Origin: Planctomycetota bacterium
GTDB taxonomy: Bacteria; Planctomycetota; Planctomycetia; Pirellulales; PLA5
Length of the DNA stretch: 55,867 bases
Assembly: GCA_003576845.1 (NCBI GenBank)
Contig: QEVJ01000026.1
Location: forward strand, 1 to 55,867
Direction: 5' to 3'
Shown: piece after piece, positions 1-55,867 of the stretch
Layout of the letters: each line of letters begins with the position of its first letter
How positions within the stretch are numbered: position 1 is the stretch's first letter
Notes under the pieces: generated by a model
The model's input: only the letters and a program-made list of their open reading frames with translations
Databases searched by the model: none
Told to the model about the DNA's origin: nothing
Made by a program: the position numbers and the translations under genes

Positions 1-1
1 A

Positions 2-1966
2 CTTCGCAGTACGGCGTCACGGCCATGCGACATCGACGTGGCACGCGTGCTGGTCTACAACCGAGAGTTGACCGCCGACGAGCGAGCATTGGTCAGCGAC
101 TACCTGACTGGTCGCTACATTCGCGGCGAGATCGAGTCGCCGGCCGACTTGCCGGGACTGGCCAACTGGTGGGACGCGGCGCAACTGACAGCTACGGCTG
201 GCGCGAAGCACAACACGCTCGCCGACAACATCGGCGGCAAACACTTCGTCTCGCCGTCGGGCGCAGGCGATGGCTTCGACGCCGCATGGCCCACGGTGCG
301 ACTCGATGCGAGCGGCAACCGTTACCTCCAGTTCACCGGCAGCCACGTGATGTTCGCGGGCGCGCCTGCGGACTGGGCCAAGTTGCACAACGCGACTGAC
401 AAGACGATTGCGGTCGTCTACCGAGTTCCGTCGAGCGCCAGCACGTTGACTCCGATCCTTGATTCGGTCGAAGGCGACACGACGGGGAACGTCGGCATCG
501 GGTTCTACCACGATGCCGCCAGCGACGCGCAACGGATTCAGTGGCGCGTCGGCGCGGCGTCTGCCACGCCCGTGCTGAGTCACGACTCGCGGAACTACGG
601 CTCACGACCGGGCTTGTGGCACGTGGCGCTACTCGCCTACGAAAGCACAGTCCCGTCGAGCGAAGAGAACTTCCATCTGTGGCTTGACAACGAGCGTTAC
701 GTCGGCACGGACCAAGGCACGACACCCTCGGCCAGCAATCCGCCCGGCAGCCTTGCTCTCGGCGCACTTGCGGATGCCAGCGCCTACGGCACCGTCGATA
801 TAGGAGAGGTCATCGTCTACGACCGCAAACTGGGCGAGCCGGGCGAAGCCCAAGTCCTGTGCGAGCATCTGGCCGCGAAGTGGAACACGGCGCACGTCGC
901 GCTTGCCGCTGGCAATGGCCTCGCGAACACGCTCAACGACTCGACGCCGCACCGCGGATTTCCCGGCCTGTTGCGAACTCCCGGCGGCGTCTGGCTCTGT
1001 GCCTATCGCCGCGCACCGAACCACGGCAGTTCTGCGGGCGAGTGCGTCATGGTCACCAGCAGCGATGCGATCCGCTGGAGCGCCGAGCGCGTGATCTATA
1101 GCGACACCGCCAACTACGATTGGCGCGGCACGAACTTCCTCGGCCAAATTAGCACGGGCCGCATCTTCATCGGCATGAAGCTGTCGACGACGAGCAGCGG
1201 ACTATTGCCCTACACGGCGAGCGTGCTCTACAGCGACGACAACGGCGGCACGTGGCAGGGGCCGGTGTTCGTCTCGAAAGTCACCGACCCTTGGCATCAA
1301 GGCATTTTCGCGGGCGGCCTGCAATATGACGAAGGGGTCAACTCGATCGTCGAGCTTAGCGACGGCACGCTGCTGTTGCACTTCATGGCGCTGGTCAACT
1401 CGGCCGTGTTTCCGCACATCGTCCAATGCAAGTCGTTCGACGGCGGCGACACCTGGACCGAGCCGGTGCCCATCTACTACGGCCGCCAGCCGGGCTTGGG
1501 CGACTTTCCGGTGGACGAACGGATTCAGGAACCTGTGGTCGTCCGCTTCGCGGACGGCGAACTGCTGATGGCGATTCGCGCCGACACGGCCAACGAGCGG
1601 ATTTACTTCGTCCGCGACGTGACCGGCACCGGCGACAACTGGTCGCCGTCGCAGCCGACCGTGAACGACCGCATCGACGGCTGGGGCAACCCGCGAATGA
1701 TCGTCGACGAAAACGAGCGATTGTGGCTGTTCTACCGCTCGACGAGCGAACTGCCGGTCTACAGCTATAGCGATGATCGAGGCGACACGTGGAGCGCGGC
1801 GCAACCGCTCACGAATCTCTCGACGGGCGGCACGACGACAATCGCGGCCTACGGCAGCATGAGCTACGCCTTCCCGGCCCGCGACGAGAACGGCGACATA
1901 TTCGTGGCGTTCGGCCTGGAAGCCGGTTCGGACAGCGACATCTTCGTGCGGCGCTGGGGGCGATGA
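2..1966 (+). CDS. LamG/sialidase-type (BNR) protein, 5' truncated by window edge
   Basis: The frame is open from base 2, so the N-terminus lies outside the window. The visible ~654 residues begin with the end of one concanavalin/LamG-like domain (ending around VARVLVYNRELTADERA). A second complete LamG-like domain follows, closing with the same kind of signature (GEVIVYDRKLGEPGEA). The second half is a sialidase-like beta-propeller with three Asp-box motifs (YSDDNGGTW, SFDGGDTW, YSDDRGDTW). Repeated lectin domains plus a sialidase propeller suit a glycan-binding or glycan-cleaving tail-fibre or surface protein. The next gene starts within its stop codon (ATGA), and mini-kinase genes and an integrase module lie further on, which favours a prophage-like setting. 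A secreted planctomycete glycan enzyme is the alternative. No catalytic sialidase residue set was verified. Confidence 0.75.
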   Translation, partial: LRSTASRPCDIDVARVLVYNRELTADERALVSDYLTGRYIRGEIESPADLPGLANWWDAAQLTATAGAKHNTLADNIGGKHFVSPSGAGDGFDAAWPTVRLDASGNRYLQFTGSHVMFAGAPADWAKLHNATDKTIAVVYRVPSSASTLTPILDSVEGDTTGNVGIGFYHDAASDAQRIQWRVGAASATPVLSHDSRNYGSRPGLWHVALLAYESTVPSSEENFHLWLDNERYVGTDQGTTPSASNPPGSLALGALADASAYGTVDIGEVIVYDRKLGEPGEAQVLCEHLAAKWNTAHVALAAGNGLANTLNDSTPHRGFPGLLRTPGGVWLCAYRRAPNHGSSAGECVMVTSSDAIRWSAERVIYSDTANYDWRGTNFLGQISTGRIFIGMKLSTTSSGLLPYTASVLYSDDNGGTWQGPVFVSKVTDPWHQGIFAGGLQYDEGVNSIVELSDGTLLLHFMALVNSAVFPHIVQCKSFDGGDTWTEPVPIYYGRQPGLGDFPVDERIQEPVVVRFADGELLMAIRADTANERIYFVRDVTGTGDNWSPSQPTVNDRIDGWGNPRMIVDENERLWLFYRSTSELPVYSYSDDRGDTWSAAQPLTNLSTGGTTTIAAYGSMSYAFPARDENGDIFVAFGLEAGSDSDIFVRRWGR

Positions 1967-3003
1967 TGGCCGACGCTTACGTTCTCTCTAATGCCGACGT
2001 TCGCACGCTCCAGCGGATCGCCCAGCGCGATCGGGGCGATCCGGTGAATCATCGCCCTCCCGTGCAAGGGCTATCACATTCCGGCCGATTGCCCGGCGTC
2101 CGCATCGGCGTGGCTTATGGCACAATTCCCGCGGCGGTCTACAACAGCAGCGGCACGCTCATTAAGCCGGGCAAAGGCGAATGCAAGCTGCGGCAGGTCA
2201 AGGCGGACGGGACTTCGATCCTCAACCTCGGCGACGACCTTCCAATCGTCTGCTACAACCTTGTGCCGCACCAGATCGCAAACGGCGCGAGCATCCTCAT
2301 GCTCCGCGACCAAACCATCGAGGGCGACGTCAAGAACAAGTCCGAGCCGGGCTATCTCGTCTTCGACTTCCAAGAAAACCAAACCCGCCGAGGCTACGGA
2401 ATCTTTCGGGCTTCGGGCCAAACCTCCGGAACGCAAACAGGACTCATCAACCTCACGACAACGGTTACCGACTCGTTCAATTCCAATGACCTTCAGCCGG
2501 TGATCGGATTTCAGGTCTCCGCAGGAGCGCCAACGAGCTTTGATCGGATCGTCGTCAATGACCCCGGCATTTACCGGTTCACGTTCGACTGCCGGATTCG
2601 GTTCGTGTCACCTGCCGAGCCGGCTCCGCCCTATAGCTATCAGAACAAAGTTGCAATCGTATCCGGCACCAACAATCCCTTCACGAACGTAGTGAGCGGG
2701 ACGACGAACGACCTGTGCGCGCATCGGCTGCACCGCCGCGAGCGGTTCTGGCTGGTCAAGAATCAGAACTTCGGCACGCCCGCAACGACGGACGCTATCG
2801 CGGAAGGCGAGCCGTGGGCCGTCTACGAATGCAGCGAACTGACGTGGGGCGATCGCCACTACTCGCTTCCGTGCCTGCTCGATGCCGGCGACACTCTGAG
2901 CATGTGGCTGGATGTCGGCGGCCGCAAAGGATCGTATCCGGTCGATTGGAACGCCGAGTTCTCCGTGCACTTCCAAAGCTTCGAGGATGATCTGTCGCCA
3001 TGA
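1963..3003 (+). CDS. Beta-rich hypothetical protein with C1q/TNF-like C-terminus (putative tail fibre)
   Basis: 346 residues. I chose the ATG at 1963, which overlaps the upstream TGA as ATGA; the next codon is also ATG. The frame is open upstream to 1789, but that part lies inside the sialidase gene. The N-terminus (MADAYVLSNADVRTLQRI) is helical and charged, and the middle is Thr/Asn-rich and beta-prone. The last ~150 residues alternate short hydrophobic strands such as DPGIYRFTFDCRIRF, NKVAIVSG and AGDTLSMWLDVGG, a pattern seen in C1q/TNF-like jelly-rolls at the tips of phage fibres. The tight overlap on both sides (ATGA at each junction) makes this an operon with the sialidase protein and the first kinase-like gene. 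Function is inferred from fold pattern and context only. Confidence 0.6.
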   Translation: MMADAYVLSNADVRTLQRIAQRDRGDPVNHRPPVQGLSHSGRLPGVRIGVAYGTIPAAVYNSSGTLIKPGKGECKLRQVKADGTSILNLGDDLPIVCYNLVPHQIANGASILMLRDQTIEGDVKNKSEPGYLVFDFQENQTRRGYGIFRASGQTSGTQTGLINLTTTVTDSFNSNDLQPVIGFQVSAGAPTSFDRIVVNDPGIYRFTFDCRIRFVSPAEPAPPYSYQNKVAIVSGTNNPFTNVVSGTTNDLCAHRLHRRERFWLVKNQNFGTPATTDAIAEGEPWAVYECSELTWGDRHYSLPCLLDAGDTLSMWLDVGGRKGSYPVDWNAEFSVHFQSFEDDLSP

Positions 3004-3500
3004 GTTGCAACTGCCTCAAGATTCCCGAGGGCGCGGAAGTTCTCGCTCGTGCGACGGGCAAGTGTCGCGTCGTTTATCGGCTCGGCGACCGGGTCGTCAA
3101 AGTGCTTAAGGAGCGCGTCACGCCAGACTACGTTCGCTCGCACCAAGCGTTTGCCGCCGAGCAGTCCGACATTTGCGAGCCGTTTGAGTACGACCTCGGT
3201 GCCCATGAACTGCACCAGAGGTTCATGGGCTACGATCCGCCGTCAGCGCAGGAACTGCTCGCGATCAAACAGACGATTCTGCATCGCGGCTTGTCGGTCG
3301 ACGACGTGATGCCGGCCAACGTCCGTGGCGGCAAGCTGATCGACTTCGACCTGATGTTCTTCGCCGCCGTGCCGGTCACACCGCGCGGCGTCCATCGTCG
3401 TGGACGAGTCGTGACAACCAACTCGGCAACCGTGGAAGAACTTCGAGCGCTGGGGCCGTTGATTAAGTGGCCCACCAGCGAGCCGCTTGCACCGTCCTAA
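3000..3500 (+). CDS. Miniature protein-kinase-fold protein 1
   Basis: 166 residues, starting at an ATGA overlap with the upstream gene. It reads as a stripped-down protein-kinase fold. There is a short N-lobe with K34 in the VVKVLKE strand (the ATP-binding Lys position). The catalytic loop has D102 five residues before N107 (DDVMPAN), and the metal-binding DFG equivalent is D115-F-D (KLIDFDLMF). What follows (~50 residues) is too short for a normal activation segment and C-lobe. Key catalytic positions are thus kept while the overall length is roughly half that of a normal kinase domain. Substrate is unknown; neighbouring fibre-like genes suggest phage cargo. It could be a small phosphotransferase of the aminoglycoside/lipopolysaccharide kinase type. 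The motif match is direct; the activity is inference. Confidence 0.6.
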   Translation: MSCNCLKIPEGAEVLARATGKCRVVYRLGDRVVKVLKERVTPDYVRSHQAFAAEQSDICEPFEYDLGAHELHQRFMGYDPPSAQELLAIKQTILHRGLSVDDVMPANVRGGKLIDFDLMFFAAVPVTPRGVHRRGRVVTTNSATVEELRALGPLIKWPTSEPLAPS

Positions 3501-3520
3501 TCCAATTGGGAAACTGTGTA

Positions 3521-3904
3521 ATGGCCTTTTGTCGCAGTTGTGAATGGGTCCATCGCGTTTGGGATTATGTTCGCATTGCTCGCCTAGCTGGCGGCGGCGA
3601 AAGTCGCGAAATCTGGAAACTCGGCCCAATCTGCATCAAACGCTGGTCCCGGCGCATCGCGTCTGCGGATATCCGCGAGCGCTGTCGCACCAGCCGCAAA
3701 GTGCTGGCCTGCAATTCGATGTGGTACTTCTCGCCCCTGCATTTGACGGTGGCGTACTGGGTATTCGGAACCCCCGCAACGCACGAGGTCTGCAACAATC
3801 TCCTCATTGAGCATCGATCGATCGGCGATCTTCATCCTGGAAACGTGTACGTCGAGTTTGGCCGCACCAGGATTCTTGACTTCGCTATCCGCTCTCCGGA
3901 ATAG
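3521..3904 (+). CDS. Miniature kinase-fold protein 2
   Basis: 127 residues from ATG 3521. A GTG at 3467 is in frame but overlaps the previous gene. It follows kinase-like protein 1 by 20 bases in another frame and has the same layout. K40 sits in the strand GPICIKRW, a loop GDLHPGN carries D103 and N108, and D120-F-A replaces DFG (TRILDFAIRS). The GDLHPGN form resembles the small-molecule/ABC1/RIO-type kinases more than eukaryote-like Ser/Thr kinases. There is essentially no C-lobe after DFA (five residues). Sequence identity to its neighbour is low apart from these motifs, so they are either ancient tandem duplicates or two halves of a functional partnership. No function can be assigned. Confidence 0.55.
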   Translation: MAFCRSCEWVHRVWDYVRIARLAGGGESREIWKLGPICIKRWSRRIASADIRERCRTSRKVLACNSMWYFSPLHLTVAYWVFGTPATHEVCNNLLIEHRSIGDLHPGNVYVEFGRTRILDFAIRSPE

Positions 3905-4135
3905 CCGCGGCATCGCGCCAAACGCTTCATCTGGGGCATTCAGGGTCGCATGCCATAGGCCATCTTGTTCTGGCATGTCCGCGGGGTGGGGGTTAGAATC
4001 AATTCCCGCCGATACTCCGGTCGTGCGACGACAGGCCGGCCGGCTGCTTCCCGTCCCGTTCACCAGTGGCTGATTCACCCTGTCCAGAAGTTTTGGAACG
4101 GGGATATCTCGCAATATGGCTTGAGGAAACCCGAC

Positions 4136-7100
4136 GTGCCCCGACGTACCAGTCAAACCGGAAGCGAACTCTTCATCGTCGACAATAGCGACGAGGACTG
4201 GAAGGTTCTCCGCTATCTCCACGACTGGTGCCCGCTGTCCAAGGCTATCGACATCGCAACGGGTTACTTCGAGATCGGCTCACTACTTGCTCTCCGCGAC
4301 GAGTGGCAGAAGGTTGATGCGTTCCGCATTCTGATGGGGGACGAAGTATCGAAGCGAACAAAGGCTGCATTTGTCGCTGGCCTAGGCGAGATTCAAGCTC
4401 GACTCGACGCCAGCCTGGAATCCGAAAAGGAGAAGAACGACTTTCTGACCGGGGTGCCGGCAATCGCGGAGGCGCTCCGAAGCGGCAAAATCTGCTGCCG
4501 TGTGTATCGCAAGGACAAGTTCCACGCCAAGTGCTACCTGACACATGCTCGCCAAGAGGTCGTAGGCTCGTTCGGTCTCGTCGGTTCGTCGAACTTCACT
4601 TATCCCGGCATCACCGAGAATATCGAACTGAACGTGCAGATCAGTGGTACGCCCGTCGCGGTGCTTCAGGAATGGTACGAGCAGCACTGGAATGATGCAG
4701 AAGACGTCACGCCGGATATTCTTCGGACTCTCGAACGACATGTCCACGAGTATTCGCCTTTCGAGGTTTACGCGAAGTCGATTCAAGAATACTGCCGCGG
4801 TCACGAATTGACGGCCAGCGAATGGGAACTTGCAGGACCGCAGCGCGGGTCGCGCATCTACGGCATCCTCGACCAGTATCAAAAGGAAGGCTATCAAGCC
4901 GCGATGCAGATCGCTCGCCGGCACGGCGGCGCGTTCGTTTGCGATGGCGTCGGTCTTGGAAAGACCTTCATCGGCTTAATGCTGATCGAGCGGCTCATCA
5001 TGCACGAAGGCAAGCGTGTCGCCCTTTTCGTGCCGCGCACGGGTCGTGTCGACGTTTGGGAGCGTTGGATAAAACGCTACTTGCCGCACATCGGCGGCGT
5101 GCGGGGCGGCGATTTCAGTAGCCTCGTCATCTTCAATCACACGGACCTCGGTCGCGGCGGCGACTTCCCGTACCGATTCGAGCGCATCAAGGAGATGGCC
5201 GACGCCATCGTGATCGACGAAGCCCACCACTTCCGCAACCTCGGACGCAGCGGCAAAGAGTCGGGCGGTAAGCCGTCGCGTTATTACCAACTCGATGATC
5301 TGATCGAAGGGCCACGCGGGACGAAGGAAGTCTTTCTCCTGACGGCCACGCCAATCAATAACAGTCTTCACGACTTTCGCCACATGGCCGAGTTGTTCAC
5401 GCGGCGGCGGGAAGACTTTCTCGCTCAATGTGGTATTCACTCGTTTCGCGGCCACTTCGTCAGTCTCGAAAAAACGCTGCTCAAGAAGTCGAGCGACTAC
5501 CCGTTGTTTACGGACACCAATTTAGCCGAAGTCGACAAGCTGTTCGCGCACGACAAAGTTTTTAAGGAACTTGTCGTTCAGCGAAGCCGAGCATACGTTC
5601 GGCGCAGCCAGATGCAACAAGGTGGTGACGTGGCGACATTCCCTGAGCGCCAGCCGCCCCAAGTCGCGGACTATTCCGTCAAAAAGACGTATGGGCGCTT
5701 GCTGGATACAGTCGACACGGCGTTCGCCAAAGAAGAGCCGCTATTCGTCCTGGGCATCTACTATCCGTTGCATTACTACAATGGACCGAAAACCGACATC
5801 GACCCATTGGCGAACAACCGACAGATTCAGGTGTGCGGGCTGATTCGCACGCAGTTTCTCAAACGATTTGAAAGTTCGGCGCACGCTTTTGAGCAATCCT
5901 GCGACCGATTGCTCATTAAGCTGCTGGCTTGGTCCGAACGCCACAGTCAAACCGATCACGAAAAGCAGCATTTGACTCGCTGGAAACTCAAACATGCCGA
6001 TCTGATCGGTTATGTTCACCAGCGTCAGCGCGAGCTGTTCCCGGACGAGGACGAGGCAGAAGCGGACGAAGACCTTATCACCCCTGAGATGCTCGAAGAT
6101 ATCGACGAGCTTGACCGGGACGAATACGACGTCCATCGAATCCTCGAGGACACGCGCGAAGATCTGAACCAAGTCGCGGAGTTTCTCGAAGAGCTTCGCA
6201 AGTTCAAACCGCAGCACGACGACAAGCTAAAGGCGCTCATCAAGCTGCTAAAGAACGACCCGGTGATGAAGAAGCACAAGGTGCTGATCTTCACTGAGTT
6301 TGCCGAAACCGCTCGGTACTTGCATCGCGAGTTGGCCGAGGCCGGTATCAAGGGCGTCGAGCAGATCGACAGCGGCAAGAAGGACCGTGGCGACTTTATC
6401 CACCGCTTCTCACCCTACTACAACGGAACGACGAGTGCGAAGCTCGCAGAGGAAGGTCGCGATGAGATTCGCATCCTGATCTCCACGGATGTTTTGTCCG
6501 AAGGCTTGAACCTTCAAGATTGCACGCGCCTGATCAACTACGATCTGCACTGGAACCCGGTGCGGCTGATGCAGCGCATCGGTCGCGTTGACCGTCGCCT
6601 TAATCCAGAGGTCGAGAAGCAACTCGTCGCCGACCATCCCGACCAGAAGCCACTCCGCGGTCAGATTGCGTATCACAATTTCCTGCCGCCCGACGAGCTT
6701 GAAACGCTACTAAGCCTGTACGGCCGCGTTTCTCACAAGACGTTGCAAATCTCCAAGACCCTTGGCATCGAAGGTCGTAAGCTGTTGCGGCCCGAGGATG
6801 ATTACGAGGCGCTGAAGGATTTCAACGAAACATACGAGGGCACGACGACCACCGACGAGGAGATTCGCCTCGAACTCCAAGCCATGCTGGGCAGCGACGG
6901 CGGGTTGGCCGCGCGGCTTGACGCCCTGCCGGGCCGAGTGTTTAGCGGCAAGCGGCATCCGCAGCCGGGAACGCAGTCCGTATTCTTCTGCTATCGGCTG
7001 CCGCGTCCTGATCATGCCGCGGGCGGCGCGAAGGGCGAATTGCCCTGGACCGAAGAGGCGGGTGAAACGCGGTGGTACTTGCACCGTCTTTCCGACGGCC

Positions 7101-7300
7101 AGCTTCTCGAAGAGGCATCCGCCATAATTGACGCAATCCGCAGCAGTCCCGATACGCCGCGCCATTGCGCAATTCCGCAGACGACGCTTGCCGAGATTCG
7201 CGGCAAGGTCGAAAAGCACATCAAGAACTCCTGGCTGAAGCGCATGCAAGCGCCCATCGGTGTGAAGCCGATTCTCAAGGCCTGGATGGAACTGAACTAA
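4136..7300 (+). CDS. PLD-nuclease/SNF2 (RapA-like) helicase, restriction-type subunit
   Basis: 1054 residues from GTG 4136, preceded by GAGGA at 8 nt. The frame is open to 3965, but that extension looks non-coding. Residues ~10-190 form a phospholipase-D-type nuclease domain with one HxK motif (H130, K132 in FHAKCYL) and the paired GSSN at ~150. A superfamily 2 helicase follows: Walker A DGVGLGKT (~269), DEAH box IDEAHHF (~358), motif III TATP (~402), motif V STDVLSEGLNLQD and motif VI QRIGRVDRR (~785-815). An acidic insert separates the lobes. In restriction systems such a protein would translocate DNA and cut it. The next gene, 29 bases downstream, is a type ISP-like adenine methyltransferase, so the pair resembles a split single-chain enzyme in which PLD replaces the usual Mrr nuclease. 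Helicase and PLD calls are secure; the defence role is inferred from family and context. Confidence 0.85.
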   Translation: MPRRTSQTGSELFIVDNSDEDWKVLRYLHDWCPLSKAIDIATGYFEIGSLLALRDEWQKVDAFRILMGDEVSKRTKAAFVAGLGEIQARLDASLESEKEKNDFLTGVPAIAEALRSGKICCRVYRKDKFHAKCYLTHARQEVVGSFGLVGSSNFTYPGITENIELNVQISGTPVAVLQEWYEQHWNDAEDVTPDILRTLERHVHEYSPFEVYAKSIQEYCRGHELTASEWELAGPQRGSRIYGILDQYQKEGYQAAMQIARRHGGAFVCDGVGLGKTFIGLMLIERLIMHEGKRVALFVPRTGRVDVWERWIKRYLPHIGGVRGGDFSSLVIFNHTDLGRGGDFPYRFERIKEMADAIVIDEAHHFRNLGRSGKESGGKPSRYYQLDDLIEGPRGTKEVFLLTATPINNSLHDFRHMAELFTRRREDFLAQCGIHSFRGHFVSLEKTLLKKSSDYPLFTDTNLAEVDKLFAHDKVFKELVVQRSRAYVRRSQMQQGGDVATFPERQPPQVADYSVKKTYGRLLDTVDTAFAKEEPLFVLGIYYPLHYYNGPKTDIDPLANNRQIQVCGLIRTQFLKRFESSAHAFEQSCDRLLIKLLAWSERHSQTDHEKQHLTRWKLKHADLIGYVHQRQRELFPDEDEAEADEDLITPEMLEDIDELDRDEYDVHRILEDTREDLNQVAEFLEELRKFKPQHDDKLKALIKLLKNDPVMKKHKVLIFTEFAETARYLHRELAEAGIKGVEQIDSGKKDRGDFIHRFSPYYNGTTSAKLAEEGRDEIRILISTDVLSEGLNLQDCTRLINYDLHWNPVRLMQRIGRVDRRLNPEVEKQLVADHPDQKPLRGQIAYHNFLPPDELETLLSLYGRVSHKTLQISKTLGIEGRKLLRPEDDYEALKDFNETYEGTTTTDEEIRLELQAMLGSDGGLAARLDALPGRVFSGKRHPQPGTQSVFFCYRLPRPDHAAGGAKGELPWTEEAGETRWYLHRLSDGQLLEEASAIIDAIRSSPDTPRHCAIPQTTLAEIRGKVEKHIKNSWLKRMQAPIGVKPILKAWMELN

Positions 7301-7329
7301 TCTGGCGTTCTGTCTAATGCGAGGTACGC

Positions 7330-10300
7330 ATGTCCGGTCGTCACCCTTTGCAAGAGATCAAGTCGTTCCCGTCGCTGGTGAAATACCTGCGCGACGAGCT
7401 TGATTGGCCCATCGAAACTGACAGCTTTGACGAACTGACGTTCGACTTCGTGCCCGAGGAACTAGGACTGAAGCCGCACGAGGCGGCCAAAGTCCGTGAC
7501 ATCAAGCAGCTCCGCCCGCTGACGACCAACCAACCCTGGGGTATTTACTTCGTCGCGTTCGAGCCGAAGCGGCTGCCCGTTGTGGCGCTGCGCAAGATTC
7601 TGGGCAACCTCGTCATCAGAAAGCGCGCGTCAGCCAATAGAGCCGAGCGAGCTTCGTGGAATCTAAACGATCTGCTGTTTATTTCGTCGTTTGGCGAGGA
7701 AAGCGACCGACAAATCACGCTGGCGCACTTTTCGGAAGGCGCAGGCGGCCACGACATTCCAACACTAAAAGTCTTGGATTGGGACGAACTCGATACGCAC
7801 CGAAAACTTCAGCATGTCGATCGTGAACTGCACGAGCGGCTCCGTTGGCCTGAAAAGCCTGGCGACCTGGATGCGTGGCGCGACCAATGGTCGGCCGCAT
7901 TTGTACTTCGCCACCGGCATGTGATCGCGACAGCGCAGGAGCTTGCCGAGCGTTTGGCAGTACTCGCCCAGTTGATCCGTAAGGAGGTAAACAAGGTAAT
8001 CGACATTGAGACGGATGCTGGCCAGCTCCGCAAGCTCTATTCCGCGTTCCGCGAATCGCTCATTCACGATCTTACTGAAGACGACTTCGCCGACATGTAT
8101 GCGCAGACGATCACCTATGGACTGTTCTCCGCGGCCGTATCGCGCACCACCCCGGACGCAGGCACCGTTGTTGTGGCGGACAACCTCGCCGACATGGTGC
8201 CGGTTACTAATCCATTCCTTCGCGAGATGCTGTCCACGTTTCTCACCGTTGGTGGCCGCAAAGGAAAGCTCGACTTCGATGAGCTCGGCATCCAGGAAGT
8301 CGTGGAGGTGCTCAACAGCCCGGACACGAATCTCAACGCCGTCATCCAGAATTTCGGCGACCGACGGCAGGGGGAAGACCCGGTCATCCACTTTTACGAG
8401 GATTTTCTTAAGCAGTATGACCGACAGCGGAAGGTCGAACGAGGTGTCTTCTATACGCCCCAGCCGGTTGTTTCATACATCGTCCGAGGCGTGCATGAAT
8501 TGCTGCGAACTGAGTTCGGCTTGGAAGATGGCCTCGCATCAACCATTACGTGGGGAGAGATGGTCAAACGGCGCGAAGGATTAGCAATCCCCAAGGGGGC
8601 CCGACCAGAAGATCCGTTTGTCGTGATCCTCGATCCTGCAACCGGCACAGCAACATTTTTGGTCGAGGTTATCGACATTATTCATCGGACAATGAGCGAC
8701 AAATGGAAAGGGGAGCGACTTACGGCTTCGCAACAGCGCGACGCATGGAACAAATACGTCCCGGCGCATTTGCTGCCGCGTCTCTATGGCTACGAACTGA
8801 TGATGGCACCCTACGCCATCGCGCACATGAAGATCGGCCTTAAACTGGGAGAGACAGGCTACCGGTTTCAGAGTGAAGAACGTGCTCGCGTCTATCTAAC
8901 AAATGCGCTGGAACCGCCCTCTGACCTCGCTGCGACTGCGGCGGCAAATCTCTTTGACGCGCTTGGCCACGAGGCACAAGCCGTGAATCGGGTGAAGCGA
9001 GATCAACGCTTCACTGTAGTCATCGGCAATCCGCCGTATTCGGGTATCTCGTCTAACATGTCCGAATTTGCGCAGCACTTGGTGGACGCTTACAAGTTTG
9101 TGGATGGTGCTCCATTGAACGAGCGGAAGCTCTGGCTTCAAGACGACTATGTGAAGTTCATCCGCAACGCCCAAACAACCATCGCGTCCACGAACGTCGG
9201 TGTCTTTGGTTACATCACGAATCATAGCTATTTCGATAACCCAACGTTTCGCGGTATGCGGCAAAGTCTCATGGGCACCTTCAATATGTTTCGGGCACTC
9301 GACCTGCACGGCAATACGACCAGGGCCGAGCATCCGCCCGACGGTGTTGCCGACAAGAACGTCTTCGACATTCAACAGGGCGTTGCGGTTTGTCTCGCTA
9401 CGCGAGGTGGATTGCTTGAAGGAGTCCAACACGCCGATCTGTGGGGCACGCGTGAGGCAAAATACTCGTGGCTTGCGAAAAGTTCGGTCGCCACCAGCGG
9501 CTTCGCTGCGCTTTCGCCTGACTCACCTTACTACTTCTTTGAGCCGCAGAAAACCGACTGGCGGGATGAATATGAAAGCGGCTGGAAGATCAACGAAGTG
9601 ATGCCGGTGAACTGTGCGGGCTTTATTACGGCGCGAGACCATTTCGTTGTAGACCTCGACGAGAAGGCGTTACTGGAACGCATCGGCGACTTCGCGGATC
9701 TCAAGAAGTCCGACACTGTGATTCGTGAGACTTACTTTACTGGGTGCGGATCAAGTAAGTATCCCGATGGAGACAGTCGCGGCTGGAAAGTGCCAGAGGC
9801 TCGCCGACGAGTAGCAGGCGATAGGAAGTGGAAGGACCGTGTTCGGATTTGTAGCTATCGTCCGTTTGATAAACGCCCCGTTTATTGGGCGGACTGGATG
9901 GTAGATTGGCCGCGGCCAGAGGTTTCAGGACACATGCTCGCTGGAAGCAATGTTGCTTTACATGTCTGCCGTCAAAGTGTGAGCGAGGCTTGGGCGCACG
10001 TCCTCGTTGCTCGCGGCCTTATTGATGATTGCTACGTCTCGAACAAGTCACGCGAGCGCGGCTACGCACATCCACTTTATCTCTACGAGAGAGATGAGGG
10101 GTTGGCTTTCGGTGGTCACCCCGCACCGAACTTTGCGCCTGCATTTCTCCGGAAGTTGGCAATCGCATTAGACCTGCCACTAGGGAAACCGCAAGAATTA
10201 CCCCGTGACCTGACGCCCGAAGACATCTTTCATTATGTCTACGCGGTGTTTCACAGTCCGGGCTACCGGAGCCGCTACGCGGAGTTTCTGAAGATTGATT

Positions 10301-10770
10301 TCCCGCGCCTGCCATTGACTCGGAGCCTGAAGCTGTTTCGCGCGCTGGCCCGGCTCGGCGGCGAACTCACCGAGCTGCATCTGCTCGAATCACCGCGACT
10401 TGATCAGCCGATAACGGAGTTCACCGGCGACCGCAATGTCGAGGTCGAAAAAGTTTCTTGGTCGCCGGACACCGTATGGTTGAACAAAGCGCAGACCACC
10501 GGCTTCCGCGGCGTGCGCGAGGATGTGTGGAATTTCCAGATTGGCGGATACCAGGTGTGTGAGAAGTGGCTAAAGGACCGCAAAGGCCGAACGCTTTCCA
10601 AGGAAGACATTGCGCACTATCGAAAGATCATCGTCGCCCTGAGCGACACGATTCGCATAATGAGTGAAATCGACAACGTAATCGACCAGCATGGCGGTTG
10701 GCCAGGCGCGTTTATCACAGACGTCACCACGACCGCCGAAACTTCGTCGGCCGAATCGTCTTTTCAGTAG
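7330..10770 (+). CDS. Type ISP-like N6-adenine DNA methyltransferase with target recognition domain
   Basis: 1146 residues from ATG 7330, with GAGG about 8 nt upstream. The first ~330 residues are a helical and beta region of no recognised family. A class gamma adenine methyltransferase follows, with the SAM-binding motif LDPATGTATFL (~434) and catalytic NPPY (~566, VVIGNPPYSG). The last ~450 residues resemble the target recognition and specificity part of type ISP (LlaGI-like) enzymes. It would methylate adenine in an asymmetric target and protect host DNA, with the upstream PLD-helicase as motor and nuclease. Classical ISP enzymes are one polypeptide (Mrr nuclease, helicase, methyltransferase, TRD); here the methyltransferase is separate. 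The 29-base spacing to the helicase gene indicates one transcript. Confidence 0.85.
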   Translation: MSGRHPLQEIKSFPSLVKYLRDELDWPIETDSFDELTFDFVPEELGLKPHEAAKVRDIKQLRPLTTNQPWGIYFVAFEPKRLPVVALRKILGNLVIRKRASANRAERASWNLNDLLFISSFGEESDRQITLAHFSEGAGGHDIPTLKVLDWDELDTHRKLQHVDRELHERLRWPEKPGDLDAWRDQWSAAFVLRHRHVIATAQELAERLAVLAQLIRKEVNKVIDIETDAGQLRKLYSAFRESLIHDLTEDDFADMYAQTITYGLFSAAVSRTTPDAGTVVVADNLADMVPVTNPFLREMLSTFLTVGGRKGKLDFDELGIQEVVEVLNSPDTNLNAVIQNFGDRRQGEDPVIHFYEDFLKQYDRQRKVERGVFYTPQPVVSYIVRGVHELLRTEFGLEDGLASTITWGEMVKRREGLAIPKGARPEDPFVVILDPATGTATFLVEVIDIIHRTMSDKWKGERLTASQQRDAWNKYVPAHLLPRLYGYELMMAPYAIAHMKIGLKLGETGYRFQSEERARVYLTNALEPPSDLAATAAANLFDALGHEAQAVNRVKRDQRFTVVIGNPPYSGISSNMSEFAQHLVDAYKFVDGAPLNERKLWLQDDYVKFIRNAQTTIASTNVGVFGYITNHSYFDNPTFRGMRQSLMGTFNMFRALDLHGNTTRAEHPPDGVADKNVFDIQQGVAVCLATRGGLLEGVQHADLWGTREAKYSWLAKSSVATSGFAALSPDSPYYFFEPQKTDWRDEYESGWKINEVMPVNCAGFITARDHFVVDLDEKALLERIGDFADLKKSDTVIRETYFTGCGSSKYPDGDSRGWKVPEARRRVAGDRKWKDRVRICSYRPFDKRPVYWADWMVDWPRPEVSGHMLAGSNVALHVCRQSVSEAWAHVLVARGLIDDCYVSNKSRERGYAHPLYLYERDEGLAFGGHPAPNFAPAFLRKLAIALDLPLGKPQELPRDLTPEDIFHYVYAVFHSPGYRSRYAEFLKIDFPRLPLTRSLKLFRALARLGGELTELHLLESPRLDQPITEFTGDRNVEVEKVSWSPDTVWLNKAQTTGFRGVREDVWNFQIGGYQVCEKWLKDRKGRTLSKEDIAHYRKIIVALSDTIRIMSEIDNVIDQHGGWPGAFITDVTTTAETSSAESSFQ

Positions 10771-10820
10771 AGGTTTCCGCCAAGGCCAAGCGCGAAACCG
10801 AAGATGAATTGGGCCGAAGT

Positions 10821-11336
10821 GTGGATAAGGGCGTTGCACGCGCCGTAGGCACTTCTGCTGCCGCGAATGCGGACAAACGCGCGTTGCCGATCGATCAGAT
10901 TGATCGCAACGAAGTCCTCGCAAAGATCCGCGACATCTTCGGCGCTGGCGAACCACGCGACCGTGATCAGGCAATCCGCGATCTCGCGGCAGCGTTAGGG
11001 TACGATCGGATTGGACCACGCATCCGTGAAATCTTGGGGAACGACCTGCAAACCGCCGTCCGCCGCGGCATCCTCGAAAATGAACGCGGTCAATATTCGC
11101 TGCTTTGCCGGACAATTGACGAGTACACCCTGGACCACCTCGTCGCCATGCTCGTTGCCGCGATGGGGCCGAGTTGGCAAACTCGCGATGACGCCATCGT
11201 CGTTGCGGCGCGGTACATGGGCTACCGCCGGACTGGCGTCCGGATTCAAAACGCATTCAAATCGGCCATTAACGCCGCCATACGTCGGGGGATTATCGAG
11301 CGCGACGGTGCGGCCAAGATTCGGCGAATTCGTTAA
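10821..11336 (+). CDS. Small double winged-helix-like protein
   Basis: About 171 residues if GTG 10821 is the start. The frame is open from 10698, but that part overlaps the methyltransferase by 73 bases and looks like shadow; TTG 10809 is an alternative. Two internal repeats are visible: ALGYDRIGPRIREIL..AVRRGIL and YMGYRRTGVRIQNAF..AIRRGII. Each has the look of the helical/winged 'GyxRlGxRI..al..A.rrGil' module found at the C-termini of large DUF3320-type ATPases in defence loci. It may bind DNA or act as an assembly adaptor for the enzymes encoded just upstream. The 50-base gap to the methyltransferase and 51-base gap to the 1070-residue gene support one operon. No exact family name is claimed. 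Confidence 0.6.
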   Translation: MDKGVARAVGTSAAANADKRALPIDQIDRNEVLAKIRDIFGAGEPRDRDQAIRDLAAALGYDRIGPRIREILGNDLQTAVRRGILENERGQYSLLCRTIDEYTLDHLVAMLVAAMGPSWQTRDDAIVVAARYMGYRRTGVRIQNAFKSAINAAIRRGIIERDGAAKIRRIR

Positions 11337-11387
11337 GACAGGTACACTTGGGGACGTTTCGCACTTGCATCAACCGACGCGCTGAAA

Positions 11388-14300
11388 ATGTCAACGATCC
11401 CGCAACGCACATGTTTCATCGTCGCTGCCAATCCCGAATACCGTTTCGGTGACACGGCGACCATCCGGCCAGACCTCGGGGCATTTGTTTACGAACTCAG
11501 TGACGTCGCGATTGCCGACGATTTGCTCGAACTCTACCGGCGCGACGTAGGTGAGCCGGCTTTCGCGTTGACGGCCGTCGAAGCCTCCGAAGTGTCCGCG
11601 CCGGAACTGGTGCTGGCGCGGCGCGAGATCAGACGCGCGATATCGATCGGTCAGAATCTAAGTTCAGACGACTATCGAAGTAGCGATGCAACGTTTCGCG
11701 CCATCGGGGCCTGTGCGGTGAAGCTGGAGGAACTTGAGTCAGAATTGCGCCATGAACTCTCGGCGGCGGAATCAGAGACCGACCGACCGACGCCAAATCC
11801 ATTTTCGACGCGAGTAGGGACACTGCCTGAGGTGCCGGCTCCGAGATCTCGCAAAGAGGCAATTGAGCGGCTCCTTCACATCGTAGAACGGCACCGGCTC
11901 TTGTTTCTGTTCTTTGCCGGCGCTATTCGGATCAATCCGGGACAGTTGGGAGGTCGAACAGGAATTCGGGAACGCGTGCTTCACGAGGATGTGCGAGGGT
12001 ACGACGCCTTCATGAAGTCGGTCGACCCGGACGGAAACTTTCTGTTTCAACATCGCGATTTCTTGGATAGATATGCCGACGAAGCGGTTACCCAATTTGG
12101 CCCCGGCGAGGGTTGGAAGCCGAAGGGAGATGGCGCAACCCATCCCTATTGGTCGATCGACGACGTCGGTGCGAGCTACATCGAGGAATCTGCAGACTCG
12201 ATATTCGAGGCGGTCGCTCGACTTCAGGAATTCGATTCATCAGAAGAGATGCAACAGCTGGCAGATCAATGCCTGGGTATCGCGCGCGATCGGAACAATC
12301 CGCGCTGGTACTCGTGCGTCATCGTTCGTTGGATTTACCTCTATGAGTTAGACCAGACGATCGCTGAGATAAAGCGCAAGTTGGTTCGCTGTTCAGTGGG
12401 GTCTGTTTCGAGTCCTACCAAACCAACGGCTGAGCAAAGCGAGGCAGTTGACAATACTCTGTTCTATCTCAGCGTTTTTGTCGAAGAAGGTGTCTACAAC
12501 CACGATCCGATTTTGAACGGGGAGTGCCCGGAGGATCCTACTTTTTTGCCCATAAGCAGTAATCGAGACTACTTTTTCGCGGCCGAGGGAAATGAGCTTG
12601 CCGATCGGCTCATCGCGTTATTCAACCATGATGTTAAGCCCAAGGTGGAAACCGGCGGCGAGTCCATCACTCGCGTGACGTTCGCAGCGACGCCAGCACA
12701 TGAGAGAAACGACCATGAGCGATTTCTGATCGACGAGGATATCGAGGAGGCGCAGGAGGTTGTTGCGAGGCAGCACCATTCGTGGCGTGTCAAACAAGGC
12801 CTCCGGATCGTCGATGGCAAGATCGTGGCGGGACACGAGTGGGCTAGTAAGCGTCCGCCGCTAGCAAGCAATTTGATTCTGGTGAGCACGTTACACGATC
12901 AGGCACAACGGTGGGTTGAACGGTTGGAAGCCGTTCGTCGCCGCCGGGGCGCTGACAACGCAGAATCGACCACCGGCGGCGCGAATGCGGACGGTGAAGA
13001 AGAGAAGACATCTCCAGAGATGCTGCGGGTGCTGCTTCCGACCGCAATCACGGCGACAATTGCGATTCGCGATTTGCAGCGAATCCGCCGTTCCTACCCG
13101 GACGTGATTCCGGTCGAGGAAGCGGAGGCAATGCAAGAAAGTCTGTTCGCCGATCTCACTGCGGCGCTTGAGAACTCGCATTTGCGCCCACTTCTCTCGG
13201 AGCCACACTTTCCGGCGTCGGACGATCCAGAAGCGGACATGAAGCTCAGTGGGGTCATGGCCGTATTGGCGCTGAACCACCCTAACTTTACGGCCGATCC
13301 GTCATCCGAAGCGGAGATGGCGGCGGCGTTGGAAGCCACGTGCAGTGAGGCGCAAAGGAAGGCTGTCGGTTCAGTTGGAACGATCACGACTCGCCTCATC
13401 CATGCCATGCTCTATGACTGCCGAACTCCTAATCCGGCCGCTGACGGCCGATTCAAAGAGCCAGGACGTTTCCTGCAAATGTTCGGCAAATACTGGGGGT
13501 TCCTGCGGTCCATTGTTATGGATGCGACAAACTCAATGCTCAGCATGCGGCCGCATCCGCTAACACCAATGATCATGAATTTCCACGAACGGATTAAGAC
13601 CTGCTTGAACGAGATGAGCGAGCGATGCGACACGAAGGAGGTGCAGGAGACCATTGCCACGCTTGTTGATATCGTTCTGAGCAGCGAACCGGATGAACTG
13701 CAGATGGCAGAGGAGTGGACTCTCGGACGTGTCGGTCTCGTCGATCAGTTCATCGAAAAGACGCGGCTGAACTGGGGCGCGAAGACGTATCCACTGACGT
13801 ACCCCGAGGAACTGTCGTTAAGCCAGGCCAATCGAGCGCTCGCCGAACACCGCGGGAGGATCAAGAAGGTGACGGCACGCTGGCTATCCCAACCCCAGTT
13901 GCCGTCTGCCTCGAACGAGGACAAAACCCAATCGCCTGTTGTAGCAAGCGCCGAAAAGACCACGAAGGACGAAGCGGCGACGACTGTTTTTACGTTTCGT
14001 GAGCATCCCGAAGAACCGGTCGCGCACACGGTCGCACGATTGACGCCTGCAGAAGTCCTTCGTATATGCGAACAATGGCAGGACGAAGCGATTCAGAGAG
14101 TGGCCGGAAACAAAGTCCTGGGCGATTCGACCTGGGGCGAATACTGCGAGATCCTTGCGGTGTTGGCTGAACAGAGGGGATATCCTTCCGGACCGATTGT
14201 TGGGTTCCAAAGCGCCTGCGGTTCTCACGGCATCCCGGCTACGGACGATCTGGCCGCTCACTCGCGACCTGCGGTCGACCTCGTTACGGCTGTCGAACAC

Positions 14301-14600
14301 TGGGCTAACTCTCGACTAAATGCCGGCGCTGGCGATGACGATCTGGACCTTTCGGTGACCCAGCTGGTTATCTTGAAGGCAGTATTCGATTTGGGAGCAA
14401 CCTGCCGGTCAAAGAAAGTAACTTGCCCTAGAATCGCTAAGAAGACCGGGATGAGCGACGATTCCCGGCTGCGGACCGAGCTCTCGCACTTGCGGCAGTT
14501 GAAATTGCTCGGCGGTCCGAAACGCACGTCGGGCTATTGGCTCACGGAAGAGGGAATTGCAGTCGTTGACGGGCGAGCGTCTGAAGTTGTCCGGTCATGA
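11388..14600 (+). CDS. 1070-residue protein of unknown family with C-terminal winged helix
   Basis: ATG 11388 has only a weak upstream ribosome-binding sequence. No Walker, nuclease, methyltransferase, protease or membrane signature is visible. The protein is largely helical, with acidic and glutamate-rich linkers around residues 130-160 and 520-550. The final ~85 residues (SVTQLVILKAVFD to the end) contain a winged-helix pattern, CPRIAKKTGMSD.LRTELSHLRQLKLL, ending in a beta-wing with GYWLTEEG. Size, position directly behind a restriction-like module and the DNA-binding-type tail suggest a specificity, sensor or effector component of that module. It could also be independent cargo of the element. 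Its stop codon lies inside a perfect UUCG-capped hairpin. Confidence 0.65.
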   Translation: MSTIPQRTCFIVAANPEYRFGDTATIRPDLGAFVYELSDVAIADDLLELYRRDVGEPAFALTAVEASEVSAPELVLARREIRRAISIGQNLSSDDYRSSDATFRAIGACAVKLEELESELRHELSAAESETDRPTPNPFSTRVGTLPEVPAPRSRKEAIERLLHIVERHRLLFLFFAGAIRINPGQLGGRTGIRERVLHEDVRGYDAFMKSVDPDGNFLFQHRDFLDRYADEAVTQFGPGEGWKPKGDGATHPYWSIDDVGASYIEESADSIFEAVARLQEFDSSEEMQQLADQCLGIARDRNNPRWYSCVIVRWIYLYELDQTIAEIKRKLVRCSVGSVSSPTKPTAEQSEAVDNTLFYLSVFVEEGVYNHDPILNGECPEDPTFLPISSNRDYFFAAEGNELADRLIALFNHDVKPKVETGGESITRVTFAATPAHERNDHERFLIDEDIEEAQEVVARQHHSWRVKQGLRIVDGKIVAGHEWASKRPPLASNLILVSTLHDQAQRWVERLEAVRRRRGADNAESTTGGANADGEEEKTSPEMLRVLLPTAITATIAIRDLQRIRRSYPDVIPVEEAEAMQESLFADLTAALENSHLRPLLSEPHFPASDDPEADMKLSGVMAVLALNHPNFTADPSSEAEMAAALEATCSEAQRKAVGSVGTITTRLIHAMLYDCRTPNPAADGRFKEPGRFLQMFGKYWGFLRSIVMDATNSMLSMRPHPLTPMIMNFHERIKTCLNEMSERCDTKEVQETIATLVDIVLSSEPDELQMAEEWTLGRVGLVDQFIEKTRLNWGAKTYPLTYPEELSLSQANRALAEHRGRIKKVTARWLSQPQLPSASNEDKTQSPVVASAEKTTKDEAATTVFTFREHPEEPVAHTVARLTPAEVLRICEQWQDEAIQRVAGNKVLGDSTWGEYCEILAVLAEQRGYPSGPIVGFQSACGSHGIPATDDLAAHSRPAVDLVTAVEHWANSRLNAGAGDDDLDLSVTQLVILKAVFDLGATCRSKKVTCPRIAKKTGMSDDSRLRTELSHLRQLKLLGGPKRTSGYWLTEEGIAVVDGRASEVVRS

Positions 14601-14615
14601 CATTCGTGTCATGAC
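14594..14615 (+). terminator. Perfect 9-bp hairpin with TTCG loop over a stop codon
   Basis: GTCATGACA, loop TTCG, then TGTCATGAC: a perfect 9-bp stem capped by the very stable UUCG tetraloop. It overlaps the stop codon of the 1070-residue gene. No run of T follows (ACTGTATTGG), so it is not a textbook intrinsic terminator. It may protect the 3' end of the transcript, or the DNA palindrome could be an operator for the AlpA-like regulator encoded 90 bases downstream. Confidence 0.45.
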
Positions 14616-14706
14616 ACTGTATTGGACAGACAGACCGCACATCGTTGCATAGAACTTCTCACAGAGTCGCTTGCATTCACTTGCCTGCGTTTTTGTGAGG
14701 AGTCCG

Positions 14707-14931
14707 ATGTCTACTGCGACAGTTCTTGCCGCGCCGCTCGTCATCGATGCCGAAGAGCTGGCCTTATTACTCGGCGTATCGAAGCGCCACCTCTGGTCTC
14801 TAAACGCGCAACAACGGCTACCACGGCCCATTCGCCTTGGACGTTCAGTTCGTTGGGCACACGACGAAGTCCGTTCCTGGATTGCGGCCGGGGCCCCTGA
14901 TCGATCGACCTGGGAGGCGGGGCGACGTTAG
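14707..14931 (+). CDS. AlpA/MerR-like helix-turn-helix regulator (excisionase-type) 1
   Basis: 74 residues. ATG 14707 follows a GAGGAG at 5 nt; the open frame upstream has no good start. The core IDAEELALLLGVSKRHL is a helix-turn-helix, followed by the wing PRPIRLGRSVRWAHDEVRSW typical of AlpA-like excisionase/regulator proteins. Such proteins bind att-proximal DNA or activate integrase genes in mobile elements. A near-paralogue is encoded about 190 bases downstream, and a replication protein and a tyrosine recombinase follow on the same strand. Confidence 0.8.
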   Translation: MSTATVLAAPLVIDAEELALLLGVSKRHLWSLNAQQRLPRPIRLGRSVRWAHDEVRSWIAAGAPDRSTWEAGRR

Positions 14932-14932
14932 T

Positions 14933-14957
14933 ACCTTGGGCCGCGGCGCGGGCCAAG
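14933..14957 (+). repeat. GC-rich inverted repeat just after the first AlpA-like gene
   Basis: CCTTGG and CCAAGG arms flank a GC-only centre and start two bases past the stop codon. It could act as a weak terminator. The right part overlaps the tRNA-like structure described next, so the two folds are mutually exclusive. Confidence 0.35.
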
Positions 14958-15004
14958 GGAGGCTTCCTATCTTCCCAGGCGGGGTTCGACTCCCCGGCGG
15001 TCCA
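14938..15004 (+). other. tRNA-like segment: T-arm and acceptor stem without a canonical D/anticodon arm
   Basis: 67 bases. GGGCCGC at the 5' side pairs with GCGGTCC at the 3' side (seven pairs, one G-U), followed by discriminator A. A perfect five-pair T-stem CGGGG/CCCCG encloses the classic loop TTCGACT. The 35 bases between do not fold into a normal D-arm plus seven-base anticodon loop. It may be a degenerate tRNA, a tRNA 3'-end fragment left by an attachment event, or a tRNA mimic in the leader of the second AlpA-like gene. A normal functional tRNA is unlikely. Confidence 0.35.
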
Positions 15005-15122
15005 TTAAACGGCAACGCCCGACGGTGAAACGCCGGGCGAGACCAAGAGAGACTTCCTATGCACTCATCATATCCAAGGCATCATGCCTCGGCAATGTGA
15101 TCTAGCAATAACGGAGTTCGCA

Positions 15123-15392
15123 ATGGCGACGATGCGGAGTTCGCCCACGATCGACGGATTGGAACAGATCGAGGATGGCAGTTCAGCGGACTCGTCGCCA
15201 CTGCTTCTGTCCGCACGGCAATCAGCCAAGTTGTGTGGACGTTCTCTCCGGACGTGGCGCACCTGGGATGCCCTTGGGCTTATTCCAAAGCCTGTCCGGA
15301 TCGGTCGTAACACACTTTGGCGGGCTGACGAGTTGCGGGAGTGGATTGCGGCCGGCTGCCCGCGCCGAACGGAATGGGAGGCGCGGTCATGA
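15123..15392 (+). CDS. AlpA/MerR-like helix-turn-helix regulator 2
   Basis: 89 residues from ATG 15123, with GGAG 8 nt upstream. After a ~28-residue polar N-terminus the helix-turn-helix region LLSARQSAKLCGRSLRTW leads into a wing PKPVRIGRNTLWRADELREW. The tail WIAAGCPRRTEWEA is strikingly like WIAAGAPDRSTWEA of the first copy, so the two are tandem paralogues. The stop overlaps the start of the primase/helicase gene (ATGA), coupling them. Likely role: control of replication or excision of the element. Confidence 0.8.
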   Translation: MATMRSSPTIDGLEQIEDGSSADSSPLLLSARQSAKLCGRSLRTWRTWDALGLIPKPVRIGRNTLWRADELREWIAAGCPRRTEWEARS

Positions 15393-18016
15393 GCAATACC
15401 AATGGAAAACACGGTGTTGGGACGGTGCTCGCGGCGAAGCTTGGGCTGACGCTCGGGAAGCGTGAGGGGCACGATTTGGCCGGCGCTTGCGTCGCCTGCG
15501 AATCGAGCGATGCGTTTCGCGTTCACATGGAATCTGGCGTGGCACACTGCTATGCGTGCCAGGGCGGTTGGTCGCCGTTTGATCTGGCGAAGGTCGTGCT
15601 CAAGGACGCCAAGGCGGCGCATTCGATGATGGTCGACCTTGGCGTGTTCGAGCCGTCGGCCAACGGCAACGGCCGGGCAGCAAAGTCGACCCCGGCGAAA
15701 GCGCCGGACCCGATCGGCGAGATCGCCCGGATGAAATCGGTGCCGCGTGAATCGCTCGTTGCTTACGGCGCGACGGTCCATTCGCCGAAAGAGGTTCGGC
15801 TGCCGGTCTATGGGCCCGACGGGACGCAGATCTCTTACTTCCGATTGTTCACGCACCCGGAATCCAAGGGCAGATTGCCGAAGGGCGGCAAGGCCGGGGT
15901 GTTTCTGCCGCATGTCGACGGCAAGGTCCGATTGCCGCAGGCGGGCGAGACCTGGCACGCCGTCGAAGGTTGCAAGGACGCCGCCGCCCTGCACTCGCTC
16001 GGCCTTCTCGGTGTCGGGTTGCATTCATCGAGCATGAACGTGAAGTTTGCCCGGCTATTCGTGGGCACGAACATGATCATGGTGCCCGACCGGGACACCG
16101 CAGGCGAACGTGGTGCGTCGAAGGCTGGCGGGTGCCTCTACGGCGTGGCGGCGTCGGTGCGCATCGCCACGTTGCCGGCGGAGTTCAAGAAGTCGAAAGG
16201 CGAGGACGTTCGAGACGTGCTCAAACGAGACCGCGGTCGTGAACTTGTGCTGACGGCGATTGCCGATGCTCAGCCTTGGGAGCCGGGAAAGGACGGTCAA
16301 AGCGCCGACGACCGACCAGAGATAGACGTTACCCCGGACGAGCACCTTGTGAACGACCAAGCCGTTGCATCCCTCGCACGCGACGAATCGCTTTTTCAGC
16401 GCAGTGGAGACCTCGTGCAGATCATGCGTGATCATGGCAAGAAGATACTCAAGGGGATTACGCGGCCAGAGAACGCACCCCGAATCGTTTCGGTACGGGA
16501 TGCCAGTTTACGCGAACGCCTCAGCGCCGTGGCGCGATTCGTCAAACGCAAAGGGTCTGACGAAGGCGAGCAAGTTGATCACATTCACCCACCGACGTTC
16601 TGCGTGGCGGCGGTCGCGGCCCGCGGCCATTGGCCCGGCATCCGGCATCTTGAGGGCGTGGTGAGCAGCCCGATCCTCCGAATCGATGGGACTGTACTGC
16701 AAACTCCGGGCTACGACCCGGCGACTGGCCTCTTGTACGAACCTGAAGGAGGCACACTTATGGTTTCGATTTCGCCGACTCGTGACGATGCGGTCGTGGC
16801 TTCAAACGAACTCTTGGAAGTCGTTGCGGATTTCCCATTTGCGACGCCGGAACATCGCGCGGCATGGCTGGCTTTTCTTCTCACGCCGCTTGCGCGCCAC
16901 GCATTCTCCGGACCGAGTCCACTTTATCTAATCGACGCCAACGTTCGAGGAAGCGGCAAAGGACTTTTGGCCGACGCCGCGGCCATCATCGTGACCGGAC
17001 GAGAAGTTGCGCGGATGCCGTATCCGAACGACGAGGACGAGACGCGAAAGCGCATTACGGCAGTGGCGCTCAACGGCGACCAAGTCGTGCTGATCGACAA
17101 CATCGTCGGCAACCTTGGGGGTGCGTCTTTGGATGCGGCGCTAACGAGCAATACTTGGAAGGACCGTATTCTTGGCCGATCTGAAATTGTCGAAATGCCA
17201 TTAGTCACAACCTGGGCCGCGACGGGCAACAACGTGGCCGTGGTTGGCGACATGGGCCGCCGCATTTGCCACATCCGTCTGCATTCGGCGCTTGAGAAGC
17301 CCGAGGAGCGGGACGACATCAAACACAAGAATCTGCGGCAATGGATTCGATCCGAGCGTCCTCGGTTGTTACCCGCGGCGTTAACGATCCTCTCAGCATA
17401 TTGCCGAGCAGGACGGCCAAGTTCTCAACTAAAGCCCTGGGGATCATTCGAGGGCTGGTCCGATCTGGTGCGTCAAGCGATCGTTTGGGTTGGTTTGCCT
17501 GATCCCGGCGACACTCGCGAGGAGCTACGACGGGCATCCGATCGAGAAGCGTCTGCGTTACGCGCAATAATCCGGGGATGGGCGGAAATCGACCCGGACG
17601 GGACGGGCCTGACATCTGCCAAGATCATTGAGCGACTCGAAAAATCGCCGGATTCCTACGAACTTCTCCGTTCTGCGGTGCTCGAACTTTGTCCGGCGCA
17701 GGGTGGAAAGCTGCCGAGCACCAGATCGCTCGGAAACAAACTTCGAGCGCTGCGCGGCCGCAACATCGGCGGCAAAGCAATCGACTGCCGCGATTCGCAC
17801 GGAACTGCACTCTGGTCTGTACAGCAGATTGGCCCAATGGCGGCGACGGCGAGTTGCTCTGGTGGCTCTAGTTGCTCTGCCTCAGGCCGATCGCGGACAT
17901 CAGCGGACTCCGCATACGTCAATCGATTGGGCGGCAATGGTCGAGACGAACAAGCCGGCTCTGAGCAACCGGAGCAACCAGACCAACTCGTGCAGTATGA
18001 GGAGGGCGAGTTTTGA
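15389..18016 (+). CDS. Mobile-element primase/helicase (CHC2-like zinc finger, TOPRIM-like, AAA+ helicase)
   Basis: 875 residues, starting in an ATGA overlap with the AlpA-like gene. A zinc finger with C34, C37, C54 and C57 (CVAC..CYAC) marks a bacterial/phage-type primase start. Residues ~185-260 look TOPRIM-like (EGCKDAAAL, MIMVPDRDTAGE). The C-terminal half has a Walker A NVRGSGKGLL (~517) and Walker B VVLIDNI (~565), followed by a conserved TWAATGNN segment. This is the layout of primase-helicases that replicate phages and integrative elements. The extreme C-terminus is Ser/Gly-rich and low-complexity. The next gene starts within its stop codon (TTGA). Confidence 0.8.
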   Translation: MSNTNGKHGVGTVLAAKLGLTLGKREGHDLAGACVACESSDAFRVHMESGVAHCYACQGGWSPFDLAKVVLKDAKAAHSMMVDLGVFEPSANGNGRAAKSTPAKAPDPIGEIARMKSVPRESLVAYGATVHSPKEVRLPVYGPDGTQISYFRLFTHPESKGRLPKGGKAGVFLPHVDGKVRLPQAGETWHAVEGCKDAAALHSLGLLGVGLHSSSMNVKFARLFVGTNMIMVPDRDTAGERGASKAGGCLYGVAASVRIATLPAEFKKSKGEDVRDVLKRDRGRELVLTAIADAQPWEPGKDGQSADDRPEIDVTPDEHLVNDQAVASLARDESLFQRSGDLVQIMRDHGKKILKGITRPENAPRIVSVRDASLRERLSAVARFVKRKGSDEGEQVDHIHPPTFCVAAVAARGHWPGIRHLEGVVSSPILRIDGTVLQTPGYDPATGLLYEPEGGTLMVSISPTRDDAVVASNELLEVVADFPFATPEHRAAWLAFLLTPLARHAFSGPSPLYLIDANVRGSGKGLLADAAAIIVTGREVARMPYPNDEDETRKRITAVALNGDQVVLIDNIVGNLGGASLDAALTSNTWKDRILGRSEIVEMPLVTTWAATGNNVAVVGDMGRRICHIRLHSALEKPEERDDIKHKNLRQWIRSERPRLLPAALTILSAYCRAGRPSSQLKPWGSFEGWSDLVRQAIVWVGLPDPGDTREELRRASDREASALRAIIRGWAEIDPDGTGLTSAKIIERLEKSPDSYELLRSAVLELCPAQGGKLPSTRSLGNKLRALRGRNIGGKAIDCRDSHGTALWSVQQIGPMAATASCSGGSSCSASGRSRTSADSAYVNRLGGNGRDEQAGSEQPEQPDQLVQYEEGEF

Positions 18017-18318
18017 ACACCTCAGAGTTGATGGCTGAAATTGGTCGGCGCGGAATCGAGCTTTATCTCGATGGCGAACGCCTCCGGTTTCGCGCACCGG
18101 CCGGGGCGCTGGGGTCGGAGTTACGGGCGGCCGTCGGGGAGCAGCGGGCGGCCATTATTGGTCGGCTTCAGCAACCGCGTGAAGTTTCCGCGAGCACGAC
18201 GAAGTGCATGCGGTGCGATCACCGCGACTGGGTCGACGAACCGCCGGCGGGCGGCCAGATTCGGACGCACTGTGGGAAATGCGGCCGGTTCATCGGATAT
18301 CGGCCGGTGGGGACGTGA
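18013..18318 (+). CDS. TubC-N-like docking domain plus zinc ribbon protein
   Basis: 101 residues, starting at TTG 18013 inside the TGA of the primase gene. The first ~55 residues (ELMAEIGRRGIELYLDGERL..GELRAAI-type pattern ending AAIIGRL) closely fit the TubC N-terminal docking domain, best known at the start of hybrid NRPS/PKS subunits. The second half is a zinc ribbon with CMRC and CGKC pairs. The same small architecture next to mobile-element primases suggests it helps assemble the replication complex. That role is inference from position; no biosynthetic genes are nearby. Confidence 0.65.
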   Translation: MNTSELMAEIGRRGIELYLDGERLRFRAPAGALGSELRAAVGEQRAAIIGRLQQPREVSASTTKCMRCDHRDWVDEPPAGGQIRTHCGKCGRFIGYRPVGT

Positions 18319-18417
18319 ATAGGTGATCCAGTCGCTTGAGATTCAGCGGTGGGTGAGGTAACTCAGTGTCCTGGCGTGCCCGCGATTGGGCACGGGAGAT
18401 TTTCGGAGAACGATACG

Positions 18418-20070
<1,653 letters not shown>

Positions 20071-20800
20071 AAGTGACTCTCCGTCTGGGGTAATTGGGGT
20101 GATCGGCCAATTCATTCGGAGTTTTGCTGGCCCGGCTGACTCGCTAACCGTTCCGACAAACGGACACTGCTGCGAAGTTCGCGCGAAGCGACGAGACGCG
20201 GAGAATTGTCGCGAATGCCTTGCTTAATCGCCGCCAAGCTTTGAGTCTACCAAGCGAGACGGGCCGCAGAAGCCCCCGACAGACTTTCCGCGAGTGCCTG
20301 TGCGAATCGAGCGGAGTCCCGGGCACGAACGGCTTTACTTGCGTCGGGCAGGTTGCCGCCTGCGAACGTGCCGATAGCGAGCGTGCGGAGAACGCACGCG
20401 TCTCGGGGTTCCGCCGGTGTATGCCGGACCACGAACATTCTTTCAAAGCCTGTGCCGGAACCCACGGCGCCGCTGGGAGAAGCCGCGGGAGAGAGGCACA
20501 CCCACCGGGACTTGCGGTCGACGCTCCGTTCGTCCGAACCGGGTGGGCGCCGGGCGAATCGGAGTGATTCGGATCGAGTGCCGACGGCGAATTTTCCGTT
20601 TTCGCCGGATGAATTGGCGAGGGCCTGTGGTTCCGGCGATTCTGCTATGCGGGGGAGTTGCACCGGCGCGAAATGCTGCTAAACTCGTTCACGTTCGTGG
20701 GTTTTTTGCCCAATCCTGCGCAAAAACTCAGAAATCAGCGGGATTTAAACCCATACCGTCTTGGAAACAGAGTTCTGCGGAATACAGCCACCGTTTTGCA
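20071..20800 (+). other. 730-bp gene-poor stretch between tRNAs and mraZ
   Basis: Several short frames are open on both strands, but none shows a ribosome-binding site, family signature or convincing composition. It contains the start of the tRNA transcription unit at its left edge and a plausible promoter for mraZ near 20658-20685. I checked for RNase P RNA, tmRNA and 6S RNA landmarks and saw none convincing. An unrecognised RNA or decayed sequence remains possible. Confidence 0.5.
20658..20685 (+). promoter_or_regulatory. Candidate sigma-70-type promoter upstream of mraZ
   Basis: TTGCAC, a 16-base spacer, then TAAACT, ending 115 bases before the mraZ start. Fit is moderate and not tested against background. 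Confidence 0.35.
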
Positions 20801-21286
20801 ATGCCAACCGCCGGCGAATTCCTCCTTGGCGAGTTTCCCCGCACGCTCGATGAGCGGTATCGCGTGGCGATTCCGGGGGAATTGGCGTCGGGGCTGACGG
20901 TCGAGGGTGCACAGTGCGTTTTGGCGAAGGAGCGGCCGGGCTGCCTGAGTTTGTGGAACGCTCGGAACTGGCAGACGCGCTTCGACAGCGGCGTCGAACT
21001 GGTGAAGGGCAAAATGCGGGCCGGCAAGTTGGAGGGCCGGTTGGAGCAAGTGCAGTTGCTTGGCCGGTTGTTATCGACTCGGCACAAGGCCGTCGAGTTG
21101 GGAGACCGCGGGCGGCTGCTGATACCCGAAGGATTTCGCGAGTTCCTCAATGCCGAACCGGGTGGCGAAGTGATCGTGGTGGGCGCGGCTGTCTGCGTGG
21201 AAGTCTGGACGCTCCCGAGTTGGCGAGCACACCTCGAAAGCCACATGACCGACTTCACCAAGCTGTTCGACGAGCTATCCAGCTAA
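20801..21286 (+). CDS. mraZ: MraZ, transcriptional regulator/division-cluster protein
   Basis: 161 residues from ATG 20801. The frame is open to 20417, but that extension has no family similarity. The two SpoVT/AbrB-like half-repeats of MraZ are present: FPRTLDERYRVAIPGEL near residue 13 and AVELGDRGRLLIPEGFRE near 95. MraZ normally opens the division and cell-wall cluster, binds its own promoter as a ring and is followed by rsmH (mraW). Here no rsmH, ftsL or mur gene follows; the next gene is a zinc-ribbon membrane protein. Planctomycetes lack the usual FtsZ-based dcw organisation, so an orphan copy is plausible, and its targets may be elsewhere. Confidence 0.9.
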   Translation: MPTAGEFLLGEFPRTLDERYRVAIPGELASGLTVEGAQCVLAKERPGCLSLWNARNWQTRFDSGVELVKGKMRAGKLEGRLEQVQLLGRLLSTRHKAVELGDRGRLLIPEGFREFLNAEPGGEVIVVGAAVCVEVWTLPSWRAHLESHMTDFTKLFDELSS

Positions 21287-21605
21287 GCCATCGATCGCGA
21301 CGAACGTGGTTCATCGCCGCGAATCCCGGCCCTTGAATCACGAACGCTGAATCCCGACCCCCGAAAAACGCCCTGCCGCGATCAAGAAAAGCGGGTCCAA
21401 ACCGTCCGAGTTTCCCCCAACCGTCGTCACCCGGTCGGGATGCAAGTCACCACGGACGGGCCAGCGTGGCATGGATGCCCACTTTTCATGTTCCGGCAGG
21501 GCGTTGTTTTTTCTTTGTTGGGCGTCGCGTGGGCATAGAATGATCGGGAGCCGGCCCGCGTGACGCCGGCGGTCGATCCCGCCCCGCAAGTGCGAGTTGG
21601 CGTTC
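21287..21605 (+). other. Intergenic region mraZ to zinc-ribbon gene
   Basis: 319 bases without a credible gene. It holds a short C-rich tract (around 21351-21366) related to the heptads seen elsewhere. A TAGAAT (21536-21541) with TTGTTG 15 bases upstream may be a poor promoter for the next gene. Confidence 0.4.
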
Positions 21606-22100
21606 ATGTCCAAGTCGTCCGAGAATCTTCCCGACCCCGTCCCGACCACCGCGAGCGGTGCGCCTTCTTGGCCCGGGGAAACGGTCGTCGAGTGGCCACA
21701 TTGTCCCGAATGCGGCGCACCGCGTTCGACGCGCTGCCCGGCGTGCAAGCACGAAGATTCGACGTGGGAACAAGCGTACGGACCAAGCTCGCGACAATTC
21801 GGCGCCGACCGCCATGCCGGCGACGCTCCGGCATTGCGACGGATGGCGGTCATTTGCCCGACGTGCGACGAAGTGTTCGAGCCCGTATTCGCGCGGCGCT
21901 GTTCGGACTGTCGCCACATTTTTGCCGACGACTCGGCAACCGACGCCGCGCGACCGTGGTCGAACGAATCCGACGCAAAACGCCGCGGCGACTTCCGCCG
22001 CACAGCCCGCACGATCCTCGCCGCGCTCGCCGCCGCGGGCGTGCTCTACACGCTCTACGACTGGCTGATGTCGAACTCCGGCGGGGCGCGGCTGTTCTGA
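21606..22100 (+). CDS. Zinc-ribbon protein with C-terminal membrane anchor
   Basis: 164 residues from ATG 21606. Three CxxC pairs near the front (CPEC, CPAC, then CPTC and CSDC) make two zinc ribbons, of the kind found in many planctomycete membrane proteins. A basic patch precedes a single membrane segment (ILAALAAAGVLYTLYDWLM) close to the C-terminus, so the ribbons would face the cytoplasm. No enzyme signature is visible. It stands alone between mraZ and the restriction-modification pair. Confidence 0.75.
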   Translation: MSKSSENLPDPVPTTASGAPSWPGETVVEWPHCPECGAPRSTRCPACKHEDSTWEQAYGPSSRQFGADRHAGDAPALRRMAVICPTCDEVFEPVFARRCSDCRHIFADDSATDAARPWSNESDAKRRGDFRRTARTILAALAAAGVLYTLYDWLMSNSGGARLF

Positions 22101-22124
22101 ACCGGCTGGATTTCGTTCATCGGG

Positions 22125-22153
22125 TTTACAGTTCCACTGGTGAACGCTAGTAT
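22125..22153 (+). promoter_or_regulatory. Candidate promoter of the type II methyltransferase gene
   Basis: TTTACA, 17-base spacer, TAGTAT, about 50 bases upstream of the ATG. A separate promoter for the methyltransferase is expected, since the endonuclease is on the opposite strand. Confidence 0.45.
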
Positions 22154-22204
22154 AGAGGCACCGCATTTGCGGTCGTAATCCCTAGCCCACTTCAAGGCGC
22201 ACGG

Positions 22205-23923
22205 ATGCCAACGATCCAGAAGCAAACCGGCGCTCACTTCACGCCCCCGGACCTAGCCGCTGTGGTCGCCGAGCGGATCGCTCCACACGTCGAAGCCATG
22301 CGCGGAGCCGCGCGGATTCTCGATCCGGCCTGTGGCGACGGCAACCTACTCGTGGCGATGGCGAGCGCACTTAGCGCCGCGAGATTGCGGCGTTGCACGT
22401 TGTCTGGGGTCGAGGAGGACGCCGAGTCCTTCGCACTACTGCGTCGACGGATAGAGGCTTTGCCTGCGCTCGCGACCGACCTAGTTTGCGGTGATTTTCT
22501 CGACATCGTTGACGATGCCTCCTTGTATTCGTCGGCGCCGCGATTGCCGCTTTCCGATGCGATCATCGCCAATCCTCCCTACGTGCGGACCCAGGTTCTC
22601 GGCGCGGCGCGGGCCCAAGCGCTTGCCTCCCGATTTGATTTGCGGGGACGTGTCGACTTGTATCAAGCGTTTCTCGTCGCGATGACGCGCCAGTTGCGAC
22701 CGGGTGGCGTGCTGGGCGTAATCACGTCGAACCGTTTTCTTACGACACGAGGCGGAGCTTCGATTCGGCATTTTCTACGGTCGCGATACGAACTGCTCGA
22801 GATCGTGGATTTGGGCGATACGAAGCTATTCGAGGCCGCGGTGTTGCCCGCGTTGGTGTTCGCCCGAAAGCGGTGCGGCGAGCGGGACTCATTGCGCGCG
22901 GAGCGTACCGCGTTCGTTCGCATCTATGAAAGCGTCGATGGAATCCGCGATAACGCCGAACAAGTTTCGTCTGTGACCGACCTGGTGCGTCGGCCGAGAA
23001 CCGGCCGATTCATCGTCCGCGACCGTTCCTATGACGTGGCGGCTGGCACGCTGGAAATGGATTCGGACGACGCGCGACCGTGGACTTTGCTGACGTCGAA
23101 GGAGAATTCGTGGGTCGAACAAGTCAGAGCAAAGGCAACTTGTCGAATTGCCGACGTGGCTAGAATTCGCGTCGGCATCAAGACGACGGCGGATTCCGTT
23201 TTCATTCGCGACGATTGGGAGGAGTTGCCGCAGGCGGTTCGGCCGGCAGCGCACCATCTTAAGCCGGTACTGTCTCACGACGATGCAGCCCGTTGGCGGC
23301 GACGCGTAACCTCGTCGGCGGCGCGAATGGTGCTTTATACCCACGAGGTTAGGAACGGAAAGCGTCGCGCGATTCGATTCGACGAGCGATCGGCTACGTG
23401 GCGATATCTCCTGGCCAACCGCGAACGCCTCGAATCGCGAACGTACGTGGTCGATGCTGGGCGCCATTGGTATGAAATCTGGGTGCCCCAAGACCCTCAG
23501 GGATGGTCCGTACCAAAGATTGTATTTCCCGACATCAGCCCCGAGCCGCGCTTCTTCTTGGATCGCGGCGGTAGCGTCGTCGACGGCAACTGCTATTGGA
23601 TCACAACCCGCGATTTGGCCGATGAGGAACTTCTTCTGTTGATTCTCGGCGTCGCGAATTCGTCCGTCATCGCGAGATTTCACGAGTTGGCGTTTCCCAA
23701 CAAACTGTATTCGCAACGGCGACGGTATTTGACGCAATACGTCGGCGAGTACCCCCTGCCGGCCCGGGACTCGCGGGAAGCAAAGCAAATCGTGAAGGCC
23801 GTCCGTGTCCTAACCGGCGCAGCAGTTTCGCCGGCGGAAATCGCCTCGCTGCAACTCGAGATCGACGAGCTTACCGCGGCGGCGTTTGGCGTGGGCGCGG
23901 AACGTTGCGCGTTTGAGGATTGA
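22205..23923 (+). CDS. Type II N6-adenine DNA methyltransferase
   Basis: 572 residues from ATG 22205. The start KQTGAHFTPPDLAAVVAERI is the usual lead-in of Eco57I/TaqI-class methyltransferases. SAM motif I is DPACGDGNLL (~39), and the catalytic motif IV is NPPYVRT (~121). A RVDLYQAFLVAM helix and a C-terminal target recognition region (ending FPNKLYSQRRRYLTQYVGEYPLP) follow. It would methylate adenine and protect DNA from the endonuclease encoded convergently. The two genes overlap tail to tail by 53 bases. About 570 residues is normal for a gamma-class enzyme with its own recognition domain. Confidence 0.9.
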   Translation: MPTIQKQTGAHFTPPDLAAVVAERIAPHVEAMRGAARILDPACGDGNLLVAMASALSAARLRRCTLSGVEEDAESFALLRRRIEALPALATDLVCGDFLDIVDDASLYSSAPRLPLSDAIIANPPYVRTQVLGAARAQALASRFDLRGRVDLYQAFLVAMTRQLRPGGVLGVITSNRFLTTRGGASIRHFLRSRYELLEIVDLGDTKLFEAAVLPALVFARKRCGERDSLRAERTAFVRIYESVDGIRDNAEQVSSVTDLVRRPRTGRFIVRDRSYDVAAGTLEMDSDDARPWTLLTSKENSWVEQVRAKATCRIADVARIRVGIKTTADSVFIRDDWEELPQAVRPAAHHLKPVLSHDDAARWRRRVTSSAARMVLYTHEVRNGKRRAIRFDERSATWRYLLANRERLESRTYVVDAGRHWYEIWVPQDPQGWSVPKIVFPDISPEPRFFLDRGGSVVDGNCYWITTRDLADEELLLLILGVANSSVIARFHELAFPNKLYSQRRRYLTQYVGEYPLPARDSREAKQIVKAVRVLTGAAVSPAEIASLQLEIDELTAAAFGVGAERCAFED

Positions 23924-25028
23924 AAACGGATCGGCCTTCGATCGAATCAAAGAACGCCATTGGGATGGCGCGCTGGCACTTGAAACTCTTGTCGGCGACA
24001 TACGTGAAATGCTCGCCGAGGCGAATACCCGGACAAAGCACCAGTCCAGCACACGTGTGCGTTGCAGAATCCATCAACGCGATCAAGTACCGTACCGTCT
24101 GCGTCGTGAAGCCAGGGCAGCCGGCGACTTCTTCGACGAACTGCGGCGAGTAGCGTCCCAAGTCAACGGTCGGCGAGTCCTGGATCTTGACCTCGAGTGC
24201 CTGCGAGCGTATGTCCGGATAACCGCCGATCAAGAGGTCGGTTAGCCCAACGGTTAACCCAAGCGTTCGCGCGACCAATAGCTCCAGCTCTTGACCGCGA
24301 TTCTTCGTGGCCTGCGGCTCGATTCTCCGACCGAGAAATGCGGTCGTTACCAGTCGGCGTATGGATTCAAGCGAAAGTACCTGCCCTGGAGTCGCCGACT
24401 GGTGAATCGTCATCCCGGTGAGCACAACGGACTTCGCCACAATACCCTTCGATTCCGGTTCATCGGGATGAAACAGGACGGGCGGTCGCAGCTCATACAC
24501 GTGCTGCCTCGCTTCCTCGGATATGATCAATTGCTCTTTGACCGTTGGCTTACCAAATGCGCCAAAGTGGTCGACGATGTAGTCGGGTGTTAGCACCGCG
24601 ACACAGCGAACCAGGTGCGAACCAGGGTCGACGCGCACGAGAACGAACCGCACTTCATTCGCGCCTAACGTCGATCCATCGGCGTACTCAATCTGCACGG
24701 ACGGCGACGAAGGATTGCGGTTCCAAACTTGAAGGTTGTATGAATCGCCGCTCGTAACGAGGTACGTGTCGATGAATTCCCGCAAGAGCCGCGGCACTCC
24801 CTTGCGTTTTGGAGCGGCGCACCTCCAGCCACCATCGACGGCAGCAGGCGGCAAATTCCTCTTGCCGAGCGTCGCGGCAATAAACTTACGCAGGTTCGAT
24901 CCATCCGTGCGTGTTTTACCGGATAGCGTGAAAGGCTTACCGATCAGGCCGCTAAGCCGTCGGGCGAGTATTGCCGGCGGCGTTAACAGCCGCTTGGCCT
25001 TAGGCGGCACGCAGAGGTCGTCGTCCAT
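23871..25028 (-). CDS. Predicted PD-(D/E)XK restriction endonuclease
   Basis: 385 residues from the ATG at 25028, which overlaps the fliA stop as TGATG. The N-terminal ~230 residues show no recognised family. The nuclease core begins at GQELELLVARTLG and has the pattern PDI (D ~272), then E ~279 and K ~281 in LEVKIQ: a PD-(D/E)XK site. It converges with the adenine methyltransferase, so together they form a type II restriction-modification pair. The odd point is expression: it has no visible promoter of its own and sits as the last gene of the flagellar cluster, apparently coupled translationally to the sigma factor. Pairing and active-site pattern are seen; cleavage specificity is unknown. 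Confidence 0.75.
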   Translation of the reverse strand: MDDDLCVPPKAKRLLTPPAILARRLSGLIGKPFTLSGKTRTDGSNLRKFIAATLGKRNLPPAAVDGGWRCAAPKRKGVPRLLREFIDTYLVTSGDSYNLQVWNRNPSSPSVQIEYADGSTLGANEVRFVLVRVDPGSHLVRCVAVLTPDYIVDHFGAFGKPTVKEQLIISEEARQHVYELRPPVLFHPDEPESKGIVAKSVVLTGMTIHQSATPGQVLSLESIRRLVTTAFLGRRIEPQATKNRGQELELLVARTLGLTVGLTDLLIGGYPDIRSQALEVKIQDSPTVDLGRYSPQFVEEVAGCPGFTTQTVRYLIALMDSATHTCAGLVLCPGIRLGEHFTYVADKSFKCQRAIPMAFFDSIEGRSVFNPQTRNVPRPRQTPPR

Positions 25029-25816
25029 CACACCGTGCCGAATTCCGGGCGGCGGCAGCCGAGTTGGCCTTGGAGGCGGGCGACGATGGCGCTGTGCATC
25101 TGGCTGACGCGGCTTTCGGAGAGATCGAGCGTGGCGCCGATCTCTTTCATGGTCATTTCTTCGTAGTAATAGAGAAGAATGATCAGCCGTTCGTTGCGGT
25201 TGAGACCCTTCGTGACGAGCCGCATGAGATCGTTCTTTTGGATGCGGCGCGTCGGGTCTTCGCCCTTTTTGTCTTCGAGAATGTCGATTTCGCGGACGTC
25301 CTTGTAGCTGTCGGTCTCGTACCACTTCTTGTTCAAGCTGATGAGACCGACGGCATTGGCTTCTTGAATGTGCTTGTCGAGTTCGGCCTGCGATAGGCCC
25401 ATGTGGGCGCACAGCTCTTCGTCCGTCGGCTGGCGGCCGAGCTTCGCTTCGAGCGTCCGCAGGGCTTCGTTGAGCTTGCTGGCCTTCGAGCGGACGAGCC
25501 GGGGCACCCAGTCCATCGATCGCAGTTCGTCGAGCATCGCCCCGCGGATTCGCGGCACGCAGTACGTCTCGAATTTGACGCCGCGGCCCACGTCGAACGC
25601 GTCGATCGCGTCCATCAGTCCGAACACGCCCACGCTGATCAGATCGTCGAGCTCGACGCCGTCGGGCAGGCGGGCCCAGATGCGCTCGGCGTTGTACTTG
25701 ACCAGCGGAAGATACGTTTCGACGAGCCGATTGCGCAGTTCCTGGTTGTCGGGGTCGGCCCGATAGGCGGTCCAGATTTGTTCGATATCTTCCGGGGCAA
25801 GCGTCGTCGTGGCCAT
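25028..25816 (-). CDS. fliA: Flagellar sigma factor FliA/WhiG (sigma-28 family)
   Basis: 262 residues from ATG 25816, with GGAGGA 7 nt upstream; an open extension to 25867 has no support. Region 2 (LDDLISVGVFGLMDAIDAFD, then FETYCVPRIRGAMLDELR) and region 4 (MKEIGATLDLSESRVSQ) match the sigma-28 family that directs late flagellar genes. It follows flhA, flhF, flhG and a small membrane protein on the same strand, a layout shared with many bacteria. Its TGA overlaps the start of the restriction endonuclease gene. Confidence 0.92.
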   Translation of the reverse strand: MATTTLAPEDIEQIWTAYRADPDNQELRNRLVETYLPLVKYNAERIWARLPDGVELDDLISVGVFGLMDAIDAFDVGRGVKFETYCVPRIRGAMLDELRSMDWVPRLVRSKASKLNEALRTLEAKLGRQPTDEELCAHMGLSQAELDKHIQEANAVGLISLNKKWYETDSYKDVREIDILEDKKGEDPTRRIQKNDLMRLVTKGLNRNERLIILLYYYEEMTMKEIGATLDLSESRVSQMHSAIVARLQGQLGCRRPEFGTV

Positions 25817-25957
25817 GCATTCCTCCGTGAACGCGCCGCGGTTGCGGCTCGCTGAGATCCTTCTCAACTTCGCGCTGCGTGATGTCGGTTCTCGATGTCG
25901 ATTCGGTTGCGGTGGTGTGGCGTCGGTTTATCGAGTGCGGCGTGCCCCGCGGGGCGA

Positions 25958-26221
25958 TCAGGCTTTAGCGACCGCGTTTGCGGGAACTTCCGGGTTCTCC
26001 GCGGCGCGGCGGGCAAGCTCTTGGGCCATTTTGGCGCGAACCGATTCGTCGACCACGTTCTCCGCGACGTTACCGAGCATGAAACCCAGCACGCCGAATC
26101 CGATCAACATGCCTACGGCTCGCAGGACGGTGGCTTCGATTCCGGCTTGATGGATCGCGCCGTGGATGACGACGGTGGCAAAGGCCACACAGCCGAGCAC
26201 ACCTGTGTACGTCCTTCCCAC
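25958..26221 (-). CDS. Small two-span membrane protein in flagellar cluster
   Basis: 87 residues. Two hydrophobic segments (VLGCVAFATVVIHGAI and VGMLIGFGVLGFMLGNV) are followed by a charged tail (VRAKMAQELARRAAENPE). It sits between flhG and fliA, 140 bases upstream of fliA, on the same strand. No family is recognised. Position suggests a flagellar accessory membrane protein. Confidence 0.65.
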   Translation of the reverse strand: MGRTYTGVLGCVAFATVVIHGAIHQAGIEATVLRAVGMLIGFGVLGFMLGNVAENVVDESVRAKMAQELARRAAENPEVPANAVAKA

Positions 26222-26501
26222 CGGTCGGCCCTCGCACTGGCGTCAAACTTGCCGCAGGATGCGCAGCTTAACGCATTTGGGCGTTCCGCTGCGTGAGACC
26301 AGTTATCGGCCGCAAGGGGCGATTGGGTTGAGGCGAATTCTCCTTTTTTTGCGTTGTAAGTAAGGGGATGTTTGGGAAGCCGGCGAAGGTGCGGCAAACG
26401 GCGGGAACGTTTCGGCCACGACGCTCAAATCGGAATCTCAAATCTCAAATCCGTGATTCCAGGTCCGTAATCGCGTCGCCGCAACGCAGGCGGCTTCGCC
26501 T

Positions 26502-27446
26502 TCACGCGGCTTCGCCGAGCGTTGTCAAAAGCTGCGTTACATCGTGTCGTTCGTCGCAGTGCTCGCGCGGTTGTTCGCGTTCGTCGGCAATCGCTTGCGT
26601 TCTGCTCGACAAGGCGGCGAGTAAGGCATCGGCGGTTTGTTGGATTCCGCGGGCCGCTTCGCAGCGCGGCGATAGGGCGACGAATGGGGCGGCGCATGCG
26701 TAGGCATCCGCGACCGTCGGGTCCTCTAAAACGCATCCGGCCCACGCGAGCTCGCGCCCCAAGAATCGCCGGCAACCGTGCTTGAGCCTGGCGAAAGCAT
26801 TCTCCGCTTCTGCGGCGACGGTCGCTCGTGACACGACGACCGCGACGTCGACCGCGCTGCCGGCGGCGACCATGCGCTTGGCCGCCGCGTAGGCTTCCAT
26901 GACGGCGACATCGGCGACCGTCGTGACGAGCAGCACTCGGTCGGCACGTTGGGCAAGCGACATGGCCACGTGCGAGTCACCGGAGCCACCGTCGACAACG
27001 ACGAGATCGGCCTCGGACGATAGCCTTGTAATCTCGTCGGACAGCGTCACCAGCTCTTCGCTCGTAGGCGGCGCAGGGTGCGCCGCGCCGCCGGGATTCC
27101 CGACGACGCGCAAACCGTGAGAACTCCGTAGTATCGCCGCGACGAGCGAACGACGGCCGCGGTACACGTCTGCGAGCGTAGCCCCACAGAAGCCCGCGCG
27201 ATGGGCGGCGCCGGGTTCGTGCAAGCGACAGAGACGAGTTGCTTCGCCGTCGATCGCCGCATCCACGAGCAAAACGCGACGGCCCTGACGGCCTAGCTCG
27301 ACGGCGAGATTCACCGCTGCCGAGGAAGCGCCGACGCCAGGCATCGCGCCCCACACGACGACGACTTGCGGCGGCGGCATGGGACCGGCCTTTCGCTCGG
27401 CGAGCGCCGTCATGCGTTGGCGAAGTTCGGCGGCCTGGTCGAACAT
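26502..27446 (-). CDS. flhG: FlhG/YlxH-like MinD-family protein with degenerate P-loop
   Basis: 314 residues from ATG 27446; the long open frame continuing to 28559 is the shadow of flhF. The fold is MinD/ParA-like: P-loop region VVWGAMPGVGASSAA (~31-44), RVLLVDAAIDGEAT, and ADLVVVDGGSGD as Walker B equivalent, with a VLLVTTVADVAVMEAYAAAK stretch. The usual KGGVGK(S/T) is replaced by MPGVGAS, so both signature lysines (positions 35 and 40) are missing. FlhG partners FlhF to set flagellar number and place. The start lies directly behind a run of GACCCCC heptads with no Shine-Dalgarno sequence. Confidence 0.85.
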   Translation of the reverse strand: MFDQAAELRQRMTALAERKAGPMPPPQVVVVWGAMPGVGASSAAVNLAVELGRQGRRVLLVDAAIDGEATRLCRLHEPGAAHRAGFCGATLADVYRGRRSLVAAILRSSHGLRVVGNPGGAAHPAPPTSEELVTLSDEITRLSSEADLVVVDGGSGDSHVAMSLAQRADRVLLVTTVADVAVMEAYAAAKRMVAAGSAVDVAVVVSRATVAAEAENAFARLKHGCRRFLGRELAWAGCVLEDPTVADAYACAAPFVALSPRCEAARGIQQTADALLAALSSRTQAIADEREQPREHCDERHDVTQLLTTLGEAA

Positions 27447-27480
27447 TGTCGGGGGTCGGGGGTCGGGGGTCGGGGGTCGG
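27447..27480 (-). repeat. C-rich heptad tract filling the flhF-flhG gap
   Basis: About five copies of CCCCGAC (minus strand) fill most of the 44-base gap and end two bases before the flhG ATG. It is the purest example of a tract also seen before flhF, the LptF/G-like gene, the GNAT gene and rsfS. Confidence 0.8.
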
Positions 27481-27490
27481 GAATGCGATA

Positions 27491-28675
27491 CTACGCTTCC
27501 ATGCCGAGGACGAGTCTTGCGGCGTGGCGTTGGTCGGCGACGCGAATGTCGTCGGGCACGTTTTGGCCGTCGGTCAGATAGGCGAGCGGCAAGTGGCTGC
27601 CGCGCAACACGGGCAGGAGATTGCCCATGCCCGTGGCTTCGTCGAGCTTCGTGAGCACGAGCGCCGTCGTGCCGACCGAGGCGAATTGCTCGGCCGTCCG
27701 CGCCAGGCTCGCGGCGCTGGCGGCACTCGATAGCACGAGATACACCTCGTTTGGATTGGCTTCGGCGAGCATTGTCTTGAGTTCTTGGATCTTCAACTCG
27801 TCGCGCGGGCTGCGTCCGGCCGTATCCATGAACACGACGTCCACGCCCGAGAGCCGCGCAACTGCCTGGCGCATCTCGCGCGGCGTCGAAACGACTTCCA
27901 TCGGCAGGTCCATGATGTCGGCGTACGTTCGCAGTTGCTCGACGGCGGCGATGCGATACGTGTCGACCGTGATCAGACCCACGCGGAGCTTTTCGCGGAG
28001 CCGGAAGTTGGCGGCCAGCTTGGCGATCGTCGTCGTTTTTCCCACGCCGGTCGGGCCGACGAGCGCGACGACGTGCGGCCGCGTTGTCCCGACGCGAATC
28101 GGTCCCGTGACGCGGACTTCTTCCTCGATCATCCGCGCGAGCCGCGCCTTGGCGAGCATCGGGTCGTCGAGCGGATCGCCCGGCGATTCCTGCCGCAATC
28201 GTTCGATCAACTCGCGCGCCAACTCCTCGGCAACTTCGGCTTCGATCAAGTCGGTAAACAGCTTGAACAAGCCCTCGGGCATTTCGGGCCGCGTCTTCGA
28301 TTCGCTCTGGCGGCAAAGCTGTTCGACCAGCGAGCACAGGTCGTCGAGTTTCGTCGACACGGCATCCTCGCGAAACTTGGCGCGATAGTCGGGCAGCGCG
28401 GCGGCTTGCGTCGATGCGTGCGCATAGGACGCCGCGGTTGTCGCGGGAGCGGCCGTCGTTACCGTCGCCGCGGCGGACGTGCGTTGCGCCGCGGGCATGC
28501 GGCTCGGCACGTTCACGCCGGTCGAAGCCATCACTTCGATCCGGCCGGCGGAGAACCAACGTTTGATCCCGCGAACTTCGCGCGTATGCAACACGGCCGC
28601 ATCGGGTCCCAGCTCGCGGCGCACGAGCGCCAGGGCCTCGGGCATCGTCTTCGCTCGAAATGTTTTGACGTCCAT
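27491..28675 (-). CDS. flhF: FlhF, SRP-type GTPase of flagellar placement
   Basis: 394 residues from ATG 28675 (MDVKTFRAKTMPEALALV). After a B domain and Ala/Thr-rich linker come the N and G domains: G1 GPTGVGKTTTIAKLAA, DTYRIAAVEQL, G3 DTAGR and G4 TKLDEA are all intact. FlhF is an SRP54-like GTPase that recruits early flagellar parts to the pole and works with FlhG. Its stop is 44 bases from the flhG start. Its own start follows a heptad tract (28682-28710) and lacks a clear Shine-Dalgarno sequence. Confidence 0.93.
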   Translation of the reverse strand: MDVKTFRAKTMPEALALVRRELGPDAAVLHTREVRGIKRWFSAGRIEVMASTGVNVPSRMPAAQRTSAAATVTTAAPATTAASYAHASTQAAALPDYRAKFREDAVSTKLDDLCSLVEQLCRQSESKTRPEMPEGLFKLFTDLIEAEVAEELARELIERLRQESPGDPLDDPMLAKARLARMIEEEVRVTGPIRVGTTRPHVVALVGPTGVGKTTTIAKLAANFRLREKLRVGLITVDTYRIAAVEQLRTYADIMDLPMEVVSTPREMRQAVARLSGVDVVFMDTAGRSPRDELKIQELKTMLAEANPNEVYLVLSSAASAASLARTAEQFASVGTTALVLTKLDEATGMGNLLPVLRGSHLPLAYLTDGQNVPDDIRVADQRHAARLVLGMEA

Positions 28676-28681
28676 GGTTTC

Positions 28682-28710
28682 AGGGGACGGGGGTCGGGGG
28701 TCAGGGGTCG
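28682..28710 (-). repeat. C-rich heptad tract upstream of flhF
   Basis: GACCCCT/GACCCCC units on the minus strand between flhA and flhF, ending about 7 bases before the flhF ATG. Confidence 0.7.
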
Positions 28711-28739
28711 ACTTCCTACGTGTTGCTAAGTTGCTGTTG

Positions 28740-30842
28740 CTATTTCGGCGCTCCAACGTCCATTACAACTCCTAGCGACTCGATCTGCGTATCCCGCGTA
28801 ATTTCGTTGTAGCTCAGCACCACGAGCTTCGGCAGGTGCGCTTCGGACAACTGCTTGAGGCCTGCGCGAATCTGCGGGCTCACGAGCACGAGCGGCGGAT
28901 GGCTTGCACGCGTGAGCTTTTCCACTTCCTTGGAGATCAGGCCGCAGGTCGTTTCTACGGCCTTGGGCGACATCCGCACGAACAGCCCGCGCTCTGTGTG
29001 TTCGATGCCGGCGCGAATGCGGTCTTCGAGCGCCGGGTCGAGCGTCACGCAATACAAGCGGTTTTCGCGATCGCGATATCGCGAGCAGATCACGCGGGCG
29101 AGCTGATGCCTTACGTATTCCGTCAGCAGCACCGGCTCTTTCGTCCGGGGCGCGTAATCGCCGAGCGTTTCGAGAATGCCGCGCAGGTTGCGAATCGGCA
29201 CTTGCTCGCGAAGCAGGTTTTGGAGGATCTGCTGCACTTCCGCCAGCTTCATCTGGCCCGGAATCAACTCGTCGACCACGGCTGGCGACGCCTTCTTGAG
29301 TTCATCGATCAGGTGCTTGGTGTCGTCGCGAGTGAGCAATTCGGCCGCGTGACGACGGACGATCTCGGTGAGATGCGTGGCGAGCACGGTGGCCGGCTCG
29401 ACGACCGTGTAGCCGAGCGTCTCGGCGTGGGCCTTGCGCCCTGGCTCGATCCACACCGCCGCGGAACCGAACGCCGGCTCGCGGACTTCGTGTCCCGGCA
29501 CTTTTCCGGTCGTTGCGCCGGAGTCGATCGCCAGCATCAAGTGCGGGTAAACCGCGCCTTCGGCGACGGCAACGTCGGCAATCTTGATCCGATACTGCTC
29601 GCGTTCGAGCCGCACGTTGTCGCGCACGCGGACCTTGGGCATGATGATTCCGATATCGACCGCGACGTTTTGCCGGACCTTGGCGATGCGGTCGAGCAGG
29701 TCGCCGCCTTGCTTGGGATTGGCAATCCGAATCAGGTATGCGCCCAACTCGATTTCCATCGGGTCGGTGACGAGGAAATCCTCGATCCGCTCTTCGGGCG
29801 GTTTGGCGGCTTGGGTCTTGGCGGCGGTTTCTTCGGCGACTTTCGCTTCCTTCTCGCGTCGCAACATCATGATCGCCAGTGCCATACAGCCCGCGCCGAT
29901 CGTGGTCAGCGGCGTGGCGGGCAGGTTCGTGAACACCAGCAGCGACAGGAACACGCCGGCGACGATCAACGCTTGCGGCCGCGAGAAGAGTTGATGAAAG
30001 ACTTCGGCGGGCAAGTTCGTTTCGCTCGAACTGCGCGTGACGAGCAAGCCGGCGGCGAGCGAAATCAAGAACGCGGGCACCTGGCTCACGAGACCGTCGC
30101 CGATCGACAGCTTGGTAAACACTTTGGCCGACTCGGCAAGCGACATGCCGTCCATCATGCCGATGACGAACCCGGCCACGACGTTGATGAGCGTAATCAC
30201 GATGCCGGCGATGGCGTCGCCGCGGACGAACTTGCTGGCGCCGTCCATAGCGCCGAAGAAGTCGGCCTGGTGCGTGATTTCCTGGCGACGACGCTGAGCT
30301 TCCTTCTCGTCGATGATGCCCGCGTTCAGGTCGGCGTCGATCGCCATTTGTCGACCGGGCATGCCGTCCAACGCGAACCGGGCGGCGACTTCGCTGATCC
30401 GGGTCGCGCCTTTGGTGATTACGACGAACTGGATGACGACGATGATCGAGAAGATGATGACGCCGACGAGGATGTTCGAATCGCCCGCCACGAACTCCGA
30501 AAAGCTCTTTACCACTTCTCCGGCCGCAAGTTCCTTGTCGCGCGGGGCGTGGCTGAGAATGAGCCGCGTCGTCGCCACGTTGAGCACGAGCCGGGCGAGC
30601 GTCGTGGCCAGCAGGAGCGACGGAAAGATGCTGAACTCCAGCGGCGTGCGGACGTAAATCGTGGTGAGCAGAATGATGATCGCGGCGGTGATGTTCAGCG
30701 CCAGGAGGGCGTCGATGACCAAAGTCGGCAGCGGCACCAGGATCACAAGCACGCTGGCGATGAGCGCAAGCGGCACCAACAGGTCGCGCCACATCGTGAG
30801 CGCGCCGAAAGTACCCGCGCGTGCGAGACCGCCCGCTGCCAT
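28740..30842 (-). CDS. flhA: FlhA, flagellar export apparatus membrane protein
   Basis: 700 residues from ATG 30842 (MAAGGLARAG), chosen because GGGAG lies 6 nt upstream; the frame is open to 30962 but that part is a dispersed repeat. ATG 30794 (MWRDLL) is the alternative. The N-terminal half has the eight membrane segments of the family, with the FHIPEP-type conserved cytoplasmic loop (VVITKGATRISEVAARF, MPGRQMAIDADLNAG). The C-terminal half is the cytoplasmic substrate/chaperone-binding domain. FlhA gates flagellar type III export using proton motive force. It is the first gene of the minus-strand cluster flhA-flhF-flhG-small protein-fliA. Confidence 0.95.
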   Translation of the reverse strand: MAAGGLARAGTFGALTMWRDLLVPLALIASVLVILVPLPTLVIDALLALNITAAIIILLTTIYVRTPLEFSIFPSLLLATTLARLVLNVATTRLILSHAPRDKELAAGEVVKSFSEFVAGDSNILVGVIIFSIIVVIQFVVITKGATRISEVAARFALDGMPGRQMAIDADLNAGIIDEKEAQRRRQEITHQADFFGAMDGASKFVRGDAIAGIVITLINVVAGFVIGMMDGMSLAESAKVFTKLSIGDGLVSQVPAFLISLAAGLLVTRSSSETNLPAEVFHQLFSRPQALIVAGVFLSLLVFTNLPATPLTTIGAGCMALAIMMLRREKEAKVAEETAAKTQAAKPPEERIEDFLVTDPMEIELGAYLIRIANPKQGGDLLDRIAKVRQNVAVDIGIIMPKVRVRDNVRLEREQYRIKIADVAVAEGAVYPHLMLAIDSGATTGKVPGHEVREPAFGSAAVWIEPGRKAHAETLGYTVVEPATVLATHLTEIVRRHAAELLTRDDTKHLIDELKKASPAVVDELIPGQMKLAEVQQILQNLLREQVPIRNLRGILETLGDYAPRTKEPVLLTEYVRHQLARVICSRYRDRENRLYCVTLDPALEDRIRAGIEHTERGLFVRMSPKAVETTCGLISKEVEKLTRASHPPLVLVSPQIRAGLKQLSEAHLPKLVVLSYNEITRDTQIESLGVVMDVGAPK

Positions 30843-31268
30843 GCGAAACTCCCAAGCGCCAACGCGCGTAGCGGAAGTCGCCAGACTTCCGAGCGTCGCT
30901 GGCGAGATTGCCTTCGAAATGACCGAACCGAGATGAACCGAACCGGGACGGAATCGCCCCATCGACGTGAACGCCAGCAGTGATTGCGGGCGTTTTTTTC
31001 GCGGCGGCGAACTTTTTTCCTAAAGTTTTCCGCCACGAGGGCCGGGAAGATATCGCCGCAGGGCCGGAATGTCCAGCGGGGTTTGTCGGCGAGCACGTTC
31101 GCCGCGCGTTCCCCGCGGCAAACCGGGTAAGTCAAGCAAAAGGGGTAGCAGCGCTGTGAGACGCCGTGGTAACGTGAATGCAGAGTACGACCGGCGCGGA
31201 TGACAAGAATCGCCTCGCTTGGACGAAGCACGGGTCGGTTCGTCTGCACTTCTGGAGAACCATCGTCG
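30843..31268 (+). other. Divergent intergenic region flhA / membrane protein gene
   Basis: 426 bases between the divergent starts. It contains the palindromic repeat at 30868-30891 in the flhA leader and two T-rich runs near 30990 and 31015. No promoter could be assigned with confidence for either gene. Confidence 0.4.
30868..30891. repeat. Palindromic repeat family B (single unit) in flhA leader
   Basis: GTAGCGGAAGTC..GACTTCCG-type unit. On the flhA strand CGGAAGTC and GACTTCCG pair perfectly (8 bp) around TGGC. The hairpin ends about 26 bases before the flhA start. The same unit occurs twice, as an inverted pair, at 46921-47003. Confidence 0.8.
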
Positions 31269-32954
31269 ATGGCCAACGAAGCCCGATTTGATCCGCTCGC
31301 TCCCAAGTTGCCAGCATCGCGGGCGCGACGTTGGTTCCGGCGGATTGTCGCCGTCGGGCTCCTGCTGTTTCTGGGCGCGGTCGCGAGTTTTCTGGTTTGG
31401 CGGCATTACGCCCTGTCCGCACGGGATGCGGAGATCGCCAAGCTGCGGGCGGCGGGCGATCCGGTCTGGTTCGCGGATCTTCGGCCGAATCCGCTCGACC
31501 CGGCAGAGGATGGCACGCCGCTGTTGCGGCAGGCGTTCGCGGCGATGAAGCCGCTGCCCGATGAACTTCAGGACGAGTTCAACGCGCTGACGGCTCCCGA
31601 GGGCGACGAACCGATGACGCCGGAAGAGCAAGCGCGGTTCCTGGAAGAGCACGGGGACACGCTCGTGCAGCCGCTGGGGATCAAGTTGCGCGACTGGCTG
31701 CCCAAGGAAGAGCCGAAGCCGCGGGTCCCTCGCCTGCCGTTCGCCGACCGCGAGAAACAGCTTGTCGAGAAACTGCGACCGCACGTGGAGGCGAACCGCG
31801 AGGCGTTCGACTTGCTGCGGCAAGCGCTGGCGAAGCCCAAGATCCGATTCGAGCTGAACTACGACGATCCGCAGCCGCTCCTCATGGAGTTTCCCGACGA
31901 CGATTTGACATTTCGCCTCGACGAACTGCTGCATGGGCGATTTCGATGCGAGCTGCACGCCGGCGATGCGGCCGCGGCAACGGCTACGCTCATCGAATCG
32001 CTCGCCTTGACGCGGCGGCATTATGCGGCATCGCGCGATCGGCTGATGGGCCTGTTGTACGCCACGTCGCGCATCAAGTTTACGTTGGAATTGCTCAAGG
32101 AATTGTTGGAGCGAGGCACATTCGATTCCACGCGGCAAGCCGAGTTGTCGCTGGCTCTCGACCAGATCGAGTCCGAAATCCGTCTCGGTCCCGCGATTCG
32201 CGGCGAGAAAGCGATGGCGCTCACTGCGATCGAAAACTTTCTCGACCAAGGCGGTTTCGGCCGAAGACCCGTGAAGAACTCGATTCTGCGCACGTTGGTC
32301 GAGCCGGTCGTGTGGCTGAATCAGGCGAACTATCTGCGGGCAATGAGCGCGCAGGCGACATACGCGGATCGCTACGACGACGAAGCCCGGGCGGCGATCG
32401 AGGAAGAGTACGAGCGCGAGACGGCGCCGCTCGAAAGCCCGGACGTTGGTCGGTACACGGTCTTGACGCGCATGGCTCAGGCCGTGTTGCAACCGACGAC
32501 GGCGCAGTTCAAGGGCGCAGTGGTTGCGGCCCGCGATGAATGCAGTGCGGCGTGCGCGGCTCTGGCAGTCGATGCCTTCCGCCGCGAACGCGGGCGGTTG
32601 CCCAAGTCGCTCGACGAAATCGGGCGCGGGGCCATGCCGCAAATTCCGCGGGACGTCGTTCGCGGAGAATCGTTGGTTTACCTCGTCGATCGGAACGGCT
32701 TTGCGATTTGTCCCGCGAAAGAAGCGGATCGGGAAGGAAAGCGTCTAGCGAAGCTCGTCGAGGAACGAAACGAGGTTGCTGGCGCCGGCGATCGCGCCAG
32801 GGTCAAAGCTCGCGACGGCAATGACGACGAGGACGGCGACGTTCCCGAGAACGAGGAAGCTCCCGAAGTCGATGTATTCCTGCCGAGTGCGTTCCGCGTG
32901 GTCTATCCCGTTGCGTCGCAAGCCAACGCCGCCGATGGCAAGGCAATTCCGTAG
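31269..32954 (+). CDS. Membrane-anchored hypothetical protein (planctomycete type)
   Basis: 561 residues from ATG 31269. One membrane anchor near the start (IVAVGLLLFLGAVASFLVW, after a basic RARRWFRR) leaves a large domain outside the cytoplasm. The body is mainly helical, and DPVWFADLRPNPLDPAED with a following DGTPLLRQAF region resembles planctomycete-only hypothetical proteins. The tail is Asp/Glu-rich. No catalytic signature is visible. It precedes the Tat-exported hydrolase-like gene by 69 bases, so they may be cotranscribed. Confidence 0.7.
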   Translation: MANEARFDPLAPKLPASRARRWFRRIVAVGLLLFLGAVASFLVWRHYALSARDAEIAKLRAAGDPVWFADLRPNPLDPAEDGTPLLRQAFAAMKPLPDELQDEFNALTAPEGDEPMTPEEQARFLEEHGDTLVQPLGIKLRDWLPKEEPKPRVPRLPFADREKQLVEKLRPHVEANREAFDLLRQALAKPKIRFELNYDDPQPLLMEFPDDDLTFRLDELLHGRFRCELHAGDAAAATATLIESLALTRRHYAASRDRLMGLLYATSRIKFTLELLKELLERGTFDSTRQAELSLALDQIESEIRLGPAIRGEKAMALTAIENFLDQGGFGRRPVKNSILRTLVEPVVWLNQANYLRAMSAQATYADRYDDEARAAIEEEYERETAPLESPDVGRYTVLTRMAQAVLQPTTAQFKGAVVAARDECSAACAALAVDAFRRERGRLPKSLDEIGRGAMPQIPRDVVRGESLVYLVDRNGFAICPAKEADREGKRLAKLVEERNEVAGAGDRARVKARDGNDDEDGDVPENEEAPEVDVFLPSAFRVVYPVASQANAADGKAIP

Positions 32955-33023
32955 CGCGTACAATCGGCGGTCTAGCGGCGTCGGCGATGATCGTCGGCCG
33001 GATTTCTAAGGTGCCGATTGCCC

Positions 33024-35351
33024 ATGAGCGAGAATCTGCCGAGAAACGATGCGGACGAGCGTCGACACGGTATTCCAACGCGGCGCGAATTCCTAGCGAC
33101 GACGGCTGCAGCCCTGGGAACGGCCACGTTAGCGGGGGAGTTCGCCCTTCCGCACCATCTTGCAGCCGCAGAGCCTGTGGTCGGCGCGCGGCCTGCGTTC
33201 GCCGCCGTCGAAATCCCCGCCTGGGTCCACGAGGTTACGCGGATGTCGTTTCTCGGCCCGGACCAGGTTCCGGATGCTGCTCGCATCGGCGTGCAAGTGG
33301 TCCACGGCAACGCGGTCTGGCCGTATTACCCGCTGCGGCGCGACGGCGGGAAGTTGCCCGACGCGGACCATGCGCTACTCAAGCGGTTCGTCGACGCGAC
33401 GCACGCTCACGGGATGAAGCTTTGCCTGGGTTTGCCGCCGTTTCCTTCGGTGGCGGCGATGAAGGCCCATCCCGAGTGGCGGATCGCGCCCGATGCCAGC
33501 GACGCTCACCTCAAAATCGAGCCGGTCGAGAACAATTTGGGCACGCGGCTCGGTTGCAATCTCGGGCCGTGGGGCGATTACCTGATCGAACTCTGCGGCG
33601 AGTTGATGGAGGATTACGGCTTTGTCGGCTATTCGTTCGACGGCAACTATCATCCGCCGATCTGCTATTGCCCCGCATGCCGCAAGGCGTATCGCGACGA
33701 GCGCGGCCGCGACCTGCCGGCGAAGGTCGATCTCGACGCGGTCGAGTATCGCGAGTATCTCGTGTGGCGCGGCGAGAAGCTCGAAGACCACTATCGCCGA
33801 TTGCAGAAGCGGCTCAAAGGCATTCGCCCCGACGCGGTCGTGACGACCTGGACGACGAACGCGGGGCGGTATGGCCATTTTCTCACCTCGCCCCGCGTGA
33901 TGTCCGCCCGCATGAACCTGCTCATCGACCTGCCGATGCAAGAGTGGTGGCTCGACGAGACGAACCTGGGCGCGAGCGTCGCGCCGACGTTCGGCGCGGA
34001 GTATCTCGCAGCCGTGACCGGCTATCGCAAGTGCGGCTGCGAGCCGTATCTCATGTCGCGCGGAAATCCGTACAGTCCCGACAGCTTTCCCGCGCACGAA
34101 CGAATGATTCGCTCGATGCTCGTACTCGCACACGGCAGCACGACGGCCCATTCGCTCGGTTGGACGGGCGGGGCGAACGGCGCCGCGCCGGTGTTTGCGG
34201 AGACGAAGCGCCGCGAGCCGTGGGTGAACAACGGAACGCCTATCGCGTGGGCGGCGATTCTCGTGAGCGAGCAAACGCGGCAGTTCTACGCCTATCGCGA
34301 TATCGCCGAGCGGTTCCTGCCGCACGTGTTCGGGGCGTATCGGATGACGCTCGAAGAGCATCTGCCGGCGATGCTCATCAACGATTGGGACGTGACGGCG
34401 GAGTCGCTCGCGCGGCTTCGCGTCGTCGTGCTGCCGAACGCGGCGGCCTTGTCCGACGAGCAAGTGGCGGCGCTTCGCGAATACGTGCAAAACGGCGGCG
34501 GACTCGTGGCGACGACCGAAACGAGCTTGTGCGATGAATTAGGCCGGCCGCGCAAGGATTTTGGTCTGGCGGATGTCTTCGGCGTTTCCTATCGCGGTCG
34601 GCCGCAGACGGATGGCGCAACGAAGGCGGAAATCGACCCGAACTTTGCGATCGCGCTCGACGAGAACTACTGGCGACAACGGGTTGGTTCCGGCACGCTG
34701 GCTTGGAACCGGCACGCGCTGGTCGACGACTCCAGGCTCCGCGATCTCGTTCCGAACGGCGCCGCGCGGTTCAAAGGTCCGCAGGTGCTCGTTTCGCAGC
34801 CGAAAGACGCCGCCGAGGTCGCGGTACGGCTCTTGCCCGACGGCGCCAACGGCGTGGCGCAGCCGGGCGTAACGCTGCCGGGCGCGGTCGTGCGTTCGTT
34901 TGGTAAGGGCCGCGTCGTGTACTTCGCCGCGGCCGTCGATGCGGCGCTGTTTAGCTATGCCTACCCGTACCAGCGAATGCTGCTCGTGCGGGCGGTCGCA
35001 TGGGCGGCGGGCGGCGGTCCGCCGATTCGCGTCGCCGCGCCCAAGTGCGTGCAAACGACGTTTTACGAGCGCAAGACCGAGGGCGGTAAGCGGCAACTCG
35101 TGATCCACTTCGTGAACAACGTGAACACGACCGCCGACCACGGCGCGCCGGCGACCGACGTGCCGCTTCGCGAAGAGTCGGCGCCGATCCACGGCATTCG
35201 CGTCGCTCTTAGCGGCGCGGAGTTTGCGGAGTTCGAACGGTGGAGCATCGAGCCGGGCGGCACGCAGCCGAAGGTCGAAAAGAACGTCGAGGGCGTGGCG
35301 ATCGAACTACCGCCGCTGGACGTTCATACGATGCTCGTCGGCGACGTGTAG
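33024..35351 (+). CDS. Tat-exported glycoside-hydrolase-like protein with beta-galactosidase trimerisation-type domain
   Basis: 775 residues from ATG 33024. A Tat signal is clear: TRREFLATTAAALGTATLAG near residue 20. The next ~370 residues look like a (beta/alpha)8 glycosidase barrel (WPYYPLRRDGGKL, GFVGYSFDGNYHPPICYCPACR). A GATase-like region typical of beta-galactosidase trimerisation domains follows (LRVVVLPNAAALSDEQ, VQNGGGLVATTET). The C-terminus is a beta-sandwich. Likely role: polysaccharide breakdown in the periplasm, common in planctomycetes. Family-level assignment (GH42-like) is uncertain because catalytic acids were not pinned down. Confidence 0.8.
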   Translation: MSENLPRNDADERRHGIPTRREFLATTAAALGTATLAGEFALPHHLAAAEPVVGARPAFAAVEIPAWVHEVTRMSFLGPDQVPDAARIGVQVVHGNAVWPYYPLRRDGGKLPDADHALLKRFVDATHAHGMKLCLGLPPFPSVAAMKAHPEWRIAPDASDAHLKIEPVENNLGTRLGCNLGPWGDYLIELCGELMEDYGFVGYSFDGNYHPPICYCPACRKAYRDERGRDLPAKVDLDAVEYREYLVWRGEKLEDHYRRLQKRLKGIRPDAVVTTWTTNAGRYGHFLTSPRVMSARMNLLIDLPMQEWWLDETNLGASVAPTFGAEYLAAVTGYRKCGCEPYLMSRGNPYSPDSFPAHERMIRSMLVLAHGSTTAHSLGWTGGANGAAPVFAETKRREPWVNNGTPIAWAAILVSEQTRQFYAYRDIAERFLPHVFGAYRMTLEEHLPAMLINDWDVTAESLARLRVVVLPNAAALSDEQVAALREYVQNGGGLVATTETSLCDELGRPRKDFGLADVFGVSYRGRPQTDGATKAEIDPNFAIALDENYWRQRVGSGTLAWNRHALVDDSRLRDLVPNGAARFKGPQVLVSQPKDAAEVAVRLLPDGANGVAQPGVTLPGAVVRSFGKGRVVYFAAAVDAALFSYAYPYQRMLLVRAVAWAAGGGPPIRVAAPKCVQTTFYERKTEGGKRQLVIHFVNNVNTTADHGAPATDVPLREESAPIHGIRVALSGAEFAEFERWSIEPGGTQPKVEKNVEGVAIELPPLDVHTMLVGDV

Positions 35352-35384
35352 TTTCGCCGCCGGCTACTCGTATCGCGAATGACC

Positions 35385-36050
35385 TCACGATCGCGGCTTG
35401 GGTTTTGGCGCGAAGTCTTCCGGCTTCATCTCCGTCACGGTGAACTCCGCGCGGCGCTTGCTCTTCGCGGGGTCCTTGTCGTCGAGTCCGACCGTGGTTT
35501 TCTTGCCGAGGTCGACGGTTTCGATGATTCGCGTCGTTTTCGAGCCGATGCGAGCCGACTGCCGCGAGGACCCGTCCGGAAGCTTGACGATGTCGACCGA
35601 TTCGATCGCCGATTGTTCGATGGCGACGTCGAAGGCGACGCGGCCCGAGTGGTCGGGGGCGATTTTCATCTCGATCTTGATGCCGGAAGTGAGAACCGTG
35701 ATGCTGGGCTTTGCCTTGCCGTCGGGCGTGGTTTCGATGCCCGCGACGAGCGGCGTGGCCTGGGCGATCTGGACTTGTGCCGGCTGGTGCGGCACAGTCG
35801 CGACGATCGGCCGCGAGAGGACGATGTCCTTTCCGTCCTCGCCGCGCTCGTAGACTGCACAGGCCACGCGATAAATGCGGTCCGCCCGTTCGTTTTTGTC
35901 AGGAATTCGCCACTCGGCCGTGCGAACCGGTCCGGGGGACTTCATCGGTTGCGGCGTGGCTTTCGCCGCGGACGTATCGGCAGCGGCCGCCGAAGTAGCG
36001 AAGATCGACGCGCCGAACGAGATCGCAAGCACGGCAAACGCGCACCGCAT
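35385..36050 (-). CDS. Secreted hypothetical protein resembling a secretin beta-domain
   Basis: 221 residues with a signal peptide (AVLAISFGASIFATSAAAA). The middle (ATPLVAGIETTPDGKAKPSI, TSGIKIEMKIAPDHSGRVAFDV) follows the alternating-strand pattern of the secretin C-terminal domain, 'P.l..G..v.i.p.v..dg.v.l.i'. The protein is far too short to form a secretin pore. A related pattern lies in the protein encoded at 43612-44676. It converges with the hydrolase-like gene. Confidence 0.6.
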   Translation of the reverse strand: MRCAFAVLAISFGASIFATSAAAADTSAAKATPQPMKSPGPVRTAEWRIPDKNERADRIYRVACAVYERGEDGKDIVLSRPIVATVPHQPAQVQIAQATPLVAGIETTPDGKAKPSITVLTSGIKIEMKIAPDHSGRVAFDVAIEQSAIESVDIVKLPDGSSRQSARIGSKTTRIIETVDLGKKTTVGLDDKDPAKSKRRAEFTVTEMKPEDFAPKPKPRS

Positions 36051-36103
36051 GGTCTGGCTCCTTGGCGAAGGAAAGCAAAGAACGCCGAAACGGAGGGCGA
36101 ATG

Positions 36104-36529
36104 CTATCTCCGGGGCTGGGCAGCGTCAATGCGGTTTCGCGGATCGAGAATCGAGCCCGCGGCCCGCAGCAGTCGATCGTCGCAGGTCAAGAAGACCGCA
36201 CATCCCGCCGTCTCTGCGAACGCGACGTGCGCCGCGTCGAGCGGCTTCAAGCCATTTTGGGCGAGGTGTTCGGCTCGTTCGCGAATCGCCTCGTTCGACG
36301 TCAGTTCCCTTGAGCAGCGCCGTTTCCACGACTCCAACTCCGTGCGGGTTTCCGCCACCGGGTGGGCCGATAGCTCCAGCGTCAACGCCGAAGAGCGCGC
36401 CAATTCGTCCAACCCGCTCCCAATTCGCCGCAAAACGGCAAGGATGGCGGCGGTTTCGCGCGCGATGCGCTGCTGCGTTTGGTCGTCAAACGGACGGTGA
36501 AAGCAGTTTGCGTCGAGGTAAACCAACAT
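36104..36529 (-). CDS. PIN-domain protein (VapC-like putative toxin ribonuclease)
   Basis: 141 residues from ATG 36529. PIN hallmarks are present: first acidic residue in MLVYLDANCF, a mid-protein acid (E in TLELSAHPV), the KPLDAAHVAFAE helix and FLTCDDRLLRAA near the end. PIN toxins cut RNA and are normally paired with a small antitoxin just upstream. Upstream (36530-36693) a short frame with RELLLAAIERITNLH recalls antitoxin C-termini but runs on into the PIN gene in another frame, so an intact antitoxin could not be confirmed. Confidence 0.8.
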   Translation of the reverse strand: MLVYLDANCFHRPFDDQTQQRIARETAAILAVLRRIGSGLDELARSSALTLELSAHPVAETRTELESWKRRCSRELTSNEAIRERAEHLAQNGLKPLDAAHVAFAETAGCAVFLTCDDRLLRAAGSILDPRNRIDAAQPRR

Positions 36530-36728
36530 GCGGAGGATGCATCCCGGCGGTGTAAGTTCGTGATCCTTTCGATTGCCGCAAGTAAGAGTTCTCGCCGGGA
36601 GTTACGTCTACGCGGCACCGACCACCCCACGCAATCAACGAAATCGCCGGTTGACGCGACGATTGGAGATCTCGTGGCGGCGCTGTCGGGCACGGGAGCG
36701 CCTGACCTACCGATTCTCGCCGCGAGAC

Positions 36729-39098
36729 TTACTGCGCCAGCAGCCGCTGGGCCTCTTTGAGCAGAAACTCCGGATTATTGAACGGCTCCGGGCCGATGTC
36801 CTGCCAGCGGACGAAGCCTTTGGCGTCGATCAAGAACGTGCCGTGGAGCGTGGTTTGCTCGAAGTCGTCGAACGCCCGGTATTGGCGGAAGACGGCGAAC
36901 GACGGATCGGCGGCGAGCGGGAATGGGAACCCACCCTCGATGCCACAACTGGCGATCGACTTTTCGAGGTCGGCCGGATTGTCGGTGCTGATGGCGACGA
37001 GGTCGATACCCGCGGCCGAAAAGTCCTTCGTCTTGGCGGCGAACGACTTGATCTGCTCGACGCAGTGCAGGCAGCCGTATCCGAGGTAGAAGATCACGAC
37101 GACCGGCCTGCCGCGGTATTGGTGCAGGCTGATCGGCTTCCCCGCGCCGTCGTTGAGAGTCCAATCGTCGGCCACATAGGGCGACCAACGGAACGGGCCG
37201 AGCGCGTCGAGGCTCGGACGAATGCCGACGTCCGTCGCCGGCGGCGCGGGGTCGCGCCAATCGTCGCCGAGGTGGAGCGCTTTAGCGACATCGCCCACGC
37301 GCTTGAGCACGGGCAAATCGAGATCGGCATGTCCCGCCACGCGACGCAAGGTCTTGAACTGGGCGATCGCTTCGTCCTGCTTGCCGGCGCGGTACAGGAT
37401 GTCGACGTAGTTGGCCAGCGGCAGCACCTGGTTGGCGTTTTCGTCGACGGACTTCTTGGCCGTTTCGATCGCCTTGTCCGGTTCGCCGGCACTGAGTTGA
37501 GCTCGGGAACGGGTTTCCTTGCGAATGCGGCCGCCGGCTTTCGCAAACAGATCGAGAGCTTCCTTGTACTGACGGCGGGCCAGGGCGCGAAATCCGCGGA
37601 GTTCCGCGAGCGCTTCCTCAAGCTGGCGAATCGCGCTGTCGTGCGATTTGCGGGCGTCTTTCTTCGCTTTCGCGATCTGATCGTCGGGCTTCTTCTCGTT
37701 CTTGGCCTCTTCTTCCGCATCTTTTTCGGCTTTGTCGGCCGCTTGTTGCTTGTCGGCGACGCGGGATTTCAGGTCTTCGATGCACGCCTGCCCCGCGTCG
37801 AAATGCTCTTTGCCGAAATGGGCCGCGCCGACGAGGGCGAGCCGTTTGACCTGCTCGTCTTCCTGGTCCGTCGGTTCGAGGTAGGGCGTTTCGGCCAGGG
37901 CGAGCGTTTCGTCCCACAACTCGAACTTCGATAAGAACTCGAACAGCCGTCGCCGGCCGTGAGCCGCGGCACTTCCGCCGTTGCCGTAGTGGTTGTGCTG
38001 CGGATGACGCGGTTGTTCGAGCAGGTTCTTGCCGAGCGAAACCGCGTCGTGAACACGGCCCACGAACGACAGGTTCTGCGAACACCACTCGTTGTTGTGC
38101 GCGTAATTGTGAATCTGATACGGCATCACCCGGTCGCGGATCATGTGCGCATGGTCCACGCGGGCGGACGCCTCTTGCTGCCACGCCGCGTCCTCGTAGC
38201 GCTTGACGCGGGTATACGTGTGCCCGGGCATGTGCCACATGTGGGCCACGCTCGGCGCCGACTGTCCACAAAGCGATGCCGCTATGAGCGCTCGTTCGGG
38301 CTTGGCGTTGTCCCAGAGGTGGATGCGGTAATGGTGCACCGGATGCATCGGTGCCGCGGCGAGCACTTCCGCGATGAGCGAGTCGACGGCCTGCCGGCTG
38401 CCGAGGCCAATGCCCGCGCCTTCGTTCCACCAGATCTGTCCGGCGAGAAACGCTTTGGCTTCGAGCTCGTCCGGAAACTCGTGGACGATGTTCTCGAGCG
38501 CGAGGATCAGCTTCTCGCGGCGGCGCTTGTTGTCCTTGTTCTTCTCGTCGAAGTAGTCGGCGTAGGCGTCGATCCAAAGCTGCTCGCGTTTGCTCGCCTT
38601 GGCTTTCCGTTCGACGGCCTTGGCGATGAACCCGCGGGCACGCTTTTCGTTGTTCGTGTTCGAGGCAGCCATGCCCCAGTAGGCCATGGCGCAGTCGGGG
38701 TCGAGCTGCGCCGCCTGGCGGAACGAGCGTTCGGACTCGTAGTACCAGAAGCCGTGCAACTGGCCGATGCCCTGGTCGAAGAACTTTTGGGCCTCGGCGC
38801 TGGTCGTGGTGACCGCGAGATGGACGTTGCCGGTCCCGCCCATCAGATAGGCGTGCTGGCGGGGACCCTCGTTGAACGCCTCGCCGTGCATCGAGTGGCC
38901 GGCGGCGAGTTCTTTGGCATCGGGTTTGGTCTCGTCGGGTTTCTTGTCGCCTGCTTCGGCCGAGGGCGACTCGGCTGCTTTCTCATTGGCTTTGGCATCT
39001 TCGGCCGCACGCACTTGCGTTGCCGACGCCCACAGGCCGATCCATGCCATCGTTGCCAGCACCCAACGCCCGTGTCTGTCCAACTCCCGTTTGACCAT
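36729..39098 (-). CDS. Secreted TPR-like protein fused to a C-terminal redoxin
   Basis: 789 residues from ATG 39098; the frame is open further upstream only across a dispersed repeat. A hydrophobic start (WVLATMAWIGLWASATQVRA) suggests export. A long TPR-like helical part follows (FFDQGIGQLHGFWYYESERS, AYWGMAASN), with a Lys/Glu-rich coiled coil in the middle. The last ~160 residues are an AhpC/TSA-type thioredoxin fold with CLHC (GYGCLHCVEQI) and the usual HGTFLIDAKGFVRW strand. The fold implies a thiol oxidoreductase tethered to a TPR scaffold. It is divergently transcribed from the aminotransferase gene. Confidence 0.8.
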   Translation of the reverse strand: MVKRELDRHGRWVLATMAWIGLWASATQVRAAEDAKANEKAAESPSAEAGDKKPDETKPDAKELAAGHSMHGEAFNEGPRQHAYLMGGTGNVHLAVTTTSAEAQKFFDQGIGQLHGFWYYESERSFRQAAQLDPDCAMAYWGMAASNTNNEKRARGFIAKAVERKAKASKREQLWIDAYADYFDEKNKDNKRRREKLILALENIVHEFPDELEAKAFLAGQIWWNEGAGIGLGSRQAVDSLIAEVLAAAPMHPVHHYRIHLWDNAKPERALIAASLCGQSAPSVAHMWHMPGHTYTRVKRYEDAAWQQEASARVDHAHMIRDRVMPYQIHNYAHNNEWCSQNLSFVGRVHDAVSLGKNLLEQPRHPQHNHYGNGGSAAAHGRRRLFEFLSKFELWDETLALAETPYLEPTDQEDEQVKRLALVGAAHFGKEHFDAGQACIEDLKSRVADKQQAADKAEKDAEEEAKNEKKPDDQIAKAKKDARKSHDSAIRQLEEALAELRGFRALARRQYKEALDLFAKAGGRIRKETRSRAQLSAGEPDKAIETAKKSVDENANQVLPLANYVDILYRAGKQDEAIAQFKTLRRVAGHADLDLPVLKRVGDVAKALHLGDDWRDPAPPATDVGIRPSLDALGPFRWSPYVADDWTLNDGAGKPISLHQYRGRPVVVIFYLGYGCLHCVEQIKSFAAKTKDFSAAGIDLVAISTDNPADLEKSIASCGIEGGFPFPLAADPSFAVFRQYRAFDDFEQTTLHGTFLIDAKGFVRWQDIGPEPFNNPEFLLKEAQRLLAQ

Positions 39099-39471
39099 TG
39101 TCGTTCTCGCGAAAGAATTCTGTCGCCGCCGCCGGGCGTCCGAGGACAAACCCATCGGCGGCTGCGTATCGGTCCAATCCGCTTCACCGTAATCCCCCGG
39201 CTGTGGCCGGTCAACGGCCGGTGAGAATTTGGGTGCCACTGCTGGCTTGTCCAGCAGTGAGAATTGCCGACTGAAGTTGCCTCGCGAATCGCACTGCTGG
39301 ACAAGCCAGCAGTGGCACCCAACCCCGGAATCGAAAGTTGATAACGGAATAGTTTGCCGTGTGCGCACGCGACCTGACGACCACACCCCCGCCCCTGTTG
39401 CGGCGTTCTGACCTTTGTCGCGTCCAGCAGCGCGGCTATCCTCATGCTCACTCACCAGGATTCTCCCCGCC
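39099..39471 (+). other. Divergent intergenic region with palindromic repeat A
   Basis: 373 bases between the divergent TPR-redoxin and aminotransferase genes. The main content is one 90-bp copy of repeat family A; nothing else is recognised. Confidence 0.5.
39231..39320. repeat. Inverted-repeat element family A, short form, copy 1
   Basis: 90 bp with near-perfect inverted ends (GGGTGCCACTGCTGGCTTGT and its complement at the right). Each end is itself able to form a stem (CTGCTGG..CCAGCAG). Core is about 35 bp. No open frame. Confidence 0.85.
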
Positions 39472-40764
39472 ATGGCCGCCGCCCTCGTTCGTCTGAGCAC
39501 CCGCGTTTCGCAGTCGGCCGAACCGCCGATCAGCGACTTGATGCACCGCGCGCTCGCCCAACCGCATTTGATTTCGCTGGCGGCGGGCTTCGTCGACCAG
39601 CACAGCCTGCCGGTCGCCGAAACGGCGCGGGCGGTCGCCGAACTCGCCGCCGAACCGGACCTCGCGCGGGCTGCGCTCCAATACGGCACGACTCTCGGCC
39701 ATGGGCCACTACGTGAATACGTGCTCGACGACGTGCTCGCGGCAGATCGCCAGCCACGCGCTGCGTCCGGCCTGACGACCGATCGCATCGTGCTGACCGC
39801 CGGCAGCAACCAAATGCTGCACCTGGTGACCGAGTGTTTGTGCGACCCCGGCGACGTCGTGCTCTGCGCTGCGCCGACGTACTTTGTCTACCTGGGCTTG
39901 CTCGATGGGCTTGGCCTGTGCGGCGTGGGCGTCGCCACGGATCGCGACGGGATCATTCCCGAGGCGGTTCAAGAAGAATTGCTCCGCCGTAAGGCCGCCG
40001 GCCAGGCGCATCGGGTCAAGGCGATCTACGTCGTGAGCTACTACGACAATCCGTCGAGTGCGACGCTGTCGCTTGCGCGCCGCGGGCGGCTCGTCGACCT
40101 CGTTCGCCGCTGGTCGCGCGACAACGGACAGCAAGTTTTCATCCTCGAAGACGCGGCCTATCGCGAGCTGCGCTATGCCGGCGACGATTTGCCGAGTCTG
40201 CGCGCGTTCGACGAAGCCGGCGACACGGTCGTGTACGCCGGCACGTTCTCGAAGTCGTTCTCGCCCGGGTTGCGCGTCGGCTGGGGCATGTTGCCGCCGG
40301 CCCTCATCGAACCGGTGTGCCACTTCAAGGGCCACATCGACTTCGGCTCGGCCCATTTCAACCAGGCGGTGATGGCCCGCGTCATCGAATCGGGCCTCTT
40401 CCGCCCGCACGTCGAAAAGCTGCGGGCGATTTACCGCGAAAAGCTCGCGGCGATGCTCCGCGCTTGCGAAAGGCACTTTGGCGGAGTGCCCGGCGTGCGC
40501 TGGCACGCGCCCTCGGGCGGGCTGTACGTGTGGCTGACGCTCGATCCGTCTCTCGACGCCGGCCCGCGCGGCAAACTATTCGACCGCGCGGTCGCGGCGG
40601 GCATGTTGTACGTCCCCGGCGAATTCAGCTACGCAAGCGAAGGCGTCCTGCCCCAACCCAACACGATCCGCCTCAGCTTCGGCGTCCAAACGCCAGCCCG
40701 CATCGAAGCCGGCATCGCCGCGCTCGCCCAAGCAATCCGGGAGACTCATTCTCAAACTCCCTGA
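39472..40764 (+). CDS. PLP-dependent aminotransferase (class I/II, 2-aminoadipate/MocR-type)
   Basis: 430 residues from ATG 39472; an in-frame ATG at 39445 would add nine residues of doubtful value. The fold type I signature is complete: YGTTLGHGPLREY, TAGSNQMLHLV, a PNPxG-like YYDNPSSATLS, EDAAYRELRY (Asp to pyridine nitrogen) and the PLP lysine in AGTFSKSFSPGLRVGW. The family converts amino acids to 2-oxo acids, for example in lysine or aromatic amino acid metabolism; the substrate cannot be read from sequence. It ends 46 bases before the permease gene, with a heptad tract between them. Confidence 0.88.
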   Translation: MAAALVRLSTRVSQSAEPPISDLMHRALAQPHLISLAAGFVDQHSLPVAETARAVAELAAEPDLARAALQYGTTLGHGPLREYVLDDVLAADRQPRAASGLTTDRIVLTAGSNQMLHLVTECLCDPGDVVLCAAPTYFVYLGLLDGLGLCGVGVATDRDGIIPEAVQEELLRRKAAGQAHRVKAIYVVSYYDNPSSATLSLARRGRLVDLVRRWSRDNGQQVFILEDAAYRELRYAGDDLPSLRAFDEAGDTVVYAGTFSKSFSPGLRVGWGMLPPALIEPVCHFKGHIDFGSAHFNQAVMARVIESGLFRPHVEKLRAIYREKLAAMLRACERHFGGVPGVRWHAPSGGLYVWLTLDPSLDAGPRGKLFDRAVAAGMLYVPGEFSYASEGVLPQPNTIRLSFGVQTPARIEAGIAALAQAIRETHSQTP

Positions 40765-40810
40765 CCCCTGACCCCTGACCCCTGATACCTGATACCTGAC
40801 CCCCGACAAC
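40757..40810 (+). repeat. C-rich heptad tract upstream of LptF/LptG-like gene
   Basis: Units of TGACCCC and TGATACC run from 40757 and end with CCCGACAAC directly before the ATG at 40811. They overlap the last codons of the aminotransferase gene. No Shine-Dalgarno sequence lies in front of the start. Confidence 0.8.
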
Positions 40811-41944
40811 ATGTCGATCATCGACCGCTATCTCGTCCGCCAATTCCTCCGCACGTTCGCGATCTTCTTCCTGAGCTTCACGGGCTTGTACGTCGTCGTC
40901 GATACGTTCAGCAACCTCGACGACTTCCTGGCCTACGTCGAGAAGCAAGGGAACCTGGTCAACGTGCTGACGGAATACTACGGCTACCGCTCGCTGGCGT
41001 TTTTCAACGTCACGAGCGGCGTGCTCGCGCTGATCGCCGCCATGTTCACCGTGACCGGCTTTCAGCGGACGAACGAACTCACCGCACTTCTCGCGGCGGG
41101 CATATCCAAACGCCGGATCGTCAAGCCGATCCTGATCGCCGCCGTGCTCGTGGGCGTCGTCGCCGTGGCCAATCGCGAGCTCGTCGTGCCGCGCATTCGC
41201 AATCAACTTGAACGCAGCGCCCAGACGCTTGCCGACGACGCCGGCACGTCGCTCAAGCCACGATACGACTTCCGCACGCACGTCCTCTTCGGCGGGGCGA
41301 AGGCGTTTGTCCGCGACCAACGCATCGCCAAACCGTCGCTGCGGCTTAGCGGCCCGCTGGCAAAACACGGCGATACGCTTGCGGCTGCTGAAGCGTATTG
41401 CCTGCCCGCCAGCGACGACCATCCAAGCGGTTACCTGCTGCGCGATGTGATTCAGCCGAAGGACCTTGCCGCGCGCGAATCGCTCGAACTCGACGGCGAG
41501 ACGACGCTCTTCACGCCGCGGGACCACGCCTGGCTCAAACCGAACGAATGCTTCCTCGCCAGCGACGTCACGTTCGAACACCTCGAAGGCGCGCGCGGTT
41601 GGCGGCAATACGCGTCGACGTTCGACCTGATTGCGGGCCTCAAGAACGAGTCGCTGGACCTGGGGCCGGACGTCCGCGTGGCGATTCACTCCCGTTTCGT
41701 CCAGCCGCTGTTGGACGTGACGCTGTTGTTCTTGGGCTTGCCGATCGTGCTTTCGCGAGAAAATCGCAACGTTTTCTTGGCAATCGCGCTGTGCGGCGGC
41801 ATCGTGTTGGGCTTCATGCTGCTCAATGTTGCATGCCAGTCGCTCGGGGCGTCCGGCTGGTTGCCGCCGACGATTGCCGTGTGGTTGCCGCTGTTTATCT
41901 GCGTTCCGCTGGCCGCGTTGCTCGCGGAGCCGTTGTTCGAGTAG
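40811..41944 (+). CDS. LptF/LptG (YjgP/YjgQ) family permease
   Basis: 377 residues. N-terminal MSIIDRYLVRQFLRTFAIFF and a first membrane pair, a second around LIAAMFTVTGFQRTNELTAL, a large periplasmic beta-jellyroll region (~120-290) and two or three C-terminal spans match LptF/LptG. These subunits form the channel that lifts lipopolysaccharide from the inner membrane for transport to the outer membrane. Whether this is LptF or LptG cannot be told from one subunit. An outer membrane with LPS fits planctomycetes. Confidence 0.88.
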   Translation: MSIIDRYLVRQFLRTFAIFFLSFTGLYVVVDTFSNLDDFLAYVEKQGNLVNVLTEYYGYRSLAFFNVTSGVLALIAAMFTVTGFQRTNELTALLAAGISKRRIVKPILIAAVLVGVVAVANRELVVPRIRNQLERSAQTLADDAGTSLKPRYDFRTHVLFGGAKAFVRDQRIAKPSLRLSGPLAKHGDTLAAAEAYCLPASDDHPSGYLLRDVIQPKDLAARESLELDGETTLFTPRDHAWLKPNECFLASDVTFEHLEGARGWRQYASTFDLIAGLKNESLDLGPDVRVAIHSRFVQPLLDVTLLFLGLPIVLSRENRNVFLAIALCGGIVLGFMLLNVACQSLGASGWLPPTIAVWLPLFICVPLAALLAEPLFE

Positions 41945-41997
41945 CGCCGCTGTTCCCCACCGTGCCCTGGCGCATCATCAACGCTCGACCTTGGGGT

Positions 41998-42086
41998 GGG
42001 TGCCACTGCTGGCTTGTCCAGCAGTGAGGATTGCCGATTGAGATCGCCTCGCAAATCGCACCGCTGGACAAGCCAGCAGTGGCGCC
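41998..42086. repeat. Inverted-repeat element family A, short form, copy 2
   Basis: 89 bp; the same ends as copy 1 with a few changes (GGCGCC instead of GGCACC at the right) and a core about 80% similar by eye. Confidence 0.85.
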
Positions 42087-42162
42087 GAAATCCTCAAGGT
42101 TGACGCTGGGCCGATTCGCCGCGTACCGATGGCCGTAATTCCCGCAATCGCGCACGAAAAAC

Positions 42163-42191
42163 TTGACGACGCTCCGCGAACCGGTTATAGG
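42163..42191 (+). promoter_or_regulatory. Promoter of aat
   Basis: TTGACG, 17-base spacer, TATAGG: the best sigma-70-type match noticed in the window, 171 bases before the aat ATG. Confidence 0.55.
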
Positions 42192-42362
42192 CAAGCTAGC
42201 AAATCACGTCTTATCGCAATGATCTGAACGAGCGCCGGCCGTCCTCCGTTCTGGAGCGGCGACCGGCGTTGACATTGAAGCGCGATTCGCTCGCGAAGGG
42301 CGAACCGCGTTTGTGCGCTTTCGACGCTTCCCTCGTGTTTCTCTGGACGCTGGGTGCTGGCC

Positions 42363-43046
42363 ATGACGTTGCTGCCTCCGTCGCGCTTCTTTCCCCCGGC
42401 CGAAACCGCCGACGACGACGGCTTGTTGTTCGTCGGCGGCGAACTGACGCCAACCTGGATGATCGACGCCTATCGCCACGGCATCTTCCCTTGGCCGATC
42501 TTCGAAGACCCGGAACTCACCGCGTGGTGGTCGCCAGAGCCGCGGGCGGTTTTCGAATTCGACCGGTTCCACGCTTCCCGCCGCTTGCTTCGCACCGTTC
42601 GCAGCGGCAAGTTCAAGGTCACTTGCGACGAAGCCTTCTCGAAGGTCATTCACGGCTGTGCCACCGCCAGCGGCCGCGCGGGTAATACGTGGCTCACGCC
42701 GCATCTGGCTCGGGCTTACGAGCGGATGTTCGAGCTCGGCTTTGCCCACAGCATCGAAGTCTGGCACGAAGGCGTGCTCGCCGGCGGAACCTACGGCGTC
42801 GGCATGGGCGGGCTGTTCGCCGCGGAGTCGATGTTCCACTACGTCCGCGACGCCTCGAAAGTCGCCCTGGTCTATCTCCACCGGCACCTGATCGCCCGCG
42901 GCTATGTCCTGTGGGACATCCAGCAACTTACCAGTCACACCGAAAGCCTCGGGGCGTGCAATATCCCGCGGAAAGAGTATCTCCGCCGCCTCGCCCTCGC
43001 GCTCCAAATGCCAGCGACATTCGGCAACGCCCTAGCCGGCATGTAA
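42363..43046 (+). CDS. aat: Leucyl/phenylalanyl-tRNA-protein transferase
   Basis: 227 residues from ATG 42363; GTG 42354 is an alternative adding three residues. Family landmarks are clear: FPPAETADDDGLLFVGGEL, GIFPWP, WWSPEPRAVF, the SIEVWHEGVLAGGTYGVG and GGLFAAESMFHYVRDASK stretches and the late HTESLGACNIPRKEYL. Aat adds Leu or Phe from tRNA to N-terminal Lys or Arg of proteins, marking them for ClpS/ClpAP degradation. It is a cytoplasmic enzyme encoded here as a single gene. Confidence 0.95.
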   Translation: MTLLPPSRFFPPAETADDDGLLFVGGELTPTWMIDAYRHGIFPWPIFEDPELTAWWSPEPRAVFEFDRFHASRRLLRTVRSGKFKVTCDEAFSKVIHGCATASGRAGNTWLTPHLARAYERMFELGFAHSIEVWHEGVLAGGTYGVGMGGLFAAESMFHYVRDASKVALVYLHRHLIARGYVLWDIQQLTSHTESLGACNIPRKEYLRRLALALQMPATFGNALAGM

Positions 43047-43068
43047 AATGGACTCCCACCCGTGCATT

Positions 43069-43096
43069 TAGCCCCGGGTGGACACACCCGGGGCAA
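43069..43096. repeat. Palindromic repeat family C, copy 1
   Basis: TAGCCCCGGGTG and CACCCGGGGCAA arms around GACA. It lies 22 bases past the aat stop and would form a strong hairpin in either transcript. Confidence 0.75.
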
Positions 43097-43193
43097 TGCG
43101 CTGTCCATTCTAGAAACCGCCCGGCGCGCGAGCGGACCCAATTGATCCCTAGCGCCCAGCGCCGCCACCGCCCCGTACTCCAAGAGGCCCCGC

Positions 43194-43589
43194 GTGTCCG
43201 CCTCGAACGCCTCCGCCCCCGACTTCTCCCAAAACAACGGCCTCCTTCCCGCCGTCGCCCAGGACGCCGCCACCGGCGAAGTCCTGATGATCGCCTACAT
43301 GAACGCCGAAGCGTTTGCCGAGACGCTCGCCACGGGCCGCGCGGTTTACTTCAGCCGTAGCCGCAACCGCCTGTGGCGCAAAGGCGAAGAGAGCGGCCAC
43401 GTCCAAATCGTCGAGAGCATCCACGTCGACTGCGACGGCGACGCAATCCTGCTCAAGGTCAAGCAAGTCGGCGACGCCGCCTGCCACACGGGACACCGCA
43501 GTTGCTTCTACCGCCAGGTGACGCCCGAGGGCCTTGTCGAAACCAGCGAGCGCGTATTCGACCCGGCCGTCGTTTACAACAAGCCTTGA
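43194..43589 (+). CDS. hisI: Phosphoribosyl-AMP cyclohydrolase
   Basis: 131 residues from GTG 43194. The HisI core is intact: [35 protein letters not shown], and the metal-binding [13 protein letters not shown] with [12 protein letters not shown]. The enzyme opens the ring of phosphoribosyl-AMP in histidine synthesis. There is no fused HisE (pyrophosphohydrolase) domain, as expected for a 131-residue protein. No other his gene is nearby, fitting the scattered biosynthetic genes of planctomycetes. Confidence 0.95.
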
Positions 43590-43611
43590 TCGCGCACCGG
43601 ATATTCGTTCG

Positions 43612-44676
43612 TTACTTGGAGCGATTCTCGGGCTCCGCGTCGAGCCGCTGGAGTAGTGCCGAAACCTCGTCTTGATGATTCGACGTGGTGCGAACTACCA
43701 GCGAGTTGGTCCGCTCGTCGGCCGAGGCCTGAAGCGGAAAATCGGCGATCGTCATCAGCAATTTGGCCGTTTGTTCGGCCGATGCGTGCTGGAGCGAATA
43801 GACCTGGAGCACGCGTTCGGCATTCGCGGCGGCGGCTTTGTCGATAGCCGGCGTCGCCGCGGCCGGCGACGACTCGACGTGCGCCGAAACGACGATAAGC
43901 GTCTCGCGCGTTTCGTCGGCGTCTGTCGATTGCGACGCGCTGACGATCATCCCGCGGTCCTTGGGGATTCGCAGCGTGGTCTGCGTGCTGAGCGTCGTCG
44001 TCCGTTCGCGCGGAAGGTCGCTGCCTTCTCCGTCCTCGGCCTTCGCCGCGGGCGCCAGCCGGCTCGACGAGAGATGCAATTCCGCGACGACGGAGCCGTC
44101 GTCCTCGACGCGCGGCGTGATCTGCACCATCATCCCGACATTGGTCATTTGATAGCTCATTGCCGTCGGACCGACGCCTTCGCGGCGCCCGCCAAATGTC
44201 GCTGCCGTTCGGCCCGTGGCGACCGGCCGCGATTCGCCGATTTGCACCGAACAGGGCGAGTGCTCCAGCGACGCGAGCCGCACCCGGCTGACGACCGTCC
44301 CTTCGCCTTTCTCTTCTAACGCTCGCAGTAGCTCGGGAATCTTCTCCTTGTTCGACAAGTCGATCGTCGGCTTCTGCTTGCCGGCCTTGTTGACTTCGAC
44401 GATGGCGAGGTCGATCGACACCGCTTTGCCGGCCGGGGCAGGCTCGGCACGCGCGGCGAGCAGTCCGCCGCCAAACGTTTCGCGGCGCGGCGTCGGGAAA
44501 CGATCCGGGCGAGTGGACCCGCCGAGAAAACCGCGTGCCGACCGGTCGGGAGTCGCGCGGTCGGGACTGGCGCGGTCGGGATTGGGCCGATCGGGCGCCG
44601 GTTCCGATTCTTGGGCCAGCGCCACACCCGCAGTCGCCACGCAAACAAGCAGAAATCCGCCGTAGAACCGGTTCAT
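43612..44676 (-). CDS. Secreted protein with secretin-type domains in reversed order
   Basis: 354 residues from ATG 44676, with a signal peptide (GGFLLVCVATAGVALAQ). A repeated PDR-rich linker (PDRPNPDRASPDRATPDRS) follows. Residues ~110-265 resemble the secretin beta-domain (VGMMVQITPRVEDDGSVVAE, with a TTLRIPKDRGMIVSAS strand). The C-terminal ~70 residues (LQVYSLQHASAEQTAKLL..TNSLVVRTT..EVSALLQRLD) match a secretin N1/NolW-like domain. In true secretins the N-domains precede the beta-domain, and no gate region is obvious here. A pore role is therefore unlikely; an outer-membrane or periplasmic scaffold is possible. Confidence 0.7.
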   Translation of the reverse strand: MNRFYGGFLLVCVATAGVALAQESEPAPDRPNPDRASPDRATPDRSARGFLGGSTRPDRFPTPRRETFGGGLLAARAEPAPAGKAVSIDLAIVEVNKAGKQKPTIDLSNKEKIPELLRALEEKGEGTVVSRVRLASLEHSPCSVQIGESRPVATGRTAATFGGRREGVGPTAMSYQMTNVGMMVQITPRVEDDGSVVAELHLSSSRLAPAAKAEDGEGSDLPRERTTTLSTQTTLRIPKDRGMIVSASQSTDADETRETLIVVSAHVESSPAAATPAIDKAAAANAERVLQVYSLQHASAEQTAKLLMTIADFPLQASADERTNSLVVRTTSNHQDEVSALLQRLDAEPENRSK

Positions 44677-44897
44677 GGCCTGGGCTCCGGGAAAGGAGTT
44701 GTCGGATCGGAATCGAATCGCAACGAAAGCGCAGTTTGGTGCGCCGCGGGCACGACAACGTTCACCAAAACCGAGCAATGCCGATGGCAACCACTATTGA
44801 ACCGCGCGACGCCACCCAAGTTGCGGCGGAGACGCAGTTAGTCGCCATCAACGGACACACCGCAATTCGTAGCGAGACGCCGCCAAGAATTCTCCCG

Positions 44898-45809
44898 CTA
44901 CCACGCCAATTCCGCCGGAAAGAACTCCGCGATCAACGCTTCGTAATACGGCCGCAGCCGCGCCATGTCCGGCCGTTCGTGGCTTTTCGTGTACAGATCG
45001 TACGGGTTGAACGCCCGCACCCACTGGAACATTTCCCGGTCGCGGTCGTTCATCAGATGGTCGTAAGCGCCCTCGCGATGCCCCGGATAGAACGAGTGAT
45101 ACCGGATCATGTACAGCGCCGGCTCGGGCAAAAACTCCTTGACGACGTGGTACAGATACTCGTCGTGTCCCCATGACATCAGGACCTTGTCCAAACCCGC
45201 GCCACGCTCGTAGATACCCAGCGGTGACTGATACTCGGCCACGTCGCGGTCCGGGTTCTCCGCAAAGAACTCGTGATGCACGATCTTGTCCGACCACGCG
45301 CAACCGACGGGAAACGTGTCGCCCACGACCGCCCATTGCGGCTCGCCGAACAGGCATAGAATCTTGCCCAGGTCGTGAATCAGTCCAGCGAGAATGAACC
45401 ATCGCGGATGCCCGTCGCGGCGAATCGCTTCGGCCGTCTGCACGAGGTGTTCGAGTTGCGGCAGTTCCGTGTCGGGATCGCTGTCGTCGACGAGCGTGTT
45501 GAGAAACTCCATCGCTTCCCAGATTCCCATGACGCGCTTCGTGCGCGGCAGGTATTCGTCGCGTTTTGCCCGCACGAAGTCGACCGTCTGATACCGATGA
45601 TTCAAACGATAGAACTCGCGGACGCTTTCGCGGGCCGTGTGTTCATAATCGCGAAATTCCTCGGCTTGCTTTGCCGACTGGGCGAGCGTGGTCGCCGTAC
45701 CGGCAGTTGGCTCGGGATAGCGCCGCCGCAGATCGTCCTCCCATTCATCGAGGTCGCCGAGCGGGTGCGATTGCAGCGGATTCTCGGAAACGGTTTTCGG
45801 CAGGGACAT
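44898..45809 (-). CDS. Inositol oxygenase (MIOX family)
   Basis: 303 residues from ATG 45809. The di-iron HD-like fold is plain: [54 protein letters not shown] and [14 protein letters not shown]. The start of the domain ([34 protein letters not shown]) also matches animal and plant MIOX. The enzyme oxidises myo-inositol to D-glucuronate with O2. It is mainly known from eukaryotes and a limited set of bacteria. No inositol catabolic neighbours are present; the flanking genes are a secretin-domain protein and rsfS. Confidence 0.93.
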
Positions 45810-46000
45810 GGCGTCGTGAGATTCTTCGCGCGGAGGATGGGAAAGGAACGCGCCGTCGAGTCGCTTGCCGGATTCGCGAGCGCGTTCGATCGACTCGCGG
45901 AGCAGCGACCATTGTCGCTGCGCACGCCGCCGTGCGGCAAGAGCGGACCGAGGAGATTGCGGTCTCGGACGCTTCGGGGCGCTTCGAGAATGGCGACCAC

Positions 46001-46050
46001 ATTGCCCGCCGTGTATTCACGGCGGGCTAAATGATCACGGCGGGCCAAAT
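46001..46050. repeat. Palindromic repeat family C, copy 2, with duplicated arm
   Basis: ATTGCCCGCCGTG and CACGGCGGGCTAAAT arms around TATT. The right arm is then repeated with one change (TCACGGCGGGCCAAAT at 46035-46050). It sits between MIOX and rsfS. Confidence 0.75.
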
Positions 46051-46056
46051 GCCGCG

Positions 46057-46476
46057 TTATGCCAGTTTCGGCCGATCGACGATCGCGGAAATATCGACGT
46101 GCGGCGCGGGACTCCAGAGGTTTTCCAAGTCGTAGTACGCCCGCGTTTTTTCGTCGAACAGGTGGATCACGACGTCGCCGTAGTCCAGCAAGATCCACTG
46201 GCTGCCGGCGTAGCCTTCGATGCCCAGGCGGCGATCGCCCATCTCTTGTTCGAGGACCCGGTCGATCTCTTCGCTGATCGCGTGGAGCTGCCTCCGGCTC
46301 GCCCCCGTGGCGATCACGAAGTAGTCGAAGACCGGCGTGATCCCCCGCATGTCGAGAACTTTAATGTCGCGGCCGCGATTGTCGGCGGCAGTCCGTGCGG
46401 CGGCCAGGGCAAGGTCCAGGCTCCGAGGATGCGAATCGACGGAAGCCACGTCGGTGCGAAGAGCGGTTTGGATCAC
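46057..46476 (-). CDS. rsfS: Ribosomal silencing factor RsfS
   Basis: 139 residues from GTG 46476 with AAAGGA about 6 nt upstream. Conserved blocks of the family are present: DIKVLDMRGITPVFDYFVIA, TGASRRQLHAISEEI, GYAGSQWILLDYGDVVIHLF and TRAYYDLENLW. RsfS binds ribosomal protein uL14 and keeps ribosomal subunits apart under starvation. It is often next to nadD; nadD is not seen here. A C-rich heptad tract lies directly upstream. Confidence 0.95.
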   Translation of the reverse strand: MIQTALRTDVASVDSHPRSLDLALAAARTAADNRGRDIKVLDMRGITPVFDYFVIATGASRRQLHAISEEIDRVLEQEMGDRRLGIEGYAGSQWILLDYGDVVIHLFDEKTRAYYDLENLWSPAPHVDISAIVDRPKLA

Positions 46477-46491
46477 GCGGTTCCTTTCAGC

Positions 46492-46530
46492 AGGGGCTGG
46501 GGACTAGGGACTGGGGGCTGGGGGCTGGGG
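46492..46530 (-). repeat. C-rich heptad tract upstream of rsfS
   Basis: CCCCAGC/CCCCAGT/CCCTAGT units on the rsfS strand, ending 16 bases before its start codon. Unlike the other tracts it is followed by a good Shine-Dalgarno sequence. Confidence 0.7.
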
Positions 46531-46549
46531 AAAGGCCTTAAATCTTCAT

Positions 46550-46580
46550 TTAGCCCCCGGTGAATACACCGGGGGCAATG
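46550..46580. repeat. Palindromic repeat family C, copy 3
   Basis: TAGCCCCCGGTG and CACCGGGGGCAATG arms around AATA. It has the same T-A-G...C-A-A-T-G frame as copies 1 and 2. Confidence 0.75.
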
Positions 46581-46632
46581 CACGCGAAATCATCGGTCGA
46601 ACGTCGGCCGCCGCGCCGCGCCACCAACACAA

Positions 46633-46705
46633 AAGGCGGGTCCTTCGCTCCGCCAAAAGCGAACCGCTCGAATTGCGGCCGCCGGGAGAACGAAGGACTC
46701 GCCTT
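46633..46705. repeat. Imperfect inverted repeat (family D)
   Basis: Arms AAGGCGGGTCCTTCGCTC and the complement of AAGGCGAGTCCTTCGTTC, about 18 bp with two differences, enclose ~35 bp. It has the size and layout of the other dispersed elements. Confidence 0.6.
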
Positions 46706-46920
46706 GAATGGGTAAGGCATCGGCTTAGGTCTAAGGGCATTGCGCTCGCCAATCGAAAATGCGAACGACTACGAATCTCCGACTGAGTTCTGCCTTGGCC
46801 GCCGCGGCGACGCCACGCCCTTCGCGATCGACGCGACCGGCTACCCTCATTCTACACATCCCGGACAGGAAAGCCAGCGATTGGGTTCGCCTGCACCCGA
46901 GACCACGGCCAACGCATTCT

Positions 46921-47003
46921 GTAGCGGAAGTCGCCAGACTTCCGACGATTTCGCGGACGCGGGCTCGGTTCACACCTCTCGGAAGTCCGGCGACTTCCGC
47001 TAC
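46921..47003. repeat. Palindromic repeat family B, inverted pair
   Basis: Two family B units in opposite orientation, 46921-46944 and 46979-47003, each a self-complementary GGAAGTC/GACTTCC hairpin, separated by 34 bp. Confidence 0.8.
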
Positions 47004-47042
47004 GAATCCGCACCGCTATGAATTGCGTCTGGCGATTCCAGT

Positions 47043-47071
47043 TTCCATTTCGCCCCCGCGGCAACTATAAT
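47043..47071 (+). promoter_or_regulatory. Candidate promoter of the PVC-type heme protein gene
   Basis: TTCCAT, 17-base spacer, perfect TATAAT, 144 bases before the ATG at 47215. The -35 match is weak. Confidence 0.4.
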
Positions 47072-47214
47072 CGGTGCTTTCCACGAGCGAGGTTGTTGGG
47101 TCTGGCAAAGTCTCGCGCGCCTCGGATCGTGCTACATACCCTCCCGCCCGTTTGTGCGAGCCGTCCGCGAGCGACGGCTTCCCGCCCGCCCTCTTCCCGC
47201 CCGGAGCATTCTCA

Positions 47215-50145
47215 ATGCAGCGTTCGGCTCAGTCCGTTGGTTCGCTTTGCGCCTTAATCGTCTTCGCGTTGATATTCGTCGGTTTGGGCGTCTCGCCGGC
47301 GACGGCCCAGCGCGAAAGTCGCCGCCCGGCGCCGGAGTGGATTTGGGCGAGCGAGAGCGTGGAGCCAAATGAGACAGTTCACTTCCGCCGGTCGTTCAAG
47401 TGGGAAGGCCGTGCCCGAACCGGCGTGCTTACCGCGACCTGCGACAACGAGTTGACGGCCTACGTCAACGGCATCAAAGTCCTCGAACACCGCGCGTGGG
47501 AAAGCCCCGCGACCGTGAACGTCGAGCGACACCTCGTCGACGGCGAGAACGTCATCGCCATCGAAGGCCGCAACGACGGCAGTTCCGCGGCCGGCTTGCT
47601 CGTCCAACTCATCGTCGCCAATCAGGACCGAGCGCGAGCGACGATCGTCTCGGACAAGTCGTGGCGTGCCACTCGGGAGAAACTCGCCGCCGGCTGGGAA
47701 AAGCCGGGCTTCGACGCCAGCAAGTGGACGCCGGCCCACAGCTTCGGCAAGCTCGGCGTTTCTCCTTGGGGCCAGGTCGGTTTTGGCGGCAGCGGCGGTC
47801 GCCGCGGTCAAGATGGCGAAGCAACCGCGGCCGAACTCGTCACCGTTCCCAAAGGCTTCGCGGTCGAACTGCTCTACAGCGTTCCCAAGTCGACGCAAGG
47901 CTCGTGGGTTTCGATGACAAACGATGCGAAAGGCCGGCTGATCTGTTCCGACCAAAGCGGGCCGCTCTATCGCGTCACCCCGGGCAAAGACGCCGAGTCG
48001 ACCAAAGTCGAAAAGCTCGATCTGGCCATCGGCGAAGCCCAGGGCCTCTTATGGGCGTTCGATAGCCTGTACGTCGTCGTCAACGGCGGCGCCGCGCAGG
48101 GTAGCGGACTCTATCGCTGTCGCGACACCAACGGGGACGGCGAACTCGACGACGTCAAGCTTCTCAAACGAATCGAAGGCGGCGGCGAGCACGGCCCGCA
48201 CGCGGTGAAACTCGGTCCCGACGGCAAGCTGTGGGTGATCGCCGGCAACCACACGCGGACGCCGAAAGACTACGACCCGAATTCTCCCCATCGCAACTTC
48301 GCCGAAGACCATCTGCTGCCTCGCAATCCCGACGGCAACGGCCACGCGACCGGCGTGATGGCCCCCGGCGGCTGGATCGCCAAGACCGACGAAAACGGCG
48401 AGCATTGGGAGCTGTTCTGCGCCGGGTTCCGCAACGAGTACGACATCGACTTCAACCAGGACGGAGAATTGTTCAGCTATGACGCCGACATGGAGTGGGA
48501 CACCGGCACGCCGTGGTATCGGCCGACCCGCGTCAACCACGCCGTCTCGGCCGCCGAATTCGGTTGGCGCTACGGCACCGGAAAATGGCCCGATTACTAC
48601 GTCGACAGCCTCGGCGCGGTCGTCGATATCGGTCTCGGCTCGCCGACCGGCATCGTCTTCGGAACGGGGGCGAAGTTCCCGGCGAAGTATCAGCGGGCCC
48701 TGTACATCAACGACTGGACCTACGGCAAGATCTACGCCGTTCACATGCGCCCCGCCGGTGCAAGCTACACGGCCGACTTCGAAGTGTTCGCCGAAGCCAA
48801 GCCGCTCCCCGTCACCGACATCGTCGTCAACGCCGACGGCGCACTTTATTTCACGATCGGCGGCCGCGGCGTTCAGTCGGGCTTGTACCGCGTGACCTAT
48901 AAGGGCGACGAATCGATGACCGCGGTCGGGGCGCTCGAGGACGAAGCGGCAGCGGCGGCACGCAAGCTGCGCCGCGAGATCGAGGCGTATCACACGAAGG
49001 CCGACGCGGCGGCGATCGGCTTTCTCTGGCCGCATCTCAACAGTCCGGACCGCCACATCCGCTACGCCGCCCGCGTGGCGATCGAGCGGCAAGACCTGGC
49101 CGTATGGCAGGAAAAAGCCCTCGCCGACACGCGCACGACGGCGACGATTCAACTGGTGGTCGCCCTCGCCCGCGTCGGAGCGAAGGAATTGCAGCCAAGG
49201 ATTCTCGCGCGGCTCAACCAGTTGCCGTGGAGTCGCCTGACCGAAGAGCAGACGCTCGACGCGCTCCGCGCGTATGGACTGGCGTTCATTCGGCTGGGCC
49301 ATCCGACGCCGCGCGATTCCGCAGCCGTCGTCGAGCGGCTTAGTCCGATGTATCCGGCCCAAAGCGAATTGGTCAATCGCGAGTTGTGCCAGGTGCTCGT
49401 CTATCTCGGCGCTCCGGGCGTCGTCGAGCGTTCGATGGCCCTGCTCAAGAACGGCGCGACGCAGCAGGACCAGATGCACTACGCCTTCGTGCTGCGGAAC
49501 GCGGCCGACGGCTGGACGGTGGACCAGCGCAGGGCCTACTTCAGTTGGCTCAGCATGGCCGAAGCCAGGTATCGCGGCGGCGCGAGCTTCAAGAACTTCA
49601 TCGCCCAGATTCGCAGAGACGCGGTGGCCAGGCTGTCGGAGGCGGACAAGATTGCCCTTAAGGACGTCATCGAAGGCCGCGAACAAGTCGAGTCGGTCGC
49701 CGACCAGACGACGCGGCAGTTCGTCCACAACTGGCAGATGGAAGACCTGCTGCCGCTGCTGGACCAGCTCGATTCGGGCCGATCGTTCGAGCGCGGCCGC
49801 GAGGCGTTTCAGGTCGCCCAGTGCTACAAATGTCACCGCTTCGCCGGGGAAGGCGGCGCGACGGGACCGGATTTGACCGGGGCGGGCAACCGTTTCTCCG
49901 CCCGCGATTTGCTCGAATCGGTCGTCGCCCCGTCGAAAACGGCCGAGGCGATTCGCGTCCGCACCAACCCCTTCGCCAACGAACTGGCCGACGTGAAGAA
50001 GTCCAGCATCGAGTCGCGCAAGCCGGCCACAACGTCGGAAATGCCGCAAGGCGCGATCAACGTGCTCACGAAAGAGGAAGTTTTGGACCTCGTCGCATAC
50101 CTGCGTTCCGGCGGAAACGAGAAGGACAAGGCGTTCGCGAAGTGA
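47215..50145 (+). CDS. Secreted PVC-type membrane-bound dehydrogenase/heme-binding protein
   Basis: 976 residues from ATG 47215; the frame is open to 47074 without support. Signal peptide: LCALIVFALIFVGLGVSPATA. A carbohydrate-binding-like jellyroll comes next (ETVHFRRSFKWEGRARTGVL, ITIEGRNDG-type). The six-bladed propeller of planctomycete 'PVC-type' dehydrogenases follows (GHATGVMAPGGWI, EWDTGTPWYRPTRVNH), then a HEAT-like helical region. A cytochrome c domain with CYKCHRF near residue ~875 closes the protein, ending VLTKEEVLDLVAYL. Such proteins are periplasmic redox enzymes presumed to oxidise sugars or alcohols. The stretch after the heme motif looks shorter than usual and lacks an obvious second ligand segment. 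Confidence 0.88.
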   Translation: MQRSAQSVGSLCALIVFALIFVGLGVSPATAQRESRRPAPEWIWASESVEPNETVHFRRSFKWEGRARTGVLTATCDNELTAYVNGIKVLEHRAWESPATVNVERHLVDGENVIAIEGRNDGSSAAGLLVQLIVANQDRARATIVSDKSWRATREKLAAGWEKPGFDASKWTPAHSFGKLGVSPWGQVGFGGSGGRRGQDGEATAAELVTVPKGFAVELLYSVPKSTQGSWVSMTNDAKGRLICSDQSGPLYRVTPGKDAESTKVEKLDLAIGEAQGLLWAFDSLYVVVNGGAAQGSGLYRCRDTNGDGELDDVKLLKRIEGGGEHGPHAVKLGPDGKLWVIAGNHTRTPKDYDPNSPHRNFAEDHLLPRNPDGNGHATGVMAPGGWIAKTDENGEHWELFCAGFRNEYDIDFNQDGELFSYDADMEWDTGTPWYRPTRVNHAVSAAEFGWRYGTGKWPDYYVDSLGAVVDIGLGSPTGIVFGTGAKFPAKYQRALYINDWTYGKIYAVHMRPAGASYTADFEVFAEAKPLPVTDIVVNADGALYFTIGGRGVQSGLYRVTYKGDESMTAVGALEDEAAAAARKLRREIEAYHTKADAAAIGFLWPHLNSPDRHIRYAARVAIERQDLAVWQEKALADTRTTATIQLVVALARVGAKELQPRILARLNQLPWSRLTEEQTLDALRAYGLAFIRLGHPTPRDSAAVVERLSPMYPAQSELVNRELCQVLVYLGAPGVVERSMALLKNGATQQDQMHYAFVLRNAADGWTVDQRRAYFSWLSMAEARYRGGASFKNFIAQIRRDAVARLSEADKIALKDVIEGREQVESVADQTTRQFVHNWQMEDLLPLLDQLDSGRSFERGREAFQVAQCYKCHRFAGEGGATGPDLTGAGNRFSARDLLESVVAPSKTAEAIRVRTNPFANELADVKKSSIESRKPATTSEMPQGAINVLTKEEVLDLVAYLRSGGNEKDKAFAK

Positions 50146-50237
50146 GGCCCTGGCGCCGACAAACGTCGCGAGCGGCTTGAGCATTTCACACGTGGAACGT
50201 AGAAAAGAAGTGGGCAGCGGGCAGACATCTCCGCCGC

Positions 50238-50266
50238 CAGCCCCCGACCCCTGACCCCCGACCCCG
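50238..50266 (+). repeat. C-rich heptad tract upstream of GNAT gene
   Basis: CCCCCGA/CCCCTGA units run right up to the TTG at 50267. No Shine-Dalgarno sequence is present. Confidence 0.75.
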
Positions 50267-51319
50267 TTGCTCTACCGTCCCTTCCGCAACACCGATCCCC
50301 GCCGGCTCGTCGAGATTTGGCGCAGCCACTCGGCCTGTCGCGGTTTGGTGCAACCGATGTCGGTTGCGCTGCTGGACGAGTACGTCTTGTCGAAGCCGTA
50401 TTTCGACCGTCGCGGGTTGATCGTTGCCGTCGACGATTCGGCCGCCGGCGAGCCGAATCCCGTCGGGTTCGTCCATGCCGGATTCGGGCCGAATGAACGC
50501 GGCGACGGTCTCGACACGTCGGCGGGCGTCATCGCCATGCTGATGTGCCACCCGCTGGAAGCGCGCACTGAAATCGAGCGCGAACTGCTCGTTCGCGGCG
50601 AAGCGTACCTCAGCGAGCGGGGCGCGAGGCGCATTCGGCTCGGGGGCGTGGCCCGCGAGGCGCCGTTCTATCTCGGCCTCTACGGCGGCAGCGCCATGCC
50701 CGGCGTTCTCGAATCGGACGAGCCGCTCCTGGCCGTCGCGCGGGCGGCTTGCATCACGGGCGATTGCGGCGACTCGGGCTACTGCGCGATCGGACGCAGG
50801 ACGGTCTGGCATCGCGAACTGGCCACGCTTCGCCCCGTCGTCGATCGCACGCAAATGCAGATCCGCCGCCGCGCGAACGTCGAGGTCGTGCTCGATCCGC
50901 CCGCCGCTTCGTGGTGGGAAGCCTGCGTATACGGCCCGGTCGACCGGCTCCGGTTCGATCTGGTCGGCCGCGAAGACGGCGCTCGTTGGGCTTGGGCCGA
51001 ATTCTGGTCGATGGATGCGTTTTCCGCCAAGTGGGGCGTCCGGGCCATGGGCCTCAAGCGGATCGAAGTCGCCGCCGACCAGCGCCGCGAAGGCCTCGCG
51101 ACGTTCCTGATGGGCGACGCGCTGAAACAGCTCGCAGGCGATGGCGTCGCGCTCGCCGAAGCACAGGCCGACGACGACGATCTCTCGTCCACGGCGCTCT
51201 TTCGGAAGCTGGGGTTTGTCGAGGTCGACCGCGGAACGATCTACGAAAAGCAGGTTCCCGCCGCCGTTTCGCCGCCCAAGACGCGCACGGAAGCTCCGCC
51301 CAAGGTCGTTAAGGTCTAG
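50267..51319 (+). CDS. GNAT-family acetyltransferase, probably two GNAT domains
   Basis: 350 residues from TTG 50267 (MLYRPFRNTDPRRLVEIW). The N-terminal half has a GNAT-like lead with a degenerate acetyl-CoA site. The C-terminal half has the clear motif A pattern RIEVAADQRREGLATFLMGD followed by STALFRKLGFVEVDRG. The substrate is unknown. The start sits directly behind the heptad tract. The next gene begins 177 bases downstream on the same strand. Confidence 0.8.
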   Translation: MLYRPFRNTDPRRLVEIWRSHSACRGLVQPMSVALLDEYVLSKPYFDRRGLIVAVDDSAAGEPNPVGFVHAGFGPNERGDGLDTSAGVIAMLMCHPLEARTEIERELLVRGEAYLSERGARRIRLGGVAREAPFYLGLYGGSAMPGVLESDEPLLAVARAACITGDCGDSGYCAIGRRTVWHRELATLRPVVDRTQMQIRRRANVEVVLDPPAASWWEACVYGPVDRLRFDLVGREDGARWAWAEFWSMDAFSAKWGVRAMGLKRIEVAADQRREGLATFLMGDALKQLAGDGVALAEAQADDDDLSSTALFRKLGFVEVDRGTIYEKQVPAAVSPPKTRTEAPPKVVKV

Positions 51320-51496
51320 CGGCGCTGGGCCGTATTGCTCATTTACTCGGCCCTCTCTCTCGGGGGCGCGGACAGCCGCCGCCCGCTGGTATACGATGAC
51401 ACGACGGAGGTGGAAGTCGAGGCGGTTCTTGCCTCGCTCCGATTCACTCGCCCCGCACCTGCTCTGCCTTTCCGTTGGTTACAGATTGCGGCGCCT

Positions 51497-52195
51497 ATGC
51501 CCGACTTCGAACAAATCTCGTTTCGCCCGGAGCAGTTTTCCGGCGTGGCGCGGCTCTTTCCGCTGCCGAATCTGGTGCTATTCCCGCACGTCATGCAGCC
51601 GCTGCACGTGTTCGAGCCGCGGTATCGCGATCTAACCCGCGAAGCCCTCGACGGCGACGGGCTGATGGCGCTCGCGCTGCTTTCGCCGGGTTGGGAAAAG
51701 GACTACGAAGGCCGCCCGCCGATCTATCCGACCGCCTGCCTGGCGAAGATCGCCAAGCACTCGCGGCTCGACGACGGGCGTTACAATCTGCTGCTGGTCG
51801 GCGTGCGACGCGTCCGGGTCGAGCGCGAGCTGGCCCCCCTCCGCACGTTTCGCCAGGCCGAAGCGCGGATCGTCGACGACGAGTTTCCGGTCGACGCCGC
51901 GCCCGCGCGCCCGGCGCTCCAGCGGCGGCTCATCGAGCGCTTCCGCAAGCTCTTGCCGCAGGTGCCCGAGGCCAAGGAACAGCTCGAACAACTCCTCCGC
52001 GAGGAAGTCCCGCTGGGAATCCTCACCGACATCATGGCCTATACGCTCGACCTCGACGTGGCGGTGAAAATGCAACTGCTCGCCGAATGTAACGTCGACC
52101 GGCGAGCACAGATGCTCGTCGACCTGCTCTCGCAAGCGACGAATGACCGCTCGCGGTTTCCCGGCGGCTGGCCGCCGAAGTTCAGCGTCAATTAG
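51497..52195 (+). CDS. Lon substrate-binding (LON N-terminal) domain protein
   Basis: 232 residues from ATG 51497. The domain start is typical: FPLPNLVLFPHVMQPLHVFEPRYRDL, later YNLLLVGVRRVRVERE and helical LAECNVDRRAQMLVDLL. It lacks the AAA+ and protease parts of Lon, as in free-standing LON-domain proteins of unknown function that may bind misfolded proteins. It lies 15 bases upstream of priA and is likely cotranscribed. The stop codon is inside an 11-bp direct repeat (GCGTCAATTAG twice). Confidence 0.85.
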   Translation: MPDFEQISFRPEQFSGVARLFPLPNLVLFPHVMQPLHVFEPRYRDLTREALDGDGLMALALLSPGWEKDYEGRPPIYPTACLAKIAKHSRLDDGRYNLLLVGVRRVRVERELAPLRTFRQAEARIVDDEFPVDAAPARPALQRRLIERFRKLLPQVPEAKEQLEQLLREEVPLGILTDIMAYTLDLDVAVKMQLLAECNVDRRAQMLVDLLSQATNDRSRFPGGWPPKFSVN

Positions 52196-52210
52196 CGTCA
52201 ATTAGCGTCG

Positions 52211-54559
52211 ATGCCACCGATGAAGCGCGACCAGCCGACGCTCTTCGACACGGATCCCGCTCCGTGGGACGTCGATGACGCGGGCGACCGGCTCGTGGCA
52301 CGGGTGGTTGTGCCCGTCGGACCCGCCAAGCCGCTCGACTACCTCGTGCCGGCCGGTTTGCGCGAGCAACTCGAAGTCGGGCGGCGCGTGAGCGTTCCGC
52401 TTGGCGGTGGCGATCGGCTCGTCACCGGCTATTGTGTCGAACTCGAACACCGCAAGCACGACGGCCGGCGGCTCAAGGAAATCGCCGGACTCGTCGACCG
52501 GCGGAACCTGCTTTCCCCGGCCATGCTCCGCCTCACGCGGTGGATGGCCGGTCGCTATCTCTGTTCGTGGATGGCCGTGCTCGAAGCCGTCGTGCCCGCC
52601 GGAGTCCGCGGCGAAGCGGGAACGCGCGTGGCGACGCTCCTTTCGACACCCGCCGACCTCGCGCAGCGAGCGTCGAACGAGCAGTTGACCGACAAGCAAC
52701 GCGGCGTGCTGCGATATCTCGCCGCCGTGCCGCGGCCGATCACCGCCCGACAGCTTGCGCTCGCCTGCAAAGTGACCGAAGCCCCGATCAACCTGCTCCG
52801 CAAGCGCGGACTTATCGTATCCGAACGGCGGCGCGTGCGGCAGGATGAGTTCGACGAATTACCGGTCGCCCGAGAACGGCCGCTCGTGCTCAACGCGGCT
52901 CAGCAGGTTGCGCTCGACGCGATTCTCGCGCCGATGCACGCCCGGCGGCACGAGACGATCCTGCTCCACGGCGTCACCGGCAGCGGCAAGACCGAAGTCT
53001 ACCTCCAGGCGATCGAGGAGGTGATTCGTTTCGGGCGGCAGGCGATCGTCCTCGTTCCTGAAATCAGCCTCACGCCGCAGACGAAGCAGCGGTTCGCGTC
53101 GCGGTTCGATCGCGTGGCCGTGCTGCACAGCCATTTGAGCGACGCCGAGCGGCATTGGCACTGGGAGCAGATCGCCGCCGGCGAAGTGCAAGTCGTCGTC
53201 GGCGCGCGAAGCGCCGTGTTCGCGCCGACGCCCCACCTGGGCATGATCGTGCTCGACGAAGAACACGAAGGCTCGTTCAAACAAGACAAGGCCCCGCGCT
53301 ATCACGCCCGCGATGTGGCGCTCCAGCGGGCGGCGGCGGAAGGCGTGCCGCTCGTGCTCGGTTCGGCGACGCCGTCGCTCGAAAGCTGGCAACGCGCCGC
53401 GACGGGGCAATACCGCCTGGTCGAGCTTCCGGAGCGCGTCGAAGGGCGGCCGCTCCCCGACGTCGTAACTGTCGACCTGCGTCAACAGGTCTCGCGCTGG
53501 CAGCCCAAGGGCGCGATCAGCCGCCAATTGGAACTCGCCATGCGGCGAGCGCTCGACGACGGCGGACAGGTCATTCTGCTCCTCAACCGCCGCGGGTTTT
53601 CGACGCACATTCAATGTCCGGCGTGCGGGGCAGTCGTGAAGTGTCCCAACTGCGACCTCGCGCTCACGCACCATCGCGAGTTCGAGCGGGCCGTGTGCCA
53701 CTACTGCGATTACGAAACGCCCGCCCCGCAGCATTGCCCCGAGTGCCGCTTCATTGGCATTCGTTACAGCGGCCAAGGCACGCAGCGGCTGGAATCGGAA
53801 GTCAAAGGCAAGTTTCCGGAGTTTCCCTGCCTGCGGATGGACGCCGACACGATGAAATCGCCGGGCAGCCACGACAAGGCGCTGGCCCGATTCCGCGACG
53901 GTGAGATTCGCATCCTGCTCGGTACGCAGATGATCGCCAAGGGCCTCGATTTTCCGAACGTCACGCTGGTGGGCGTCGTGAACGCCGACGTGGGCCTGCA
54001 TCTGCCCGACTTTCGCGCCGCCGAGCGGACGTTTCAGCTCGTCACGCAAGTTGCCGGGCGCACGGGCCGTGGACCGCGTGGCGGGCGCGTCCTCGTGCAG
54101 ACGTTCACTCCCGAGCATCCCGCCATTCAGGCCGCCGCCCGGCACGACTACGACCAGTTCGCCGCCTACGAGCTGCCGATTCGCGAGGGCCTGGGCTATC
54201 CGCCGTTCACGTCGCTCGTACGGCTGGTGGTCCGCGGACCGGTGCAAAACGTCGCCGAACAATTCGCCGCAACGCTCGCCGACCGCATCCGCACAGCAGC
54301 GAAGGGTGTGACGAGTGGTTCGCCACGGGGTGGCACTGGTGGCTTGCCCACCAGTGCGGAATCGCCGGTGGACTACAAGCTCCTCGGTCCCGCCCCCGCC
54401 CCGTTCGCCAAGCTCCGCAATAAGTACCGCTTCCACATGCTCGTCATGTCGCCCGACGCGGACCGCCTCCGAGAAGCGGTCCGGCAAGCCACCGAAGACC
54501 TCGCGCCGCCGAACGATGTCGAATGGATCGTTGACGTTGATGCGCTGGAGATGTTGTAG
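52211..54559 (+). CDS. priA: Primosomal replication protein N', PriA helicase
   Basis: 782 residues from ATG 52211. The 3'-DNA-binding domain begins at VARVVVPVGPAKPLDYLVP. Helicase motifs: Walker A GVTGSGKTEVYL (~254), DEEH in VLDEEHEGSFKQ (~347) and motif V/VI TQMIAKGLDFPNV, QVAGRTGRG. The eight-cysteine zinc-binding region CPAC..CPNC..CHYC..CPEC lies at ~470-515. PriA reloads DnaB at stalled forks. The unusual part is a segment at ~704-718 (PRGGTGGLPTSAESP) that is the translation of a dispersed repeat half-site just before the C-terminal domain. Confidence 0.95.
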   Translation: MPPMKRDQPTLFDTDPAPWDVDDAGDRLVARVVVPVGPAKPLDYLVPAGLREQLEVGRRVSVPLGGGDRLVTGYCVELEHRKHDGRRLKEIAGLVDRRNLLSPAMLRLTRWMAGRYLCSWMAVLEAVVPAGVRGEAGTRVATLLSTPADLAQRASNEQLTDKQRGVLRYLAAVPRPITARQLALACKVTEAPINLLRKRGLIVSERRRVRQDEFDELPVARERPLVLNAAQQVALDAILAPMHARRHETILLHGVTGSGKTEVYLQAIEEVIRFGRQAIVLVPEISLTPQTKQRFASRFDRVAVLHSHLSDAERHWHWEQIAAGEVQVVVGARSAVFAPTPHLGMIVLDEEHEGSFKQDKAPRYHARDVALQRAAAEGVPLVLGSATPSLESWQRAATGQYRLVELPERVEGRPLPDVVTVDLRQQVSRWQPKGAISRQLELAMRRALDDGGQVILLLNRRGFSTHIQCPACGAVVKCPNCDLALTHHREFERAVCHYCDYETPAPQHCPECRFIGIRYSGQGTQRLESEVKGKFPEFPCLRMDADTMKSPGSHDKALARFRDGEIRILLGTQMIAKGLDFPNVTLVGVVNADVGLHLPDFRAAERTFQLVTQVAGRTGRGPRGGRVLVQTFTPEHPAIQAAARHDYDQFAAYELPIREGLGYPPFTSLVRLVVRGPVQNVAEQFAATLADRIRTAAKGVTSGSPRGGTGGLPTSAESPVDYKLLGPAPAPFAKLRNKYRFHMLVMSPDADRLREAVRQATEDLAPPNDVEWIVDVDALEML
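54331..54359. repeat. Repeat A half-site inside priA
   Basis: GGTGGCACTGGTGGCTTGCC.. matches the left end of family A with compensating changes (TGGTGG/CCACCA instead of TGCTGG/CCAGCA). It stays in frame and contributes about ten codons to priA. Confidence 0.65.
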
Positions 54560-54570
54560 AACGGTCAGTG

Positions 54571-54724
54571 TGCTACTGCTGGCTGTCCAGCAGTGCGGAA
54601 GCGGCTAGCGACTGCCCATCGAGAAGGTTGCTTTCGACGCTCCATTATCGATGCGGTTTGCGGACAATTCGAGAGTGGCCAGTCCAACGGCACATCGCAC
54701 TGCTGGACAAGCCAGCAGTGGCAC
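54571..54724. repeat. Inverted-repeat element family A, long form, copy 3
   Basis: 154 bp with the same ends as copies 1-2 (one base lost at the left, GGCTGTCC). Its ~100-bp core is nearly identical to copy 4. It begins 12 bases after the priA stop and extends into the C-terminal codons of a small minus-strand frame. Confidence 0.85.
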
Positions 54725-54858
54725 GCGGCGCTTCATCGAGCGCCGCCGTCAGCCGCTCGATGGTTGCCTGCTGTCGGTCTATGGTCCGCTCCAAGTTTGC
54801 GACGCGCGCCCGCAGCACCTCGTTGTCGGCCCTCAGCAATTCCAAGTCCGCATCCATA
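54645..54858 (-). CDS. Small coiled-coil protein ending in a repeat element
   Basis: About 70 residues from ATG 54858 (MDADLELLRADNEVLRARVA). The first ~50 residues form a strong leucine/charged heptad coiled coil (NLERTIDRQQATIERLTAAL). The remainder (ATAGLSSSAMCRW..) is only the translation of repeat element A. The original C-terminus was therefore probably replaced or cut off by the element. No family is assigned. Confidence 0.4.
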
Positions 54859-54950
54859 ACGCGGACCAACCTACCCGAAGCCGCGAAAACGCCCAAGATC
54901 AGTTTCGGGGCGGTAAACAATGACGTCCGGATTAGTTGCACACGACGAGT

Positions 54951-55421
54951 TCATGGTATGTAGCGTTTTGTAATTTGGCGCGTTTCTACATCGCTATAGA
55001 GTTTTGCCCTAGCATATAAACCAGCGAAGTAATGCTCCTCGGCACATACCACGGCGGCTGGCGCAGCCAAGTATTCGCCAGGCAGTAGACCGCCCGTCGT
55101 AACGCCATTTCTGATTTCATCCGCATTAACAGCATAATGCTCTGCAAGGACAAGCCCGCTAACCGGCCCGGCGAAACGTACCAGAAGGTTACCATCCTTC
55201 ATCGGAACGACCTTAAAGTCGGGTGCTCGTCGAACAACCTCCGTCAATGTCGCCTCATAATCCGAATCCGACCGAGGCACTGTTGAATCGGAAAACACAA
55301 CCGTGCCACATTTGTAAACGACAAACGCTCTTGCATCACCAGTATACGTTCGCATTCGCTCTAGAATTGTGCCCACGTCTTCGACGTTACTCGGTTTCCA
55401 AAATGGTTGTGGTAAGTCCAT
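54951..55421 (-). CDS. Hypothetical protein, AT-richer than surroundings
   Basis: 156 residues from ATG 55421 with GGAGG 6 nt upstream. The frame stays open to 55616, but that part is repeat element A. It is a compact alpha/beta protein (TILERMRTYTGDARAFVVYK, KVVPMKDGNLLVRFAGPVSG, LAAPAAVVCAEEHYFAGLY) without signal peptide or membrane span. Base composition near the 3' end is lower in GC than neighbours, and the gene lies between two nearly identical repeat copies, which fits acquisition. An immunity-like or stress protein is conceivable but unsupported. Confidence 0.65.
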   Translation of the reverse strand: MDLPQPFWKPSNVEDVGTILERMRTYTGDARAFVVYKCGTVVFSDSTVPRSDSDYEATLTEVVRRAPDFKVVPMKDGNLLVRFAGPVSGLVLAEHYAVNADEIRNGVTTGGLLPGEYLAAPAAVVCAEEHYFAGLYARAKLYSDVETRQITKRYIP

Positions 55422-55446
55422 CGTCGTCCTCCAATCATCTCTCGCC

Positions 55447-55606
55447 GGGTGCCACTGCTGGCTTGTCCAGCAGTGCGAAAGCGGCGAACTCATGACCATC
55501 GAGAAGGTTGCTTTCGACGCTCCATTATCGATGCGGTTTGCGGACGCTTCGAGAGTGGCCAGTCCAACGGCTCGTCGCACAGCTGGACAAGCCAGCAGTG
55601 GGACCC
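55447..55606. repeat. Inverted-repeat element family A, long form, copy 4
   Basis: 160 bp, ends GGGTGCCACTGCTGG..CCAGCAGTGGGACCC. The core closely matches copy 3, including ATCGAGAAGGTTGCTTTCGA. Confidence 0.85.
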
Positions 55607-55612
55607 TGCGTC

Positions 55613-55867
55613 TCATTCCCCCATCCGTCGCGCCTGCTCCATCACGTCATCGTACGTGAGCTTCACCCGCGGTACCGGCGCCGCGTCGGGGTCCGCGGTG
55701 CTGCGGCGACGTTGGCTTTGGAGCAGGTCGACTTCGTCTTCGAGGGCCGCGAGCCAGTCGGGCACGTCGAGGCCGGCCCCCGTCGGCTCGGCCGTCAGTT
55801 CCGCAATCTCCTGAGTGAGTTGCACGAATGCGGACCCGCCTTCGTCGGGCTGAGCGCGGCGCGCCTC
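55613..55867 (-). CDS. Partial CDS, C-terminal part of an uncharacterised protein
   Basis: On the minus strand the frame is open from the window edge (first codon at 55867) to the stop at 55613, giving the last ~84 residues. A GTG at 55825 could also be a start for a 70-residue protein. The sequence is acidic then basic (DVPDWLAALEDEVDLLQSQR, VKLTYDDVMEQARRMGE) with no recognised domain. The stop lies 6 bases from repeat element copy 4. Confidence 0.5.
   Translation of the reverse strand, partial: EARRAQPDEGGSAFVQLTQEIAELTAEPTGAGLDVPDWLAALEDEVDLLQSQRRRSTADPDAAPVPRVKLTYDDVMEQARRMGE

Follow-up and report, generated by a model that had tools for sequence, protein, structure and literature searches.

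Very small kinase-like proteins encoded behind a fibre-like gene at the end of a planctomycete prophage tail module

The gene order, family alignments and structure predictions described here point to a compact kinase-fold family whose genes close the tail operon of temperate tailed planctomycete phages, and we tentatively read its two members in the window (the whole stretch of 55,867 nucleotides that was analysed, which is the entire contig C208 of a 7.05-Mb genome) as ATP-using accessory or modifying proteins cognate to the fibre that is encoded just before them. These proteins are P1 (166 aa, positions 3000..3500, + strand), which carries K34, D102-x4-N107 and D115-F-D, and P2 (127 aa, 3521..3904, + strand), which carries K40, D103-x4-N108 and D120-F-A. 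An earlier note, made from the letters alone, had described both reading frames with an ATP Lys, a D-x4-N loop and a DF(D/A) motif, and their coordinates and motifs were verified. Judged from dN/dS against their homologues on contig C177 of the same genome (0.16 for P1 and 0.30 for P2) and among paralogues (0.11-0.37), P1 and P2 are real genes under purifying selection.

The prophage and its tail module

The leftmost 20 kb of the window is a prophage truncated by the contig start. Its genes encode first a LamG/BNR tail protein and a fibre-like protein of 345 aa, then P1 and P2; these are followed by cargo genes and by those for a primase-like protein and an integrase. The tail protein (38..1966, + strand) has LamG/BNR, sialidase-like repeats (Pfam BNR_2 9.6e-17) and has lost its 5' side at the contig start, and it is 93% identical to a 939-aa protein encoded after the capsid and tape-measure genes of a related prophage on C177. 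In all intact tail loci the kinase-like gene is directly preceded by a homologue of the fibre-like, putatively receptor-binding protein (1966..3003, + strand). On C177 the full order is preserved, running from a capsid/protease fusion (3.2e-72) and a tape measure (9.9e-40) through the BNR protein and the fibre to P1 and P2, and a tape measure is also found on the free viral contig L016 (1.5e-29). By this gene content the tail module carrying the kinase-like genes is genuine, P1 and P2 are its last cistrons, and the phage origin that had been proposed for them is supported. Close homologues occur in Planctomycetota assemblies, including a genome of the same genus (G001); our literature search found nothing on planctomycete prophages.

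The right end of the prophage is marked by a tyrosine integrase (18349..20052, + strand; Pfam Phage_integrase 1.2e-12, PHROG integrase 5.5e-35), whose 3' end (19896-20071) is antisense to a tRNA-Leu and reaches into a tRNA-Met, so that its C-terminal frame consists of tRNA sequence; this stretch is probably the attachment site. Between the tail module and the replication and integration genes lies cargo (3965-14600) that looks like a prophage-borne defence island, with a PLD-domain SNF2 helicase (PADLOC HKD+Snf2 9.4e-52), a type ISP/IIG restriction-methyltransferase (1.6e-207) and a 1070-aa protein for which the libraries searched gave no convincing match. Elsewhere a contig with one tail module carries a second, truncated one about 7 kb away (L012:7249-12348), made up of a tape-measure end, a fibre and a tandem kinase-like ORF, with host-like genes in between.

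Family membership and predicted fold

Single-sequence searches with P1 and P2 in Pfam, PHROGs, the PDB, the INPHARED phages and IMG/VR returned nothing usable, and profiles were therefore required. About two dozen P2-like units came out of the profile and protein searches, spread over three planctomycete genomes and viral contig L016, and P1-only and C192-type profiles run against 298 genomes of the class found none beyond these; the family alignments used below are shallow and drawn mostly from one genus. P1 is a distant member of this family on several lines of sequence comparison. It matches P2 in pairwise BLASTP (E 0.003) and the P2 family in a profile-profile alignment (hhalign E 4.5e-4) that pairs K34 and D102-x4-N107 with K40 and D103-x4-N108 and IDF with LDF, and it matches the C192 type in profile comparison (E 2.8e-4). 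Moreover, against a profile built without it P1 scores 10.1 bits, above all of its own shuffles (best 7.5; 3,000 made, of which 2,079 scored), and it ranks third of 644 mechanical ORFs, with only P2 and the viral homologue above it. Positional equivalence gives additional support. In the tandem loci (the second module of C177, C35, G001 C71 and G142 C360) a single ORF holds two units, B and then A, and in the window and the first module of C177 P1 occupies the B place and P2 is the A unit. The single-unit loci C71a and C620 have a B-like start followed by A, as if a tandem had collapsed.

When 13 sequences comprising P1, P2, the viral homologue and remote paralogues were aligned, the only invariant columns were K34, R46, D102 and N107 in P1 numbering, while P105 and D115 reached at least 90%; kinase catalytic residues thus account for three of the four invariant positions, and D115 joins them. 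In fact the nucleotide- and metal-binding Lys, Asp, Asn and Asp are kept down to about 20% identity. The suggestion that P1 and P2 are pseudokinase halves acting together was dropped, since every unit has the full set of four and several loci contain one unit only.

The AlphaFold2 model of P2 (13 rows; pLDDT 83.1, pTM 0.73) follows the order b2-b3-aC-b4-b5-aE-catalytic loop-b7-b8, with N-lobe elements at E28-34, E37-42 (holding K40), H48-60, E67-70 and E75-79, and strongly supports a predicted kinase N-lobe joined to a short helix E, the catalytic loop and a DFx strand pair. Nearly all of the 50 PDB matches listed by Foldseek for this model were protein or small-molecule kinases, at a best E of about 4e-3, the query being short, and probabilities of about 0.95-1.0, mostly 0.95 or above. 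The model of P1 is of low confidence (pLDDT 49, pTM 0.31, from 10 remote rows) and was left out of the fold search, so its kinase fold rests on homology; the N-lobe with b3 Lys, helix C and hinge is present in the P2 model and, by alignment, in P1. With the predicted fold kinase-like and the motif residues conserved among homologues, the kinase-fold assignment made in the earlier note stands. Its statement that neither protein has room for a C-lobe holds for P2, whose predicted fold stops right after the DFx strand pair; P1 has about 50 further residues.

The family also departs from standard kinases. No Glu is conserved in helix C as a partner for the b3 Lys, an invariant Arg standing there instead (R46 in P1, R52 in P2), and the DFG motif is kept only at its Asp, with DFA, DFD, DYE and DWE as variants. 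P2 has no activation segment, substrate lobe or C-lobe helices F to I, and its sequence ends 5 residues after DFA. The absent helix C Glu, the unconserved DFG Gly and the lack of an activation segment may mean that catalysis has been lost.

Two remote paralogues in the same genome, P0003 (152 aa, C192, L071:3978-4433) and P0004 (154 aa, C135, L072:4160-4621), score 28.8 and 26.9 bits against the P2 profile, and no fibre homologue was found upstream of either. The C192 paralogue lies just ahead of a protein of 592 aa that looks like a tail fibre and gave no PHROG or Pfam match. In G001 (L055-L068) there are about ten fibre-less A-unit copies among surface-protein, regulatory and other host genes (for example L061:4975-5292, L064:2322-2612 and L067:1929-2171). 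Some of these are truncated or frameshifted, many fibre-less copies are degenerate, and several start sharply at (P)GGGES codons with unrelated DNA upstream. We also considered a dispersed non-coding repeat, which for the tail-linked copies is ruled out by purifying selection on the reading frame.

Coupling to the fibre-like gene

Among the units examined, a fibre gene or its 3' remnant lies immediately upstream in 12 loci, and wherever that gene is intact (9/9 loci, including the free virus L016) the kinase-like start overlaps its stop. The overlap takes the form ATGA, GTGA or, in L016, 8 bp, and the L016 fibre is only about 25-30% identical. In the window the ATG of P1 (3000-3002) and the TGA of the fibre-like gene (3001-3003) overlap as ATGA, in agreement with the earlier note, which had tied the first protein to the fibre-like genes by overlapping starts. 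Translational coupling of the first unit to the fibre-like gene is thereby strongly supported. A scan of viral sequences with the window fibre found nothing.

The fibre-like protein itself has a conserved N-terminal part of about 140 residues and an exchangeable C-terminal part. Within the tandem type all four segments (the N- and C-termini of the fibre and both units) are 64-89% identical. When different locus types are compared, identity is 55-63% for the N-terminus of the fibre, about 19-25% for the first unit and 50-76% for the second, and the C-termini of the fibres are unrelated. The exchangeable cassette therefore comprises the C-terminal part of the fibre together with the first unit. 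This co-exchange is supportive rather than decisive, since linkage of adjacent genes could cause it by itself, and phage operons commonly show translational overlap. P2 is bound less closely to the fibre type and evolves faster, and may therefore play a more general or partly redundant role. Its 3' half (3715-3904) shares 43% identity with the C177 homologue and its first half 58%; neither that first half nor P1 nor the fibre has diverged nearly as far from its C177 counterpart. Although strongly diverged, the 3' half retains DLHPGN and DF, and it looks as if it had been replaced or were fast-evolving.

Candidate roles and known relatives

Considering the conserved position together with the retained catalytic residues, we infer that P1 and P2 would bind ATP and Mg and would act on, or together with, the co-translated fibre. 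The kinase-like protein might phosphorylate the fibre or a tail partner, or it might serve as an ATP-dependent assembly factor, and in either case the fibre partner could stand in for the missing C-lobe, which normally provides the substrate surface. The lack of a substrate lobe plausibly demands such a partner surface, and as the co-translated protein the fibre is the obvious candidate; the conserved coupling and the cassette exchange likewise put it first as a target. A bolder version, which we consider rather unlikely as it stands, is that a minimal phage kinase, co-translated and cassette-exchanged with the receptor-binding protein, phosphorylates the fibre or matures it in an ATP-dependent manner with the fibre as its missing substrate lobe, that is, acts as a 'kinase-fold fibre maturase'. 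The genes of the tail-fibre assembly chaperones Tfa, T4 gp38 and Mu gpU directly follow the fibre gene and are exchanged with its variable end. The arrangement of P1 and P2 resembles theirs in both respects; however, these chaperones are not kinase folds, and no sequence relation between them and P1 or P2 was found. In the literature searched we found no kinase-fold protein that assembles or modifies fibres.

The main rival, possible although somewhat doubtful, is that P1 and P2 are moron or lysogenic-conversion kinases, carried at the prophage's tail end, which phosphorylate a host protein, an RNA or a surface molecule, in host take-over or superinfection exclusion, and play no part in fibre function. 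A position behind the tail genes is a classic one for morons, and a role away from the fibre would suit the many fibre-less copies dispersed in G001, the remote paralogues P0003 and P0004, and the unrelated 142-aa mini-kinase that other phages carry far from their tail genes. Against this, many of the fibre-less copies are broken or truncated, morons normally carry their own promoter, and a start/stop overlap with the fibre gene in all nine intact loci combined with co-exchange with the fibre C-terminus is unusual for them.

It is unlikely that the proteins are catalytically dead, nucleotide-binding pseudokinases that serve the tail tip as structural components or scaffolds. The missing helix C Glu, the degraded DFG and the absence of an activation segment and substrate lobe are what such a role would predict, and the operon position and the coupling to the fibre gene would fit it also. 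However, Lys, Asp, Asn and the Asp of DFx are kept together, as catalysis requires, and the compact effector kinases HopBF1 and OspG are active, OspG needing a protein partner for its activity (PMC9950578).

That P1 and P2 are small-molecule phosphotransferases of the antibiotic- or sugar-directed APH/choline-kinase kind seems very improbable. APH is the best Pfam family for the homologues, one tandem homologue exceeding its cut-off (4.8e-6, 26.9 vs 23.2 bits), and the family (PF01636) shares the style of the catalytic loop and DFx motif. Yet the match covers only about 20-26 residues of that same stretch, APH domains have about 240 residues and bind their substrate in a C-lobe that is absent here, and a tail operon offers no reason for such an enzyme. 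Chance motif matches in a non-kinase fold are the least credible reading: P1 has a weak score of its own, and neither P1 nor P2 has a match at family cut-offs in Pfam (APH included) or the other libraries searched, but against chance stand the P2 model with its Foldseek matches, the APH match above cut-off and the restriction of invariant columns to catalytic residues and one Arg.

Having favoured, tentatively, a role cognate to the fibre, we note that the small size by itself is not new, as predicted structures of kinase-fold phage proteins with 117-175 aa already exist and compact effector kinases are known as well. The earlier note had called kinases this small unusual, which needs qualifying: searching BFVD with the P2 fold recovered those phage proteins, and an unrelated family of about 142 aa is present in 98 phage records, one of them annotated as a serine-threonine kinase. 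Its members in tailed phages (e.g. PaMx11_73) share by Foldseek the same minimal architecture at a similar length, but sequence comparison gives nothing usable (0.9 bits against the P2-family profile). The PaMx11 gene lies in the replication/early half, whereas P1 and P2 lie behind a fibre gene, and a tail context for this Pseudomonas mini-kinase was sought in PaMx11 and not found. For the conserved coupling to a fibre gene, the tandem arrangement and the 127-aa size we found no description in the literature searched. The finding gives very small kinase-fold phage proteins, a widespread class that has lacked an explanation, a specific and testable place in virion assembly, and P2, with four catalytic residues in 127 and no substrate lobe, would help to define the smallest working kinase or ATP-dependent partner.

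Among the cellular and effector folds, NleH1/2, OspG and HopBF1 likewise have a kinase core with a reduced C-lobe, and NleH1/2 are among the closest PDB folds listed (TMq about 0.56). They differ from P1 and P2 in being longer (159-163 residues modelled for the NleH kinase domains) and in being secreted effectors with no relation to phage tails. The highest query TM-score among the PDB matches listed (0.59) belongs to the archaeal RNA kinase Ark1, which is also small (171-172 residues) but is only about 14% identical and is a cellular RNA-modifying enzyme.
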